From Vibrio pelagius (GTDB taxonomy: Bacteria; Pseudomonadota; Gammaproteobacteria; Enterobacterales; Vibrionaceae), in NCBI RefSeq assembly GCF_024347575.1, contig NZ_AP025504.1, positions 992,001 through 1,056,000 on the forward strand: a stretch of 64,000 nucleotides of DNA, written 5' to 3'. Positions 1-64,000 of this stretch are shown here, piece by piece (position 1 is the first letter of the stretch; each line of letters opens with the position of its first letter). Below the pieces are notes generated by a model. The model was not told the origin of the DNA, did not search any database, and worked only from the letters and a program-made list of their open reading frames with translations. The position numbers and the translations under genes were made by a program.

Positions 1-56
1 TGTAACAACTTCATTTATTCACTCATAATTTGGGTGAGCACGTAGAGTTTAGTTGT

Positions 57-62
57 TATAAT
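57..62 (+). promoter_or_regulatory. Extended -10 promoter for the HAD phosphatase gene
   Basis: TATAAT at 57-62 preceded by TG one base upstream (TGTTATAAT), a classic extended -10 element; no good -35 is seen at the usual spacing. Transcription would start near 70 and give a leader of about 130 nt before the HAD gene. Confidence 0.6.
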
Positions 63-80
63 TCAAACACTTATTTTAGG

Positions 81-173
81 ATGAAAAATGCCCTATGTAA
101 GAAGAGGGTCCAAGCATGGAATTGCTCCCCTTGTTGGGATATGCTTTCGCTCTTGGCTCGCCTCGGCGGGTAG
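81..173 (+). other. Structured leader / candidate 30-codon small ORF upstream of the HAD gene
   Basis: An ATG at 81 with AGG directly before it opens a 30-residue frame (begins MKNALCKKRV, two further Cys) ending in TAG at 171-173. The same stretch can fold: GCAT/ATGC encloses TCCC-N6-GGGA at about 114-143, and GCTCGC-CTCG-GCGGGT forms a second stem-loop at about 156-171. The ribosome-binding spacing for the small ORF is poor, so a structured 5' leader is at least as likely as a peptide. It matches no riboswitch class that I recognise. Confidence 0.3.
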
Positions 174-203
174 GTGACAATAATTTTAAGGTAAGTTTTG
201 AAG

Positions 204-1001
204 ATGCCACACCACAACATTAAATTTATCGCTGCTGATATGGACGGCACTTTACTTAACGAGCACGGTAAGCTCGATCCCGCATTTTTTGACCTGTATG
301 AGAAGCTAGAAACGCAAGATATTATGTTTGCCGCGGCTTCTGGTCGTCAGTACTACAGCTTGATGGAGACCTTTGCTCCGATTAAAGATCGTATGATGTT
401 TGTTGCTGAAAACGGCACACTCGTGATGCATAAAGGTGAAGAACTCTATAGCTGCACGATAGATAAAGCATCGATTCAAGCGATCATCAAAGAGGCGCGC
501 AAAATTGACGGCGCTCATTTGGTTCTTTGCGGTAAGAAATCTGCGTATATCGAAACGCAAGACGAGCAAGCGACAACTGAATTCGCAAAATACTACCACC
601 GTTGCGAGCTAGTGGATGATCTACTGGCGGTTGACGATGAATTCATCAAAGTTGCGATTTGTCATTTCGGTGGCTCGCAAGAATTTGTGAACCCTTCGAT
701 TAACGAGAAGTTTGGTCAAGATTTTCAAGTCGTGGTGAGTGCTAAAATCTGGCTGGATGTGATGAATGCGGAAGCGTCAAAAGGTGCGGCGATCAAACAT
801 CTTCAGAATACCTTGGACTTCACATACGAACAGACGATGAGCTTTGGTGATTACCTTAACGATTACGAGATGCTTAAACAGAGCTACCATTCGTATGCGA
901 TGGACAACGCACACCCACAATTGAAAGAGATTGCGCGTTTCATTGCGCCAAGCAATAAAGAAGCGGGTGTTTTCCAAGTGATTGAAAAGCTTCTTAGTTA
1001 A
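204..1001 (+). CDS. Cof-type HAD-superfamily sugar/nucleotide phosphatase
   Basis: A 265-residue HAD hydrolase of the Cof (IIB) subfamily, soluble and cytoplasmic, which in this family removes phosphate from small sugar or cofactor phosphates. HAD motif I is DMDGTL near residues 12-17. Motif II is the Ser in AAASGR, and motif IV is the GDYLNDYEML segment near the C-terminus, where the family's GDxxND is conserved. The C2-type cap lies between them. Substrate cannot be predicted. The ATG at 204 is preferred over an in-frame TTG at 198. AAGG at 188-191 suits the TTG by spacing, so the start is slightly uncertain. It stands alone, has its own promoter at 57-62 and leader, and ends in a clear hairpin terminator. 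Confidence 0.88.
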   Translation: MPHHNIKFIAADMDGTLLNEHGKLDPAFFDLYEKLETQDIMFAAASGRQYYSLMETFAPIKDRMMFVAENGTLVMHKGEELYSCTIDKASIQAIIKEARKIDGAHLVLCGKKSAYIETQDEQATTEFAKYYHRCELVDDLLAVDDEFIKVAICHFGGSQEFVNPSINEKFGQDFQVVVSAKIWLDVMNAEASKGAAIKHLQNTLDFTYEQTMSFGDYLNDYEMLKQSYHSYAMDNAHPQLKEIARFIAPSNKEAGVFQVIEKLLS

Positions 1002-1030
1002 TCAATCAAACTCCTCACTCATACGTCGAA

Positions 1031-1060
1031 AACCAGCTCCCTATATGAGCTGGTTTTTTT
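1031..1060 (+). terminator. Rho-independent terminator after the HAD gene
   Basis: AACCAGCTC at 1031-1039 pairs with GAGCTGGTT at 1047-1055, followed by a run of T. Confidence 0.85.
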
Positions 1061-1081
1061 ATTGCGTCTTCCTTGCAGACC

Positions 1082-2284
1082 TCAAACACACTGATTAGAC
1101 AAGGTGCACTCTGGGCTAATCTGCTTAACGAGCTGTGTCATCCAAAATGCTGCGGCTAGTACGATGATGCCAACAATGACAAACCCGTACACAATCGCAT
1201 CAGTTGAGGCTAAGAAGGCGATCAGCACGTAACTTAAGCTTTGCGTCATAGTGGCGAATAAGGTTAGGCCGCCATCAACGCGTCCTCGATGAGCCATATC
1301 CACGGAATGGTGCATCCAGTTAGTTCTTGCGATTCGATTGAGAGCGTTGAACGCCCCTAGTGCTAAGGTTAGCGCGATGATGTAAACCGGATCGCTGAGC
1401 TGGCCGATGGCGACTAAGGTTAAGCCTATGATCAGCATCGACAGTTGCATGATGGTTTGATGAGAAACCATGTTGAGTATTTTAGGTATCAACAAACCAA
1501 TAACCAAAGCTCCTACTCCTAAAGCTATGTTGTAAAGGGCTAACCAATCGCCAGTGATGTCAATTTCAGAGAACCAGATTGGAACCAGACGACTTAGAAA
1601 AGTAAGTACCGGATAAGAGAGACACGACGCCATTAAAAAGGCAAAGAAAGAGGGCGATTGAATAACGAGTGTCCTTATCTCAATCAGTTGTTGTTTGAAT
1701 GGTGTACGAACTGATGATTTTATGCGACGTTGGTAAGGGGTTAGCAGGTAACTAAAAGTGCCTAACAAAGAGGCGACACCTGCAAATAATCCAAACTCAA
1801 TAATGCTCCACTGCTCCAGCAGAATCACGCCTAAAGCGCCAGCGCCTAGCGTCGTCGATTGCATCACAACTTCTTGATAGCTTGAGATCTTCGCATACTC
1901 TGTTTGGTCATAGTTTTCCTGAGTAAACGCATTATTGGTGTGCCAAGCTAAGTTGCTTGATACCCAAAAGATCAATTGCGCTACCCCTAGTACCCATAAG
2001 CTTCCCGAACCGATAAGGTAGATGAAAGCGACCAAAAATGCGGTCATAAATTGAATGACCTGCATCCATACCAAAATGTGTTTGCGTGAATGCCTGTCAA
2101 TCAAGGCTGAGAAATAAGGTGTTGAACAGAAGGTTGTGAGGGTACAAGCCAATGCTGTGAGTGCGACAAACTCTCCTTGACCAGGCTGGCTAAGCATCAA
2201 CCAGGGTAGCGCCAACATAAATAGACCGGAACTAATGCCATCAAAGAATCGTCCTGCAAGGTAGGGTGGGGTTTTACTTTTCAT
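1082..2284 (-). CDS. MFS efflux transporter, probable SoxR target
   Basis: A 400-residue major facilitator protein with about 12 hydrophobic segments and a basic loop (DRHSRKHI) after the second or third segment, where the MFS motif A lies. It resembles the enterobactin-exporter/drug-efflux type of MFS proteins. It is divergent from a soxR gene, and the shared intergenic region has a sox box placed between a TTGACC -35 and a TAGAGT -10 that read toward this gene. From that I infer that it is switched on by redox-cycling compounds and pumps them or their products out. Pseudomonas and other non-enteric bacteria are known to use SoxR to control efflux pumps directly. The substrate is unknown. 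Confidence 0.85.
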   Translation of the reverse strand: MKSKTPPYLAGRFFDGISSGLFMLALPWLMLSQPGQGEFVALTALACTLTTFCSTPYFSALIDRHSRKHILVWMQVIQFMTAFLVAFIYLIGSGSLWVLGVAQLIFWVSSNLAWHTNNAFTQENYDQTEYAKISSYQEVVMQSTTLGAGALGVILLEQWSIIEFGLFAGVASLLGTFSYLLTPYQRRIKSSVRTPFKQQLIEIRTLVIQSPSFFAFLMASCLSYPVLTFLSRLVPIWFSEIDITGDWLALYNIALGVGALVIGLLIPKILNMVSHQTIMQLSMLIIGLTLVAIGQLSDPVYIIALTLALGAFNALNRIARTNWMHHSVDMAHRGRVDGGLTLFATMTQSLSYVLIAFLASTDAIVYGFVIVGIIVLAAAFWMTQLVKQISPECTLSNQCV

Positions 2285-2317
2285 ACTCTGTCCATGTAAT
2301 TGTGTTCGTTTTGAGCT

Positions 2318-2348
2318 ACTCTAAATCCTAAAGTTAGCTTGAGGTCAA
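2318..2348 (-). promoter_or_regulatory. SoxR-type promoter: sox box in a 19-bp spacer
   Basis: An 18-bp dyad, CCTAAAGTTAGCTTGAGG, lies at 2327-2344 and differs from the E. coli soxS sox box at two positions. On the minus strand it is bracketed by TTGACC (2348-2343) and TAGAGT (2323-2318) with a 19-bp spacer, the over-long spacing that MerR-family activators need. It drives the MFS gene and probably also autoregulates soxR. Confidence 0.88.
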
Positions 2349-2368
2349 CGGCTTTTAGGAGAAAATTT

Positions 2369-2815
2369 ATGCATATGACAGTAGGGCAAGTGGCGAAGCG
2401 AGCTGGTGTAAGTGTGCCAACGTTACACTTCTATGAGCAGAAAGGGCTTATTACCAGTACTCGAGATCAAGGGAATCGTCGCCAGTTTGATCGACAAATT
2501 CTAAGAAGAATTGCAGTAATCAAAGCAGCGCAAAATATCGGCTTGTCTCTACAAGAGATCATTGATGCGCTAGCAACGCTGCCCACTCATCGAGCACCTA
2601 AGAAAGAGGAGTGGGAGCAACTTGCTCTGGATTGGAACAAGCAGTTAGAAGCAAAGATTCAAAGCTTAAAAACACTGCAAAATGAGTTAAGTGGCTGTAT
2701 CTATTGTGGTTGTTTATCGATGGAGAAATGCAAACTTTACAACCCTGATGATACTAAAGGTGTACATCAAACTGGAGGAAGTTTGATTCAAGGAAGGCCA
2801 GAAAGCGAAGAGTAG
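2369..2815 (+). CDS. soxR: Redox-sensitive transcriptional activator SoxR
   Basis: A MerR-family regulator of 148 residues, the usual SoxR length. An N-terminal winged helix-turn-helix (TVGQVAKRAGVSVPTLHFYE) is followed by a dimerisation helix and the [2Fe-2S] cluster site CIYCGCLSMEKC, with Cys at residues 110, 113, 115 and 121, the SoxR spacing. Oxidation of the cluster by redox-cycling agents activates the DNA-bound protein. The ATG at 2369 is chosen because AGGAG at 2357-2361 is 7 nt upstream; longer readings run into the sox box. No soxS is next to it. The neighbour is an MFS pump, so the regulator probably acts directly on efflux, as in non-enteric bacteria. Confidence 0.95.
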   Translation: MHMTVGQVAKRAGVSVPTLHFYEQKGLITSTRDQGNRRQFDRQILRRIAVIKAAQNIGLSLQEIIDALATLPTHRAPKKEEWEQLALDWNKQLEAKIQSLKTLQNELSGCIYCGCLSMEKCKLYNPDDTKGVHQTGGSLIQGRPESEE

Positions 2816-2941
2816 TTAAGGTGCTTTTCAAGGTAACTCGATGTATATAAGCTATAACTCATTTAAACTTGAACGACTGTTCATAATTATCTATATTGTC
2901 TCGACCAGCATAACTGTACGTAGAGTACTAAGTGAAAAACG

Positions 2942-3592
2942 ATGAGTAATAAAATCCAGTTAGATGTAGTTTCCGATGTCATGTGCCCTTGGTGCGTAGT
3001 TGGTTACAAGAATTTGGAAAAGGCGATTCAAGAGCTTGGACTAGAACAGAAGGTTGGGCTTACTTGGCAGCCTTTTGAGCTAAACCCAGACATGCCACAA
3101 GAGGGTGAAAACCTTCGTGAGCACCTGATGCGTAAATACCAAATCAGTGCGGAGCAGAGTCAGCAAAATCGTCTAAATATCGCTGAACGTGGTAAAGAGG
3201 TTGGCTTTACATTCGACTTTTACGATGAAATGAGAATGGTCAACTCCCGTCATCTTCACGTATTGCTTGAATATGCGAATGAGCATGGAAAGCAAACCGA
3301 CCTAAAACTGCGCTTCTTCACTGCACACTTTAGCGAACAGAAAGACCTTTCTGACCTCAATGTGGTGAAAGCCGAGTTAGAACAAGTTGGTTTAGACGCA
3401 GAAAAAGCGCTTGAGCGTTTGAATCAGGCATCTTACATCGAGCAAGTAGAGGCGCAAGAGTTCCAATGGCAAAGATTGGGTATCTCTTCTGTTCCTACGG
3501 TTGTGATCAATCGAACCAGCGCTGTGACTGGTGCACAAACGGTAGAAACGTATAAACAGATCTTACTCGAAGAGCTAGAACAAGAGTCATAA
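2942..3592 (+). CDS. DsbA-family (FrnE-like) oxidoreductase
   Basis: A 216-residue thioredoxin-fold protein of the DsbA/FrnE (2-hydroxychromene-2-carboxylate isomerase-like) family. The CPWC redox motif is at residues 15-18, right after the first strand, and the cis-Pro loop is SSVPTVVIN near residue 181. There is no signal peptide, so it should act in the cytoplasm, unlike true DsbA. FrnE-type proteins are thiol-disulfide oxidoreductases linked to oxidative stress resistance in several bacteria. Its position after soxR would fit such a role, but no shared operon signal is visible: 126 bp separate them. It ends in a large two-tier hairpin. Confidence 0.85.
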   Translation: MSNKIQLDVVSDVMCPWCVVGYKNLEKAIQELGLEQKVGLTWQPFELNPDMPQEGENLREHLMRKYQISAEQSQQNRLNIAERGKEVGFTFDFYDEMRMVNSRHLHVLLEYANEHGKQTDLKLRFFTAHFSEQKDLSDLNVVKAELEQVGLDAEKALERLNQASYIEQVEAQEFQWQRLGISSVPTVVINRTSAVTGAQTVETYKQILLEELEQES

Positions 3593-3600
3593 CCATCTGC

Positions 3601-3676
3601 ATAGCCTATTGAGAGTGTTTGCTGTTTTGTGACTACGTCGTTTTACAGCAAACATATGAATCGATAGGCTATTTTT
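3601..3676 (+). terminator. Large two-tier hairpin terminator after the DsbA-like gene
   Basis: The outer stem ATAGCCTAT/ATAGGCTAT (3601-3609 / 3664-3672) encloses an inner stem TGTTTGCTG/CAGCAAACA (3616-3624 / 3646-3654) and is followed by TTTTATT. Unusually long for a terminator. Confidence 0.65.
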
Positions 3677-3703
3677 ATTCCCTTCATTACTCTCAGGATC
3701 TTT

Positions 3704-4900
3704 ATGGATTCGCTGTCTCTTGCTCAAGCCCGAAAAATTATTCTGCATTCTCAACTGTTGCCACCTAAGCTGGTCAAACAGCCCTCGAAATCAGCCACTT
3801 TGTCAGCTATTGAACAGCTCGGTTATATCCAAATTGATACTATTTCAGTGATCCAGCGTGCTCATCACCATACGCTTTGGAATCGAAATGCTCGCTATCA
3901 ACCTAAAGATCTTGATGTACTGCTCGAACAAAAGCAGATCTTTGAATATTGGTCGCACGCTGCCGCTTATTTACCAATGCGTGATTATCGCTACAGCCTG
4001 TATCGTAAAAACGGCTTTAAAACCGGACAGTTGAAACACTGGTATAAGAAAGATCAAAGCTTGATGGACAATGTACTCAAACGCATTGAGCAAGAAGGTC
4101 CGTTAATGGCTAAAGATTTTGAGGGTGAACGTGCCAACAAAGGTGGGTGGGGCGGCAAACCTGCTAAACAAGCGTTGGAAACCCTATTCATGCAGGGCGA
4201 CTTGATGGTGCCCAAGCGAGTTAATTTTCACAAGGTGTATGATTTAACCGAGCGCGTCATTCCTAGCCACATTGATACCAGCGTGCCCAGCGATTTCGAA
4301 TACGCTCGTTATCTGATCGTCCAATTCTTACAGGCGAATGGAGTGGGGCTTATTTCGGAAATGGGTTACTTACTGAAGAACGTTAAGCCGTTGATTAACC
4401 AAGTCTTACAGCAGATGTTGGAGGAGGGAGAAGTGATAGAGGTTGCCATTGATCAGCAAACTTACTATTTACTTCCACACTCAATCGACCTGCTCAAACG
4501 ACCATTGAGCCGAGGTAAGCTCAAAATCTTATCGCCGTTTGACAATCTTCTGATTCAAAGAAAGCGAATGAATGCCCTGTTCAACTTTGATTATCTGATC
4601 GAATGTTATGTCCCAGAGGCCAAGCGTCAATATGGCTATTTTAGCTTGCCTTTGCTGTGGCAGGGCGAGTTGGTAGCGCGCATGGATTGCAAAGCTGACC
4701 GTAAACAAGGGTGCTTACACATCAATAATCTAGTGCTCGAAAGTAAGGTTAAACAGCTTGAGGTGTTTATTGAAGCCTTAGTACAAGAACTGCATCACTT
4801 CATGGTGTTTAATCAATGTTCACACTGTGTTGTTCATCAGTCTACGCCACTGGAGGTCCGTGATGTTTTAACGCTGCGTATGAAGGAACTATTAGGTTAG
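3704..4900 (+). CDS. AlkX/YcaQ-type DNA glycosylase (winged-helix HTH_42 family)
   Basis: A 398-residue member of the YcaQ/AlkZ family (DUF1006, three winged-helix domains). The YcaQ subclass (AlkX) unhooks DNA interstrand crosslinks and removes bulky alkylated bases. The diagnostic catalytic motif is Q-phi-D/Q. Here it reads QID at residues 43-45 (GYIQIDTISVIQRAHHHTLW), the AlkX form rather than the QxQ form of antibiotic-cluster AlkZ proteins. The following VIQRAHHHTLWNR block and EYWSHAAAYLP are family hallmarks. No toxin or antibiotic cluster lies next to it, so housekeeping crosslink repair is likely. Its 3' end overlaps the convergent LysR gene by 9 bp. Confidence 0.85.
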   Translation: MDSLSLAQARKIILHSQLLPPKLVKQPSKSATLSAIEQLGYIQIDTISVIQRAHHHTLWNRNARYQPKDLDVLLEQKQIFEYWSHAAAYLPMRDYRYSLYRKNGFKTGQLKHWYKKDQSLMDNVLKRIEQEGPLMAKDFEGERANKGGWGGKPAKQALETLFMQGDLMVPKRVNFHKVYDLTERVIPSHIDTSVPSDFEYARYLIVQFLQANGVGLISEMGYLLKNVKPLINQVLQQMLEEGEVIEVAIDQQTYYLLPHSIDLLKRPLSRGKLKILSPFDNLLIQRKRMNALFNFDYLIECYVPEAKRQYGYFSLPLLWQGELVARMDCKADRKQGCLHINNLVLESKVKQLEVFIEALVQELHHFMVFNQCSHCVVHQSTPLEVRDVLTLRMKELLG

Positions 4901-5773
4901 GTCTAACTCGTTCAGCAAAAAATCGACAAAAGTTCTGTTTTTCAAAGAGAGTTGCTTAGTTTTGTACAGCAGGTGAACCGGTTTCGGTTTGGGCGCGCAT
5001 CCTGGCAAAATCTCTTTCAATGTTCCTTTTTCTAACTCCTCTTCAACCAAAATTCGAGGTTGAAGTAATACGCCTACCCCTTGCAAAGCCGCATAGCGAA
5101 GTACGTCACCATTATTTGAATGCAATCGAACGTGGTCTGAGGTTCCAGAGTGAATTGCAGTCTGCTTAGTTTGGCTATCACCGCGGCTAGAGTAACTGAA
5201 ACCTAAAGATGGGTGGTTAGCTAAGTCATCGACCGAGTTAAACTTAGGATGGTTTTCTAAGTAGCAAGGTGACACGGCATAAATCATCTCATAATCGCCC
5301 AGATGACGAGCAACCAAACTAGAGTCGGTGAGCTTCCCAATACGCACAATCAAATCGATATCCGTAGAGTAAGGGTCAACCAGGTCATTGTTGAGCATCA
5401 GTTCAACGTTAATACTAGGATGCTGGCTCAAGAACTTGGCAATGATGGGAGCCAAAACCTTATTTCCATAGGTGATAGGGCTGTTAATTTTCACCGTTCC
5501 TTGGGGCTTGTTTTCGAGTGTCTGAATCAGATTTTCTGCGTTACTGATATCTTCCAATATTCGCTTACACTCGCGGTAATAGAGCTGGCCGGAGTCGGTT
5601 AAAGACTGTTTGCGTGTAGTGCGATGAAGTAGTTGGGTATTCAGGCCGGCTTCTAACGAGTGAATGTGTTTGCTGATCATGGTTGCTGAGAGGGAAAAGT
5701 GGTCTGCGGCGCGTCGGAAGCTGCCGTGCTCCACCACATAAGCGAACACTTTCATGCTAGTCAGTTTGTCCAT
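4892..5773 (-). CDS. LysR-family transcriptional regulator
   Basis: A 293-residue LysR protein. It has an N-terminal winged helix-turn-helix (residues 1-60, with the ADHFSLSATMISKHIHSLE recognition region) and a periplasmic-binding-protein-like effector domain. It is divergent from a small ABM monooxygenase and a Gfo/Idh/MocA oxidoreductase, which are its likely targets. A T-N11-A dyad, GTTTA-N7-TAAAC, lies at 5799-5815 between them. It resembles the DhcR/CrgA/AaeR-type LysR proteins in length and layout. The effector is unknown. Confidence 0.9.
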   Translation of the reverse strand: MDKLTSMKVFAYVVEHGSFRRAADHFSLSATMISKHIHSLEAGLNTQLLHRTTRKQSLTDSGQLYYRECKRILEDISNAENLIQTLENKPQGTVKINSPITYGNKVLAPIIAKFLSQHPSINVELMLNNDLVDPYSTDIDLIVRIGKLTDSSLVARHLGDYEMIYAVSPCYLENHPKFNSVDDLANHPSLGFSYSSRGDSQTKQTAIHSGTSDHVRLHSNNGDVLRYAALQGVGVLLQPRILVEEELEKGTLKEILPGCAPKPKPVHLLYKTKQLSLKNRTFVDFLLNELDLT

Positions 5774-5798
5774 GATAAAGCCTTATTAAACACTATTA

Positions 5799-5815
5799 GT
5801 TTACAAATAATAAAC
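5799..5815. promoter_or_regulatory. Candidate LysR operator (T-N11-A dyad)
   Basis: GTTTA-N7-TAAAC in the 112-bp gap between the divergent LysR gene and the monooxygenase gene. It fits the general LysR recognition pattern; the assignment is by position. Confidence 0.4.
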
Positions 5816-5885
5816 GAAACGTGAGTTTATCAATTATTAAGGGGTAATTATATTGGTGAGGATCTAAAACTGTGGAAAGATGAAA

Positions 5886-6179
5886 ATGACGAATTCTATC
5901 TTCGTAACGGCTGAACTAAGAATAAAGCCAAACATTGAGCGTGCTGTAGCCATCGAAGCGATTGAGCAGTTCTGCCTAGACATGCAGAGTGAACCGGGTT
6001 GCTTACAAGCGATTGCAACCTATGATGAGAAGCAGAGTGATAGAGTTATCTTGCTTGAGCAGTACGCTGATCGTGAGGCGATCAATCAACACTTTGGTAT
6101 GCCTCATACGCAGGCCTTTATTCAGACGGATATGACTGAACTGGTACAAGCATTTGAAACTCAGAAGCAGGAGAAGTAA
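5886..6179 (+). CDS. Putative quinol monooxygenase (ABM domain)
   Basis: A small ferredoxin-like fold protein (about 97 residues) of the antibiotic biosynthesis monooxygenase (ABM/YgiN) family, recognised from the layout: strand 1 FVTAELRIKP, a central LDMQSEPGCLQAIATYDEKQ segment, the LLEQYADREAINQHF helix, and a C-terminal strand. Relatives oxidise quinols or aromatic compounds without cofactor, or simply bind them. ATG at 5886 is chosen because GGAAAG lies 7 nt upstream; the in-frame ATG at 5880 would be too close. It is followed after 3 bp by the Gfo/Idh gene, so the two form an operon probably controlled by the divergent LysR. Confidence 0.75.
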   Translation: MTNSIFVTAELRIKPNIERAVAIEAIEQFCLDMQSEPGCLQAIATYDEKQSDRVILLEQYADREAINQHFGMPHTQAFIQTDMTELVQAFETQKQEK

Positions 6180-6182
6180 GCG

Positions 6183-7160
6183 ATGAAATGGGGAATTCTA
6201 GGGACGAGCTTTATTTCGGGTGTCATGGCAGATGCAATCAAAGGCGATGCTCAAAGTGAGTTGTACGCAGTTGCAGGGCGTACAGAGAAAACACTGAACG
6301 AGTTTGCTGCGCAATATCAGCCAACCGTCACTTTTAATAGCTATGACGCGCTAATCGAATATGAATCGGTTGATATAATCTATATCGCACTGCCAAATCA
6401 TGTTCACCATGAGTACGTGATTAAAGCCGCTCAAAAAGGCAAAGCGATTCTGTGTGAGAAATCGCTGTCGGTTGATATGGAGAGAACAGACGCAGCGTTA
6501 GCGGCGGTTAAAGAAGCGGGTATCTTCTTTGCTGAAGGCTTGATGTATCTAAACCACCCACTTATCGCTTCGCTTCATAAAGAGTTAGCAAGTGGCGAAA
6601 TTGGTGAAGTACGCTCGATTCAAGCGTCATACATCGCGGCGATTGATCAGTTTGTGAGTCCAGAAAGTAAAGGCGCATTGTACAACCTAGGTTGTTACCC
6701 GATGTCTCTGATTCACTCTGTCGCGCAACAGCAGTTTGGCGAGAGTGTGTTTGAAAACCTACAGATCTCTGCAATTGGTCGACGCGGTCACGATGGCAAC
6801 ATCTGTGAATCGTCAGCGATGATGCGTTTCAACGATAGTTTTACTGCGCAAATCCACACTGCAGAAGACCATGGACTAAAGCATGGTTTTACGATTCTAG
6901 GTAGCAAAGGCTGCATTACGCTCGATACCAACCCATGGTTACCGACTGAAGAAAATAAATTCACGGTTGAGATCTATGAAACGTCTAAGCGTGAAGTGAA
7001 AGTTGAAGCGCAAGGCGATGGCTTCCATTATCAAGTGCGCAATATCCGTCAAGCGGTTGAGCAAGGTAACAAGGAACTTGCAGCGCCAATGGCAACTCAC
7101 CAAAACTCACGCGTAATCATGAAGTTGCTGACGGATTGGGAACAAGCCGCGAGCGCTTAA
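6183..7160 (+). CDS. Gfo/Idh/MocA-family NAD(P)-dependent oxidoreductase
   Basis: A 325-residue dehydrogenase with an N-terminal Rossmann fold (WGILGTSFISGVMADAI, residues 2-18) and a C-terminal alpha/beta substrate domain. The family's catalytic EKP-type motif appears as CEKSLS, with the Lys kept and Pro replaced by Ser. Members oxidise or reduce sugars, inositols or dihydrodiols. AGGAG at 6169-6173 sits 9 nt before the ATG, within the end of the upstream monooxygenase gene, so the two are coupled. Pairing with a quinol monooxygenase hints at aromatic or dihydrodiol chemistry, but this is only inference. Confidence 0.85.
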   Translation: MKWGILGTSFISGVMADAIKGDAQSELYAVAGRTEKTLNEFAAQYQPTVTFNSYDALIEYESVDIIYIALPNHVHHEYVIKAAQKGKAILCEKSLSVDMERTDAALAAVKEAGIFFAEGLMYLNHPLIASLHKELASGEIGEVRSIQASYIAAIDQFVSPESKGALYNLGCYPMSLIHSVAQQQFGESVFENLQISAIGRRGHDGNICESSAMMRFNDSFTAQIHTAEDHGLKHGFTILGSKGCITLDTNPWLPTEENKFTVEIYETSKREVKVEAQGDGFHYQVRNIRQAVEQGNKELAAPMATHQNSRVIMKLLTDWEQAASA

Positions 7161-7378
7161 CCCTCAGACTTGTATGTACGACTCATGCTTGATTACCTTG
7201 CTGTATAGCTCAGCTAATCAACGTGGGTCGTTCTTCCTCATATATTCCCCCAAATATTTTCCCTTTTGATTCCCTATAATTACTTTGCAATTCAAACCGC
7301 CGCAGTGTCCAATATGGCTTAACAAATTTTAGTTTTAAAAACCTTATATTTCAAGGTGTTAAATAGGAAGTGCTCTTC

Positions 7379-7720
7379 ATGCGCAAATCGGATAAGAAAA
7401 TTGACAACCAAATCAGAGACGTACTCACCGACGTTTGTGAAGATACGTTGAAAGGCTACGATGGTTTTCTGTGGGTGACTCATACGGTCAACTTCTCTTC
7501 TTTTCCCCAGAGCCTGAAAATTGTTGGTGTATTCGATACCAATCAAGACAGAACCCATTTCTTAGAGAGTGGAGGCCAACAGGAAGTCGCTACGGTCATT
7601 CAAAATGCATTCAATCAGGTTGGGATTAAACTAAAGAATGCGGATAAGCACATAAGTTACGACACTCAAGAAAACTGCGAACGTGACCACCAAGGTAAGT
7701 GGAATTTGAGACTCAGCTGA
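7379..7720 (+). CDS. Conserved hypothetical protein
   Basis: A 113-residue soluble protein with no domain I can name. It begins MRKSDKKIDNQIRDVLTDVC, contains a GYDGFLWVTHTVNFSSFP segment and ends WNLRLS. No signal peptide, membrane segment or obvious helix-turn-helix is visible. The ATG at 7379 is preferred over a GTG at 7370 because AGGAAG at 7365-7370 is 8 nt upstream. I recall similar proteins in Vibrio genomes annotated loosely as regulators, but nothing in the sequence supports that. It is monocistronic, between the Gfo/Idh gene and the convergent DeoR gene. Confidence 0.7.
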   Translation: MRKSDKKIDNQIRDVLTDVCEDTLKGYDGFLWVTHTVNFSSFPQSLKIVGVFDTNQDRTHFLESGGQQEVATVIQNAFNQVGIKLKNADKHISYDTQENCERDHQGKWNLRLS

Positions 7721-7846
7721 TTAATATCGGATTATGGATATCCATGACCTATGTTGCTAGCTTAGTGACCTTCTTTGCGACTCGTATCGTGAAGGTGCTT
7801 CGAAGGGGCTAGAAGAGTACCCCAGCCCTTAATGCGAGTGATTCAA

Positions 7847-8602
7847 TCAGTAAATAACTTCAATACCTTTATCGTTTAACTCTTCGATTACGCTCGCAGA
7901 TAGATTGCTATCGGTAATAATTCCGTTGAGTTCTTCTAGATCGAGTGCGTGGAAGCTTGCGACTCGACCATACTTGGTTGAATCTGATATTAAGTAGTTA
8001 GTTTGTGCCGCGCGCACTATGGCTTGTTTGACCGAAACTTTATTCTCATTGGGGGTGGATAGCCCTTTTAGGTTCCAAGATGAGGAAGAGATGAAGGCCA
8101 CATCGATGTTTACTCCGTTGAGAAACTCTGCAACTTTCCCTCCTACGCTCGATTGGTTTTCACGATCGATTTTGCCACCTGTATGGTAGATGTCACAACG
8201 GGTGTGATTCATTAAGTAAGCCGCGATTGAAAAATCATTTGTAATGATCAACAGATCGTTTCGACCTGCTAATTGATGAGCAATTTCTAGCGACGTTGTT
8301 CCTGCATCTAAGTAAATGGTGGCTTCCGATGAGATCAAGCTAGCCGCTACCTTACCTATCTGTATTTTCTCTAGCGCTTGTTGTTCAGCTTTTGCATCGT
8401 GTGAAAGTTCACTGTGAAGAGCTTGTGCAAGTTGAACACCACCAGACACAGAAATAACTTTTCCTGAAGACTCCAACTTTACGATATCTCGTCGAATTGT
8501 CATGTGTGAAACACCAAGGTGTTCTGTTAATTCAGAAATGCTGATCACTTCTTGATGTGATAAGAGCGATAAAATAGTGCGTTGGCGTTCTGCTGGAATC
8601 AT
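7847..8602 (-). CDS. DeoR-family repressor of the adjacent threonate operon
   Basis: A 251-residue DeoR/GlpR-type regulator. The N-terminal winged helix-turn-helix reads RQRTILSLLSHQEVISISEL through HLGVSHMTIRRD, the DeoR signature. The C-terminal sugar-phosphate-sensing domain has the DAGTTSLEIA loop near residues 99-108, where DeoR proteins bind a phosphorylated effector. It is divergent from ltnD and most likely represses that operon until an intermediate such as a 3-oxo-tetronate phosphate accumulates; the effector is inferred. Two matching 18-bp sites in opposite orientation flank the intergenic region, one 53 bp from its own start codon, so autoregulation is likely. Confidence 0.9.
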   Translation of the reverse strand: MIPAERQRTILSLLSHQEVISISELTEHLGVSHMTIRRDIVKLESSGKVISVSGGVQLAQALHSELSHDAKAEQQALEKIQIGKVAASLISSEATIYLDAGTTSLEIAHQLAGRNDLLIITNDFSIAAYLMNHTRCDIYHTGGKIDRENQSSVGGKVAEFLNGVNIDVAFISSSSWNLKGLSTPNENKVSVKQAIVRAAQTNYLISDSTKYGRVASFHALDLEELNGIITDSNLSASVIEELNDKGIEVIY

Positions 8603-8654
8603 GGATTTTCTTCTATGTCTTTGTTTTTCAAATATTCTATCAATCTTTGCTGGG

Positions 8655-8672
8655 TTTGTGAATATATGTGAA
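8655..8672 (-). promoter_or_regulatory. Candidate DeoR operator, regulator-proximal copy
   Basis: TTTGTGAATATATGTGAA on the plus strand. Its inverted copy lies at 8810-8827 with one mismatch. TGTGAA is repeated within the site, as is usual for DeoR-family targets, and a further TTTGTG follows at about 8673-8678. Confidence 0.6.
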
Positions 8673-8809
8673 TTTGTGTTCTGAATGTGGACATAGCTAT
8701 GTGGTTTGACGTTTGGAGTCTAGATTTTGTGCATCAAAAGGGATGAATCAGCAAATAGGTGTTAATTTTTGTTAAAAGTGTGACTTATCACTAAGTAGGA
8801 AGTACCACC

Positions 8810-8827
8810 TTCACATATAATCACAAA
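8810..8827 (+). promoter_or_regulatory. Candidate DeoR operator, operon-proximal copy
   Basis: TTCACATATAATCACAAA, the reverse complement of the site at 8655-8672 apart from one base. It sits 54 bp before the ltnD ATG, close to where the promoter should be. Confidence 0.6.
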
Positions 8828-8881
8828 CATAAACAAGAATTAACAAAATCTACTCATTTTTTCCAAGAAGGCATTGTTGTT

Positions 8882-9790
8882 ATGAATGAAGTTCGATCTG
8901 TCGGTGTTATCGGTTTAGGTTCCATGGGTATGGGCGCGGCAAAATCATGTGTGCGTGCAGGCCTTGATGTATATGGTTTCGACCTTAACCCGCAAGCTCT
9001 TGAAGAGCTGGGTTCATTTGGTGCGAAAGCAGTTTCTACCAATGCAGTTGAGTTCGCAGGCCAGCTAGATTCGGTTCTTGTTCTTGTTGTGAATGCAACT
9101 CAAGTTAACACAGTGTTGTTCAAAACGGGTCTCGCTGCGGCGCTCAAGGCAAATACGCCAGTCATGGTTTCTGCAACTATCTCAGCTGAAGATGCAAAAC
9201 AAATCGAAGCGAAGCTAGCAGAGCACAATCTCGTCATGCTAGATGCACCGGTTTCTGGTGGTGCAGTGAAAGCGGAAGCAGGTGAGATGACCATCATGGC
9301 GTCTGGCGCGCAAAGTACGTTTGATGTACTTGAACCAGTACTGAACGCAACTGCCGCTAAGGTTTACAACATCGGTGAAGCGATTGGCCTTGGTGCAACG
9401 GTGAAAATTATCCACCAATTGCTAGCGGGCGTTCATATCGCAGCAGGTGCGGAAGCGATGGCACTGGCGGCACGTGCAAACATCCCTCTTGATATGATGT
9501 ACGACGTGGTAACCAACGCAGCGGGTAACTCTTGGATGTTTGAGAACCGCATGAAGCATGTCGTAGATGGTGACTACTCACCAAAGTCTATGGTCGATAT
9601 CTTTGTGAAAGATCTAAATCTCGTATCGGATACAGCTAAAGATCTGAAATTCCCACTTCCTCTATCAAGTGCAGCGCTCAACATGTTTGTAAGTGCAAGC
9701 AATGCAGGTTTTGGTCAGGAAGATGATAGCGCTGTTATCAAGATCTTTGATGGCATCGAGCTTCCAGGTGTGGAAAGCAAACTGAAATAA
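8882..9790 (+). CDS. ltnD: L-threonate dehydrogenase (3-hydroxyisobutyrate dehydrogenase family)
   Basis: A 302-residue beta-hydroxyacid dehydrogenase. The dinucleotide site is GVIGLGSMGMGAAKS (residues 8-22), the substrate signature is DAPVSGGAVKAEAGEMTIM, and the catalytic Lys lies in GLGATVKIIHQLLAG. In the characterised acid-sugar pathway LtnD oxidises L-threonate at C2 to 2-oxo-tetronate with NAD+. The assignment rests on the next three genes being otnK, otnC and otnI in that order, which is the L-threonate/D-erythronate set. It is the first gene of the operon, with the divergent DeoR regulator upstream. Confidence 0.88.
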   Translation: MNEVRSVGVIGLGSMGMGAAKSCVRAGLDVYGFDLNPQALEELGSFGAKAVSTNAVEFAGQLDSVLVLVVNATQVNTVLFKTGLAAALKANTPVMVSATISAEDAKQIEAKLAEHNLVMLDAPVSGGAVKAEAGEMTIMASGAQSTFDVLEPVLNATAAKVYNIGEAIGLGATVKIIHQLLAGVHIAAGAEAMALAARANIPLDMMYDVVTNAAGNSWMFENRMKHVVDGDYSPKSMVDIFVKDLNLVSDTAKDLKFPLPLSSAALNMFVSASNAGFGQEDDSAVIKIFDGIELPGVESKLK

Positions 9791-9815
9791 GAGCAGGAAC
9801 ATCGGAGAATAAATT

Positions 9816-11072
9816 ATGTTATTAGGCGTTATCGCAGACGACTTTACTGGCGCGACCGACATTGCCGGTTTTCTAGTAGAAAACGGCATGCGCACAGTTC
9901 AGCTTAACGGTATTCCAAAAGAAGAGATTGAAGTTAACGCAGACGCGGTCGTGATCAGTCTCAAGTCTCGCTCTTGCCCTGTTGAGGAAGCAATCGAGGA
10001 TTCAGTCGCAGCACTGAAGTGGCTTCAAGCAAACGGCTGTCAGCAGTTTTACTTCAAGTATTGCTCAACGTTCGATAGCACAGCAGAAGGCAACATTGGT
10101 CCTGTAACGGATGCACTACTTGCTGAATTAGGTGAAGACTTCACCATGGTATGCCCTGCACTGCCGGTGAATGGTCGCACGGTTTACAACGGCCACCTGT
10201 TTGTATTCCAAGACCTACTGAGCGATTCAGGCATGCGTAACCACCCAGTGACGCCGATGACGGATTCAAGCCTTGTTCGCATGATGGATGCTCAATCTCA
10301 AGGCACCTCAGGTTTGGTGAATTTCCAAGTGATTGAGCAAGGCTCACAAGCGGTCACTGAGCGCTTCAAAGAGCTAAAAGTACAAGGTAATCGCTACGCA
10401 GTGGTTGACGCATTTAATGCAGAGCACCTTGTCACACTAGGCCAAGCAGCGAAATCGCTAAAATTGGTCACTGGTGGTTCAGGTCTGGCGGCAGGCATTG
10501 CGAAGAACTGGGTTGAACATCTAGAAGACCAAAGCGATGCGAAGCAAGCAGGTAATCCTGCAAAAGCGCCGACGGTCGTGTTCTCTGGTTCTTGTTCAGT
10601 GATGACGAACCAACAGGTTGCGGTTTACAAAGAAAAAGCGCCGCATTTCACGATTGATGTGAAAGCGTGTCTGACGGATGAAACTTATTCAAACCAAGTG
10701 CTTGATTGGGTGATGACAAACATTGAAAGCGAGTTTGCGCCACTGGTTTACGCAACTGCTGATGCAACAGCACTAAAAGCTATCCAACGAGAATTCGGCG
10801 CGCAGGCATCGAGCCATGCGGTCGAGCAATTCTTTAGCCACCTAGCCATCAAACTTCAGCAGCACGGGGTGAAAAACTTCATTGTGGCTGGTGGTGAAAC
10901 CTCCGGTGTGGTTACTCAAAGTCTATCCGTGAAAGGCTTCCATATTGGTCCTCAAATCGCACCGGGTGTGCCATGGGTTAAGTCGGTGGAAGGTGAGCTT
11001 TCACTTGCTCTTAAATCGGGCAACTTTGGCGATGAAGACTTTTTTGCTAAAGCTCAATCGTACTTTGTATAA
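9816..11072 (+). CDS. otnK: 3-oxo-tetronate 4-kinase
   Basis: A 418-residue four-carbon acid-sugar kinase (DUF1537 N- and C-terminal domains). The N-terminal DDFTGATDIAGFLVENG block is the family hallmark. The C-terminal nucleotide-binding domain shows VFSGSCSVMTNQQV and VAGGETSGVV. OtnK phosphorylates 3-oxo-tetronate (made from L-threonate via LtnD and OtnI) to 3-oxo-tetronate 4-phosphate. GGAG lies ahead of the ATG at 9816, 25 bp after ltnD. Full family length. Confidence 0.9.
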   Translation: MLLGVIADDFTGATDIAGFLVENGMRTVQLNGIPKEEIEVNADAVVISLKSRSCPVEEAIEDSVAALKWLQANGCQQFYFKYCSTFDSTAEGNIGPVTDALLAELGEDFTMVCPALPVNGRTVYNGHLFVFQDLLSDSGMRNHPVTPMTDSSLVRMMDAQSQGTSGLVNFQVIEQGSQAVTERFKELKVQGNRYAVVDAFNAEHLVTLGQAAKSLKLVTGGSGLAAGIAKNWVEHLEDQSDAKQAGNPAKAPTVVFSGSCSVMTNQQVAVYKEKAPHFTIDVKACLTDETYSNQVLDWVMTNIESEFAPLVYATADATALKAIQREFGAQASSHAVEQFFSHLAIKLQQHGVKNFIVAGGETSGVVTQSLSVKGFHIGPQIAPGVPWVKSVEGELSLALKSGNFGDEDFFAKAQSYFV

Positions 11073-11083
11073 GTGAGGCTGTG

Positions 11084-11731
11084 ATGAGTATTAATGTTAT
11101 GACAGAGCAACAACTGCGTGAGCAAATGGTTACCCTGGCTCGTTCGATGTTTGAACGTGGTTATGCAACAGGCGGTGCAGGTAACCTTTCTCTGAAACTG
11201 CCAAATGGTCACTTTCTGGCAACGCCAACCGGCTCATCGTTTGGTCGTTTGGTTGCTGAAGAGCTTTCGGTCGTGGATATTGATGGCAATCATATCTCAG
11301 GTAAAAAACCATCAAAAGAGGTGGCTTTCCACCTAGCTATTTATCGCAATAACTCAGAATGCAATGCGATTGTGCATCTGCATTCGACTTACCTGACAGC
11401 GCTCTCTTGCCTAGATGGTTTAGATCGGGAGAGTGCTATCAAAGCCTTCACACCTTACTTTGTAATGCGCATTGGCGAACTACCAGTGATTCCTTATCTG
11501 CGTCCGGGTGATCCGCAAATCGCAGAAGAGCTTGCACAGCGAGCAGGGGATTATCGCGCTTTCTTGCTGGCGAACCATGGTCCAGTAATCACAGGGACTG
11601 ATTTTGAAGATGCAGTCGATAACGCTGAAGAGTTGGAAGAGACAGCAAAACTGGCGTTCATTCTGAAAGACAGCAACATCCGTTACCTAACGGATGCTGA
11701 GGTTCAAGACCTAAAAGGGAGAGGTAAATAA
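11084..11731 (+). CDS. otnC: 3-oxo-tetronate 4-phosphate decarboxylase (class II aldolase fold)
   Basis: A 215-residue zinc-dependent class II aldolase/adducin-family protein. Metal ligands are expected in HLHSTYL and in NHGPVITG. GGAGNLS and TPTGSSFGRL form the phosphate-binding region. OtnC decarboxylates 3-oxo-tetronate 4-phosphate to dihydroxyacetone phosphate, which enters glycolysis. The ATG at 11084 follows GAGG at 11075-11078. A GTG three bases earlier also starts in frame. Its stop overlaps the otnI start (TAATG), a sign of translational coupling. Confidence 0.88.
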   Translation: MSINVMTEQQLREQMVTLARSMFERGYATGGAGNLSLKLPNGHFLATPTGSSFGRLVAEELSVVDIDGNHISGKKPSKEVAFHLAIYRNNSECNAIVHLHSTYLTALSCLDGLDRESAIKAFTPYFVMRIGELPVIPYLRPGDPQIAEELAQRAGDYRAFLLANHGPVITGTDFEDAVDNAEELEETAKLAFILKDSNIRYLTDAEVQDLKGRGK

Positions 11732-12507
11732 TGGCTAAGTTCGCGGCAAACCTGACCATGCTATTCACAGAAGTTCCGTTTTTAGAGCGTTTCGAGAAAG
11801 CGCACCAAGCTGGCTTCAAAGCGGTGGAATACCTTTTCCCATACCCATTCGAAGCTCATGAGCTCGCAAACCAGATGGAGCAGTTTGGCTTTGAACAAGC
11901 ACTGTTCAATATGCCTCCAGGCGATTGGGATGCGGGGGAGCGTGGCTTTGCGGCTATCCCAGGCCGTGAAGAAGAGTTCAAAGCGAGCGTCGAAACTGCG
12001 CTGATGTATGCCAACGCGCTGAACTGCAAAAAGGTTCACGCCATGTCTGGCATTGTTGATGCGCGTTTCAGTCGTGAACAGCACATTGATACCTTCATCT
12101 CGAACATTCGCTATGCAGCTGACAAATTTGCAGAGCAGGGCATCGAGCTGATGATTGAACCGCTGAACAATCGCGATGTGCCGAACTACTTTGTCGCGCA
12201 TCAACGTGAAACCGTAGAGCTTATCAAGCAAGTGGATCGTCCAAACGTGAAATTGCAGCTCGACTTATACCACGCGCAAATTATGGATGGTGACTTAAGT
12301 ACATTGATTCACGATGTCGCGCCATATACCGGTCATATTCAAATCGCATCAGTACCTGAACGACACGAACCGTCAGAAGGTGAGATTAACTACCCGCACC
12401 TTTTCACTGTTTTGGATAACTCCGGTTACCAAGGTTGGATTGGTTGTGAGTACAACCCAAGAAACACAACAGAACAAGGTCTCGGTTGGGTCAAGCCGTA
12501 TCTCTAA
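11731..12507 (+). CDS. otnI: 2-oxo-tetronate isomerase (hydroxypyruvate isomerase family)
   Basis: A 258-residue TIM-barrel protein of the Hyi/AP-endonuclease-2 superfamily. The metal-binding acidic residues sit in MIEPLNNRDVPNYF, LQLDLYHAQIMDGD and the C-terminal IGCEYNPR. HIQIASVPERHEP is the family signature. In the L-threonate route OtnI isomerises 2-oxo-tetronate to 3-oxo-tetronate, the OtnK substrate. Hydroxypyruvate isomerase activity is possible on sequence alone, but the neighbours favour OtnI. It overlaps otnC by one base. Confidence 0.87.
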   Translation: MAKFAANLTMLFTEVPFLERFEKAHQAGFKAVEYLFPYPFEAHELANQMEQFGFEQALFNMPPGDWDAGERGFAAIPGREEEFKASVETALMYANALNCKKVHAMSGIVDARFSREQHIDTFISNIRYAADKFAEQGIELMIEPLNNRDVPNYFVAHQRETVELIKQVDRPNVKLQLDLYHAQIMDGDLSTLIHDVAPYTGHIQIASVPERHEPSEGEINYPHLFTVLDNSGYQGWIGCEYNPRNTTEQGLGWVKPYL

Positions 12508-12588
12508 TCAGTCACTTCAACCAAGAACCGATTAACAGAATAAATAATTCGACGATTTAACAAAGAATAAATCGCTTGCATAGAAAGC

Positions 12589-12616
12589 ACTGTGGGTAGA
12601 CCGAACTGCCCGCAGT
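12589..12616 (+). other. Intercistronic stem-loop between otnI and the permease gene
   Basis: ACTGTGGG at 12589-12596 pairs with CCCGCAGT at 12609-12616 (one G-U pair). No T run follows, so it may be an mRNA-stability or processing element separating the enzyme genes from the permease rather than a terminator. Confidence 0.4.
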
Positions 12617-12653
12617 ACTTCCCTACAAAATAAGAAACAAAAGGAAATTAAAA

Positions 12654-14108
12654 ATGGACGGAGCATTGATAGGCATTGTGATTGGTATTATTGCCATGAT
12701 GGGAATGATCATTAAAACGCGTATTCCAGTAGCACTCGCAATGGTTATTTCAAGCATTATCATGGGGCTATTCGCAGGAATGGCACCAACTGAATTAATT
12801 GATGCAATCAAAGCAGGCTTTGGCGGCGTGCTTGGCGGTATCGGCCTCATCATCGCGTTTGGCGTGATCATGGGCGCGTGTTTTGAACGCTCTGGTGCGG
12901 CGGTTCGTATGGCGAAAACCTTCGTTAAGCTGTGTGGTAAAGGTCGAGAAGATCTCGCACTTGGCTTCACTGGTGTGCTAGTGGCGATTCCAGTTTTCTG
13001 TGATTCTGCGTACGTTATTTTACACTCTCTTGTTCGCGCAATTTCACGAGACACAGGTAAATCTGCCGTTGGTCTAGGTGTTACATTAGCACTTGGTCTA
13101 CTTATTACTCACGCTCTTGTGCCACCTACACCAGGTCCGGTTGCTGTCGCAGGAATTCTAGGTGTCGACCTTGGTCAATATATGTTGTGGGGCTTAATGG
13201 TTTCAATCCCTATGATGCTATTGTCGATGATCTACATCCGCCGCGTAGGTAACGAATACTACCGTGTGCCAAATGGTGAAACATGGATCACTAACCAAGC
13301 CGATTGGGCGAACTTAGAAAAAGTTGAGGCGACAGATGACAAACAGCTTCCAAGCAACTTCTTATCTTTCGGCCCTATACTGATTCCTATCGTACTTATC
13401 CTCATTAATACACTAGTGGGTAAAGGTGACACCGCGTTGCATACTGTTCTATCACTGTTAGGTAATCCTGTCGTTGCAGTGGGTATTGGCGTGCTTATGG
13501 CGCTTTATGGCCTAACAATGAAAATTGAACGCAAAGACATGGTGGGTTCAATGGACGACGCACTCTCTACTACGGGTCTAATCCTTGTTGTGACGGGTTG
13601 TGGTGGTGCTATGGGTGCAGTTCTTAAAGCATCAGGTGCTGGCCCACAGGTCGCTGACGTTATCGCAAGCAGTGGCATACCACCATTATTGGTACCACTA
13701 GCGATTGCCTCAATGCTTCGTTTGATCCAAGGTTCAGCAACGGCATCAATGATGGTAGCAGCCACGATGACACTGCCATTGGTTGAAACACTTGGTCTTG
13801 ACCCTGTTTTCGTAGCACTGGCATGCGCGGTTGGCCCGGTTGGCTTCTCACACCTAAATGACTCTTACTTCCATATCATTAACCGAACTTTGGGTATCAC
13901 TGAGTTAACTGATCAAATCAAGATCTGGTCAGTTTCATCAACGATTGCTTGGGCAATTGGTGCATCTATCATCATGATTTTGAACTTAGTGTTTGGTAAG
14001 GGCGGCACGATGATCGACCCATTAGTACCAATTGCTGTACTTGGCGCGATTATGGTGTGGTTAAAATCTAAAGAGAAGTCACAAGTAAAAGCTGCAGCAG
14101 CAAGCTAA
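12654..14108 (+). CDS. GntP-family sugar-acid permease
   Basis: A 484-residue inner-membrane transporter of the gluconate:H+ symporter (GntP) family with about 12 hydrophobic segments. Conserved stretches include GFGGVLGGIGLIIAFGVIMG, the HALVPPTPGPVA motif and LRLIQGSATASMMVAAT in the C-terminal half. GntP proteins import gluconate, fructuronate and related acids. Here the operon context predicts L-threonate or another tetronate, possibly glycerate. AAAGGAAA sits just before the start. The 146-bp gap after otnI contains a stem-loop that could set a different expression level. Confidence 0.9.
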   Translation: MDGALIGIVIGIIAMMGMIIKTRIPVALAMVISSIIMGLFAGMAPTELIDAIKAGFGGVLGGIGLIIAFGVIMGACFERSGAAVRMAKTFVKLCGKGREDLALGFTGVLVAIPVFCDSAYVILHSLVRAISRDTGKSAVGLGVTLALGLLITHALVPPTPGPVAVAGILGVDLGQYMLWGLMVSIPMMLLSMIYIRRVGNEYYRVPNGETWITNQADWANLEKVEATDDKQLPSNFLSFGPILIPIVLILINTLVGKGDTALHTVLSLLGNPVVAVGIGVLMALYGLTMKIERKDMVGSMDDALSTTGLILVVTGCGGAMGAVLKASGAGPQVADVIASSGIPPLLVPLAIASMLRLIQGSATASMMVAATMTLPLVETLGLDPVFVALACAVGPVGFSHLNDSYFHIINRTLGITELTDQIKIWSVSSTIAWAIGASIIMILNLVFGKGGTMIDPLVPIAVLGAIMVWLKSKEKSQVKAAAAS

Positions 14109-14129
14109 CACCGCATCTCTGGTTATACT

Positions 14130-14170
14130 GCCCCTATCGTTTGATTGGATTATCGATCACTCATAGGGGC
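14130..14170 (+). other. Inverted repeat in front of the glycerate kinase start
   Basis: GCCCCTAT at 14130-14137 is perfectly complementary to ATAGGGGC at 14163-14170, 18 bp before the ATG. It has no T run and may influence translation of the last gene of the operon. Confidence 0.4.
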
Positions 14171-14188
14171 TTATTGGATCTACGAATT

Positions 14189-15358
14189 ATGAAAATAGTT
14201 ATCGCACCCGACTCATTCAAAGAGTCATTAGACGCTGCTTCTGTGGCGAAATGTATTGAAAACGGATTTCGAGAAGTATTTCCGGATGCAGAGTATGTCG
14301 CACTTCCTCTCGCCGATGGCGGAGAAGGCACTGTCGATGTGTTACTTCAGGGATTGTCGGGGAACAAGTACACCTCTGAAGTCATGGGGCCACTTGGTGA
14401 TAGCGTTGCCGCACAATGGGCAATGTTAGAGCCTTCGCACACCAATCCAAAGCGTACTGCTCTTATTGAGATTGCCGCAGCGTCCGGTTTGGATTTGGTC
14501 GCTCCAGAAAAGCGTAACCCGATGCTAGCGACGTCGTTTGGTACTGGGCAATTAATGCTTGAGGCGATAGAGCAAGGTGCAGAGGCGATCATACTTGGTT
14601 TAGGCGGCAGTGCGACCAATGATGGCGGTGCAGGTATTGTTCAGGCACTAGGAGGGAAACTGCTTGATGACCAAGGTAAGGAGATCGCGTTAGGTGGATT
14701 TGCTCTGTCTCAACTAACGACGATCGACCTTTCAGGATTAGATGAGCGCTTGTGTAATATTGACCTGACAGTTGCCTGTGATGTTGCAAATCCACTTTGC
14801 GGTGAAAATGGTGCGAGTCATATCTTTGGGCCACAGAAAGGGGCATCGTCTGAACAAGTACAAGCGTTAGATTCGGCTCTTTATCACTTTGCGACCGTTT
14901 CAATGCAACAACACTCTAGCATTGCCAAAAGCGACACTTTAGAAATATCAGGCTATGGGGCTGCGGGTGGCACGCCAATGGGATTGAGCTTGCTGTTTTC
15001 AATGCAGTTAAAGCCAGGTATTGAGATGGTGCTCGATACGCTTAATGCTGACGAGGTCCTTAAAGGCGCTTCACTGGTTGTGACTGGAGAAGGGCAGATG
15101 GACAATCAAACCCTGCAGGGCAAAACCCCTTTCGGTATTGCGCAGCGAGCACAAAAACAGGGTATTCCAACGATAGGAATCGCTGGATCGCTGGGCACTG
15201 AAGTTGATGAACTCTACTCGGCGATAGGAGCACTTTTCGGTACTGTGCGCTCTCCTCAGCTTCTAGAGCAAGTGTTGGGAGAGGCAGAAGTTAATTTAAC
15301 TCGAACCGCACGAAACATAGCAGCGACGCTAAAAGTCGGGTCTAAGATCTTTAGCTAA
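14189..15358 (+). CDS. Glycerate kinase (GlxK/GarK family)
   Basis: A 389-residue type II glycerate kinase, cytoplasmic. The N-terminal MKIVIAPDSFKESLDA, PLADGGEGTVDVL and GLGGSATNDGGAGI blocks are the family hallmarks. It phosphorylates D-glycerate, to 2-phosphoglycerate in the characterised GarK/GlxK enzymes. The start at 14189 is placed at the conserved MKIVIAPDSFK; the Shine-Dalgarno is weak. Nothing in the LtnD-OtnIKC route makes glycerate, so its inclusion suggests the operon also handles glycerate, tartronate-type or another acid. It ends at a good terminator. Confidence 0.9.
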   Translation: MKIVIAPDSFKESLDAASVAKCIENGFREVFPDAEYVALPLADGGEGTVDVLLQGLSGNKYTSEVMGPLGDSVAAQWAMLEPSHTNPKRTALIEIAAASGLDLVAPEKRNPMLATSFGTGQLMLEAIEQGAEAIILGLGGSATNDGGAGIVQALGGKLLDDQGKEIALGGFALSQLTTIDLSGLDERLCNIDLTVACDVANPLCGENGASHIFGPQKGASSEQVQALDSALYHFATVSMQQHSSIAKSDTLEISGYGAAGGTPMGLSLLFSMQLKPGIEMVLDTLNADEVLKGASLVVTGEGQMDNQTLQGKTPFGIAQRAQKQGIPTIGIAGSLGTEVDELYSAIGALFGTVRSPQLLEQVLGEAEVNLTRTARNIAATLKVGSKIFS

Positions 15359-15390
15359 ACTCACCAAGCGAGCTTCTCTAAGTCTTTGTT

Positions 15391-15420
15391 GCCGCTGATG
15401 ATCTCGCCAGCGGCGTTTTA
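15391..15420 (+). terminator. Terminator of the threonate operon
   Basis: GCCGCTG (15391-15397) pairs with CAGCGGC (15408-15414), followed by GTTTTA. Confidence 0.7.
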
Positions 15421-15529
15421 GGCGATAGATTTTGCCTATCAAATCTATAAATTTATCCCATTATCATTTGAGGCTAGCGAGCTTTACTATTACTTCTATC
15501 GGTTTTAGATCAGCAAATAGAGTAGAAAA

Positions 15530-16402
15530 ATGGGTAAGAAAGCACTGATTGTAGAAGGCGGGGCAATGCGTGGGATTTTCGCAGCGGGTGTATTAGATGC
15601 ATTCATGGCGGAAGAGTTTAAGCCGTATGATTTTGCAGTTGGTGTGTCAGCCGGTGTTTCTAATTTAATCGGCTACCTCTCTAATGCGCCTCGTCGTAGC
15701 CTAGATGTGATCACCACCATGGCGACAGACAAAGCCTTTTTTAACCCAGCGCGTTTTGCCAAAGGGGGAAATTTGGTTGACGTGAAATGGTTGTGGGAAG
15801 AGTCTAACGTGCGTTACCCATTAGATTACAGCCGTTTGTTTGGTGAGACCCCATTTTACGCTGCTGTGACTAATGTTGAAACAGGCAACGCAAATTACTA
15901 TCAGCTGAAGCCAGAAAATCTATCCAATGTCGTAGAGGCGACCACCGCTCTGCCTATTGCGTATCGAGAAACACCGTGCTTTTCAGGTGGTTGTTATACC
16001 GATGGTGGTGTGGCAGATTCTATTCCCGTTCGAGAAGCTTATCGTCGCGGTGCGCGTGATATTACGGTGATCTTATCGCATCCATTGAGCTATCAGATGA
16101 AGCCACAGAAATATCAGTGGGTGATCAAAAAGCTACTTTCAAAGTACCCCAATATTGCAGAATCGATGGCGGTACGTGCTGAAAACTATAACCAGTCGCT
16201 AGAGTTTATTCGTAACCCACCGAAGGATGCCAAGATCAAAGTGATCGCGCCACCAGAGAATTTTGCAGTAAAAAGGCTAACTATGGATCAATCTTTGTTG
16301 AGTGAGGGTTACCAAATGGGTATCGATGCGGGTAATGAACATTTAGCGATTAGAAATGGAATGCATGGTTTGGATACAGAAAACTGCCATTTTTGTATTT
16401 AG
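15530..16402 (+). CDS. Patatin-like phospholipase (YjjU-like)
   Basis: A 290-residue patatin-fold serine lipase/acylhydrolase. The oxyanion motif GGAMRG is at residues 10-15, the nucleophile Ser40 lies in GVSAG, and the catalytic Asp158 in TDGGVADS completes the Ser-Asp dyad. There is no signal peptide, so it is cytoplasmic or injected. It resembles the YjjU family of bacterial patatins, which act on phospholipids or lysophospholipids in vitro. No secretion or effector genes are nearby. Confidence 0.88.
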   Translation: MGKKALIVEGGAMRGIFAAGVLDAFMAEEFKPYDFAVGVSAGVSNLIGYLSNAPRRSLDVITTMATDKAFFNPARFAKGGNLVDVKWLWEESNVRYPLDYSRLFGETPFYAAVTNVETGNANYYQLKPENLSNVVEATTALPIAYRETPCFSGGCYTDGGVADSIPVREAYRRGARDITVILSHPLSYQMKPQKYQWVIKKLLSKYPNIAESMAVRAENYNQSLEFIRNPPKDAKIKVIAPPENFAVKRLTMDQSLLSEGYQMGIDAGNEHLAIRNGMHGLDTENCHFCI

Positions 16403-16415
16403 ACCATTTTAATGC

Positions 16416-16443
16416 ACCACGAGCCTTTGGGTGGGCTCGTGGT
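16416..16443. terminator. Strong hairpin between convergent genes
   Basis: ACCACGAGCC (16416-16425) is perfectly complementary to GGCTCGTGGT (16434-16443), between the patatin gene and the convergent ldhA. The T run is poor on both strands, so it may work as a bidirectional or Rho-assisted end. Confidence 0.5.
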
Positions 16444-16465
16444 AAATAGGGCATAGCTCTATCGA

Positions 16466-17464
16466 TTAGAGTTCGACAAGCTCATTGCCACTCTTCTCAT
16501 GGTTGAAGTAATCCGTAATGCTGCCAAGTGTGGTGTTGGCAATGTTCGATAGGGCATCTTTGGTCAGAAACGCTTGGTGTCCAGTGAATAGCACGTTATG
16601 ACACGCGGACAAACGGCGGAACACGTCGTCGACAATCACATCATTAGACTTATCTTGGAAGAACAGCTCTTTCTCGTTGTCATACACATCAAGGCCTAGT
16701 GCGCCAATCTTGCTCTGTTTTAGAGCTTCAATCGCGGCTGTAGAATCCAGCAGTTCGCCACGACTGGTATTCACGATCATTACGCCATCTTTCATTTTAC
16801 TGAAGGCTTTCGCATCAAGTAGGTGATAGTTCTCTTTGCTCATTGGACAGTGCAGAGAAATCACGTCTGAGTGTTGGTATAGCTCATCGAGCTCAACATA
16901 TCTTGCACCCAGCTCTTCAGCAAGTGGGTTAGGGTATGGGTCGTAACATAGAATGTTCATTCCCAAGCCTTTTAGGATACGCATGGTCGCGAGGCCAATC
17001 TTACCTGAGCCGATGACACCGACGGTTTTACCGTAAAAGTTGAAACCAACCAAACCCTCGAGAGAGAAGTTCGCGTCACGAGTACGCTGATACGCCTTAT
17101 GCAGTTTTCGGTTTAGACACATCATCATGCCGACGGTGTGCTCAGCCACGGATTCTGGTGAGTAAGCAGGAACGCGAACAACCTGAAGTCCAAGATCTTT
17201 TGCTGCCTCTAGGTCAACTTTGTCGAACCCGGCACAACGCATGGCGATCAGCTTAGTGCCACCTTCGGCCAGTACTTGCAACACTTGGCGAGACAAGTCA
17301 TCGTTTACAAAAGCGCATACGACTTCACAATGGTGAGCCATTTTTGCTGTCTTGGTTGTTAAACGAAAATCGTGAAAATGAAACTCAGCCTTGAGTTCAC
17401 CCTTTGCCAGTGTGAATGACTTCTCGTCGTATGATTTTGAGCTAAAAAAAGCAATGTTGAGCAT
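16466..17464 (-). CDS. ldhA: D-lactate dehydrogenase (2-hydroxyacid dehydrogenase family)
   Basis: A 332-residue NAD-dependent D-2-hydroxyacid dehydrogenase that reduces pyruvate to D-lactate during fermentation. The NAD site is VGVIGSGKIGLATMRIL. The Arg/Glu/His catalytic set is in NTSRGELLD, GLDVYDNE and FTGHQAFLT. The N-terminal MLNIAFFSSKSYDEKSF matches the E. coli LdhA style. The ATG at 17464 has AGAGGAAG just upstream; a longer reading from 17491 is unlikely. It is monocistronic. Confidence 0.92.
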   Translation of the reverse strand: MLNIAFFSSKSYDEKSFTLAKGELKAEFHFHDFRLTTKTAKMAHHCEVVCAFVNDDLSRQVLQVLAEGGTKLIAMRCAGFDKVDLEAAKDLGLQVVRVPAYSPESVAEHTVGMMMCLNRKLHKAYQRTRDANFSLEGLVGFNFYGKTVGVIGSGKIGLATMRILKGLGMNILCYDPYPNPLAEELGARYVELDELYQHSDVISLHCPMSKENYHLLDAKAFSKMKDGVMIVNTSRGELLDSTAAIEALKQSKIGALGLDVYDNEKELFFQDKSNDVIVDDVFRRLSACHNVLFTGHQAFLTKDALSNIANTTLGSITDYFNHEKSGNELVEL

Positions 17465-17758
17465 GGCTTCCTCTCTTACCTTAAACATCAATAATAACTA
17501 TCAAAATAACCATTTCACGCAGTGTGCGCCACTTTAGATGTGTTGTCTATCATGATTAACCATTGTTTTTATTATGGTTATTGGTCGATTATGTATGCTG
17601 CTTGCTAGTGGAGACCTTAAGAGAGCATTGTTATTTTCGAGTATTGAATCTCTTCTTGGTCTCCTTATTTAGATCGTTCAATCGCTCAGTGGCTTGGTAT
17701 GCGTAAATGGGTCATAGAGTATGTTCATAGCTATTGCGTTTTAAGACGCGATTTCTGG

Positions 17759-18541
17759 TTACCAGTAATTTTCGCTACTGAATTGACCGGGTTTACGACG
17801 TAGGTGCTTTTCTAATCCGAGCTGATTTAAGGCTGCACTGGTGTCGCGAACCATTTCTGGATTGCCGCAAAGGTAGAAGAAACTACGCTCTTTATCGATA
17901 GTGACAGACGTGGCTTGCTCAAGGTCGCCTCCAAGTAACAGACTTGGGATTCGTCCGCGCAAAGTTCCGGCAACGGATTCTCGTGAAATAATTGGCACAT
18001 AATGAAGTGCTCCTTGAAAGTGTTGGATGAATGTTTGGATGCGCTCTTGATAAGTAAGATCAGCTTTCGTTCTTACTGCGTGAACGAGGATAAGGTGCTC
18101 AAACGGTAGAGGTGTCTCTTGTTGTTGAAGCTGTTCTAAAAGCGATAGAAAGGGGCCAATTGCTGTACCTGTTGACAACATCCATAGATCTTGAGCGGTC
18201 GAAGGGATCTCTTCGAGTGTCATAAATCCACTAGGACTTCGTCCAACAAACACCTCATCACCTTGTTGGAGCTGGTGGAGTCTCGGAGACAGTTGTCCGT
18301 CAGAGTCTTTCACTATCAGAAACTCTAAATGTTGATGGCCCTTAGTATGTGAAGGCGCATTCACCATTGAGTAGGCGCGTCTAACTAGCTCTCCTTGATC
18401 GTTTTCGAGCCCCAGCTTGGTAAACTGGCCTGCTAAATAGGGCGATATAGGCGCTTTCACTTCAATTGAGAAAAGTTGATGGTTCCAATCAGTTCGGTTA
18501 ACGACTTTCCCTGCGACTAAGCCATGTGGAAGTTCTGTCAT
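17759..18541 (-). CDS. fpr: Ferredoxin/flavodoxin-NADP+ reductase
   Basis: A 260-residue FAD-dependent reductase moving electrons between NADPH and ferredoxin or flavodoxin. The FAD motif is RRAYSMVNAP, the NADP-binding segment is LSTGTAIGPFLSLL, and FFYLCGNPEMV follows. It ends in ENYW, with the terminal aromatic residue typical of bacterial FPRs. A Fur-type box lies at 18618-18632, about 77 bp before the start, so expression should rise under iron limitation. Its divergent neighbour is an outer-membrane TonB receptor. Together they suggest uptake of an iron compound followed by reductive release, although FPR also serves general redox roles. Confidence 0.9.
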   Translation of the reverse strand: MTELPHGLVAGKVVNRTDWNHQLFSIEVKAPISPYLAGQFTKLGLENDQGELVRRAYSMVNAPSHTKGHQHLEFLIVKDSDGQLSPRLHQLQQGDEVFVGRSPSGFMTLEEIPSTAQDLWMLSTGTAIGPFLSLLEQLQQQETPLPFEHLILVHAVRTKADLTYQERIQTFIQHFQGALHYVPIISRESVAGTLRGRIPSLLLGGDLEQATSVTIDKERSFFYLCGNPEMVRDTSAALNQLGLEKHLRRKPGQFSSENYW

Positions 18542-18617
18542 CGTTTTGTTCTCCTATAAGATCCTCTAAGCATAATCAAAGATTCTCATATGAGAGTAGC
18601 AGATTACATGCCAAGAA

Positions 18618-18632
18618 TGAGAATTGTTATCA
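18618..18632. promoter_or_regulatory. Fur box upstream of fpr
   Basis: TGAGAATTGTTATCA matches the 7-1-7 Fur consensus TGATAATCATTATCA at 12 of 15 positions. Confidence 0.65.
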
Positions 18633-18880
18633 AATAAGATCTGAAAACCAATTATCTCACTTTTGATGTCATATTGACTGGTTTTTTATGTGTCATTATG
18701 ACCGTATGGGTGTTTTTTTAATTAAATTGATTTGCTTGGAGCCTGAAGAATGGATCTGAGTGAAGGCTTTATAGCATGCGCTTTTTGAGTCTCTTTGCGA
18801 GCTGTTTTTTTGATTCTTTTTATGAATAAGTTTTTGGGTGGATATTTAATTAATATTGTCGCTTGGAGATGTTTTTGATT

Positions 18881-18993
18881 TAAAAGCCGCCAGAAGTGGG
18901 CTGGCGGCTACCTATTCCTAGGGTTTTTGAAATATTCAGTTCAAAAAACAAGAGTTCAGTGAACATTTGTGAATAATACATCGGTACTTTATT
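18881..18993 (-). ncRNA. Candidate small RNA in the fpr-TonB receptor intergenic region
   Basis: On the minus strand AGCCGCCAG-N7-CTGGCGGCT (18909-18885) is followed by TTTTAAAT, a terminator-like hairpin, yet no minus-strand gene lies between it and the TonB receptor start at 19098. A transcript ending here must begin inside the gap. TATGCT (19006-19001) and TATTAT (18978-18973) are possible -10 elements giving products of roughly 85-110 nt, and the Fur box at 19027-19045 would overlap the former promoter. The 5' end is a guess. Confidence 0.3.
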
Positions 18994-19026
18994 AAAATAA
19001 AGCATAGAAAAGTAAAGAATGTAAAT

Positions 19027-19045
19027 GAGATGAATTATCATTTTC
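19027..19045. promoter_or_regulatory. Fur box upstream of the TonB-dependent receptor
   Basis: GAGATGAATTATCATTTTC matches the 19-bp Fur consensus at 13 positions and overlaps the expected -35 of a promoter whose -10 is TATTAT at 19052-19057. Confidence 0.6.
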
Positions 19046-19097
19046 ATCGTGTATTATGCACCGTTCTTGTTGTTGTTTATAAAATATAAGTACCATT

Positions 19098-21092
19098 ATG
19101 AAACTGAAGTCACTCTCTGCAGCGATTACCGTTGCACTTACTACTTTTGCTGCCCAAGCTGCCGATGAAACCGTTGTTGTTGTTGGCTCTGCCCTAGATC
19201 AACACGTTCAAACGGAGATCAACTCTGATACTCTGGAACAGAAACAAGCGTCAGATATTAAAGATGTTCTGAATACCATGCCGAGTGTAACGGTAGATGG
19301 TAACGCTCGATACTCTCGTAAAGTCTTCATCCGTGGTATGGAGGATAAGTTCTCAGTTGTTACCATCGATGGCGCTCGCCAAGAAGGTCAACTGTTCCAT
19401 CACTCAGGTGACCAGACGTTTGATCCTGCAATGCTGAAATCAGCAGAAATCACCCTAGGTGGTAACTCTGTACTTTCTGGTGCGGGTGCGATTAACGGCT
19501 CATTCAGCTACGAAACAAAAGATCCGAGTGACTTACTACGTGGTGATGAAACGATTGGGGCACGTGTCAAGACTGGCTACCAAACGGCTTATGAGCGTTT
19601 CACAACTAACGTGGCGGTTTACGCAAAGCTAAACGACAAACTGCAGTTCATGGGTATCGCAAACTACTCTGAAGATGGTGACTTACATATCCCTGGTGAA
19701 GATGATGTAACTTCTAAGCAAGGTGAATTAAAGTCTGGTTTAGCAAAAGTGGTCTTTATTCCAAACGACGCCAACGAATTTAAGCTGACATTCAACAAAT
19801 ACGAAGATGGTGGTAAGCGCCAGCTATCAGGTGAAAAAGCGGGTGCGCTATACGCAGATGATGAGCACAACTATCACGCAATTAGTCGTGACACTGTAAC
19901 CTTAAACCATCATTACGATAATGGCAGCGATCTTGTAAACCTAACAACTGACCTATACTACAACCGTCAGTACATGGACCGTGATGCTGTAGTTTCTAAT
20001 ACCAGTAGCGGTGACCTATCCATTCCGGACCGAGAGTACAATGTGACAACCATTGGTGGTGATATTCGCAATATCTCATGGATCGGCGAGCATGAGTTGA
20101 CTTACGGTGTTGAAGGTTACAAAGCCAAACAGTGGATTGATTCTGGCTTAGGTGTGTATACGTCTGGTACTAATATTGGACAGACTAAGAACTACGATAT
20201 GGATGGTGGTACGGTTACTGCTTACGGTATCTATGCGCAAGACGCTTTTGAAATCAGTGATTTCCGTTTTGTAACAGGTCTGCGTTATGACATCCATGAG
20301 CTAGGTGGTGTGTTCTCTGGTAAGTACGATCAACTTTCACCTAAGTTCCAAGGTGAGCACCAAACAACAGATAACCTAAGATTACGTGTTGGTTACGGTC
20401 GTCTATTTAAAGGTGCTGCACTTCCTGAAACGCTAACGATGAAAGCTGCGAGCGATGTAAAGCAAGCGGATACAAAGGCGATGACAGGTAACAACTACGA
20501 AGCGGGCTTTGATTACGATCTGTCTGATTTGCTTGCAGCTGATCATGCCATCTTAGGTTTCACCGTTTACCAGTATGATCTTGATAATCAGATGCACCCA
20601 ACTAAGAACAACACAACACTGGCAAACCAGTACGATGTTGAAGTATGGGGTGTTGAGACAGTATTAACATACAGCATTGATGACTTTGCGCTATACGCGA
20701 ACCACTCGTTCTCTGATGGTGACCAAACCAGTCTAAAAGATGGCACAACAAGCCATATGAACAAGACTGGTATTCATAACATCAAAGCGGGTTTCAACTA
20801 CAGCCTATCGAACGAGCTAGTGTTTGGTTGGGATGCGCGTTTTGTTCCGGGTAATGATTACACAGATGAAGATGGCGTGAAGATTGAACGTGCTGGCTTC
20901 GGTACTCACAACATTTGGGCGGCTTACGTTCCAGATTTTGCTAAGGATCTGTCGGTTAACCTTGCTGTCGATAACCTATTTGATAAGAAGTACGCTGAGC
21001 ACACAGGCTTTGGTATCTCTTGGGGTTCTGAGAAATACACCAGCTACGAAGCAGGTCGTAACTTCAAAGCTTCTGTTGCTTACAGCTTCTAA
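19098..21092 (+). CDS. TonB-dependent outer-membrane receptor, Fur-regulated
   Basis: A 664-residue gated-pore receptor. The signal peptide is residues 1-21 (cleavage after AQA). The TonB box region is ETVVVVGS. The plug domain contains IKDVLNTMPSVTVDG and FIRGMEDKFSVVTIDGARQEG, and a 22-strand barrel follows, ending in the aromatic residue needed for BamA recognition (ASVAYSF). It imports an iron compound, heme or siderophore, using TonB energy. The heme-receptor FRAP/NPNL signature is not clearly present (YGRLFKGAALPETL occupies that place), so I do not name the ligand. It is monocistronic between a Fur box and a strong terminator and divergent from fpr. Confidence 0.9.
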   Translation: MKLKSLSAAITVALTTFAAQAADETVVVVGSALDQHVQTEINSDTLEQKQASDIKDVLNTMPSVTVDGNARYSRKVFIRGMEDKFSVVTIDGARQEGQLFHHSGDQTFDPAMLKSAEITLGGNSVLSGAGAINGSFSYETKDPSDLLRGDETIGARVKTGYQTAYERFTTNVAVYAKLNDKLQFMGIANYSEDGDLHIPGEDDVTSKQGELKSGLAKVVFIPNDANEFKLTFNKYEDGGKRQLSGEKAGALYADDEHNYHAISRDTVTLNHHYDNGSDLVNLTTDLYYNRQYMDRDAVVSNTSSGDLSIPDREYNVTTIGGDIRNISWIGEHELTYGVEGYKAKQWIDSGLGVYTSGTNIGQTKNYDMDGGTVTAYGIYAQDAFEISDFRFVTGLRYDIHELGGVFSGKYDQLSPKFQGEHQTTDNLRLRVGYGRLFKGAALPETLTMKAASDVKQADTKAMTGNNYEAGFDYDLSDLLAADHAILGFTVYQYDLDNQMHPTKNNTTLANQYDVEVWGVETVLTYSIDDFALYANHSFSDGDQTSLKDGTTSHMNKTGIHNIKAGFNYSLSNELVFGWDARFVPGNDYTDEDGVKIERAGFGTHNIWAAYVPDFAKDLSVNLAVDNLFDKKYAEHTGFGISWGSEKYTSYEAGRNFKASVAYSF

Positions 21093-21109
21093 AAAAACAG
21101 ACACTGCCT

Positions 21110-21146
21110 AGAGCAAGCCCCGCATTACGCGGGGTTTGTTCTTTTT
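21110..21146 (+). terminator. Terminator of the TonB receptor gene
   Basis: AGAGCAAGCCCCGC pairs with GCGGGGTTTGTTCT (one G-U pair), followed by TTTT. Confidence 0.85.
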
Positions 21147-21186
21147 GGAGACAGAAATTTTGACATCTTGAGTCAATGCCTCGTAT

Positions 21187-21978
21187 TTAAAACTCTAACG
21201 TTTCACCATCTTCAGGAATCAACACCTTGTCAGCTAATTGATGATGCTCAAGCGTCTGCTTTAATGTTGAACGTTCGATAGGGCAGTGATTCAACGCTTC
21301 CATATGATTGGCGATCACTTTACCTGGAGAAAGGAGGATAAACTCCATCACTTCATCGGTTGGCATCAATAAAGGCTGTCCCACATCCATTTGAGCTTGA
21401 CCAGTTGCCACTACAGTAATGTCGGGCTTTAGCTCGGTTAGCGCACGCTTCACGTCGTCAGTCAGTACCGTATCACCACTGATGTAAATTGAGGGTTCAT
21501 TTGGAAGCTCTAAATAGAATCCACAGCCATTTGCCATCACTTTATGGATCCAGCCATGACCATGTTGCGCAGGCACCGCGGTGATTTTCCCCTCTAAATA
21601 ATCGGTCTCGACCCAGTTGTCTAAACCGTGACTCACGGTAATCCCATACTTCTCTAAGTAAGCTTTGTCTTTGCTTGGTGTGGCGACTGCAATACCGTTA
21701 TTAACCAAGAAAGCCTCACCTGCCGTGTCTAGGTGGTCACCATGTTGTAGGGGTTTGAAACCAAAGGTTTGACTGTGTGTGATTAAAGCGTGAGTCACCG
21801 TATCAAGTAATGGCCCTGCATTGGCGGGTAAGTCTACGGTTGGGTTCTTGGCTGCTTTGAAGCGCAGTACAGAGAACGGAGGCAGTGAGCCTTTTTCACC
21901 TAGCATCGGATCAATCAGAATACGGTATTGGCCTGATTCAATTATAAAAGTGGCACTGCGAAGGTGATGAATTTTCAT
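21187..21978 (-). CDS. MBL-fold metallo-hydrolase with an unusual metal motif
   Basis: A 263-residue metallo-beta-lactamase-fold protein (UlaG/L-ascorbate lactonase-like layout). The first metal motif, normally THxHxDH, reads THSQTFGFKPLQHGDHLD, as if ten residues had been inserted after the first His. VPAQHGHGW and ISGDTVLTDD supply the later ligands, and IANHMEALNHC the C-terminal one. Without the normal spacing the metal site may be altered. It is divergent from a GlxA-type AraC regulator, which is its likely controller. Substrate unknown. Confidence 0.8.
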   Translation of the reverse strand: MKIHHLRSATFIIESGQYRILIDPMLGEKGSLPPFSVLRFKAAKNPTVDLPANAGPLLDTVTHALITHSQTFGFKPLQHGDHLDTAGEAFLVNNGIAVATPSKDKAYLEKYGITVSHGLDNWVETDYLEGKITAVPAQHGHGWIHKVMANGCGFYLELPNEPSIYISGDTVLTDDVKRALTELKPDITVVATGQAQMDVGQPLLMPTDEVMEFILLSPGKVIANHMEALNHCPIERSTLKQTLEHHQLADKVLIPEDGETLEF

Positions 21979-22096
21979 GATGTTTGCTCCGATGAATTAA
22001 TGTCCAACAATTATGGTGCAGAGTGAAAAAGTGTAATACTGTGTTTAAGGTAATCTATCGCTCAAATTGGGCCATTGTTCTATTGAGGTCATTTTT

Positions 22097-23068
22097 ATGC
22101 TTTCGTCTTCTACTGAGCCTGTAAAAGTCGCTGTGATCGCGTTTGAAGGGATCAGCGCATTTCATTTGTCGGTGCCCTGTTTGGTTTTTCAAGATGTATT
22201 CATTGAGCAGCAACCCAAGTTTTCAGTGAGCTTGTGCAGTGTCTCTGGGGCTGAGTTTCCTTCGGGATCAGGCTTTGGTATCAGTATAGAAGAGGGGATT
22301 GAGCGTGCTCACGATTGCGACATTATTGTAGTGCCGAGTTGGCCTAACTCTTTACCTCAGGTGCCGAAAGCTCTAATTGATGAGCTGATATTGTGTCATT
22401 CGCAAGGTAAAACCATTGTCGGGCTCTGCTTGGGTGCATTTGTGTTGGCAGAAGCGGGGTTACTCGACGGCAAGAAGGCGACGACTCACTGGGCTTTTAG
22501 TCCGCAGTTCAAGGAGCGCTTTCCTTTGGTCGAATTCGATGAACAGCCTCTGTTCATTGATAACGAGAGCACGATTACTTCAGCGGGTACCGCAGCTGCG
22601 TTGGATTGCTGCTTACATATTGTGAGGAAAGTATGTGGGACTGAGGTCGCGACTCAACTTGCGCGTATTATGGTCACGGCCCCGTATCGCTCTGGTGGTC
22701 AACAGCAATACATTCCGACGCCGATACAAACTAAGCCAACTCAGGCAATTAGCTTTGAAGGTGTGATTCAGGAGATAGAGCAGAACCTAACTAAGTCATA
22801 CAACCTAGATGAAGTCGCTTCATTGTGTGCAATGAGTCGACGTACGTTTACCCGTCAGTTTAAAGCGGCGTATGGGTGTTCGTTTGGTGAATGGTTACTG
22901 CAACAGCGTTTGAAACTTAGTCAGCGATTGTTAGAGTCCACCGACTACGCAATTCACCAAGTGGCAGAGCAAGCAGGCTTTGGGTCTGAGAGTGTCTTTC
23001 GCAAGCACTTTAAAGCGACTTTTAACTTGGCTCCCACCCAATGGCGTGACAAATTCACTAAAGTCTAA
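22097..23068 (+). CDS. GlxA-family transcriptional regulator (DJ-1/PfpI + AraC HTH)
   Basis: A 323-residue regulator. The N-terminal DJ-1/PfpI-like domain has the nucleophile-elbow segment GLCLGAFVLAEAGLL, and the C-terminal AraC domain shows two helix-turn-helices (NLDEVASLCAMSRRTFTRQF and AIHQVAEQAGFGSESVFRKH). The start at 22097 follows GAGG at about 22085. GlxA-type proteins sense small metabolites through the PfpI-like domain; the ligand is unknown. It is divergent from the metallo-hydrolase gene. Confidence 0.88.
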   Translation: MLSSSTEPVKVAVIAFEGISAFHLSVPCLVFQDVFIEQQPKFSVSLCSVSGAEFPSGSGFGISIEEGIERAHDCDIIVVPSWPNSLPQVPKALIDELILCHSQGKTIVGLCLGAFVLAEAGLLDGKKATTHWAFSPQFKERFPLVEFDEQPLFIDNESTITSAGTAAALDCCLHIVRKVCGTEVATQLARIMVTAPYRSGGQQQYIPTPIQTKPTQAISFEGVIQEIEQNLTKSYNLDEVASLCAMSRRTFTRQFKAAYGCSFGEWLLQQRLKLSQRLLESTDYAIHQVAEQAGFGSESVFRKHFKATFNLAPTQWRDKFTKV

Positions 23069-23190
23069 CTGCTATGACCACTCGGTAAATATGTCATAAA
23101 TATTTCAATCGGTAGATAGAGAGGCTGTGAAAAAGGTATAATATGCGCTCCTGTTTTATACCGAATTTCGTTAAGTTACTGTTTACCAAT

Positions 23191-24078
23191 ATGTTAGATA
23201 ACTTCCGTTTAGTCATCAGTGTTACCTTGGTGACTATCAACACTGCCGTGATAACGGTGCTGATCTCTTTGCTTGCCTTGATTAAACTGCTCATTCCTGT
23301 TGCCTCGGTAACAAAATTGTCTAACCGTGCGTCTGATGCTGTATTTTGGCTTTGGGCGACGGTGAATCTCGGTATTTTGTCTTCGATGAACCGTATCGAT
23401 TGGCAAATTGAAGGGGGTGAGGAATTATCAAAAGAGCAGTGGTATTTGATGATGTCGAATCATCGCAGTTGGGCAGATATTGTGGTTTTAGCCTCGGTGA
23501 TGAAAGACAGAATGCCAATGCCGAAGTTCTTCCTTAAGCACGACCTTCTTTATGTACCGTTTGTGGGCTTGGCGTGTTGGGGCTTGGATATGCCGTTTAT
23601 GAGAAGGCATTCGCGCGAGTTTCTGCTTAAAAACCCAGAACGCCGCAACGATGATTTCAATGCGATTCAGAAATCTTGTCAGAAGTTTCAAAACAACCCG
23701 ACGACTGTAGTGAACTTCGTGGAAGGTACGCGAGTGAATGCTGATAAGCTGGCGACAGTGAAAACTCCTTACCAACATCTACTAAAGCCAAAAACGGGTG
23801 GTGTGGCGTTTGCTCTTTCTAATATGGGCCATATGCTCAATGGTGTCGTTGATGTGACACTGGCGTATCCAGAGAATCAAGAATCACCATTTGAGGATAT
23901 GCTCAAAGGCAAGATGACCAAAATTGTGGTGCGAATTAAGGTACACCCAATGGATGAAAATTTAGACGGCAACTACTTTGAAGATAAAGTCTTCAAGCGT
24001 CGTTTCCACGGTTGGTTAAATGGAACCTGGGAAGAGAAAGACCAGTACCTTGATGGCGTGTATAGCAGTAAGCAATAG
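23191..24078 (+). CDS. Lysophospholipid acyltransferase (YihG/PlsC family)
   Basis: A 296-residue membrane-associated 1-acyl-sn-glycerol-3-phosphate acyltransferase-like protein. N-terminal hydrophobic segments (residues about 5-40) are followed by the HX4D catalytic motif NHRSWAD and the substrate-binding NFVEGTR. KFFLKHDLLYVPFVGLACWGLDMPFMRR is the YihG-type block, given here only as its approximate location (residues about 111-138). YihG relatives place unsaturated or branched acyl chains at the sn-2 position. A TATAAT lies near 23138-23143. The start at 23191 is chosen over 23143 because the upstream codons overlap the promoter. Confidence 0.82.
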   Translation: MLDNFRLVISVTLVTINTAVITVLISLLALIKLLIPVASVTKLSNRASDAVFWLWATVNLGILSSMNRIDWQIEGGEELSKEQWYLMMSNHRSWADIVVLASVMKDRMPMPKFFLKHDLLYVPFVGLACWGLDMPFMRRHSREFLLKNPERRNDDFNAIQKSCQKFQNNPTTVVNFVEGTRVNADKLATVKTPYQHLLKPKTGGVAFALSNMGHMLNGVVDVTLAYPENQESPFEDMLKGKMTKIVVRIKVHPMDENLDGNYFEDKVFKRRFHGWLNGTWEEKDQYLDGVYSSKQ

Positions 24079-24104
24079 CCTACGTCATTGATGCCAGAGA
24101 CAAG

Positions 24105-24134
24105 AAAGCCGATTGATTTCAATCGGCTTTTTCT
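24105..24134. terminator. Bidirectional terminator
   Basis: AAAGCCGATTGA (24105-24116) pairs with TCAATCGGCTTT (24119-24130), with T/A runs on both sides, between the acyltransferase gene and the convergent methyltransferase gene. Confidence 0.85.
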
Positions 24135-24161
24135 TTGTCTTCGATTTGCAGTTCTAGATAT

Positions 24162-24902
24162 TTAAACGGCTTGGTATTGCTCAATGATATGAGCCACAGA
24201 ATTGGGCTTTCCTTGCTTTTCTAAACCAAAAGAGATGCGCTGATAGTGCTGTAAGGTACGCTGCTTGTACCTCTCAATGACGAGCTGCTCTTTTTTATTG
24301 TTAGGTAACCAAATCTTGTTACCAATCGGAGACACTTTGTGTTGGTGTAAGTGAGTGTTTGCTAACCCGATAGTGCCTGGTTGATAAGTTACATGCAGTA
24401 TTTCATAGAAGCGTCGATTCTCTTCGACGAGCTTTTCATCGATCATCGAGAAGTCACCTTTCCCGAGATACTCACGTAGCTCAAACAGTTGATGGACTGG
24501 GCACAGTAGAAAATCAAAGGAGATATTTGGGTTATTTGAAATAACGGCTTTGATTAACGTCTGCGTTAGCTCTCCGCCGACACCCGCAATCACAACCAGA
24601 TGTTTGCCGCTGTGATCAGATAGCGGTAACTGACTCATGTCCATACAGTGAACATGCCACTGTGGAGGAGTCTTGTTGTCTAGGGTATTCAGCTTATCTG
24701 AGAAAAAATGCTGACTCAGTGTTGCTTCCAGCTCGGTCATTAGGCTGGGAACAATATCAACAAAGTGAATATTCGGCGCTTTTTTATCAATCAATAGGTG
24801 TATACCTAAGTGGCCATGATCGCAGCAGCAATCCCAGATGTGATCATAGGGTTGAGTGATGAGGTCACTGATAGATTGAAGTCGATGACTGAGCTTTATC
24901 AT
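24162..24902 (-). CDS. TrmK-like tRNA (adenine-N1) methyltransferase
   Basis: A 246-residue class I SAM-dependent methyltransferase of the TrmK/YtfP family (DUF633). The start of the Rossmann fold reads HIWDCCCDHGHLGIHLL, which in TrmK is the SAM site (D-x-G-x-DHGxLP). VVIAGVGGELTQTLI is motif IV, where TrmK has AGMGG. LLCPVHQLFELREYL and FEILHVTY complete the family pattern. TrmK methylates adenine 22 of tRNA. The ATG at 24902 is preferred; a longer frame to 25103 would run through a terminator hairpin and into the next gene. Confidence 0.75.
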   Translation of the reverse strand: MIKLSHRLQSISDLITQPYDHIWDCCCDHGHLGIHLLIDKKAPNIHFVDIVPSLMTELEATLSQHFFSDKLNTLDNKTPPQWHVHCMDMSQLPLSDHSGKHLVVIAGVGGELTQTLIKAVISNNPNISFDFLLCPVHQLFELREYLGKGDFSMIDEKLVEENRRFYEILHVTYQPGTIGLANTHLHQHKVSPIGNKIWLPNNKKEQLVIERYKQRTLQHYQRISFGLEKQGKPNSVAHIIEQYQAV

Positions 24903-24974
24903 AAGAAGGTTCTTTCTATTGATTGAGTGAATGACTGCGTTGGATATGACCGGAGAGGCATTGTAGTCGGTTTC

Positions 24975-25015
24975 AGAAAAAACAAAAGCATCGAAGAGTG
25001 GGTTCGATGCTTTTG
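24975..25015 (-). terminator. Terminator of the degenerate GGDEF gene
   Basis: A 13-bp perfect stem, CAAAAGCATCGAA (24983-24995) with TTCGATGCTTTTG (25003-25015), followed on the minus strand by a T run. Confidence 0.88.
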
Positions 25016-25029
25016 TCGGTTTTATCTCT

Positions 25030-26859
25030 TTATGCGGCAGCGATGGAAGCTGAGTCTGTCGGTGATAACGGTTTAAAATAGCCTTCGACGCGGTTTCGAC
25101 CAAGTTGTTGGGCTATCACTTTGGCTTGCTCTGCCAGCGCCAATGCTGGTTCCGATTCACCTTCGAGTGAAGAAAATCCGATGCTAACACTGGCTGAAAT
25201 ATCAATATCCGGCGTCTTAATCATGCTTGATGCAATAGATATTCTGCACTGGTTTAGCTGGGCTCTTGCATCACTTTCATCGTTGGCCTTAAAAAGAATC
25301 GCGAACTCTTTAGCGTCAATCCGAGCCAAACTCAAACTCTTAGGTTTTGGAAAATGGGCGCGAATTGCTTCGGCAGTATTCTGAATTAAACGATCGCCAA
25401 TCATCTCCCCGTAGGCATTCTTCAGGTGCTCGAAATGGTCAATATCTAGCAGAGCAACAAACGTATCTGGTTCACTTAGGTGAGCAGATAAAGCCGCATT
25501 AAAGTTGTTCTTGTTGTCGAGCTGAGTCATCAGATCTTTGCAACCTAATTGATGATGCAACAGAAGGTTTGCTAATGACGTTTCAGCTGCGCTTCTGATC
25601 ATACGTAGAATAGAGTGACTAATAGGGAATGTACTATTGATGTAGAGTACGGCGATCAGCTGTGTTCGCGAGTGCATTGGAATACAGTAGTGACGTTGAC
25701 TGATTTTAAGGCTTCGAGCGAGTGAGTCAGCATAATTTCCATTGCGGTAGATTAGAGTGTCGGGATGAAGTTGTTGCGCAAGTGATTGATTATTATGCAC
25801 AACGCACGTGTTTCCGTGGTAGTCAATAGTACTAAACACATAGTTGGTTGAATCATAAAGACAAAACTGAATACCGTTGTTGTAGCAGAAGTTGTTGATT
25901 ATTGATTTAAGCTGAAGCTTAAAAGCAACGGTGTCTTCTACTTGATTGAGTAGAGAAAGCGCAAGGTGGAGCCTGTGAAGTAGATAATTGGCCACGACCC
26001 AAAGTAACAGCAGTGAACTCAGCACAATCGCGGTTAAGGTAAACTGATGCGAGCTCGTCAGTATGTCTTGGCGATCGGTACCGGCAATGAATACCCAATT
26101 TAAGCTGTTATCTGCGTCGTAGACTGACACTTTGAAGTGATCTTGGTAGTAATACTCATGTTGTCCAGAAGTTTGACCTTGTGATAGCTGGTGGCTGATC
26201 CCTGCATGGAAACTGATCGACTTTGTGCCTATTCGCGCTGGGTCAGGATGGAATATCAGTCTTTCCGTGGAGCGGTCGATTACAAACATATAGCCATTGT
26301 TGAGTGTTTTTAGATCACGTAAGCCTTGAGTTGTATGAAGAAGATCAAACTCAATCCAGATCTCTTTTGAGTGTTCTGAAATGGCGTGTTTAATCGCGAC
26401 TACCCAACGGCCACCGGTTTTTTGATAGACGGATGAAACATAAAAATCTTCAGTGACACTATCGATTCTGTGCCATGTCAGGTTGTTAAGTGTCGACGAG
26501 GGGAGAGATAAGCCGCGGCTTGAAATATATTGTTTGGTATCTGGGTGATATAAAACGATGTCGGAGAAGTTAGGTGTACGTTTGAGGATGTTTTCACTTA
26601 ACTCGATGAAGGCATTTTTTGAAGCGGTTTGAACCTGCTGTAAGCTCTCTTCAAGCAGGTGAAGTTTACCAAATGTGGCCTCAATATTAGACCGGATAAT
26701 AGAGTTACCAATTCGGATATTGGAAGCTGACTGCTCCCTTGCCGAGTTTTCCATACGCTCTAACTGAGCTGCAGCTAAATAGATCATACCTCCTGTGAGT
26801 AAAACGATATAAGGTTTGAAAAGACGAATTAATGTTTTAGGTAAAGCCATGATATCCAA
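25030..26859 (-). CDS. Membrane sensor protein with degenerate GGDEF domain
   Basis: A 609-residue inner-membrane signalling protein. A transmembrane helix (about 12-28) precedes a periplasmic PDC/Cache-type sensor (about 35-275). A second helix (about 278-300, LTAIVLSSLLLLWVVANYLL), a GAF-like cytoplasmic region and a C-terminal GGDEF domain (about 440-600) follow. The metal site DIDHFEHLKNAYGEMIGD is largely kept, but the active-site GGDEF is replaced by DAKEF (residues 515-519). Diguanylate cyclase activity should therefore be lost. It may act as a c-di-GMP or GTP sensor or partner, or as a PDC ligand receptor. It ends at a strong terminator and is monocistronic. Confidence 0.85.
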   Translation of the reverse strand: MDIMALPKTLIRLFKPYIVLLTGGMIYLAAAQLERMENSAREQSASNIRIGNSIIRSNIEATFGKLHLLEESLQQVQTASKNAFIELSENILKRTPNFSDIVLYHPDTKQYISSRGLSLPSSTLNNLTWHRIDSVTEDFYVSSVYQKTGGRWVVAIKHAISEHSKEIWIEFDLLHTTQGLRDLKTLNNGYMFVIDRSTERLIFHPDPARIGTKSISFHAGISHQLSQGQTSGQHEYYYQDHFKVSVYDADNSLNWVFIAGTDRQDILTSSHQFTLTAIVLSSLLLLWVVANYLLHRLHLALSLLNQVEDTVAFKLQLKSIINNFCYNNGIQFCLYDSTNYVFSTIDYHGNTCVVHNNQSLAQQLHPDTLIYRNGNYADSLARSLKISQRHYCIPMHSRTQLIAVLYINSTFPISHSILRMIRSAAETSLANLLLHHQLGCKDLMTQLDNKNNFNAALSAHLSEPDTFVALLDIDHFEHLKNAYGEMIGDRLIQNTAEAIRAHFPKPKSLSLARIDAKEFAILFKANDESDARAQLNQCRISIASSMIKTPDIDISASVSIGFSSLEGESEPALALAEQAKVIAQQLGRNRVEGYFKPLSPTDSASIAAA

Positions 26860-26968
26860 AGACGTTATAGATTCATTTTTATAGTGGCAGCATACTAAAC
26901 AGTTTTCTTACTCACATCAATGCAAATGATTCCATATAAAAGCATCGGATTTGTGATATCTACCCAAT

Positions 26969-26995
26969 AAAAAAACCAGTTATAAATATAACTGG
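26969..26995 (-). terminator. Terminator of glgX
   Basis: CCAGTTAT-AAAT-ATAACTGG at 26976-26995, followed on the minus strand by seven T. Confidence 0.88.
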
Positions 26996-27029
26996 CTCTT
27001 ATATAACTTATTCTTTTACTGAGTTTTTT

Positions 27030-29012
27030 CTATGTGTCCGCATCTTTAGCTTGATTAGGCGCTGTAAAGTGCAGAATGGCCATCGAAGTCGGTGACAGCA
27101 GCATTTCGCCGTCCGCAGAGCCTGGTCTTACATTGTGAGAATTGGTATCACAAAGCGTTACCCAGTTTTGTTCTCTGTCATTTGGCAATTTAAAGCGAGC
27201 AGGTGCATTGGTTTGGTTGATCAAGTAGATCATTTCGTCGCCGTCTTCACCAATCCCTAGATGCAGAGCGACAGAGCTGAGCCGATTCCAATCATCGTGC
27301 TCCATTAGCGTGCCATCTACTCGGCTCCAGAAAATTCGATTCGAGTTACGCTGTTCGCCACTAAATGCTCTGATGAATGGCACCATATACTCTTGGCGAG
27401 CGGATACCATATCAGAGAGCCACTGTTTAAAGTCAGATTTACGCTCGCTCGGGTCCCAGTTTAGCCAACTTGTCTCACTGTCTTGGCAGTAGGCGTTGTT
27501 GTTGCCATTTTGGGTATGAGACAGCACATCCGCTGTTAAAATGTGCGGGATACCAAAGGCAAACAGTAAACTCGCCATGAAGTTGCGCTTCTGCTTCTCG
27601 CGAGTAGCGATCACTAAAGCATTTTCGGTTTCACCTTCTACACCATAGTTCTTCGAGCGATTGTCACCGTGGCCGTCTCGGTTGTTTTCGCCATTCTCTT
27701 CATTATGCTTATGTTTATAAGAGACAAGATCTTGCATGGTGAAGCCGTCATGGTAAGTAATGTAGTTGACGGTTAGCTTGTAAGGCCAGTGCGCGGCACT
27801 ATAAATATCGCGGGAACCCATCAGGCGTGTTGCGAACTCTTTTAGATAGCCTTGATCACCACGCCAGAAGCTGCGGGTAATGTCTCGCAGTTTGTCGTTA
27901 CACTCATTCCAACCCAATGGGAAATTTCCAACCTGATACCCGTTCGGACCAATATCCCACGGTTCCGCAATCAGTTTGGTCTCTTTCAATACTGGGTCTT
28001 GAGCGACCGCTTTGAAGAAGGCTGCTTCTGGGTTGTATTGATCGCCTTGGCGACCCAAAGTTGCAGCAAGGTCGAAACGGAAGCCGTCGACCTTAAATTC
28101 AGTCACCCAGTAGCGAAGCGTATCCATCACTAAGTTAAGTGATGCCTGGTGGGTAAGGTCAACGGTATTTCCGCAACCAGTGAAGTTTGCGTAGTGGCAA
28201 CCGTGCTTAATGTAGTGACGATGATCGAGCGCTTTTAGGTTGAAAGTACAACCGCCTTCACCGCCTTCCGCAGTGTGGTTGTAAACAACATCCAGAATAA
28301 CTTCAATGCCATTGCGATGAAGCTCACGAATGGCCGTTTTAAGCTCAGTGACAGCGTCTTGTTCTGCGTAGCGAGGATCTGGAGCCATGAACAGGTAGGG
28401 GTTATAGCCCCAATAGTTGACCTTGCCCATGTCTAAAAGATGCGGTTCGTGCATACAAGCCGCAACCGGTAAAAGTTGCAATGAGTTGATGTTCTGTTCT
28501 TTGTAGAATTTAAGCATTTCAGGGCTGACCAACCCCATGTAACGCCCTTTACTGCTGCTTTCTATTTCTGGATGCAGATTAGTGAGGCCTTTGACGTGGG
28601 TTTCGAATAGAACCGTCTCTTCTCGGGAAATCTTTGGCCCTTGAATGCCTTGCCAATCGAAGCTGTCATCAGTCACCACACACTTTGCCATACCAAAACT
28701 CTTTTCCGGCGTATAAGGCGTTTGATAATGCAGCGGCTCGCTGAGTGCTTTGCCATAAGGATCAGAGAGGAGCAATGAACCTTCTTCAGTATCAACGATA
28801 AAACCATACTTTTGACCTGCAGAGATCCCCTCGATATAGGTGTACTTAATGCCGGCGTACTCGCTTTCTAATTTATAAGTGACAAATTCATCATTCTCAT
28901 CAAAGAGGGCGAGTGAGAGATTGGGGCAGTCAGGGGAATAAATAGAGAAGTTACAGCCAGTGTCATCTAGCGTTGCACCGAGTGGATATGGGCGTCCGAG
29001 CGTTCTAGTCAT
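27030..29012 (-). CDS. glgX: Glycogen debranching enzyme GlgX (GH13 isoamylase type)
   Basis: A 660-residue cytoplasmic GH13 enzyme that hydrolyses alpha-1,6 branches of limit dextrins. An N-terminal CBM48-like domain (YPLGATLDDTGCNFSIYS) is followed by the barrel. DVVYNHTAEG is region I, GFRFDLA carries the nucleophile Asp314, LIAEPWD the acid Glu350, and YITYHDGFTMQDLVSY the third catalytic region. The start at 29012 is chosen at MTRTLGRPYPLG; a longer frame from 29081 has no support. It is divergent from lamB across MalT boxes, which fits a MalT-regulated role alongside phosphorylase and branching enzyme. Confidence 0.92.
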   Translation of the reverse strand: MTRTLGRPYPLGATLDDTGCNFSIYSPDCPNLSLALFDENDEFVTYKLESEYAGIKYTYIEGISAGQKYGFIVDTEEGSLLLSDPYGKALSEPLHYQTPYTPEKSFGMAKCVVTDDSFDWQGIQGPKISREETVLFETHVKGLTNLHPEIESSSKGRYMGLVSPEMLKFYKEQNINSLQLLPVAACMHEPHLLDMGKVNYWGYNPYLFMAPDPRYAEQDAVTELKTAIRELHRNGIEVILDVVYNHTAEGGEGGCTFNLKALDHRHYIKHGCHYANFTGCGNTVDLTHQASLNLVMDTLRYWVTEFKVDGFRFDLAATLGRQGDQYNPEAAFFKAVAQDPVLKETKLIAEPWDIGPNGYQVGNFPLGWNECNDKLRDITRSFWRGDQGYLKEFATRLMGSRDIYSAAHWPYKLTVNYITYHDGFTMQDLVSYKHKHNEENGENNRDGHGDNRSKNYGVEGETENALVIATREKQKRNFMASLLFAFGIPHILTADVLSHTQNGNNNAYCQDSETSWLNWDPSERKSDFKQWLSDMVSARQEYMVPFIRAFSGEQRNSNRIFWSRVDGTLMEHDDWNRLSSVALHLGIGEDGDEMIYLINQTNAPARFKLPNDREQNWVTLCDTNSHNVRPGSADGEMLLSPTSMAILHFTAPNQAKDADT

Positions 29013-29190
29013 GCTTGATTTCTTATTCGTTAAACAGCTTTGGTGAACTATTAGTAAAAAGCTTTGTTTCTTTAAGGTCAAGCAACTTCAAGAAGAATTT
29101 ATTGTTAAAAAAATAATCTAGCGATTAAGTTCAAACAATATATTTGAGCTGGATCTCATTTGATATGAATAATTAGATCTGTGTACTGTC

Positions 29191-29286
29191 TACTCCTCCT
29201 AGATTAAGTGATCTAACTCTTTTAAACACCATTCTGTAAATTTTCTACTCCCTTCTCATCCCCCTTAATTTAGTTAGGGGTGGAGG
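29191..29286. promoter_or_regulatory. MalT boxes between glgX and lamB
   Basis: Three sites resemble the MalT consensus GGGGA(T/G)GAGG. TCTCATCCCC at 29254-29263 is a 9/10 match on the minus strand. GGGGTGGAGG at 29277-29286 matches 8/10 on the plus strand. AGGAGGAGTA lies at 29191-29200 on the minus strand. Both orientations fit activation of lamB and glgX. The rest of the 29013-29444 gap shows no other feature. Confidence 0.7.
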
Positions 29287-29444
29287 AAGTCAAACTCGTG
29301 CGCCCCCCTTAGTATTGACCCCGTTGAAACGAATCAGGGGAAACCCTAAACCTCTCTATCTTACGTCCGCCATTACTGCCTTTGGCTGTCGCAAGAGAGC
29401 AAAAATATAAAACCTAAAATAAATCGTCCTTAATGGAGTTAAGA

Positions 29445-30686
29445 ATGAAAAAAGTAAGTTTGATTGCTGCAGCAGTGGCGACTACGCTGGCTGCGGGCTC
29501 TGCGTTCGCTGTTGACTTTAATGGTTACATGCGTGCTGGTACTGGTATTAGTGGCAATGGTAATGGTGACCTTTCTGTTAACAAAGCTGGTGTTGGTCGT
29601 CTAGGTAACGAAAACGATAACTACTATGAATTTGGTCTAGCGGAAGAACTGAAAACGGGTGAGCAAACGTGGCGTGTAGAGTCGATGATTGCGCAGGGCA
29701 ACAATGGCTCAAACGGTTGGGAAGATGGTGACTTCAATGTGGCGCAGTTCGCTGTTAAGGCGAAAGGTGTTATCGCTTCTGATAAAGAAGCAACACTTTG
29801 GGCTGGTAAAACTTACTACCAACGTAAAGATATTCACATCACGGACTTTTACTACCTAAACACTTCAGGTACTGGTGGTGGTATTGAAAACTTATCGCTT
29901 GGTGACCAAAAACTATCTTTAGCGCTGATTCAAGACGGTGATCACGACGATTCTACAGGCTACATCTTTGATGCACGTTTAGCGAATATTAGTCTTGGGG
30001 AAAATACTTCTCTTGAGTTTGCACTAGCATATAACTTTGCGACTGACTCGGATGATAAAAGTGAATCTGCTGATGATGGTGTGTTGGCTTCTGCAATCCT
30101 TCATCAAGGTATGAGTAATGGTTTCCACCAAACTATTTTCCAATACGGTACTAATGGCTACGGTGTACAAGCTGCGAACTTCTGGGGAGCAGGCACATAC
30201 TACGCCCGTGGTACTGAGGCTTATAACAACACATCTGGTTTCCGTGCTATTAACTGGGGTGTAATGAACCTAGGCGAATCATGGGAAATGGGTCACCAAG
30301 TAGCCTACTTATCTGGTAGTGATGTAGGTGGTAGTGATGCAAACGGAGATTACACCAGTAAGAATTTTGACATTGACCAATACTCTGTAGTTGTCCGTCC
30401 TATGTACAAGTGGAATGACACAATGCGTACGATCTTTGAGGTTGGCTATAATGCTGGTGAGCGTATCATTAGTGACAAGAATAATCCGTTGATGGGGTTA
30501 GATACTGAAGACTTTGGTAACGCTAAATTCACAGTAGCTCAAGCTTGGGCTATGGGTGATAGCTTCTGGGCTCGTCCTGAAATCCGTGTATACGGTTCTT
30601 ACATCCTAGATACTGAAGACAAAGATGCATTTAATGGTGACGATACAGAGTACGTATTCGGTATCCAAGCTGAAGCGTGGTGGTAA
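29445..30686 (+). CDS. lamB: Maltoporin LamB
   Basis: A 413-residue outer-membrane sugar porin. The signal peptide MKKVSLIAAAVATTLAAGSAFA is cleaved before VDFNGYMRAG, the standard LamB N-terminus. The 18-strand barrel ends in AEAWW with the terminal aromatic residue. Aromatic-rich strands (WAGKTYYQRKDIHITDFYY) form the greasy slide for maltodextrins. ATG at 29445 has GGAG at 29435-29438. It is MalT-controlled and followed by a terminator and malM. Confidence 0.95.
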   Translation: MKKVSLIAAAVATTLAAGSAFAVDFNGYMRAGTGISGNGNGDLSVNKAGVGRLGNENDNYYEFGLAEELKTGEQTWRVESMIAQGNNGSNGWEDGDFNVAQFAVKAKGVIASDKEATLWAGKTYYQRKDIHITDFYYLNTSGTGGGIENLSLGDQKLSLALIQDGDHDDSTGYIFDARLANISLGENTSLEFALAYNFATDSDDKSESADDGVLASAILHQGMSNGFHQTIFQYGTNGYGVQAANFWGAGTYYARGTEAYNNTSGFRAINWGVMNLGESWEMGHQVAYLSGSDVGGSDANGDYTSKNFDIDQYSVVVRPMYKWNDTMRTIFEVGYNAGERIISDKNNPLMGLDTEDFGNAKFTVAQAWAMGDSFWARPEIRVYGSYILDTEDKDAFNGDDTEYVFGIQAEAWW

Positions 30687-30723
30687 ACACATAGCTTAAC
30701 CAAATCCTAAACTGCCCTAATTC

Positions 30724-30751
30724 ATAGCCGGCTCGCGTCGGCTATTTTTTT
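30724..30751 (+). terminator. Terminator of lamB
   Basis: ATAGCCG (30724-30730) pairs with CGGCTAT (30739-30745), then TTTTTTT. Confidence 0.88.
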
Positions 30752-30852
30752 AAGGAATGTACGATTAAGTAGATCGTTCCCTAGGTGAATAGTTTTCTTT
30801 GTGGTAATTAAAGTTAGTAAATTTCTTAAAAAAATAACAAAAAGGAAGGGTT

Positions 30853-31683
30853 ATGTATTTTAGAGCTCTTATGTTAAGCGGTTGCGTTGCATTGGCTGGT
30901 TGCCAATCTGCGCAAGTAGTCGAGCAAGTGCAAGTGGCACAAGCTGATCAAGTTCACTCTATTGCTGGTCTTCAATTTGCTCCTATGAAGCTTCCTAGTT
31001 CAGCAGTTTTTGATGTAACACCCGAAAGCCAAATATTAAATTACAATGGTATCAATAGCCCAGTAGTAGCTATTGAACTTCCAGCGGATCGCGGTGAATA
31101 CTCTATTAAGATTACCAGTATGATCGGAGACACAGCGTTTGTTCCTAATGCTGTAATCTATGACAAGAACGGTCGTGAGCTGGAGCGCTATAGTAAAGAT
31201 AGTTTTGAGTATACAAAGCCAAGGTTACATTTAGGTAACCGCCTAGTCGCGGAAAACGATTTCTACCCACCCACGACATCGGAATCTGTTTACTTGGTTA
31301 TTTATACTGAGCAAGAGGATCTTGGTGGCTTTACTAACGTGATTCACCCTGCTCGCTTAGATGCAGAAGGTCGAGGAAACTACTTACCTGAAATGGAAGA
31401 TATCCCCGTTCCAAATGCGAATGTAGGTAAGATTGAAGTGACACTTGATAGAGTGAGTTTTTTCTCATTTGGTTCGAGTTCTAGCTCAAATGCAAAACCA
31501 GTTGTAGGAACTAAGGTAGACTCTGTTCAACCAGAAACACAAACTTACTACCACAATGCGATTCAAGCGGCAGTTAAAGAAGATAACCTTCCTAAAGCGT
31601 TGAGTTTATTGGATGAGGCCAAAGCACTGGGCATTGAAGGCGCACAAGAAGTCTTTGTTAAGGCTGTTAATACTAAAAAATAG
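30853..31683 (+). CDS. malM: MalM-family maltose operon periplasmic lipoprotein
   Basis: A 276-residue MalM-like protein. A lipoprotein signal ends in LAGC (Cys17). The body is mostly beta-sandwich, with a short C-terminal helix (YHNAIQAAVKEDNLPKALSLLDEA). MalM follows lamB in enteric bacteria and is periplasmic, and its biochemical role is still unclear. GGAAGGG precedes the start. It has its own terminator. Length is slightly shorter than E. coli MalM (306). Confidence 0.85.
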   Translation: MYFRALMLSGCVALAGCQSAQVVEQVQVAQADQVHSIAGLQFAPMKLPSSAVFDVTPESQILNYNGINSPVVAIELPADRGEYSIKITSMIGDTAFVPNAVIYDKNGRELERYSKDSFEYTKPRLHLGNRLVAENDFYPPTTSESVYLVIYTEQEDLGGFTNVIHPARLDAEGRGNYLPEMEDIPVPNANVGKIEVTLDRVSFFSFGSSSSSNAKPVVGTKVDSVQPETQTYYHNAIQAAVKEDNLPKALSLLDEAKALGIEGAQEVFVKAVNTKK

Positions 31684-31701
31684 TCAATTAAATAGACCCC
31701 T

Positions 31702-31746
31702 AACACCTAGAGTGAGAATCAGTTATCTTGCTCTAGGTGTTTTCAT
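31702..31746 (+). terminator. Terminator of malM
   Basis: AACACCTAGAG (31702-31712) pairs with CTCTAGGTGTT (31732-31742), followed by TTC. Confidence 0.75.
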
Positions 31747-31979
31747 TTGTGTCTCAAAACCTATTCTCTGATCTCAAATTTCTCAATTACACTCAATAGC
31801 GCATTTCGCTCAAATAATACAATAGTGCTTGCTGTCGCCGGTATCATGATAGCCTTTGACTAAGTTTGTTGAAATTGTATTCGTGATAGAAAACCTGTTA
31901 TTAAATTAATAGTATTTCACAGTTATCCAAAAGGTTGTTATTTATATTTAGAAGAAATTTAAATCATGCTGGTATAACA

Positions 31980-32150
31980 CGTATCTAAGGAGCGAAATAA
32001 ATAGACTGGTTGTTGTCTTAGATCGCTACTGGTGACAGTTGATTCAAGATTAACAGCAATCCAAATTCTCGTATTAGTACAATCAAATAGCTAAAATGAG
32101 CCGAAATGTTATTTGATATTAGGGTGAGCTACTGTTTACTCGATAATAAA
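31980..32150 (+). repeat. Possible diverged copy of the 162-bp repeat
   Basis: The stretch holding TAGTACAATCAAATAGC and TTAGGGTGAGC, then TGTTTACT, parallels the order TTCTACAATCAAAAATTC, CTAGGGTGAGC, ATTTACT of the two full repeats at 43166 and 46390. The similarity is patchy and the terminal ATACCAATC is missing. Boundaries approximate. Nothing else is visible between malM and the IS element. Confidence 0.35.
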
Positions 32151-32207
32151 TGTGATCGAGTTATTAACAGGTGTTTGGACAACAAAAAACGCTGACCTGA
32201 GTCTAAT

Positions 32208-32231
32208 GCCACTCGCTTAAGAGCGAGTGGC
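32208..32231 (-). terminator. Perfect hairpin at the transposase stop codon
   Basis: GCCACTCGCT-TAAG-AGCGAGTGGC, a perfect 10-bp stem spanning the end of the transposase gene just inside the left inverted repeat. Confidence 0.6.
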
Positions 32232-33539
32232 ATGTTTATTAGGATATCTAGCTGGCTTTTTTAAAACTGCACGGGGATATGGCTTCAGGTTACGTTTCTT
32301 TGGAAGAATAAGCCGTTTCCCATTGTCTCTGAGTGCCTTTAAATTTTTTGGTATTGCTCCAGGACTCCGGGTGTCACTCGCCCAAATCATCTCGTCCATA
32401 ATCAAAAACAATGCATTAATGAAACTGATCCGCAGAGGCTCTATTTTGTGTTGTTTCGCTATCTCAGCCATTTCTAGCCTCACGATGTTATAGCTGGTTA
32501 AGATCCCCCATAGCTCTTTGTATACCCCGACTTTTTTCTTACTTCGTAATGTTGGTTTGTTTTGTAACTGATACTGCTTGAGTTCACCGTAACTACGTTC
32601 GATTTCCCAACGTTCCCAATACACTTTCACTAAATCATCAAACGGATAGCGTTTAGGGCATAAACAAGAAGTAATAAAACCTTTGATTTCACCTTTAGGC
32701 GTTGGGATAAGAATAAGACGGGCTTGCCATTTTGTACCAAGGTAGGGGGCAAGCTTTTGAGCTTGAGGTGAAACAGGCATATCAATGAGATGATCATGCT
32801 CAGTATAGCTCTCAACTATGTCATAACGCATTTTAGCTTTGATTGGTGTTAACCAGTGACTGTTACTGCTAGCGCCACGCCAACTAGTAAATAATTCTGC
32901 AGAAGTGAATCCTCTATCAAAGAGTGTTAATGAGTCATCTGGTGCTGAGCCTACAAGTTTTTGAGCATAGGAGATCTCACTATTTGTTACTGGTCCAAAA
33001 GCAGCGTCAGATAAAAGATGACTACGTGTTGACATCAATGTTACGGCCAGCACGCTTGGAAGCGATGCTCCTTTTTGAGCAAAGCCAAAATGTTGATTTT
33101 CCTCTGTATTATGAGTTTTGAAATGTGTGCCATCGACACTAAGAAGTTTCAAGCCACAAACCTCGTCAAACTTTGTTTTCTGCTCCCACTGCTGGGCTGT
33201 CGTTTTAAACAAATAACGCATTGGTTTATTACCAAGGCGCTCTTTTCCTTTGATAATACTACTGGTTGCCATAGGCGTAAGTTCACCACTTACGTCAGGG
33301 AATGCCAACTCTAGCTTATCGCAAACATCTTGAATGGAACGATTACGTTGAAGCCCAATACCTAGCACTAGCCAAACAGCTTGTTCAGCTGGTACACGAC
33401 GTTTTCTGAGCGATACTCGCCCGGTTTGCTGAACAGCTTCTTCGACCCATTCCAAAGGAATATGCTTATTAAACACATCAATGGGGCGCTCGTGACAAAA
33501 CTCTGCGGTAACTTGTAATTCTTTTGAAAACTCAGACAT
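32217..33539 (-). CDS. IS4-family transposase
   Basis: A 440-residue DDE transposase, apparently intact. The catalytic Asp residues lie in LLSVDGTHFK and LFDRGFTS. The Glu lies in YWERWEIERSYGELK, which is exactly the IS4 signature Y-(2)-R-(3)-E-(6)-K. An N-terminal IS4-type domain covers residues about 15-115. A hairpin with a T run sits directly in front of the ATG, leaving little room for a ribosome-binding site, so expression is likely low. No frameshift or stop disrupts it. Confidence 0.93.
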   Translation of the reverse strand: MSEFSKELQVTAEFCHERPIDVFNKHIPLEWVEEAVQQTGRVSLRKRRVPAEQAVWLVLGIGLQRNRSIQDVCDKLELAFPDVSGELTPMATSSIIKGKERLGNKPMRYLFKTTAQQWEQKTKFDEVCGLKLLSVDGTHFKTHNTEENQHFGFAQKGASLPSVLAVTLMSTRSHLLSDAAFGPVTNSEISYAQKLVGSAPDDSLTLFDRGFTSAELFTSWRGASSNSHWLTPIKAKMRYDIVESYTEHDHLIDMPVSPQAQKLAPYLGTKWQARLILIPTPKGEIKGFITSCLCPKRYPFDDLVKVYWERWEIERSYGELKQYQLQNKPTLRSKKKVGVYKELWGILTSYNIVRLEMAEIAKQHKIEPLRISFINALFLIMDEMIWASDTRSPGAIPKNLKALRDNGKRLILPKKRNLKPYPRAVLKKPARYPNKHATRS

Positions 33540-33573
33540 AAAAAATCGGCCGTAACTTACGTTACGACCGATT
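33540..33573 (-). terminator. Hairpin with T run immediately before the transposase ATG
   Basis: AATCGGcCGTAAC (33544-33556) pairs with GTTACGaCCGATT (33561-33573), 12 bp with one mismatch. On the minus strand the stem is followed by TTTTTT and at once by the ATG. It would stop outside transcripts from reading the transposase gene. Confidence 0.7.
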
Positions 33574-33661
33574 ATGGAGCCTCTGTAGGATCGTTCAAGT
33601 AACTAAACGATCGGCATTAGACCTGAGTCAGCGTTTTTGTAGGCTTTGAACGAGCGATTAC

Positions 33662-36600
33662 TTACTTATTCGCTGCGATGTTCACCTGTTTAGAGATGAT
33701 GTCGAACGTCACTGTGTAGGTGCCTTCACTTGCAGGCGTAAAGGCTAGATTGCCACTATTGTCAGTAACGGCAAGTGAAGTTTCAGCAACCACGACATCA
33801 CTGTAGCCATGCTCACACTGTCCCCAATCCCCACAAGTAAACTTGAATTGGAACTCCTGGTTTGCAGCCAGCTCCGCAGTGGTGAAGCTTACCATCGTTT
33901 CGTCTTGTGCATTCGTGGTCATCTTCTGTGCATCGTCGTGACCCCATTTACCAGAGATACTGCCTGGGATATACCAAGTTTTGTCTTGGTAGCTTTCAGC
34001 AAGTTTAGCTTCGACAATGACTGGGTTTTCCACATCAGAGGCATCCAATGAGAACTCATACATACCTATATCAGAGAAGTTTGAGTTACAGTTCTCACCG
34101 CCGCAGCTAATTTGAGAGTCCCAGTCACCATGCGTGAACTTATAACCTGTGTCAGCAGCCAAGCCTAACTCGATAGTGTACAAACCGCTGTTGGTGTAAG
34201 GCACTTCAATCGCTGCTGGATCCCAGCTAGCTTGCTCGAAGCCGCCTGCAATGTAGACCTTAGTTTTACCAAACGGCGGTAAGTCTGCTTTCTTCTGTGC
34301 AACTGGTAGGCCTAGGCCACGCTCAGAACCTCGCGGTTGAACGAATACCGCGGTAGACCAAGCCGGTACTGAGAACTTGCCTTCTGTGAATGATGCATTT
34401 CCAGCAATACCGTTGTCTTCGTGTGCAGCACTCAATTCAAAGCCAGACAGAACAATTGGCTTGCTTTCGTGGTCAACGAAATCACCAACTGTTTGTGTCT
34501 CTGGTGTTGCATTGATGATGACTACAACAGCATCAACTGAGCTGTCGATATCCGCAGTTTGGGTACTGCCGTTATCGATGGTCATTGCGATCACACCGGT
34601 TGTTTGGCCTTTACCCGTATTACGGAAGTCAACACGGTTGATGATCTCTTGTGCGCTTGGTAGCGTCATCAGATCGGAGGCAGAACGGAGCATCAACAAC
34701 TCTTTGTAGTTATTGTACATGCGCTCCATGTGTTCAGCTTGAGGCTGAGAGTTTAGATCCGCAGTTGCACGAGCGATTTGGGCGTAGTTATCCGCATCCT
34801 TATCTTTCGCTGGCAGACCTTTGTTCCAGTTACTGTCGGTAAGAGTGAAATCAACGAGGTTGTACCAATCGCCGTAGTCGTACGAGTCACGTTGCATCGA
34901 TTTTGAACGCAGCAGCTCACCACCCATGTGGTTGAACGGCATCGCTTGACCTAGTAGTACAGTAGACATGCCAATGGTCTGCATTTGAACACGCACATCT
35001 ACGCTAGCATCTTCCGATACCTTGTACATGTTGATGTCCCAGAAAGTTTGGTTATCGTGTTTTGATACGTAGTTCTGTACTTCCCATGGTTGCTCTGCGT
35101 AACCCGCTTCTTGGCCGTTGTAGTCAATGGATGAACCTACTTGGGTGTTGCCTTCGAAGTCGACCATCTTGAAGTCTTTCAGGTTACCCGCCATACCCAA
35201 ACGAGTCAGGTCGATTTGGTGTAGAGCGCGCTCCAGCTCGACGTCAGAAACATTACCTTCATCATCGGCCATTAGCTCATTTGGCAGTGTTGCTGCGCCC
35301 GTTGCGAAGCCTTGAGTCTTACGAATCGCTTCACCACCATCGAATGGGCTACCGCCTCGAACAGCATCTCTGAGTCGGTCCGAGAAAGAACCGATGCCTG
35401 TGCCACCTAGGTTAGGCTGTGTTGCTTGTGTAAAGCGACGGTTGTTTTCAACTTCACCAAAGTTCCAACCTTCACCGTAGAAGTACACCTCTGGATTGAC
35501 TTCACGAGCTGCAGCGAGCGTTTGTTGCATTTGAGATAGTGGGTGGTGGCCCATCAAGTCCCAACGGAATGCATCAATCTTGTACGCTTCAACCCAAGTT
35601 TGGATGGAATCGTCGATCAGCTTCGCGAACATCGCATGCTCTGGCGCCGTGTTTTCACAACAGGTTGATGTTTCTACGAGACCAGAATCTGGCACTAGGC
35701 GCTGGTAGTAAAGCGGTACGACTTTATCGAGTACCGATTTGTCATTCATGCCCGAAGCGTTAGTGTGGTTGTACACTACGTCTACTACTACGTTCATGCC
35801 AACATCTTGCTTGACCGATTTAACCATTTCACGGAATTCAAGAATACGTGCGGTACCTTCTGCATCTGTTGCGTAAGAACCTTCTGGCACAGTGTAGTGG
35901 AATGGGTCATAGCCCCAGTTGTAAGAGTCGACAGAGCGGACGTACTCGTTAAGACCTTCTACCACTGCGTTGTCTTTGGTATCAGTCGCTTTAAGCTCTT
36001 CAAAGGCTTCGGCGATTGTGCCACCGCTAGTGCAGTATTCGCTGTAACGGCTGTCGTTCTTAATTGATTCATTCAAAGAGCAAAGCTTGCTGAATGGTTC
36101 GTCGATATCTGCCACTTGGCTTGGATCTTCGTTGATGGTTGCGATATCGAATACAGGCATTAAGTGCAGGTGTGTCATGCCCGCGTCACTAAGCTCTTTA
36201 AGATGATTCACTGGTACTGAGTTTTGCTCAGTAAACGCTAGGTATTTACCCTTGTTTTCAGTACTCTTATCACGAGCTGAGAAGTCGCGTACGTGTGACT
36301 CGTAGATCACCATATTCGCTAGATCGCCATTGTCTGGGTTTTGTGAATGTGGAGCGTCTAATCCATCCCAACCTGCTGGCTTCAGTTCATCGGAATCTAG
36401 ATCCACAGCTTGGCTGTAGAAAGAGTTCATAGATAAGCTGACAGAGTATGGGTCTGTCACTTCGTAGCTGTAACCTTTCTGCTCTCTTGGTTGAAAGACC
36501 TTCATCGCATAGCGGTAGAACTTGTTATCCACTGAATCAGTTTCGACTTCAACGCTCCAACTGCCCGTTGCGCTGTCTTCTTGCATGGTGTGGCGAGAAG

Positions 36601-38080
36601 CTTCTGATTTGTCACTGTTGTAGACAACCAGCTCAACCTCAGAGGCGGTTGGTGCCCATAAGCGGAAAGTGACACCGTCATCACCATAGATAGGACCGTA
36701 TTCAAGATCGGTTGCTGCCTCGGCAAAGATTGCATCCAGTGCACCTGCGTATTGAACCGCTGTTGAAGAGCGCAGTGCTGCTGGTTCACCTTCAGCACCA
36801 TCAGAAGAAGCCAGTGCAATTAAGCTGCCCTTCATTAGTGAGCTAAGTGATAGCTCTGCTGGTAAGTCAGGAAGTTCGAATGCTGGGTAATCGGCTAAGT
36901 GTGGGAATTTGGCTTTTTGAGCGTCTGTCAGTGTTGCGCTTGAAAGAACGATAGACGCACCGCTAACGACGCCATCTTCTGAAACTTGATAGTCACCATT
37001 GGAGCTAAACATGATTTGAACTTGATCTGCATCTTTACCTGCACTCCAAACCAGTGTTTGGTCGTCAATCAGGATCGCGCCAACACTGTCGATAGTGAAC
37101 TCAGAAGATGGACCTGCAAGCTCAAATGCTTCACTGCGAGTCGTGTAAGACGTTGAACTACCAGCCATGTAAGTGACAGCTGGGTTTTCTGCTTGGCCAG
37201 AAATGTCGATAACAAGGTCAGCACCAATCAGTTTGTCTTTGTTGGCATTACGTAAGATAAGATTGAAACATTGGCTTGCATCATCGGTGACCGGAACATA
37301 CCAAACTGGGCCGAACTCGTCTGAGTCATCTGGTGTGACACTGATGTCTTCCCAGCCATCGTTGAAATAGCTTGGATCGCCAGCTGCACACTTTGAATCA
37401 TTCCAGATGTGCAGGTTAAGGTTGCCGTAACCGTCTTTGTCTGCGCCTTCTTCTTTCTTATCGCCTAGAGGGTCATAAAGGTGAACGGCGAAATGATTAG
37501 CTGGTGGAGCAGGCAACTCACCTGGAGGCTGTGCTTCAGGAAGTTTTACATCGGTGCCTTCTTGGTCAAGCCCGTATCCCTTAAGCATGGTGTCCTGACG
37601 TGAACCTGAAACCTTTTCACCCGTATGGGTTACACCAACAGTGCTACCCGCATCAGAAGCATCAAGGTTAACCGACGCTTGCTCAGTGGTGCCATCGGTG
37701 ATCTTACAGCTTCCGGTTGCCTCGCTTGCCGCGACTAACCAAGTTGGTCCAAATTTATCTGAAGATGTCGCAGTAAAGGACTTGTCGCCACATACCAGAG
37801 TCCATTTACTGAAATCTGTCGTGATAGTGGACATGCGCGCCACGGATGACGTGGTATCCGCGATGTAGCTTAGCGAAACTTCATTGGCACTTGGAGTTGC
37901 AGCTGCGGCTGGCAGATCAACGTTAGGTGCAAGTTCTACTTCACCCGGTACAGAGGTGCCCGGTGTTGGTGCGGTGTAACTGCTGTCATTGTCATCTCCA
38001 CAGGCACTTAGTGCACTTGCAGCAAGGATTGGCAGCATTGCTTTTGCAAGGGTAGAGAGTTTAAAGTTTTTTGTATTCAC
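33662..38080 (-). CDS. pulA: Lipoprotein type-I pullulanase
   Basis: A 1472-residue surface or secreted pullulanase that cleaves alpha-1,6 bonds of pullulan and branched starch. A lipoprotein signal ends in LSAC (Cys27). CBM41-like modules follow (about 185-310), then a CBM48 domain near 460-560 and the GH13 barrel. The pullulanase hallmark YNWGYDP is near 722, DVVYNHT near 768, Asp841 lies in DAFRWDLMG, Glu870 in GEGWNFGE, and the third acid in SKHDNQTFWD near 1012. Two C-terminal repeat-like starch-binding segments (about 1275-1470, each with a GDW motif) extend it. It is longer than Klebsiella PulA (about 1090). MalT boxes lie about 210-225 bp upstream. Confidence 0.92.
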   Translation of the reverse strand: MNTKNFKLSTLAKAMLPILAASALSACGDDNDSSYTAPTPGTSVPGEVELAPNVDLPAAAATPSANEVSLSYIADTTSSVARMSTITTDFSKWTLVCGDKSFTATSSDKFGPTWLVAASEATGSCKITDGTTEQASVNLDASDAGSTVGVTHTGEKVSGSRQDTMLKGYGLDQEGTDVKLPEAQPPGELPAPPANHFAVHLYDPLGDKKEEGADKDGYGNLNLHIWNDSKCAAGDPSYFNDGWEDISVTPDDSDEFGPVWYVPVTDDASQCFNLILRNANKDKLIGADLVIDISGQAENPAVTYMAGSSTSYTTRSEAFELAGPSSEFTIDSVGAILIDDQTLVWSAGKDADQVQIMFSSNGDYQVSEDGVVSGASIVLSSATLTDAQKAKFPHLADYPAFELPDLPAELSLSSLMKGSLIALASSDGAEGEPAALRSSTAVQYAGALDAIFAEAATDLEYGPIYGDDGVTFRLWAPTASEVELVVYNSDKSEASRHTMQEDSATGSWSVEVETDSVDNKFYRYAMKVFQPREQKGYSYEVTDPYSVSLSMNSFYSQAVDLDSDELKPAGWDGLDAPHSQNPDNGDLANMVIYESHVRDFSARDKSTENKGKYLAFTEQNSVPVNHLKELSDAGMTHLHLMPVFDIATINEDPSQVADIDEPFSKLCSLNESIKNDSRYSEYCTSGGTIAEAFEELKATDTKDNAVVEGLNEYVRSVDSYNWGYDPFHYTVPEGSYATDAEGTARILEFREMVKSVKQDVGMNVVVDVVYNHTNASGMNDKSVLDKVVPLYYQRLVPDSGLVETSTCCENTAPEHAMFAKLIDDSIQTWVEAYKIDAFRWDLMGHHPLSQMQQTLAAAREVNPEVYFYGEGWNFGEVENNRRFTQATQPNLGGTGIGSFSDRLRDAVRGGSPFDGGEAIRKTQGFATGAATLPNELMADDEGNVSDVELERALHQIDLTRLGMAGNLKDFKMVDFEGNTQVGSSIDYNGQEAGYAEQPWEVQNYVSKHDNQTFWDINMYKVSEDASVDVRVQMQTIGMSTVLLGQAMPFNHMGGELLRSKSMQRDSYDYGDWYNLVDFTLTDSNWNKGLPAKDKDADNYAQIARATADLNSQPQAEHMERMYNNYKELLMLRSASDLMTLPSAQEIINRVDFRNTGKGQTTGVIAMTIDNGSTQTADIDSSVDAVVVIINATPETQTVGDFVDHESKPIVLSGFELSAAHEDNGIAGNASFTEGKFSVPAWSTAVFVQPRGSERGLGLPVAQKKADLPPFGKTKVYIAGGFEQASWDPAAIEVPYTNSGLYTIELGLAADTGYKFTHGDWDSQISCGGENCNSNFSDIGMYEFSLDASDVENPVIVEAKLAESYQDKTWYIPGSISGKWGHDDAQKMTTNAQDETMVSFTTAELAANQEFQFKFTCGDWGQCEHGYSDVVVAETSLAVTDNSGNLAFTPASEGTYTVTFDIISKQVNIAANK

Positions 38081-38286
38081 GAGTTATATCCATATTAGTT
38101 TTATTCTCGATGAATATCGTAATGTTGAATATGGTGATCTATTTGTGAGCCTTATATACAAAGTTATTTAAAATTCGGAAATTAAGAATTATTAGTGACA
38201 GAATCACATTTTGTATTAGGTCATTCGATAATTAATTGGATCAATAACACATATAATTAACGATTGTTTTAAAAAGGCGTAGAGGG

Positions 38287-38310
38287 GAGGATGAGTAAAT
38301 AGGATGAGAA
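38287..38310 (+). promoter_or_regulatory. MalT boxes upstream of pulA
   Basis: GGGAGGATGAG and AGGATGAGAA each contain the GGATGA core (38289-38294 and 38302-38307), in the 334-bp gap between pulA and the amylase gene. Confidence 0.55.
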
Positions 38311-38370
38311 CTCAGCCTAATTTTTGTGAGATTACTAGCGCTTTATGTGTCACTTAATTATCATCAAAAA

Positions 38371-38392
38371 AAAAGAGCCGTTTGGCTCTTTT
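38371..38392 (-). terminator. Terminator of the alpha-amylase gene
   Basis: AAAAGAGCC-GTTT-GGCTCTTTT, followed on the minus strand by a run of nine T. Confidence 0.88.
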
Positions 38393-38414
38393 ATAATCGG
38401 TCATAAATATCGAA

Positions 38415-40184
38415 TTACTTGAGTTCCAACACCCAAGCTAATGCGGCTAATGGTTTCAATTCACAACTGAAATACCCGATGCCGTTATCGACCGTGAGTG
38501 ATTGCGTTTCTAAACCGTCAATTTTCTCTTCCAAAGCGTAAGTTCCGTCAGCGAGGTTCATCGCTGAGATGTGCTCTTCAGAGATGGTCACTTTAATCGA
38601 ATCATTACCCTGCGTTGCAAAGCGACTGGTCGCGATAACGAGCTCATTGGCGTCGTATCGTAGAAAGGCGTGGGTAGTGTCAGAAAACTCGCCGTTGGCA
38701 AAGAGATCGACGTATTCACCTGTCATCGATGAGTGCTCTAACGTGAAGTTCATGATGCGTTTATAGAAATTACGCAGTGCGATTTCACTTTCGTTTAGAA
38801 GACCACCATCAAACTTGCCGTGGTTCATCCATTTCTGGTGTTGTGGCACACCAATGTAATCAAAGATTGAGGTGCGTGACGGCTGGCCAAACCCAGCGTT
38901 CTCAGCGCCGGCTTCACCGACTTCTTGACCGAAATAGAGCATGGTCGGAGAGCTACTGATTAAAGCACTCACTAACATTGCAGGCTTTGCCATTTCAGGG
39001 TTACCAGCAAACTCAGGCGACGCGACACGCTGTTCATCGTGATTGTCTAAGAAATGCAGCATGTGGTGCTCAATGTCCTGCATTTTACCTTGAATCTCAG
39101 GAATGATCGCGGTGGATGCTTTTCCCTGCATGATCTCTTTTAGACCATCATAGAGATCAACCTTGTCGTAGAGGTAATCCATTTTACCGAGGCGAATGTA
39201 ATCTCGGTAGAGGTTCGGTTGGTAGACTTCTGCCATGAGGAAGGCATCGGATTTGCGCATTTTAATAGATGAGTTCAAGTAGCTCCAAAACTCGACAGGC
39301 ACCATCTCTGCCATGTCGTAGCGGAAGCCATCCACACCTTTAGCGATCCAGTACAGCGCTATGTCGCGGAACTTAACCCAAGAGCTAGGCACATCAAATT
39401 GCTGCCAGTAGTGGTAATGCTCGACGTAGTCTTTATCTTCATAACCATGCGGAAGTTCAGGGAAGTCTTTGCTGCCGTCTGGCTTGATACCGTAGTTAAT
39501 TTTGACCGTTTCATACCAATCGTCGAAGTTAGGTTTAGCCAAGCGCGAGCCGTTTCCAGTCCATTTTGCGGGCTTTTCAACGAACGGTACTTCTAGGCTA
39601 GGGTGCGCTTCTCCACCAAGGGGCGTAAAGGCTGGGTCGATATCCGGCAGCTCAAACTGGGAATCTGGGATGTAGTAAAAGTTATTCTCTCTGTGATACT
39701 CAACACTGGTATCGTCACTGGCACCGAAGTCTTCAACGCCAGCTGGATTGCGGTTACCGCGATACTGACGCGCAACGTGATTTGGCACGATATCAATGAT
39801 AACTTGTAACCCATTTTCGTGGCTGCGCTTAATAAGATCCTCAAATTCTTCAACGCGCTTCACCGGATTATCTGCCAAATCTGGATTGACCGAGTAGTAG
39901 TCTTTGACCGCGTAGGGAGAGCCAGCTCGGCCTTTGACTACGCTCGGGTGATCTTGGGTGATTCCCACTTCTTGGTAGTCATTGATCACCGCGTGATGCG
40001 GGACCCCGGTATACCAGATGTGAGTGATGCCTAGGTCTTTAATTTCAGACAGTGCTTTGTCGGTGAAATCACTGAATTTACCAACGCCGTTTTCTTCAAT
40101 TGTTCCCCAAGGTTTATTATTGGCGTTTTGGTTGCCAAACAGCCGTGTAAAGACTTGATAGATGGTATGTTTTTTATTGTACAT
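38415..40184 (-). CDS. Cytoplasmic GH13 alpha-amylase
   Basis: A 589-residue GH13 alpha-amylase without a signal peptide (begins MYNKKHTIYQVFTRLFG), so it should act on maltodextrins inside the cell. Conserved regions are DIVPNHV, DGFRYDMAEMV with nucleophile Asp290, FLMAEVYQP with Glu319, and FLDNHDEQ with Asp383. A C-terminal beta domain is present. It belongs to the group seen in Bacteroidetes and Vibrio rather than to MalS or AmyA of E. coli. Two MalT-like boxes precede it. Together with the surface pullulanase and cytosolic phosphorylase it completes starch breakdown. Confidence 0.9.
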   Translation of the reverse strand: MYNKKHTIYQVFTRLFGNQNANNKPWGTIEENGVGKFSDFTDKALSEIKDLGITHIWYTGVPHHAVINDYQEVGITQDHPSVVKGRAGSPYAVKDYYSVNPDLADNPVKRVEEFEDLIKRSHENGLQVIIDIVPNHVARQYRGNRNPAGVEDFGASDDTSVEYHRENNFYYIPDSQFELPDIDPAFTPLGGEAHPSLEVPFVEKPAKWTGNGSRLAKPNFDDWYETVKINYGIKPDGSKDFPELPHGYEDKDYVEHYHYWQQFDVPSSWVKFRDIALYWIAKGVDGFRYDMAEMVPVEFWSYLNSSIKMRKSDAFLMAEVYQPNLYRDYIRLGKMDYLYDKVDLYDGLKEIMQGKASTAIIPEIQGKMQDIEHHMLHFLDNHDEQRVASPEFAGNPEMAKPAMLVSALISSSPTMLYFGQEVGEAGAENAGFGQPSRTSIFDYIGVPQHQKWMNHGKFDGGLLNESEIALRNFYKRIMNFTLEHSSMTGEYVDLFANGEFSDTTHAFLRYDANELVIATSRFATQGNDSIKVTISEEHISAMNLADGTYALEEKIDGLETQSLTVDNGIGYFSCELKPLAALAWVLELK

Positions 40185-40218
40185 GGTTATAATTCCTTAA
40201 CTTCCATCATGTTATGTA

Positions 40219-40268
40219 GGGGTGAGGCGAGTAGGCTAGCGCAAATAACGGGCTTATTACTCATCCTT
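40219..40268. promoter_or_regulatory. MalT boxes upstream of the alpha-amylase gene
   Basis: GGGGTGAGGC at 40219-40228 on the plus strand, and ACTCATCCTT at 40259-40268, which on the minus strand reads AAGGATGAGT with the GGATGA core. Confidence 0.55.
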
Positions 40269-40330
40269 TCTATAAGAATTCAGGGCGTAGTTATTGAGCT
40301 TCGTGAGCTGCTACGCAAAAGGGGATAACC

Positions 40331-40717
40331 TTGTCGTCATCATTAAAAATTGTGTTTACCTATCTCTTTATCGTGAGTCTTTCGATCGCGTTTTATTCAA
40401 GCTCAAAGTTGATGCTTGGAGGTTATTTATTGATAGGACTGATGACTTATTTCACTTACGCAAAAGATAAGCGAGCGGCAATAAAAGGTGAGTGGCGTGT
40501 CCCAGAGAATACACTTCATCTGCTTGCGTTATGTGGGGGCTGGCTAGGCGCGTTGATAGCCCAGCAGCAGTTGCGACATAAGACTCAAAAGCAGCCCTTT
40601 AAAACGCTGTTTTTCATCTGCTGTGGTCTAAATATTTTGGGGTTTGCGTGGACATTAACGCCTCATGGACAGTCGATATTGACTCTGCCTCTAGAGGCGA
40701 TTTCGAATTGGTTATAA
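40331..40717 (+). CDS. DUF1294 membrane protein
   Basis: A 128-residue membrane protein with about four hydrophobic helices and the DUF1294 signature YAKDKRAAIKGEWRVPENTLHLLALCGGWLGALIAQQ (about residues 43-79, shown only in part by YAKDKRAA and GGWLGA). In many bacteria this domain is fused to a cold-shock domain; here it stands alone. Its role is unknown. The start codon is TTG at 40331, with AAGGGG six nucleotides upstream. It is divergent from the alpha-amylase gene. Confidence 0.75.
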   Translation: MSSSLKIVFTYLFIVSLSIAFYSSSKLMLGGYLLIGLMTYFTYAKDKRAAIKGEWRVPENTLHLLALCGGWLGALIAQQQLRHKTQKQPFKTLFFICCGLNILGFAWTLTPHGQSILTLPLEAISNWL

Positions 40718-40741
40718 GCGGATTCGGATTCTGGGATGTGT

Positions 40742-41326
40742 TTAGATCATTGGCACGGTCGACACTAACAGCAACAATGCCATCGCGTAGTTGAAGCCTT
40801 TAATTCTTAAGGGAGTCGTCAACCAGTGCTGGAGCTGTTTCCCCGCTGCGGTCCAAAATGTCACGGATGGCAGGTTAGCAAGTGTAAAGATAGCGGCGAT
40901 GATCGCGAGCTCAACCCAAGAGCTACCAGTGCTATATACAGAAATTGCCGTCAATGCCATTGACCATCCTTTTGGGTTTACCCATTGGAAGCTTGCAGCG
41001 GCTAGAAACGACATCGGTTTGTAGCTCTCTTTCTCTTCTGCTTTGCCGCTGGTGGCAATCTTAATCGCTAGATAAACCAAATACGCCAAGCTCAGGTACT
41101 TCAACACTTGATGAATAATAGGGAAGCTGTGGAACAAACCCATCAATCCAAAACCGACCAATAGCAGCATAATGGCGAAGCCAAGTGCGATACCCAACAT
41201 GTGTGGAATGGTCTTGGTGAAGCCTACATTGGCACCTGAAGTCATCAACATGATGTTGTTTGGGCCCGGCGTGAAGGTCGAGACAAACGCAAATAACGCG
41301 AGTGCGGTAAGTTGTTCAAAAGGCAT
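40742..41326 (-). CDS. LysE/RhtB-family amino-acid exporter
   Basis: A 194-residue inner-membrane exporter with about six helices. The N-terminal FTPGPNNIMLMTSGANVGF is the LysE/RhtB signature, and FQWVNPKGWSMAL is also diagnostic. It exports amino acids or homoserine-like compounds. It is divergent from an Lrp/AsnC regulator, a common pairing in which the regulator senses the amino acid and activates export. Confidence 0.9.
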   Translation of the reverse strand: MPFEQLTALALFAFVSTFTPGPNNIMLMTSGANVGFTKTIPHMLGIALGFAIMLLLVGFGLMGLFHSFPIIHQVLKYLSLAYLVYLAIKIATSGKAEEKESYKPMSFLAAASFQWVNPKGWSMALTAISVYSTGSSWVELAIIAAIFTLANLPSVTFWTAAGKQLQHWLTTPLRIKGFNYAMALLLLVSTVPMI

Positions 41327-41454
41327 GGCGTTGTTCCTAAATAGTGAAAATTACAGTTGTGTCTGACCGGTCACTATTCATACTAAGTGGAAACTTGGGC
41401 AATTATGTGCTTTTATTCGAGTTAAATTCATTAATTGCACAATTAAATTTACCT

Positions 41455-41895
41455 ATGGATAGATTTGACGAAAGGATATTGCTTGAGCTGAAAGCAGACG
41501 GCAGAGTCTCCAATATTGAGCTCTCGGAGCGCATCGGTTTATCTCCGTCTGCGACCTTGCGTCGCGTTCAGGAACTAGAGAGACAAGGCATCATTCAGGG
41601 CTATCGAGCTATACTCGATAACACTTTAATGGGGGTTGGTTTTGTCGCGTATGTATCGATTGGCTTATCAAGCCACAGCAAAGCTGCACAGCAAGAGTTT
41701 GAAGACCATGTCAGTTTGGAAAAAGAGGTCGTTGAGTGCCATAACATTACAGGGGCGAACGAATACCTTTTGCGAGTGGAGACTCAAGATTTATCCAGTT
41801 ATAAAAAGTTTCATGCCGATGTGCTGGGTGAATGCGCTCAAGTACAGTCCATTACAACCATGGTAGTGATGGATACGCCTAAAGACGAACGTTAA
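41455..41895 (+). CDS. Lrp/AsnC-family transcriptional regulator
   Basis: A 147-residue regulator. The N-terminal winged helix (ILLELKADGRVSNIELSERI, then LSPSATLRRV) is followed by a RAM/ferredoxin-like effector domain ending in VQSITTMVVMDTPKDE. The start at 41455 (MDRFDERILLEL) matches the family; a frame extending to 41344 lacks a ribosome site. It probably controls the divergent LysE exporter in response to an amino acid. It lies 27 bp ahead of a LysR gene and may be cotranscribed with it. Confidence 0.88.
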   Translation: MDRFDERILLELKADGRVSNIELSERIGLSPSATLRRVQELERQGIIQGYRAILDNTLMGVGFVAYVSIGLSSHSKAAQQEFEDHVSLEKEVVECHNITGANEYLLRVETQDLSSYKKFHADVLGECAQVQSITTMVVMDTPKDER

Positions 41896-41922
41896 TCGAA
41901 TCTATTCTCTAGAGAGAGTCAT

Positions 41923-42855
41923 GTGTTAAATACTAATCAACTATTGCTATTTCTCGATGTGGTCCAGCAAGGATCTTTTACCAAAGCGGCGGCGCTTCAT
42001 GACATGGACAATTCGTCTCTGTCTAAGCAAATTAAACGTTTGGAAGTTGACCTTGGTGTACAACTACTCAACCGATCTACACGATCGTTTTCACTGACTT
42101 CTGCGGGTGAAGAGATTCTAGCGCAAGCCCGTGTTCTGCAAGACACCTTAAATCAGATTCAAGGGATTGCCGATTCGTATCAGTCTGAACCCAAAGGTGT
42201 GCTTCGGATCACCTCACCAATCTATTTTGGACAGCAGTATTTGCAACCGATCGTCACTCAATTTATGCGTCGCTATCCCGATGTTCAGATCGTACTCTCT
42301 CTGGACGATAAGATTGCCAATATCATTGCGGGAAAAATCGATATCGCTTTCCGTTTCAGTAAGTTGATTGAGTCGAACCTTATTGCAAAAAAAATAGCAG
42401 ATAGCCACTTTATGTTGGTGGCATCGCACGATTTTATCGCTGAGCATGGCGAGCCCCAAACGCCACAGGATTTGTTGTCGCTACCTGCGATTATCTATAC
42501 CAACGGTGATATGACGCTCGATCAATTGCGTATTAGTGAACAGCCGAATGGCGATACCTACCAAGTATTGTCACTGCAAGGCAACTATAAGGTAAGTGAT
42601 GTACGTACCATTGTCTCGGGTGTCAGTGATGGCTTGGGTTATGGTTTAATGGATCAGTCCAATCTCCATGCACCAATGAAGGACCTTGGACTCGTTCAGT
42701 TGTTGCCCGAGTACCGCATTTCAACCGAAGAGACTGCTATCTATGCCGTGTACCCTCATCGCAAGCAGACAAAGTTGGTAAAAGAGTTCATTAGCTGTGT
42801 TCAAGATTACATTGGGTCACCGACTATCTGGGAAAGAATGCAGGGTGAAAAGTAG
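41923..42855 (+). CDS. LysR-family transcriptional regulator
   Basis: A 310-residue LysR protein with a GTG start. AGAGAGAG sits just before it. The N-terminal helix-turn-helix (residues 1-60, FTKAAALHDMDNSSLSKQIKRLE) is followed by an effector domain. No target gene lies divergently next to it, so its regulon is unknown. It ends at a good terminator. Confidence 0.88.
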   Translation: MLNTNQLLLFLDVVQQGSFTKAAALHDMDNSSLSKQIKRLEVDLGVQLLNRSTRSFSLTSAGEEILAQARVLQDTLNQIQGIADSYQSEPKGVLRITSPIYFGQQYLQPIVTQFMRRYPDVQIVLSLDDKIANIIAGKIDIAFRFSKLIESNLIAKKIADSHFMLVASHDFIAEHGEPQTPQDLLSLPAIIYTNGDMTLDQLRISEQPNGDTYQVLSLQGNYKVSDVRTIVSGVSDGLGYGLMDQSNLHAPMKDLGLVQLLPEYRISTEETAIYAVYPHRKQTKLVKEFISCVQDYIGSPTIWERMQGEK

Positions 42856-42881
42856 TAAGATTGATAAAACAGTGAGTTTGG

Positions 42882-42915
42882 GCGGTTTGAGGCATGGGTT
42901 TCAAGCCGCTTTTTT
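42882..42915 (+). terminator. Terminator of the LysR gene
   Basis: GCGGTTTGA (42882-42890) pairs with TCAAGCCGC (42901-42909, one G-U), then six T. Confidence 0.85.
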
Positions 42916-43020
42916 GTATTTGGTGTTTGCCGAGGAATTTTGGTGCCCCCGATTTACAATGTAAAACTGAGCAAAAAAGTGGCGTATAAATGAGGTGACC
43001 AGAGGGAGTTTAGTTACCAT

Positions 43021-43039
43021 ATAGTTACAGTGTAACTAT
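43021..43039. promoter_or_regulatory. Perfect 19-bp palindrome, operator-like
   Basis: ATAGTTACA-G-TGTAACTAT, nine perfectly matched bases on each side of one central base. It lies in the 713-bp gap between the LysR gene and the Sel1-repeat gene, with no gene close downstream. The same gap holds ACGAAAC-N15-GTTTCGT at about 43086-43114 and one 162-bp repeat. Regulator unknown. Confidence 0.5.
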
Positions 43040-43165
43040 TGTGGGTGCAGGTTATCCCTACAACTAGCCTGGCCTTGCTGCTAAACGAAACGATAGCACA
43101 GTAACAGTTTCGTGATGTTGAGTAGGGAAATATGCCGAGAGTGAGTATGATGGTTAACAAGATTA

Positions 43166-43327
43166 ATACCAATCACAGTAAGTAAGTGATCAGAAATAGC
43201 GCAGGAAAAAGGCTTGAGAACAAGGCAGAATTTTTTGGTAAGTAGTTATTCTACAATCAAAAATTCTAACGCAGTTATCGAGCGTTTTAACAAGCTAGGG
43301 TGAGCAATTATTTACTACGATTGGTAT
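43166..43327 (+). repeat. 162-bp interspersed repeat, copy 1
   Basis: Begins ATACCAATC and ends GATTGGTAT (9-bp terminal inverted repeats). It is 157/162 identical to the copy at 46390-46551 in the same orientation. Non-coding, resembling a miniature inverted-repeat element. Confidence 0.88.
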
Positions 43328-43568
43328 AAAGGGCGAGATGACTGTTTTCTGCAGTGGTACCAAGTGAAGAGCTTAGGTTGGAAGCAGTATCACATCACTC
43401 ACTAGCATTTCATTCTGAACAAGTCGGTTTAGCTTCTTATGGCACAAGAATCCTGAGATACTAAACTCATGATGGCTGTAGATTTTTTCTTTGGCCTACT
43501 TATCTCCATTTATCGACTGGTATCGATACAACACTAATACTAGTTGAACAAAAAACAGTTGGGACGTT

Positions 43569-44762
43569 ATGAGCACAATGGGCATCGCTATCGGTGCAAC
43601 TGCACTTTCTCTGATCTTAGTCGTCGTTTGGCTGCTCTCTTTATCTCTGAGAAAGCAACGATTGGAGCAGGAGCGTAAGGCTAGGGAGGTCGCTTATCGA
43701 AAGGCGATTGAGAAAGCACGCCTCCAAGAGAAGAAAGATCGTCTTTTTAAAGCCGAGACCGGCCACATACCTTCAATCTTGTATCTCGCCAAAGAAGCCG
43801 AACGGAATAATATTAAAGAGGCGCTCTATTGGTATGAGAAAGCGGCCCAGCAAGATAATGTCAATGGCATGTATGGCATCGTGCGATTGAGTATGAAACG
43901 CAAAGAAGACTTGATCTTAAAAGAGCAGGCTAACTTTTGGCAATTAGCGATTGCTGCTCTGGATAACGATTCCGATGCTAAGTTCAATATGGGGCAAGCC
44001 TTGATACATGGTCGAGGCACTACTAAGAACATACCGAAAGGTTATGCGTTGATTGAAGAAGCCGCCACCAGTGGGCACACCGAAGCGATGTTGTTTATGG
44101 GTGATTGGTGCCTTGACAAAGATAATTCAGATTACTCCCCAGAAAACGCTGTAGAGTGGTTTAGAATGGCGGCAGATAAACACGACCTCAATGGTAAGAT
44201 TAAGCTTGGCCTGAGTTATCTGAATGGTTTAGGTGTTGAAAAAAATCACGGTCTCGGCTGTTATTGGTTAGAGTGCGCTGCGGAAAAAAACAATACTGAA
44301 GCCATGTTCCATGCTGGTGAAGCTTGGATTGATCAGGGGGAGCACGGCAACGCTATCGCCTACATCTGGTTGTTTTTATCGGCTCATTTTGGTTATGAAC
44401 CTGCAAAAGCGTTGCGTGATAAAGTTGGGGGGAACCTTGGCGTTGATTCGATCGTCGGATTACAGGCGTTAACCAAGCCTATAATGACCAAACTCTCTCA
44501 AGAATCCGTAACGAAACACTCGGTTATTAAGGCGCTCAATAAACTTTATAAACGTAAAGTGCCAGTGCCTAAAAAAACAGAAGAGGGGATCGATGTTTTG
44601 CCGGAAGAGATAGCAGAAGACTCAGCGTTGGAACAGCAGTCAGCAAAGGACGTGAGTGACTACACACATGTGCCGTTTGATTCATCACCTAACAAGCCAA
44701 ATAGTGGTGCTGCTAGTCTCGATTTTAGTCAGTCGACCGTTCAGCCTAGTTGGAAAAGTTAG
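43569..44762 (+). CDS. Membrane-anchored Sel1-repeat protein
   Basis: A 397-residue protein. An N-terminal transmembrane helix (about 4-26) precedes a basic, charged coiled segment (RKQRLEQERKAREVAYRK). A tandem of about five Sel1-like (TPR-type) repeats follows between residues 55 and 270 (ALYWYEKAAQQDNVNGMYG, GYALIEEAATSGHTEAMLF, AVEWFRMAADKHDLNGKIK, GCYWLECAAEKNNTEAMFH). The C-terminus is acidic and low-complexity. The repeat domain faces the cytoplasm if the helix is an uncleaved anchor. Such proteins serve as scaffolds; the partner is unknown. It ends at a shared terminator. Confidence 0.8.
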   Translation: MSTMGIAIGATALSLILVVVWLLSLSLRKQRLEQERKAREVAYRKAIEKARLQEKKDRLFKAETGHIPSILYLAKEAERNNIKEALYWYEKAAQQDNVNGMYGIVRLSMKRKEDLILKEQANFWQLAIAALDNDSDAKFNMGQALIHGRGTTKNIPKGYALIEEAATSGHTEAMLFMGDWCLDKDNSDYSPENAVEWFRMAADKHDLNGKIKLGLSYLNGLGVEKNHGLGCYWLECAAEKNNTEAMFHAGEAWIDQGEHGNAIAYIWLFLSAHFGYEPAKALRDKVGGNLGVDSIVGLQALTKPIMTKLSQESVTKHSVIKALNKLYKRKVPVPKKTEEGIDVLPEEIAEDSALEQQSAKDVSDYTHVPFDSSPNKPNSGAASLDFSQSTVQPSWKS

Positions 44763-44828
44763 CTCAAAAACAATCATTGAATTTCAAACATGAATCGATA
44801 AACACTGTGGTGTAGGAATTGAAGTAAA

Positions 44829-44862
44829 CAAAAAGGGGGCAGCCAATGGCTGCCCCCTTTTG
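44829..44862. terminator. Bidirectional terminator between the Sel1 gene and sstT
   Basis: AAAAGGGGGCAGCC and GGCTGCCCCCTTTT form a 14-bp stem with A/T tails on both sides. Confidence 0.9.
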
Positions 44863-44878
44863 CAATCTTAATGTGAGA

Positions 44879-46099
44879 TTAAGCGTCAGACTTTTGCTGT
44901 TCAGCCTTACATACAGCGGCAGTGAATACCACGTCTGTAGAGCTGTTCAATGCTGTCTCAGCTGAATCTTGAATTACACCGATAATGAAGCCTACCGCGA
45001 CAACTTGCATTGCTACGTCGTTCGAGATACCGAATAGACCGCACGCCAGCGGGATAAGCAGTAGAGAGCCGCCTGCAACGCCAGAAGCACCACATGCAGA
45101 TACAGCAGCAACCAAGCTTAGAAGGATTGCAGTGAAGATATCGATTTGAATACCCATAGTGTGCACTGCAGCAAGTGTTAGTACGGTAATCGTGATTGCC
45201 GCGCCAGCCATGTTGATGGTTGCACCTAGTGGGATAGATACAGAGTAGGTATCTTCGTCTAGATTAAGCTTCTTACATAGGTTCATGTTTACAGGGATGT
45301 TTGCTGCACTTGAACGAGTGAAGAATGCTGTAACACCTGACTCACGTAGACACTGAAGAACCAGCGGGTAAGGGTTCTGCTTAGTCTTAACAAATACGAT
45401 GATCGGGTTGATAACCAGTGCGATGATCAGCATAGAGCTTAGCAGCACAGCAAGAAGTTGGCCGTAGCTTGCTAGCGCTTCGAAGCCGGTAGTTGCAAAC
45501 GTTGCAGATACTAGACCGAAAATACCGAAAGGTGCTAGACGAATAATGAAGCGAACAATGTGTGAAACACTGTGGCTTAGGTCTTCGAATACCGCTTTGG
45601 TTGTCGCTGAAGCGTGGTGCAGAGCAAGACCTAGACCGATTGCCCAAGCCAGGATACCGATGTAGTTTGCGTTCATCAGTGCATTTACTGGGTTATCAAC
45701 CAGTTTGAATAGCAGAGTTTGTAGAACCTCTGTGATGCCCTGTGGAGGGTTTGCGCCTTCAGCACCTGCAACCAGAGTTAAAGTGGTTGGGAACATAAAG
45801 CTCAGAACTACCGCTGTTAGTGCAGCCGAGAAAGTACCAATCAGGTAAAGCACAATGATTGGACGCATATGGGTATGCTGACCTTTCTTTTGGTTGGCGA
45901 TAGAAGCAGCAACAAGAATGAATACTAAAATTGGGGCTACAGCTTTTAACGCACCTACGAACAGACTACCAAGCAGACCTGCATCTTGAGCCGCCGAAGG
46001 CGAGAACATGGCTAGAACGACACCGAATACAATACCAGCAAGGATCTGAAGAACAAGATTTCCACGAGCGATGCGGGCGAACATGTTGTGATTTTGCAT
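44879..46099 (-). CDS. sstT: Serine/threonine:Na+ symporter
   Basis: A 406-residue dicarboxylate/amino acid:cation symporter (DAACS) of the SstT subgroup, with eight helices and re-entrant loops. [18 protein letters not shown] and the [20 protein letters not shown] block carry the Na+/substrate sites, and [22 protein letters not shown] is the other conserved loop (cited by position, about 336-358). It imports serine and threonine with sodium. It is monocistronic and lies between the two 162-bp repeats. Confidence 0.93.
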
Positions 46100-46389
46100 A
46101 AATTACCTGCAATTGTTAACTTATTATAGTGATATTTCTTTTATAAAATGGAACCATTTTGAACTATACACTAGTCGAATGGGCGCTCATATTAGCTTGA
46201 TTAATCTCAGTGTCTAGGATTAGTTTCATTTTAGTGTAATTGTTTGCGCTGTGTAGGTGTTTTGGCTTTAATTGTTAAATTTATGTATAACATATAAGAT
46301 ATAAATCTTTACAAATATGCATGCTCAGTTGATGTATCTGTGATTGGATCTGGCAAGAAATGGTTATGCAAACTATGTATTCAGAATTG

Positions 46390-46551
46390 ATACCAATCAC
46401 AGTAAGTAAGTGATCAAAAATAGCGCAGGAAAAAGGCTTGAGAACAAGGCAGCATTTTTCGATAAGTAGTTATTCTACAATCAAAAATTCTAACGCAGTT
46501 ATCGAGCATTTTAACAAGCTAGGGTGAGCAATTATTTACTACGATTGGTAT
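46390..46551 (+). repeat. 162-bp interspersed repeat, copy 2
   Basis: Same length and ends as the copy at 43166-43327, with five base differences. It lies in the 546-bp gap between sstT and rsgA, which otherwise holds only the rsgA terminator and the sstT promoter region. Confidence 0.88.
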
Positions 46552-46564
46552 GATATCTAAAATA

Positions 46565-46602
46565 TAAAAATGCTGCCGAGTAATCACTCACCGGCAGCAT
46601 AT
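46565..46602 (-). terminator. Terminator of the rsgA paralogue
   Basis: ATGCTGCCG (46570-46578) pairs with CGGCAGCAT (46592-46600), with an inner GAGT/ACTC extension, then TTTTTAT on the minus strand. Confidence 0.85.
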
Positions 46603-46645
46603 ATGGCTTTATCTTAGTTCGCTATTTGATGACTAAGTATGCATG

Positions 46646-47713
46646 TTAATCATCAAACTGTTTTCGATGACGGCTTTCGCTTTGAACATTGCGATACATC
46701 TTAGTCAACTGCTTAAAATTTGCGCGTTGCTGGGCTAGCGTTGCGCTGTTTCTCGCTTGTTCACGGAGCAGTTTCTGGTAGTTCTTAAACCGACGTTCAG
46801 TAAGTTCGCCACTTTCTAGCGCACGCTGAATCGCACATCCAGGCTCAGATTGATGTTGGCAATCTGAGAAGCGACAACGCATGGAAAGTTCTTCAATGTC
46901 GGCAAAGGTTTCACTGACACCTTCAGCACAGTCAGAAAGTTGCAGCTCTCGCATTCCTGGAGTATCAATCAACAAACCACCGTCTTTCAGTAAATGAAGA
47001 GAACGTGATGTGGTTGTGTGTCGACCTTTACTGTCGTCTTCACGGATCCCCCCCGTCGCTTGAGCCTGTTCAGCCATCAAAGAGTTGACGATTGTCGACT
47101 TACCCACACCAGACGAACCCATCAAAGCCACCGTTGCGCCAGATGTGCACCAAGGTGTTAGCACTTGAACCGAGTCCAAATCGAGACCGTTGACGGTTTC
47201 AATCATGAGCAACGGATCTAGAGTCTGAACTTGGCTGACTTTGGTCTCCGAGTCGTCACATAAGTCTTTTTTGGTTAAGACGATGACAGGCTCTACTTTC
47301 GCTTCATTAGCCAGTGCTAAGTAACGCTCAATACGGCTTAGATTGAAATCGTGGTTCAAGGATACGACGATGAACACGGTCGTAACGTTGGCCGAGATCA
47401 GTTGTTCTGCGACTCGAGTACCTGAAGCCTTTCGGCTGAAAAGTGACTGGCGATCCAATAATCGCTCAAATTGTTGGTTGGGTTTGAGTATCACCCAGTC
47501 ACCCACTGTCATAGCGGGCAGGGCATGGTGAATCGCGAGATGGATTTCTCCTTTCTCAGAAGCAAGTGTATAACCGCTTCGGTGATGTGCGATGACGCGA
47601 GCTGCGAAGTTTTCTTGCTCGTAATCTTCAAGTGTTAGCTGTTGTTGAAAAATAGGTTTCCATCCAAGTTGCGAGAGTGAAATTGGATCGGAAAATGCGT
47701 TTTTAGAATTCAT
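46646..47713 (-). CDS. RsgA-type small ribosomal subunit GTPase (probable paralogue)
   Basis: A 355-residue circularly permuted GTPase of the RsgA/YjeQ family, which binds the 30S subunit during late assembly. An OB-fold (about 30-90) precedes the GTPase domain, where G4 (VLTKKDL) comes before G1 ([15 protein letters not shown]) and G3 (IDTPGMREL). A C-terminal zinc site is [14 protein letters not shown], and a basic tail follows. The usual rsgA neighbours (orn, psd) are absent, so this is probably the second, chromosome-II copy. GAGG lies 7 nt before the ATG. Its long leader (to about 48038) contains a short ORF and several stem-loops. Confidence 0.88.
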
Positions 47714-48038
47714 TGCTATACCTCGACATACAACTCGCGACTTTGGCGCTATTGCGATGTCAAAAAATGAGAATATGGGTCGAATTCAATAGATAGGACC
47801 CCGGGTTTTGTGCTTGTCTGCAGCGCAAACCGGGTAAAAGAAGGTGGTAATAGATTTTTCAGCTTAGTGTGAGTGATGTTTACACAATGCTTTACAACAA
47901 GTTACAGATACATGAAGTAACTTATTGGTCGTAAGGGAAAGTAAGTGGTTGTTGCCTTACGAGTAGTACGCTTCTTTTACTACGGGCGCTAATAGGTTCA
48001 TTACAATCATGGACGTTCTCCTTGGTGAGTTATTGACA
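47714..48038 (-). promoter_or_regulatory. Long structured leader of the rsgA paralogue
   Basis: From a TATACT -10 (48050-48045) to the ATG is about 325 nt. On the minus strand, GTAGTA/TACTAC forms a stem inside the leader ORF. CGTAAGG/CCTTACG (47955-47961 with 47930-47936) covers the leader stop codon. AAGTTAC/GTAACTT (47917-47923 with 47899-47905) and a bulged GC-rich stem at 47799-47834 follow. None has a T run. Confidence 0.45.
47957..48010 (-). CDS. Candidate 17-residue leader peptide
   Basis: MIVMNLLAPVVKEAYYS, followed by TAA. AAGGAG lies exactly 7 nt before the ATG, the best Shine-Dalgarno in the neighbourhood, and a TATACT box is about 35 bp upstream. The end of the ORF, including the stop codon, pairs with a downstream sequence, as in translation-attenuation leaders. 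No family is recognised and it could be fortuitous. Confidence 0.4.
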   Translation of the reverse strand: MIVMNLLAPVVKEAYYS

Positions 48039-48095
48039 GTAGTAAGTATAACTCAATGTCATACCACTCGATCTTAAATTGCTTGACAACTTTAA

Positions 48096-48131
48096 CAAAA
48101 AACCATGACAACGAGAAGCTGTCATGGTTTT
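48096..48131 (-). terminator. Terminator of the SCO gene
   Basis: AAACCATGACA and TGTCATGGTTT flank a 9-nt loop, with a T run on the minus strand. Confidence 0.85.
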
Positions 48132-48196
48132 AATTGTGCGAAATTGAACTGAAACTTTCACTTAATCGTGAGAGTGGTCCAAGTTCTTCATTCTAT

Positions 48197-48787
48197 TTAT
48201 AGCTTTTTAATTGCATCAACAATTGGTGCTGGCGTAAGCGTATGTGGGACCTTAGTAATCAAGGTGCCATCAGGCTTTAAAAAGTAGAAATATGAGCTGT
48301 GATCGAGTGTGTATTCAAGCTCTGAGCCTTCTAACTCTGATTTACGGAAGATCACACCGTAGTTATGAGCCAACGCTGTTGTGATATCAAGAGGGCCGCT
48401 TAATCCTTCCATATTCGGGTGGAAGTATTGCGCGTATTCATAAGATGCTTCTGCAGCATCACGTTCTGGGTCTAAAGAGATAAACATCGGGCGAACGTTC
48501 GCAACCTCTTCTTCAGATAGCTGATTGAGCGCCCCAGCCAACATGGCAAGTGACGTTGGGCAAACGTCGGGGCAGCGTGTGAAGCCAAAGTACACAATGC
48601 GCACTCGAGCATCACTTTCGTCGAAGATCTCTACCGGTTGGTTATCTTTACCAAATAGGGTAGTTGCCGAGATCTGTTGCTCTTTCTCTAGTTGCATCTG
48701 AGCTTTACTCTGTTCATCAAGGTAGGTTTTGATCCCGAATCCGAGTACGAATGCAACGACTAATGCGAGTGACCAGTTTTTACTCAT
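48197..48787 (-). CDS. SCO1/SenC-family copper chaperone
   Basis: A 196-residue membrane-anchored thioredoxin-fold protein. An N-terminal helix (about 6-22) holds it in the inner membrane with the domain in the periplasm. The copper site is CPDVC (in FTRCPDVCPTSLAML) plus the His in LDHSSYFYF. SCO proteins load CuA of cytochrome oxidase or act as thiol oxidoreductases. It overlaps the gene before it by four bases, so the two are coupled. No oxidase genes are in the window. Confidence 0.9.
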   Translation of the reverse strand: MSKNWSLALVVAFVLGFGIKTYLDEQSKAQMQLEKEQQISATTLFGKDNQPVEIFDESDARVRIVYFGFTRCPDVCPTSLAMLAGALNQLSEEEVANVRPMFISLDPERDAAEASYEYAQYFHPNMEGLSGPLDITTALAHNYGVIFRKSELEGSELEYTLDHSSYFYFLKPDGTLITKVPHTLTPAPIVDAIKKL

Positions 48788-49236
48788 CTTTCCATCCTTA
48801 TTGCAGGGTGTACCGTATTATTGCCGTCGGTTAATTCACCGAGCCATGTCATCTTGTCCATGGTACACACAGGTAAAATGACGTCACCTTGGAATGTATT
48901 CCCTTCGGTGCGCTTTAATTGAAATCTTGCCGTACCCATCTCCATTTCTAAACCACTGAGTGATAACTGAAGTTGGTCAGAACTGGTGCCATCCCAAGTG
49001 ACGGTTAGAGTGGCAGGAATCAGAGGTTGAGCGGTATCGTGCTCAAACACCATGGTGACCGAGTCTTGAGCGCACTCTTGCGTGCTCAACATACAGTACT
49101 GACTGATGTCTTGCTCTGTTTGAGTGTCTAGCGCGTGAGTAACTTGCTCGAGTAGTTGTGGGCCAAAGAAGCCGGCAAGCAGGGCGGCGCTTACCATCGC
49201 AACCTTAAGTGCTGGGTGCATAGGGGCTCTCATCAT
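48784..49236 (-). CDS. Hypothetical membrane-anchored periplasmic protein, partner of SCO
   Basis: A 150-residue protein of unknown function. An N-terminal helix (about 10-25, KVAMVSAALLAGFFGPQLL) anchors or exports it. Three Cys (CMLSTQEC near residues 48-55 and VCTMDKM near 123) and several Met and His could bind copper or form a disulfide. Its beta-rich body (FEHDTAQPLIPATLTVTWDG) resembles a small Ig-like fold. Four-base overlap with the SCO gene implies a shared job in copper delivery. This is inference from context. Confidence 0.7.
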   Translation of the reverse strand: MMRAPMHPALKVAMVSAALLAGFFGPQLLEQVTHALDTQTEQDISQYCMLSTQECAQDSVTMVFEHDTAQPLIPATLTVTWDGTSSDQLQLSLSGLEMEMGTARFQLKRTEGNTFQGDVILPVCTMDKMTWLGELTDGNNTVHPAIRMER

Positions 49237-49375
49237 TCCTTATATTGAGGGGCGATGGTATCACAAAGCTCATTACGTGCTTGTATCAAAAAACAATTTT
49301 GTGCGGAGGGTAGAAGCTTTGTTGTGGTGATTAAGCGGGATATTGATCAATGGGTTCGTTGGATAAATCAGATAT

Positions 49376-49403
49376 AAAAAAGCGAAGCTGCTTGCTTCGC
49401 TTT
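49376..49403 (-). terminator. Terminator of the DUF368 gene
   Basis: AAAGCGAAGC and GCTTCGCTTT with a 5-nt loop, then T-rich sequence on the minus strand. Confidence 0.8.
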
Positions 49404-49435
49404 GAGTGCTTGTTTGCTGATTACTATCTACTGCT

Positions 49436-50359
49436 CTATTGATGACCGTTTCGCTCTGCGAATTTCTCTAGGCCAAGTACCAATAGAATCGCTGCCATCA
49501 TCATGATTACCGCTAGAACCAACTGTGATGGTTGAGAAGTAATAGATTCAAATTCAAATGGAGAAAGATTTTCTTGAATCAACGGCACTTGCTCGCCCTT
49601 GGAGTTAGTGCGCCAGCTGATGGTCTCTTTCCAAGGCCAGATTTTTGGCAAGGTGCCAATCATTAAGCCTGTTAGGAATACTAATGTTATATCTCTGAAT
49701 GAGCGCAGTAGCCAAGAAAGCACGTGAGAGAAGCTTAACAGACCGATTACACAGCCAGAAAGAAACAGCAGTAGGATGTCAATTTGGAATCCCTTTACAG
49801 CAGCAAGTACAGGTGTGTACATGCCGATAAGTAGCAAAATGAAACTGCCGGAGATACCTGGAAGGATCATCGCACAGATTGCAATCGCGCCTGCAAGCAT
49901 GACATTAATGCTGGTTGGTTCCATATGCAGTGGTTTAAGAACCGTGATGCTATAAGCAAAAGCAATACCGAGTAACAGAAATAGACCACGTATTGCGTCG
50001 CGCTTTTGAACTTGCTTGAGTATATGGAAGACCGATACCAATATTAGACCGAAGAAGAAAGACCATAACGGTACAGGGTGCGCGACCAATAACCAAGAGA
50101 TCAGTTTTGCTAAGGTAGCGATACTGGTGAATACACCACCAAATAGAGCAATTAAGAAAAAGCCATTAATGTGGTCGAATGCTGCTTTGAAGCCTTCACG
50201 TTTCCAGATGCCTAAAACACTGGGGTTGATTCGACGAATGCTTTCTAGCAGCGTGTCATAAATGCCAGTAATAAAAGCAATCGTGCCACCCGACACACCA
50301 GGCACAACATCGGCTGCACCCATCGCCATGCCTTTAAAAAAAGTACTTAAGTAGTTCAT
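49436..50359 (-). CDS. popT: DUF368 undecaprenyl-phosphate translocase (PopT-type)
   Basis: A 307-residue membrane protein with about eight helices. The N-terminal GMAMGAADVVPGVSGGTIAFITGIY and central AICAMILPGISGSFILLLIGMY are the two inverted DUF368 repeats (about residues 10-34 and 160-181, cited by their PGVSGGT and PGISGSF cores). DUF368 proteins, including the Vibrio cholerae chromosome-II homologue, have been shown to recycle undecaprenyl phosphate across the inner membrane, supporting cell-wall synthesis especially at alkaline pH. It is monocistronic, upstream of the qrr gene. Confidence 0.85.
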   Translation of the reverse strand: MNYLSTFFKGMAMGAADVVPGVSGGTIAFITGIYDTLLESIRRINPSVLGIWKREGFKAAFDHINGFFLIALFGGVFTSIATLAKLISWLLVAHPVPLWSFFFGLILVSVFHILKQVQKRDAIRGLFLLLGIAFAYSITVLKPLHMEPTSINVMLAGAIAICAMILPGISGSFILLLIGMYTPVLAAVKGFQIDILLLFLSGCVIGLLSFSHVLSWLLRSFRDITLVFLTGLMIGTLPKIWPWKETISWRTNSKGEQVPLIQENLSPFEFESITSQPSQLVLAVIMMMAAILLVLGLEKFAERNGHQ

Positions 50360-50587
50360 TTGTCTTTAAGAGTTAATAATGGTTTGGAGCAGTATACAAA
50401 CTTTGGTGTAAAAAAAGTATGAATATGCATTCAGGGGAGATCACTTTAATTTTTTGTTCACAGAATCTGGATAGGCTGTCTCATTAAATTCATGTCAGGA
50501 AGCAAATTTATCAACCTGACGCTGCACTTCAGTTTGATTTATCTTTTGTTGAAATGAAATTGATTTCTTATTTATATTGCGTTTTAT

Positions 50588-50613
50588 TTGCATAATGCAA
50601 TTGCGTTTTGCAA
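50588..50613 (+). promoter_or_regulatory. Two adjacent LuxO-binding sites
   Basis: TTGCA-TAA-TGCAA at 50588-50600 is directly followed by TTGCG-TTT-TGCAA at 50601-50613. These match the LuxO enhancer motif TTGCA-N3-TGCAA (perfect, and one mismatch), about 65-90 bp upstream of the sigma-54 promoter. Confidence 0.88.
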
Positions 50614-50675
50614 TTTTAGTATTGCTTAGGGAGGTTTTTTTGCGATGTTCTCCCCAAAAATCTGCGCTTTTAAAG

Positions 50676-50691
50676 TTGGCACGCATCCTGC
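50676..50691 (+). promoter_or_regulatory. Sigma-54 promoter of qrr
   Basis: TTGGCACGCATCCTGC: GG at 50678-50679 and GC at 50690-50691 with the required 10-bp spacing of the -24/-12 elements. Confidence 0.9.
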
Positions 50692-50702
50692 TTTAATTAG
50701 AT

Positions 50703-50813
50703 TGACCCTTCTTAAGCCGAGGGTCACCTAGCCAACTGACGTTGTTAGTGGACCTAATTCTTGTTCACACATATATAGAGCCAATCGCCAATATTGCGGT
50801 TGGCTATTTTTTT
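50703..50813 (+). ncRNA. qrr: Qrr quorum-regulatory small RNA
   Basis: A Qrr small RNA of about 111 nt. It begins with the 5' stem-loop TGACCC...GGGTCA. The conserved Qrr core CCTAGCCAACTGACGTTGTT and AGTG run over 50727-50750, and it ends in a terminator (AGCCAATCGC/GCGGTTGGCT, then seven T). At low cell density phosphorylated LuxO and sigma-54 transcribe Qrrs, which with Hfq repress luxR/hapR-type mRNA and activate aphA. Which Qrr (2, 3, 4 or 5) cannot be told without species comparison. It lies on the plus strand between the minus-strand popT and malT genes. Confidence 0.95.
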
Positions 50814-50898
50814 GTCTGCAAGTTGGTGTCGTCTGTTTTATAAGCAAAAAAAAGCCAGTCACCATTAGCGACTAGCTGTTCTTTTTTCTCGAATCTCT

Positions 50899-53607
50899 TT
50901 AGTATCCCATTAACTGCAATAAGTTCTCAGCGGTACTGATCGCTTCTTTACGGTTGGCGATATTTAACTTCTGGTACAAGTTACGAATGTGGGTCTTGAT
51001 GGTTGTCCCTGCCACATCCAGCTCTTGTGCGATCTGCTCGTTACTAAAGCCTGAGTAGATTAGCCCCAGTACTTGCCATTCGCGTTGCGTGAGTGGGCTA
51101 GTACGCACAAGCTCAGGAATATTAGGGTGGTTGACCAAGTTCTCGACAAAGTCTTCATCGAAGTGTACAGAGCGGCTGCGCTGGGTGGTTGAGATGTCCT
51201 TCATGATCTGTTGCGCACGGTGGCGTTCTAGATCGCCTAGGCCAGGTTTATTACTCAGCTTATCAAGAATGTGTCCAATCGTTGAACCATCAACAAGGAA
51301 GTTGCCGACCATACCGGTTTGGTTGGTCATGTGTAGCGCTTCTTCAAGTAGAATGCGCGCACTCTCTTCATCGTTGGTTTTGATTCGCAGTACCGCTTCA
51401 ACAATCAAGTTGCGGTTGGTGTCTGTCACTAGATTAGAGCGTTTTGCCTCACTCTTCAAAAATAGCAGGGCTTCTTCAGCTTCTTCAAACTGCTCCAACA
51501 TGATGTGCGCGCGTACGATGTTACGCCACTGGAGTTGGCAGAAGTGGTTACTCGCTGACTCAGGGCGAACTGCTACGTTCAACCAATCTTGAATCGAATC
51601 TTTATCTCCTTTCACCTGCCAGAACAGTAGAAGTGAAAGAGAGGCGTTCGCTGTCCAATCTACATGATAAGTGGATTGGCGCAGAAGGTGCTGAATCTGG
51701 TCGATAAATTTGGCCGCTTTATCAATTTCACCACGGCTCAGTGCAATCCGAGCTAGCATAGAGTAGCTGTGCAGGTGCTTGCTTGGCGAGTGGTGACCAA
51801 GAATATCTAATCCTTTGTAGCAGCACTCTTCCGCTTCGTCTAAGCGGTTCCAACACCAACAGATCTGAGCACGCACGCGCAACAGGAATTCATGAAGTGG
51901 TACGTATTGTAGTTGATGCTCTTCGATAAGCTTAAAGGCACTGTCTTGAAGTTCGAAAGCCGCTTGAACGTACCCCTGTGCTATCAGGATTTCGCTCTGT
52001 TGCAAAATCGCCCACAGTGCTTGATGGTATACCTGATATTGGCGTGCCAATTTCTCGGTTTGTTGCATCATAGGCAATGCGCGGCTTAAGTTGCCCATTA
52101 CATGGTTAACTTCACCTACAACCGAAGTGGCAACGATACGGCTGCGGTAGACGGTAGTATTGAGTTGGCTTAGTGCCAATTCTGCTAGCTCGAGTGCCTT
52201 TTCAGGTTCGTTGCTGTTAATGGCAACTTGGGCTCGGAGTGCGTTGTACTGACCTTGCTGCTGGGTATCAAGCTCAATATTACGGGCCTGATATTGAGAC
52301 TCTGCCTCTTCTAACAGTGTGCCTACTTGGTCATAGCGGTGTTGGCTCTGCGCTAACCAAGCACGCAGCATCGACAGTTTTGGGTCACTGTAAAGCTGAT
52401 CTGGCGTTAGCTGTTTGATCGCCATCTCTAATGAAGAGAGTTCCCCTTGGTTAAACATCTGCCAGCCGTGAGTACCTAAGATCTGGACAATTAACTCAGC
52501 ATTGTTGGCTCTTTGCGCATGGCGAAGAGCTTGGTGAGGCGTGTTCTGCTTTAGCCACGCTTGGGCGGCTGCATTGTGCAGCTCTGCTTCTTGCTGAGGG
52601 ATGCGCGCTTGACGTTCGTGAGCTAAAAACTCAGCGAATAGATTGTGGAAACGGTACCAGTTTTTCTCACCCTCTAATGGGTAGATAAACAGTCCAAACC
52701 GGTTGAGAGACTCAATCATTCCTAGTGCGTCTTCACGTTGAGTGAGTGCACACACCAACTCATCATTAAAGTGATCTAACACAGAGCACTGCATTAAGAA
52801 GTGACGAGTCTCTTTGTCCAGCAAGTCAAAGACTTCTTCTACTAAGTAATCCCAGAGGTGGGCGTGATTAAAGTGAGAAACCGATTCTGCCGATTGAGCA
52901 AGTGTACGCTTTTGATGCTGTGCTTGTAGAGCTATCAACTGCAGTGCGGAAGGCCAACCTTCTACATAGGCACAGATGCTGCCCGCTGTGATGTCATCAA
53001 CGCCATCCGTAACGCGTTGATTAAAGAAGCGGGTCGTCTCTTCTGTATCAAATGCCAACGAGTCGTTACCTAACTCTATCATCAGGTCACGTACGCGTAA
53101 GTTTGCTGTGCCAAGTGGTGGTGTCCCGCGACTCGTGACAACAAGCGTTAGGTTGTCTGGCATATGTTTCAAGAAGAAACGCATCGCTTCATGCACATCG
53201 TCATTGTTAACAAGGTGGTAATCGTCGAGTACAAGGAAGCACTCATGATGAAAGTTCGCCATTTCAGCGAACACTTCACTCAATAGAGAGTGCAGTGATG
53301 AGAACTGACGTTTTTCCGCTAATTTTTGCGCGTTAGGGCAGGCGTTTTGTGTCGCTTTATTGAGAGATTGCAGCAGATAGTTGATGAAACGGAAAGCGTC
53401 ATTGTCGCTATCGTCAATGCTGTACCACCCGACGTTAGGTTTATCCACCAACCATTGAGCGGCCATCGTCGTTTTTCCGTAGCCTGCAGGGGAGCGGAAT
53501 AATACAAGCTTATAGCAGTCGGCATTTTGCAGCAGATCTAATACGCGTGGTCTTAAGATTGCGTTGTGTAATCGCCCCGGGCGAGTCAGTTTAGACGGGA
53601 TCCACAT
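50899..53607 (-). CDS. malT: Maltose regulon activator MalT
   Basis: A 902-residue STAND-class activator. Walker A is [14 protein letters not shown] (about 39-52). The NACHT/ARC-like core has VLDDYHLV as Walker B. A superhelical sensor domain binds maltotriose (about 430-800), and the C-terminal LuxR helix-turn-helix is [20 protein letters not shown] onward (about 832-890). With ATP and maltotriose it oligomerises on GGATGA boxes, found here before lamB/glgX, pulA, the amylase and malP. Length is the same as E. coli MalT (901). A CRP-like site at 53797-53812 lies upstream. Confidence 0.95.
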
Positions 53608-53796
53608 GTCGAAGGTTACCTATTCCGTAGCTCTTATCTCTATAAGGAGAGTCGATTGTGTATAACCGACCATCAGAACAAAAGCCGTTATGAATTAATT
53701 CTGAGGCTATGTTACGTGAAGAAAAATGGCACAGACCATGATCAGCCTCAGAAATCTTGCACTGTGGCATGTTTTGACTCAGCTACGCCCTATAAA

Positions 53797-53812
53797 TGTG
53801 ACATTAATCACC
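53797..53812. promoter_or_regulatory. CRP-like site upstream of malT
   Basis: TGTGA-CATTAA-TCACC, nine of ten consensus half-site bases, about 190 bp before the malT start. E. coli malT is CRP-activated. Confidence 0.6.
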
Positions 53813-53979
53813 AAATGATGTGGTTTGCGATCGTGATATTGCTCAGTTCTACACGTGAATTTATGTAAAAGGTGAGAATAAGAAAAATATTTCGTGATCC
53901 AAATATCAGAACTCGCAAGAAAGTGAAAATAGGTAAACAAAAATTTCATCATTCAAAGTTAAGTTATGGAACGGGGGCT

Positions 53980-53995
53980 TGTGATCATAATCACT
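53980..53995. promoter_or_regulatory. CRP-like site in the malT-malP gap
   Basis: TGTGA-TCATAA-TCACT, nine of ten consensus bases, midway in the gap, 180 bp before malP. It may serve malP or both divergent genes. Confidence 0.6.
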
Positions 53996-54020
53996 CCTAT
54001 TTTTTATTCTGGAGCTGAAC

Positions 54021-54110
54021 ATGAGATTTAGATCACTAACCCAACGTCAGTACGCCCCCTACGCCCTTTCATCTACTCCTAGTCAGCCGTTAGACCGGGA
54101 TGATGTTTAG
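54021..54110 (+). other. Candidate 29-codon ORF ahead of malP, overlapping a MalT box
   Basis: An ATG at 54021 with GGAG six nucleotides upstream opens a 29-residue frame (begins MRFRSLTQRQ, ends DRDDV) stopping at TAG 54108-54110. It contains CGGGATGATG (about 54096-54105), an 8/10 MalT box. The malP promoter might therefore lie inside or after it, which would leave it untranscribed from that promoter. No known family. Confidence 0.3.
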
Positions 54111-54174
54111 TTAATTGTGACCATGCACGATATGTCACAGATGAATTAGAAAAAATAAAAGCGAGATTTCTGAA

Positions 54175-56628
54175 ATGAAAGCAACTCAGCAAAAAACTTT
54201 TGATAAAGTGTCGTTCCAAGAAAGTGTTAAGAAACATCTGTCTGCAACCTACGCAACAACAGTAGAAACAGCGGACAGCCGCGCATGGTACCTAGCAATG
54301 GGACGTGCTCTAGCAGAACTGACAACATTCGATCTGCTTGCTACTGAAAATGATGAGAAGATTAAAAACGCCAAGAGCGTTAACTACCTATCTCTAGAGT
54401 TCCTCATTGGTCGTCTAACAGGTAACAACCTGATCAGCATGGGCCTTTATGAGCAAATCACTCACGCAATGGAAGAACTAGGTCAAAACCTGACGGATCT
54501 TCTAGAAGAAGAGCGTGACCCATCACTAGGTAATGGTGGTCTAGGTCGTTTAGCAGCATGTTTCATGGATTCGTGTGCAGCTCAAGAATTCCCAACAGTC
54601 GGTTACGGCTTACACTACGAATACGGCCTATTTAAGCAGTCTTTCGAAGACGGTCGCCAAAAAGAAGCGCCAGATGCATGGCGTGGCGTTGAAGGTTACC
54701 CTTGGGAGATTGCTCGCCCAGAACTGGCACAAGAGATCGGTTTCTACGGTCACGTTGAAGTGGTTGAAGAGAACGGGAAACAAGTTCGTAAATGGGTTCC
54801 AGGCATGTCTGTTAAAGCAATGCCTTGGGATCTACCAATCGTTGGTTACGAGTCAGATACTGTTTACCCACTGCGTCTTTGGGAATGTCAGGCTATTGCG
54901 CCATTCTCACTAGCAAGCTTCAACAACGGTGACTACTTCGAAGCACAACACGCGCTAATCGATGCTGGCAACATCACTAAAGTTCTATACCCGAACGACA
55001 ACCACGAAAAAGGTAAGACTCTTCGTCTAATGCAGCAGTACTTCCACTCTGCAGCGTCTGTTCGCGATATCCTACGTCGCCACGAAGCAGCAGGTTTTGC
55101 TCTAGCGGATCTGCCTAAGCAAGAGACTATTCAGCTGAACGACACGCACCCAACAATCGCTATCCCAGAGCTAATGCGCATCCTAATCGATGAGAAAGGC
55201 CTAGATTGGGATACCGCTTGGGATATCAGTGCAAACACGTTCGCATACACGAACCACACACTACTTCCTGAAGCTCTTGAGACTTGGTCTGAGTCGCTAA
55301 TCCAGCGCCTACTTCCACGTCACATGGAAATCATTTTTGAAATCAACCACCGCTTCCTACAAGACGTTCGTAAAATGTGGCCTGGCGATGGTGAGAAGCA
55401 AGCTAAGCTGTCTATCATCCAAGAAGGTTTCCACCGCATGGTTCGCATGGCAAACCTATGTGTGATTGGCTCTTACAAAGTAAACGGTGTAGCAGCGCTT
55501 CACTCACAGCTAGTTAAGAAAGACCTATTCCCTGAATTCAACGAGATCTTCCCAGGCAAACTGACTAACGTAACGAACGGTATTACGCCACGTCGTTGGT
55601 TGAAGTTCTGTAACCCAGGTCTATCTGCGCTAATCACAGATAAGATTGGTTCTGAGTGGCCGGCGAAACTTGAGCAGCTAGAAGGTATTGCTAAGTACGC
55701 GACAGACGCTAAATTCCAAAAAGAGTTCATGGCTGTTAAGAAAGAAAACAAACAGCGTCTTGCTGATTGGGTCCAAGAGAACATGGGTATCGAGCTAGAT
55801 ACTAACGCTATCTTCGACGTACAAATCAAGCGTCTGCACGAGTACAAGCGTCAGCACCTAGACTTGCTACACATTCTATCTTTATACCACCGTATCCTGA
55901 ACGAACCTGGTTTCGAGTGTGAGCCTCGCGTTTGTTTCTTCGCAGCGAAAGCAGCTCCGGGTTACCACCTAGCGAAAGAGATCATCTTCGCGGTGAACAA
56001 GATTGCTGAGAAGATCAACAACGATCCACGCATTGGCAACAAACTGAAAGTGGTATTCATCCCTGATTACCGTGTAAGCATGGCTGAAATCATCATCCCA
56101 GCAGCAGACGTTTCTCAACAAATCTCGCTAGCGGGTAAAGAAGCATCGGGCACGGGTAACATGAAGATGGCTCTAAACGGTGCTCTAACTATCGGTACGA
56201 TGGATGGTGCGAACGTTGAGATTCGCGAAGAAGTTGGCGAAGAGAACATCTACATCTTCGGCCTAGACGTTGATGGCGTTCAAGCGGTGAAAGCACAAGG
56301 TTACAACCCTTACGACTACTACCACGCAGACCCACTACTGAAAGCGTCACTAGACCTACTAACGGGTGAAGAATTCACTCCAGGTCAACCAGGTCTACTA
56401 CGTGCGACGTTTGATAGCCTGCTCGATGGCGGCGACCCATACCTATGTCTGGCGGACTTCGCTTCTTATGTGAAAGCACACGAAGAGATGGACAAGCAGT
56501 ACAAAGACCAAGCGGGCTGGGCTAAGAAAGCCATTCTTAACACCGCATTGGTTGGTAAGTTCACATCAGACCGCTCAATCCGCGACTACGTGAACAACAT
56601 TTGGAAACTAGAAGCGGTTAAACGTTAA
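54175..56628 (+). CDS. malP: Maltodextrin phosphorylase
   Basis: An 817-residue GT35 glucan phosphorylase, soluble, releasing glucose 1-phosphate from maltodextrins or glycogen. The pyridoxal-phosphate Lys664 lies in EASGTGNMKMALNGAL. LEERDPSLGNGGLGRLAACF and KRLHEYKRQHL are further hallmarks. Length matches E. coli MalP/GlgP. The neighbouring malQ and malT favour MalP, and with glgB and glgX in the same cluster it may serve glycogen too. It is divergent from malT, with MalT and CRP sites between. Confidence 0.93.
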   Translation: MKATQQKTFDKVSFQESVKKHLSATYATTVETADSRAWYLAMGRALAELTTFDLLATENDEKIKNAKSVNYLSLEFLIGRLTGNNLISMGLYEQITHAMEELGQNLTDLLEEERDPSLGNGGLGRLAACFMDSCAAQEFPTVGYGLHYEYGLFKQSFEDGRQKEAPDAWRGVEGYPWEIARPELAQEIGFYGHVEVVEENGKQVRKWVPGMSVKAMPWDLPIVGYESDTVYPLRLWECQAIAPFSLASFNNGDYFEAQHALIDAGNITKVLYPNDNHEKGKTLRLMQQYFHSAASVRDILRRHEAAGFALADLPKQETIQLNDTHPTIAIPELMRILIDEKGLDWDTAWDISANTFAYTNHTLLPEALETWSESLIQRLLPRHMEIIFEINHRFLQDVRKMWPGDGEKQAKLSIIQEGFHRMVRMANLCVIGSYKVNGVAALHSQLVKKDLFPEFNEIFPGKLTNVTNGITPRRWLKFCNPGLSALITDKIGSEWPAKLEQLEGIAKYATDAKFQKEFMAVKKENKQRLADWVQENMGIELDTNAIFDVQIKRLHEYKRQHLDLLHILSLYHRILNEPGFECEPRVCFFAAKAAPGYHLAKEIIFAVNKIAEKINNDPRIGNKLKVVFIPDYRVSMAEIIIPAADVSQQISLAGKEASGTGNMKMALNGALTIGTMDGANVEIREEVGEENIYIFGLDVDGVQAVKAQGYNPYDYYHADPLLKASLDLLTGEEFTPGQPGLLRATFDSLLDGGDPYLCLADFASYVKAHEEMDKQYKDQAGWAKKAILNTALVGKFTSDRSIRDYVNNIWKLEAVKR

Positions 56629-56641
56629 TAGACTCCAGACT

Positions 56642-56666
56642 AGCCAAGGCAGTTTCTGCCTTGGCT
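56642..56666 (+). terminator. Strong hairpin between malP and malQ
   Basis: AGCCAAGGCAG-TTT-CTGCCTTGGCT, a perfect 11-bp stem. The sequence after it has few T, so it may attenuate or protect the mRNA rather than end transcription. Confidence 0.6.
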
Positions 56667-56759
56667 CAATTAGTTGGCTCAAAGCTAAATTGAAAATTAA
56701 TAAACTTAGATAAATAACCCTACAAAATAGAAAATGCTAGCGCGTTTTCGGAGAGAGCG

Positions 56760-58940
56760 ATGAAAGAACAAAGCGTATTAAAACAAGTCGCAGAAATGGC
56801 AAACCTTGCCGACAGTTACGTAAGTGCGTGGGGCGATGAAGCACAAGTATCTGACGAAACACTAACTCGTCTATTGGCTTCATTAGGCTACGACACAAGC
56901 AGCGATGACGCTCTGCTTAAGTCAGCAGAGAAAAAACACAAGAAAGATGTATTAGATCCAGTTCTTGTCTTGCGCGATGGTGAGCCTGTAGAGGTTGCAC
57001 TAAATCTAGGTGTGAGTGCTCGTGAAAGTGAGTTCAGCTGGCGTTTAGAAACTGAGCAAGGAGAGGTACTTGAAGGCTATCTTCAATCTCAAGTTGTACG
57101 AGACGAACGTGCAGAGGGTGGCCCTTTAGTGTTTGCATTGCCAAGTGATTTGGCATGGGGTTATCACAAACTTGTGGTGAGTCGTAAGCGCCGTAAAAAG
57201 CCTTACGAAATGACGCTTATTATTACGCCAAAAGCGTGTTTCAAACAGAGCCCAATTGAGCAGGGTAAGAAGCTTTGGGGTCCAAGTGTTCAGCTTTACA
57301 CGCTTCGCACTCAACACAACTGGGGTATCGGTGACTTCGGTGATCTCAAGCAGCTTGTGGCGGACATCGCTTCACGCGGCGGTGATTTCGTGGGTCTTAA
57401 CCCAATTCACTCTCTGTTTCCAGCAAACCCAGAAGGTGCAAGCCCATACAGCCCATCTTCACGTCGCTGGTTGAACATCCTATACATCGATGTGAGCTCT
57501 GTACCTGAGTTCGCGTTGAGCGCAGAAGCGCAACAAACAGTAGGTAGCGCAGAGTTCCAGCAGCGTCTGCAGAAAGCGCGCGATGCTCACTGGGTTAACT
57601 ACACAGAAGTGTCTGAGCTGAAGATGAGCATTCTTCCGCTACTATTCACTGAATTCAAACATCGTCACCTAGATAAAAACAGCGACCGTGCACAAGCATT
57701 CTTGTCGTTCGTTGAAGAGGGCGGTGATAGCTTAATGCATCAAGCGGCGTTCGATGCACTGCATGCAGAGCTTCACGCAGAAGATTCAAACATGTGGGGC
57801 TGGCCTGTATTCCCAGAGAAATACCGCACATTTGAAAGCCCGGCGACTCAGAAATACATTAAAGAGAACATTGAGAAAGTACACCTATACATGTACCTAC
57901 AATGGCTCGCTGATTGTCAGATCAATGATGCGCAATCTTTAGCAGAAGAGAAGGGCATGGCTGTCGGCCTTTACCGTGATCTTGCTGTAGGTGTTGCTGA
58001 TTCCGGTAGTGAAACTTGGGCGGATGAAGGCAACCTAGTAATGGATGCAAGCATTGGTGCTCCACCAGATATTCTAGGTCCTCTAGGTCAAAACTGGGGT
58101 CTTCCACCGCTAAACCCAGAAGTACTTCAGGCGACAGGCTACGATGCTTATATCAAGCTACTACGCGCAAACATGAAGCACTGTGGTGCACTACGTATCG
58201 ACCACGTACTGGGTCTATTGCGTCTGTGGTGGATTCCCAAAGGTGAAGATGCAACACAAGGCGCTTACATCTACTACCCAGTACAAGACATGCTAGCGAT
58301 CCTAGCGCTTGAATCACACCGCTATCAGTGTTCGGTAATTGGTGAAGATTTGGGCACTGTGCCTGATGAAATCGTTGACATCCTAGCGGATGCTGGCGTT
58401 CACTCATATAAGGTATTCTTCTTTGAAACATCGGAAGAAGATGGTGGCTTTATTTCACCAAAACACTACGCATCACAATCAATGGCGGCACTGTGTACGC
58501 ACGATATGCCGACACTACGTGGTTTCTGGCACTGTGATGATCTGAAAATGGGTCAAGAGATTGGTCTGTATCCGAATCAAGAGCAGTTGAACGGTCTGTT
58601 TGATGACCGTCTGGAGTGTAAGCAGGGCATCTTAGATTCTGTGGCATGGCATGGTTTCCTACCGGATGGTGTAGGTCGCGATGCGAGCCAAGTACCGATG
58701 GACTCTTATCTAGCAGAAGCGCTACAACTTCACGTTGCGGCTGGATCTTCGACGCTATTAAGCGTTCAGCTTGAAGACTGGCTAGAGATGGATCAGCCAG
58801 TAAATATTCCAGGTACGGTAGACGAATACCCTAACTGGCGTCGTAAGCTATCGATGAACCTTGATGAGATTTTTGCGCATGATGGTGTGAACCGTATTGC
58901 TTGTCGCTTGACTGAAGTTCGTGAAAAAGCAGGTAACTAA
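56760..58940 (+). CDS. malQ: 4-alpha-glucanotransferase (amylomaltase) MalQ
   Basis: A 726-residue GH77 enzyme that disproportionates maltodextrins, transferring glucan chains and releasing glucose. An N-terminal extension (about 1-160) typical of enteric MalQ precedes the catalytic barrel. The nucleophile is Asp481 (LRIDHVLGLLRLWWIP), the acid/base Glu529 (GEDLGTVP) and the third acid Asp582 (THDMPTL). The entry motif is SPYSPSSRRWLN. GGAGAGAG precedes the start. It follows malP after a hairpin, and its products feed MalP and GlgB. Confidence 0.94.
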   Translation: MKEQSVLKQVAEMANLADSYVSAWGDEAQVSDETLTRLLASLGYDTSSDDALLKSAEKKHKKDVLDPVLVLRDGEPVEVALNLGVSARESEFSWRLETEQGEVLEGYLQSQVVRDERAEGGPLVFALPSDLAWGYHKLVVSRKRRKKPYEMTLIITPKACFKQSPIEQGKKLWGPSVQLYTLRTQHNWGIGDFGDLKQLVADIASRGGDFVGLNPIHSLFPANPEGASPYSPSSRRWLNILYIDVSSVPEFALSAEAQQTVGSAEFQQRLQKARDAHWVNYTEVSELKMSILPLLFTEFKHRHLDKNSDRAQAFLSFVEEGGDSLMHQAAFDALHAELHAEDSNMWGWPVFPEKYRTFESPATQKYIKENIEKVHLYMYLQWLADCQINDAQSLAEEKGMAVGLYRDLAVGVADSGSETWADEGNLVMDASIGAPPDILGPLGQNWGLPPLNPEVLQATGYDAYIKLLRANMKHCGALRIDHVLGLLRLWWIPKGEDATQGAYIYYPVQDMLAILALESHRYQCSVIGEDLGTVPDEIVDILADAGVHSYKVFFFETSEEDGGFISPKHYASQSMAALCTHDMPTLRGFWHCDDLKMGQEIGLYPNQEQLNGLFDDRLECKQGILDSVAWHGFLPDGVGRDASQVPMDSYLAEALQLHVAAGSSTLLSVQLEDWLEMDQPVNIPGTVDEYPNWRRKLSMNLDEIFAHDGVNRIACRLTEVREKAGN

Positions 58941-59121
58941 TATGTTTGAGTGGCCCGATAATACTGAGATTTTTGCTTGTTGCATAAGAAACTATAATCT
59001 TGGTCACTCAAAGGTTTTCGTACGTCAGGTACAATAAATCGTCGTTATATTGCCCGCATCCATAGCGGGCATTTTTATTTTATATTTTTTGGATGTTTGG
59101 TTAGGGAGAAAGGTTTTGGAA

Positions 59122-61296
59122 ATGAGTTCAATTTCAAAGCAAGAACAAATATATACCCAACTATCACAGGCTTCGTTTGCAGACCCATTCTCATGTTTAG
59201 GTCCATATCTTCCTTCTGATGAAGGTGCATTACGTGTATGGATCCCGGGCGCAGACAAAGTTGAGCTGATTGTTGGTGACGAGCCTCGTGTAGAATTAAT
59301 GCGAGAAGGCGACAGTGGTTTTGTCTTAAAGCAAGAGCGTGATCTGCGTTTTACCCACTACAAGCTGGCGATTGATTGGGCAGGCGTAGAGCAAATCTTA
59401 GATGACCCTTATCAATACCATGAATTGTATGCGAGCTATGAAGCGCTGCATACGCCAAAAGATATGTACCATCACATGGGCGCTCAGTTTATTACCTTGG
59501 AGCGCGACGGGGATTCAATCTCTGGTACTCGATTCTTAGTTTACGCACCTCACGCTTCTGCGGTGAGTCTGGTGGGTAACTTCAACTCTTGGGATGGCCG
59601 TCGTCACCCAATGCAGCGTCTTGACTATGGTATTTGGGGGCTATTTATCCCTGAGCTAGAAGAGGGCGCGCAGTATAAGTTCGAACTGAAAGGTCCAAAT
59701 GGCGAAGGTCTACCGCACAAAGCGGACCCTTGGGGCTTCTATTCTGAACAATACCCATCGTTCTCGTCGGTGACTTATGATCACGCTCGTTACCAATGGC
59801 AAGACAGCCAGTGGCAAAACCGTCCAGTAACGGAAAAGCGTAAAGAAGCATTGTCGTTCTACGAGCTGCACGCTGGTTCTTGGAAGCGTGACGCTAATGG
59901 TGATTTCTTAAACTACCGCGATCTTGCAAAAGAGCTGATTCCATACCTAACGGATCTTGGTTACACCCACGTAGAATTGATGCCGGTTTCAGAGCACCCG
60001 TTCTACGGATCATGGGGTTATCAACCTGTTGGTCTATTTGCACCAACGAGCCGTTTTGGCTCACCAGACGATTTCAAATACTTTGTGGATCAGTGCCACC
60101 AAGCCGGTCTTGGCGTGGTGCTTGACTGGGTTCCAGCACACTTTCCAAGCGATGATCATGGTTTGGCTAACTTCGATGGCACGCCTTTGTTCCACGATCC
60201 AGATCCGCGTCGCGGCTGGCATCAGGATTGGAACTCATACATCTACGACCTAGGCCGTGAGCATGTTCGTCGTTTCCTAGTTTCTAATGCTTTGTATTGG
60301 TTTGAGCAGTTCCATATCGATGGCATTCGTGTAGATGCAGTGGCATCGATGCTTTACCTAGACTACTCACGTAGCCATGACCAATGGGTGCCCAATGTCG
60401 ACGGTGGCAATGAGAACTACGATGCCATCGCAACATTGAAATGGATGAATGAAGAGGTGTACAAACACTTCCCGAATGCGATGACCATTGCGGAAGAGTC
60501 AACGGCATTCCCAGGTGTATCCGCACCGACATTCATGGGCGGTTTGGGCTTTGGCTTTAAGTGGAATATGGGTTGGATGCACGATAGCTTGTCTTACATC
60601 CAAGAAGACCCTATTAACCGTAAGTATCACCACGATACGATTACTTTCCCACTCGTTTACGCGCATAGTGAAAACTACGTATTGTCTCTGTCGCACGATG
60701 AAGTGGTTTACGGTAAGGGCTCTATTCACAATAAGATGCCGGGTGATGAATGGCAGCAAACGGCTAACCTTCGTGCTTACATGGGTTACATGTACGCACA
60801 GCCGGGTAAGAAGCTTAACTTTATGGGCGCTGAGTTCGGTCAAACAGCAGAGTGGAACCACGACGATCAATTACAGTGGTTCTTGTTAGACTACGAACGT
60901 CACCAAGGTGTTCAAAAACTAACGAAAGATCTTAACCATCTATACCGTAATGAAGCGGCGATGCATGATTTGGACTTCGACCCGAAAGGCTTTGAGTGGC
61001 GTCTTCAAGACTCTGCGGAAGCGAGTATCTTGGCTCATGAGCGTATCAGTGAATCAGGTGAACGCGTATTGGTGGTATCGAACTTTACGCCAGTACCGCA
61101 CGAGCACTTCCGCTTAGGTGTGCCGGCGCAGGGTCAGTACAGCCTATTACTCAATACTGATGATGCTAAATACCACGGCAGTGGTTTTGAAGTGAAAAAG
61201 GTCGCTGAAATTGAAGCGGTTCAGAGCGAAGGGCTAGATACTTCGATCGAACTAAGACTTCCACCATTGGCGACAGTCTTCTACAAGTTGAACTAA
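59122..61296 (+). CDS. glgB: 1,4-alpha-glucan branching enzyme GlgB
   Basis: A 724-residue GH13_9 enzyme that makes alpha-1,6 branches in glycogen. An N1 domain ([11 protein letters not shown]) and a CBM48 domain ([17 protein letters not shown]) precede the barrel. The nucleophile Asp405 ([10 protein letters not shown]), acid/base Glu458 ([10 protein letters not shown]) and Asp526 (LSHDEVVYG) fall at the same numbers I recall for E. coli GlgB. ATG at 59122 has AAGG 8 nt upstream; an upstream frame from 59050 is not supported. It follows malQ after about 180 bp and ends at a terminator. Confidence 0.94.
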
Positions 61297-61326
61297 TGTC
61301 TACAGCTCATCCAGTAAGATGAAAGC

Positions 61327-61356
61327 AAAATGGGAGCCTCAGGGTTCCCATTTTTG
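61327..61356. terminator. Terminator between glgB and the convergent TetR gene
   Basis: AAAATGGGA (61327-61335) pairs with TCCCATTTT (61346-61354). Confidence 0.8.
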
Positions 61357-61367
61357 TATTGAATTAT

Positions 61368-61838
61368 CTAGCTAGGTCGGAAATCTGTCAGCTTGAGAAG
61401 TGAACGGCCGATGACGATTTCAATGACTCGTCTAGCATTTTCACCAAAACTCTCGCGAACTTTTTCACGAAATTCGCCCTCAGCATGTAGATCGAAATTG
61501 TCAGACGGTTCCGCTTGTGATGCATGAAAGAAAATCAGTTTGATGACACTTTGAAATGGTGGCTCTTCTAGTGCTTTGTCCCATGAATCGTAGAAAGCAT
61601 CTTCACTAGAAAAATTCAGAGGTTGCATAAGAACTGGCAGAATGTGGCCGTGCAGTACCGCTCTAATCGCGCGAGTTGATGGAAAATAACCTTGCAGTGT
61701 TGTTAGGCTCACGCCAATTTCTTTGGCGATACGTGCGTACGTCAGCGACTCATGACCTTCGGTTAAGAATAGTTCTAGAACGACCTGATTGTACTTTTGT
61801 TGGTTTTCGAGTTTCTGTTGTTGGGTAATGCGAGCCAT
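61368..61838 (-). CDS. TetR-family transcriptional regulator
   Basis: A 156-residue, short TetR/AcrR protein. The helix-turn-helix is YARIAKEIGVSLTTLQGYFP (about 35-54). The ligand domain is smaller than usual (TetR proteins are often 190-210 residues), so it may be a reduced or divergent member. It lies between convergent glgB and the ECF-transporter operon; its targets are unknown. Confidence 0.8.
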   Translation of the reverse strand: MARITQQQKLENQQKYNQVVLELFLTEGHESLTYARIAKEIGVSLTTLQGYFPSTRAIRAVLHGHILPVLMQPLNFSSEDAFYDSWDKALEEPPFQSVIKLIFFHASQAEPSDNFDLHAEGEFREKVRESFGENARRVIEIVIGRSLLKLTDFRPS

Positions 61839-61954
61839 GTATATTGGAATGCTGTTCTGAATTTAGGGTATGGTAATCGGATAACTAAGATATCGCAATT
61901 ATGAAACAATTAATTTATATTAATTTTTATGAAAAAATAAGTTTTAAAAATAAC

Positions 61955-61986
61955 AAATAAAAAAGCCACTTGGTAAAAGCGGCTTT
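61955..61986 (-). terminator. Terminator of the ECF transporter operon
   Basis: AAAGCCACTT (61962-61971) pairs with AAGCGGCTTT (61977-61986, one G-U), followed by a T run on the minus strand. Confidence 0.8.
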
Positions 61987-62017
61987 GCATAACTTAGTAT
62001 TTTAAAGTGAGAGCTAA

Positions 62018-62857
62018 TTAGAAGGGATACCAAAACAGCTCTGGTTCTAATACTCGTTTGGTAATTGCCAGAATGACAATCAGCACAATAACAACCAGAG
62101 CGATGTAATCTGCCCTCTTAAGCGGCGCAGTACTGTACCAAGTGCGTGACTTATGACGTCCAAAACCACGTAGTGTCATCGCGTTTGAAATCTCATCAGC
62201 GCGGTCTAAACTCGAAAAGATGAGTGGACCTAAGATCTTAGCAACATTCTTAATGCGAGCTACGAGCGGCGCTTTCTTGGACAGCTCAACCCCGCGTGCT
62301 TGTTGGGCATGCATGATGTTGATGAAGTCCTTTTTCACCTCTGGTAGGTAACGCAATGTTAGACTAACTGCATAAGCGATCTTATAAGGCACGCCAATGC
62401 GGTTAAGGCTTGCTGCAAACTCTGTTGGGTGCGTTGTAAACACAAAAATTAATGCAATCGGGAACATGCTCATGTACTTCAGAGTCACTGTTATAAGATA
62501 AAACAGTGTCTCTTGGCTCAAAGAGTAGTTACCCGGTAGCGTCAGTAGAATGTGCTCGCTACCAATCAGCTCAGTACCTTGTTGAGGGGCAAGCAGATAC
62601 ATAAACAACGCATTCAAACTCAGAACACTAAATGTACCAATCAGCAGTGGCTTATAAACGCTCACAGGCACTCTTGTCATTTTAAGCAGCAATAGACCAG
62701 TCGTGATCAGCAATACGATTAAGCGCAGATCAAAGGTGGTCAGTACTACCGTTACCCAGGCCAGAAACAGCGCAAACTTAGTGATGCCGTTTAATGCGTG
62801 CAGTGGGGACTGAGTATCAATATAGTTGATACCAAACTTTATCTTAGAGGCGTTCAT
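62018..62857 (-). CDS. ECF transporter T component (EcfT/CbiQ family)
   Basis: A 279-residue membrane coupling protein with about five helices. The two Ala-Arg-Gly-type motifs that contact the ATPases are AQQARGVEL and ALTLRGFG in the C-terminal cytoplasmic part. It links the substrate-binding S subunit to the ATPases for vitamin or metal uptake. The ATG at 62857 overlaps the upstream ATPase stop (ATGA), the usual tight coupling; a longer frame to 62953 is not credible. The S component is not in the window and presumably lies beyond the right edge. Confidence 0.88.
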   Translation of the reverse strand: MNASKIKFGINYIDTQSPLHALNGITKFALFLAWVTVVLTTFDLRLIVLLITTGLLLLKMTRVPVSVYKPLLIGTFSVLSLNALFMYLLAPQQGTELIGSEHILLTLPGNYSLSQETLFYLITVTLKYMSMFPIALIFVFTTHPTEFAASLNRIGVPYKIAYAVSLTLRYLPEVKKDFINIMHAQQARGVELSKKAPLVARIKNVAKILGPLIFSSLDRADEISNAMTLRGFGRHKSRTWYSTAPLKRADYIALVVIVLIVILAITKRVLEPELFWYPF

Positions 62858-64000
62858 ATTGCGCTTCTCTCGTAGTCGATGAAGTACTGCATAAACGCGT
62901 TGGTATCCTCGATTTTCATCATGGTCGCAAGTTCGTAAATACTGGTGGTACACAAGTTGGCACGATCTAACAATGAAGGTTGGCTAAACACTTCAGTCAT
63001 CGGTGCGTTGGCGATAAGTTTGCTGTCTGCAATAACAATAGAGCGCGTGGTGTACTCAAGCACCAGGTGCATGTCATGAGAGATGATCACCACGGTAATC
63101 CCCAACTCTTTGTTTAGCTTTTGGATGAACGCCAACATAGAGGTGTAGTTACGATAGTCTTGACCAGCTGTTGGCTCATCGAGGATTAACAACTCAGGCT
63201 CAAGAGCAAGAATAGCTGCAATGGTGACTCGCTTCTTTTGTCCGTAGCTTAGAGCCTCAATTGGCCAGTGACGGAACTTGCTTAAGCCGCAAAGCCCCAG
63301 TACTGACTCCACCTTCTGTTTGATGGTCTCTTCATCAATACCACGATTACGCAGACCGAATGCCACTTCGTCGAAAATCATATGGTGTGAAATCATATGA
63401 TTTGGGTTTTGCATAACCACACCGACTTTCTGGCTGCGCTCAAAAATAGAGAGCGTACTCAGGTCTTCGCCATTGAGGTAAGCAGATCCGGAATCCGCTT
63501 CAATCACACCCATAATCAACTTAGTGATGGTCGATTTACCCGAGCCATTTTTACCTAAGATCGAAACAAATTCGCCCTTACCGATTTTAAAGCTGACATC
63601 CTCAAGCGCGTTCTTTTCACCATCATAGGAGTAGGTAAGACCATGTACTTCAAGTAGTGGTGTGTATTGCTTTTCAGCTTGTGCTGGTGGACGCTGGTTA
63701 AACCAACCTTGAACTGTTGACCTAAACGCTTTGTAATCCAAAGACTTTAAGCTCGAAAGGGTGTCTTTTGCTGAAAGTGGCACCTGTGCAGCTTTTAGCG
63801 CTGAAAGGTACAGCGGTTCACGGATCCCGTGCTTTTCGAGAAGTCCTGACGCAAGCAACTCATCAGGCGTCGAGTCGGAAATGATCTCACCTTGGTCCAT
63901 CAGAATAACGCGGTCGACATGACGATGCAGCACATCCTCAAGACGATGCTCGATAATAATGACGGTTTTGTTGGTTTCACGATGCAGTTGATCGATGATC
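62854..64000 (-). CDS. ECF transporter double ATPase, truncated by the window edge
   Basis: The C-terminal part of a fused two-ATPase ABC protein. The open frame runs to the window end without a stop. Reading in from the edge, the first ATPase shows IIIEHRLEDVLHRHVDRVILMD, its Walker B/H-loop side. Then a linker and a complete second ATPase (Walker A LGKNGSGKSTITKLI, signature LSYGQKKRVTIAAILALEPE, Walker B LLILDEPTAGQD, H-loop VVIISHDMHLV). This resembles the YkoD/DUF3744 type. The GTG at 63933 is not the real start. The substrate is unknown without the S component. Confidence 0.88.
   Translation of the reverse strand, partial: IIDQLHRETNKTVIIIEHRLEDVLHRHVDRVILMDQGEIISDSTPDELLASGLLEKHGIREPLYLSALKAAQVPLSAKDTLSSLKSLDYKAFRSTVQGWFNQRPPAQAEKQYTPLLEVHGLTYSYDGEKNALEDVSFKIGKGEFVSILGKNGSGKSTITKLIMGVIEADSGSAYLNGEDLSTLSIFERSQKVGVVMQNPNHMISHHMIFDEVAFGLRNRGIDEETIKQKVESVLGLCGLSKFRHWPIEALSYGQKKRVTIAAILALEPELLILDEPTAGQDYRNYTSMLAFIQKLNKELGITVVIISHDMHLVLEYTTRSIVIADSKLIANAPMTEVFSQPSLLDRANLCTTSIYELATMMKIEDTNAFMQYFIDYERSAI

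Follow-up and report, generated by a model that had tools for sequence, protein, structure and literature searches.

The intergenic region between popT and malT on the second chromosome of Vibrio pelagius raises two questions: whether it carries a functional gene for a Qrr RNA, one of the small RNAs that Vibrio uses to distinguish low from high cell density, and whether the two LuxO sites that touch each other upstream of it are an unusual feature. Both were addressed in a window of 64,000 nucleotides, which is the whole stretch of DNA that was analysed.

The original prediction had described a complete qrr gene at this place and had proposed an Rfam covariance search as a check. This search returned a full-length match to the Qrr family RF00378 (110.1 bits, E 2.2e-20, cut-off 50, model positions 1-108 of 108), and no other Rfam family passed its gathering threshold anywhere in the window (Rfam release 15). 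The RNA is 111 bases long, and its predicted fold and the Rfam match contain the stem-loop start, the conserved core and the terminator that had been described, so that all the listed parts of a complete gene were found (Table 1). The members of this family in V. harveyi (Qrr1-5) and V. cholerae (Qrr1-4) share with the window copy the first stem-loop, the core and the terminator of the RNA, as well as the LuxO sites and the sigma-54 promoter ahead of it. The gene is complete and typical of a well-understood type, and nothing places it outside RF00378. No phage relative was matched in the phage collection. The annotation thereby gains a regulatory RNA gene that is invisible to protein-based gene calling, and its popT-malT location is established across related Vibrio.

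Table 1. Features of the popT-malT region, in order of position within the window.
Feature	Position	Strand	Basis or remark
Polyprenyl-phosphate transporter (PopT family), divergent neighbour	49436..50359	-	NCBIfam NF052564, 499.5 bits, cut-off 400
LuxO-like half-site TTGCG	50577..50581	+	Starts 11 bases upstream of dyad 1; putative function
LuxO dyad 1 TTGCATAATGCAA	50588..50600	+	0 mismatches to TTGCAN3TGCAA
LuxO dyad 2 TTGCGTTTTGCAA	50601..50613	+	Abuts dyad 1; 1 mismatch to TTGCAN3TGCAA
TTTTTTTGCGATG between enhancer and promoter	50635..50647	+	Conserved in near relatives; no known factor assigned
Sigma-54 promoter GG-N10-GC TTGGCACGCATCCTGC	50678..50691	+	GG 50678-50679, GC 50690-50691, ten bases between
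Qrr small RNA gene	50703..50813	+	RF00378; start is the model's first position
First stem-loop of Qrr	50703..50726	+	Predicted fold, Rfam structure line
Conserved target-pairing core CCTAGCCAACTGACGTTGTTAGTG	50727..50750	+	Same sequence in each of the four qrr genes
Intrinsic terminator (stem 50779-50805, then ATTTTTTT T run to 50813)	50779..50813	+	Predicted fold
MalT, convergent neighbour	50899..53607	-	NF003420, 1408.1 bits, cut-off 537

The two dyads, compared with the LuxO box consensus TTGCAN3TGCAA (PMC3352281, PMC11443567), abut directly, with zero bases between them, as had been claimed. The predicted GG-N10-GC promoter was also present and correctly spaced relative to the RNA; since the RNA begins at 50703, the last C of the sigma-54 element falls at -12. 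Among the best-scoring loci listed, GG-N10-GC was found upstream of 202 of the 205 qrr genes examined, and GG-N10-GA upstream of the other three. The single dyad TTGCN5GCAA is not rare, with five occurrences in the window against 2.06 expected (10 of 100 shuffles contained at least five). The abutting double dyad (at most two mismatches) had a single occurrence in the window, an exact one, against a mean of 0.08 expected by chance (one or more in 7 of 100 shuffles). In the whole genome, it was found at four places, three of which are just upstream of qrr genes, and a backwards control pattern was found at one place.

The location of the gene between popT and malT was confirmed by the matches of the flanking open reading frames to NF052564 and NF003420. 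Four qrr genes are present in the genome: besides the window copy, its contig carries a facing pair, and the large contig (chromosome 1) carries a copy that adjoins luxO (NF041946, 841.1 bits for a fragment of 450 residues). The latter, qrr1, belongs to the same family but differs from the window copy by a shorter first stem-loop, a length of 93 bases in all, and one dyad. Hfq and RpoN are encoded in the genome, as is a regulator of the LuxR/HapR/OpaR family (NF040929, 413.7 bits, cut-off 350). The facing genes lie 7.3 kb apart (592913-600347 of the second-chromosome contig), beside codB/hlyD-like and DUF3612-like genes, and facing pairs of similar distance and orientation were also observed in other genomes, e.g., G009, G073, and G017.

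Synteny, a further check proposed with the prediction, was analyzed at 36 named malT loci, and a Qrr core was found downstream of malT in 23 of them among the matches listed. No core was found within 4 kb of malT at 12 loci, including those of V. metoecus, V. mimicus, V. furnissii, V. metschnikovii, V. cincinnatiensis, V. nereis, and a Salinivibrio, and one further locus ends too early. The closest named malT loci among the matches listed were those of V. fortis and Vibrio sp. D404a (99% in MalT). In the genus sample, 111 of 118 genomes had a Qrr match, with one to eight each among the matches listed. Eight matches were observed in G067, G084, and G110 and seven in G072 and G111, V. harveyi being described with five. 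The seven genomes with no Qrr match (G014, G026, G040, G069, G074, G078, and G117) include one that is 79% complete and one of 1.0 Mb.

The Rfam match, the promoter geometry, the synteny, and the pathway genes all support the identification of a qrr gene preceded by LuxO sites and a sigma-54 promoter, and, judging from its relatives, it is almost certainly functional in the Vibrio quorum-sensing pathway. LuxO and sigma-54 were reported to control qrr genes in V. harveyi, V. fluvialis, V. anguillarum, and V. cholerae (PMC8043402, PMC11443567, PMC3352281, PMC10328515). By analogy, we infer that the popT-malT copy depends on LuxO and sigma-54, is expressed at low cell density, and acts with Hfq on the same kind of targets. 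Phosphorylated LuxO would occupy the pair of touching dyads, which lies roughly 110 bases ahead of the start; the DNA would loop, and LuxO would drive open-complex formation by the sigma-54 RNA polymerase at 50678-50691. The 111-base RNA, together with Hfq, would then pair through its core with target mRNAs, including that of the LuxR/HapR-type master regulator, and this second-chromosome Qrr would act as one of four sibling RNAs. The direction of the response to density cannot be assumed, since an acyl-homoserine lactone induced qrr genes in V. anguillarum (PMC3352281). The pairing of the core with the HapR-family mRNA around the ribosome binding site reached -19.1 kcal/mol, a value as low being obtained for 6 of 1000 shuffles. 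The pairing of the whole RNA of this copy with the same mRNA was unremarkable (-35.4 kcal/mol, a level reached by 43 of 300 shuffles), and for the whole RNAs of the three siblings 0, 3, and 2 of 300 shuffles were as low.

One qrr copy among several may be silent, since qrr5 of V. harveyi shows no density control (PMC2680268). With four copies in the genome, the popT-malT promoter could be decayed or unused and the gene kept only because the other three carry the load; the two-site copy of V. anguillarum, qrr2, has a low expression and is the weakest of four, contrary to a simple rule (PMC3352281). However, no damage is seen in the two dyads, the sigma-54 element, or the RNA, and relatives have kept the same set at this locus; we consider a decayed or unused promoter highly unlikely. 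The LuxO sites might also act on the divergent popT gene, which is encoded on the opposite strand and starts at a distance of approximately 230 bases. A divergent sigma-54 promoter was rejected because no GG-N10-GC was found on the popT strand between popT and the LuxO sites, and a conserved block upstream of popT resembles, by eye, an ordinary promoter of its own; the chance that LuxO acts on popT thus appears extremely slim.

Additional inputs to the gene were also considered. The enhancer may serve a second sigma-54 activator besides LuxO. One candidate is SypG: in V. fischeri it acts through the LuxO sites of qrr1, and its sites overlap with those of LuxO (PMC10162802). A second activator is unlikely, and its input would be added to the main explanation rather than replace it. 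A direct activation by LuxR/HapR, as in the feedback loop demonstrated for V. harveyi qrr2-4 (PMC2680268), would be in line with the 16 of 53 malT-class promoters that match at least 15 of 21 of the LuxR consensus, most of them at one place shared by close relatives. However, when this consensus box was sought upstream of the LuxO sites in the window, the best match was 12 of 21, which is the level of shuffled sequences (class mean of shuffles 12.82), and LuxR feedback on the popT-malT copy seems improbable.

The second question concerns the missing spacer, which had been called noteworthy. Spacing was surveyed in promoters whose RNA contains the exact word AGCCAACTGACG, and one of 205 was dropped as its upstream region was too short, leaving 204. 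Weaker qrr genes are under-represented in this set because the loci were taken from the top-scoring part of longer lists, and the 204 promoters include duplicates, which favour the malT class, because some genomes entered by two routes; thinning of near-copies by shared 8-mers left 129 promoters. Among these best-scoring loci listed, at least two LuxO sites (at most one mismatch each) were found in 119 of 204 promoters (67 of 129 after thinning), and a start-to-start distance of 13, i.e., touching sites, was the commonest spacing (79 of 204, and 35 of 129 after thinning), followed by a distance of 7 in 11 of the 204. Since 13 bases is the commonest spacing among the qrr promoters examined, and tandem sites have been published, a pair with no spacer is not unusual; the abutting sites were rejected as an unusual feature, and this part of the original prediction was not borne out.

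When the same best-scoring loci were sorted by neighbouring gene, touching pairs were found in 41 of 53 promoters beside malT, 20 of 53 beside DUF3612, 11 of 20 beside codB/hlyD, 2 of 27 beside popT without malT, 0 of 3 beside plasmid umu genes, and 5 of 17 others; unlike in the window, the abutting pair was absent from all 31 luxO-adjacent promoters examined. Touching sites are the rule at the malT locus and common elsewhere, but absent at qrr1. Direct contact of LuxO sites is therefore a standard build of second-chromosome qrr enhancers, in contrast to the copy beside luxO, and spacing is thus a simple variable for a reporter test.

A previous report described 61 Vibrio qrr enhancers in which LuxO sites occur in tandem and the loop length keeps helical phase, in steps of about 11 bases (PMC4740811); both the tandem sites and a phase-keeping loop length are found in the window. 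The part of that report available to us does not dwell on the missing spacer, which was counted in the present analysis. In the thinned paired promoters (n = 46), the phasing between pair and promoter gave an R of 0.81 at 10.5 bases, with a best period of 10.8, in a set where most pairs are at a single distance and positions span 25 bases; for these reasons, and because it is already published (PMC4740811), no novelty is claimed for this phasing. V. fluvialis qrr4 has two close LuxO sites at -103 and -89, that is, 14 bases start-to-start as printed versus 13 in the window, and mutating either lowers activity (PMC11443567). The two sites of one V. fluvialis promoter were non-additive, altering either being equivalent to altering both, and the authors noted that the strongest qrr genes have closely placed LuxO sites (PMC11443567).

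Two further elements accompany the dyads. An alignment of 19 hand-picked promoters of near relatives comprised the window locus, THAF190c, and 17 named loci; the other six of the 23, which are more distant, were omitted. The TTGC at the position of the half-site was invariant in 19 of 19 of these promoters, and so was TTTnTGCG, located between enhancer and promoter; the latter was not seen in most of the six more distant malT-locus promoters outside the alignment. Among the 46 thinned paired promoters, 15 had TTGC at an offset of 10 or 11 bases ahead of the pair, versus 7 hits over the other 33 offsets combined. The conservation of both elements could reflect shared ancestry rather than function. 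A more speculative reading, to which we assign a fairly low probability, is that the half-site and the two dyads form a graded enhancer on which LuxO is cooperative, while TTTnTGCG may bind a further regulator within the loop and provide the malT-locus Qrr with an input of its own, for which the LuxT input of V. harveyi qrr1 would be the model.

Finally, qrr genes were also observed on plasmids. Three are located beside umuDC, on a 32.6 kb plasmid of V. vulnificus (L217:6037-6140, 93.9 bits), a 180 kb plasmid of V. navarrensis typed as conjugative MOBF/MPF_F (L218:6028-6129, 94.6 bits), and a 90 kb plasmid of V. cidicii (L219:4028-4129, 94.6 bits). All three have LuxO-like dyads, and their sigma-54 element ends with GA instead of GC, and parA/parB-like genes are near in the two annotated plasmids. 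Near full-length DNA of the umuDC-plasmid qrr was found in 1 of 227 genomes of the genus, and a literature search by title found no paper on a plasmid qrr gene beside umuDC. A plasmid carrying such a gene could feed the quorum-sensing pathway of its host. Qrr matches were also present in a 68 kb linear record of V. parahaemolyticus and a 220 kb record of V. tritonius, both called plasmids (L215:6048-6156 and L216:6048-6156, respectively); these copies are perhaps derived from a chromosome, since they lie beside DUF3612 and alkB, as on chromosomes.
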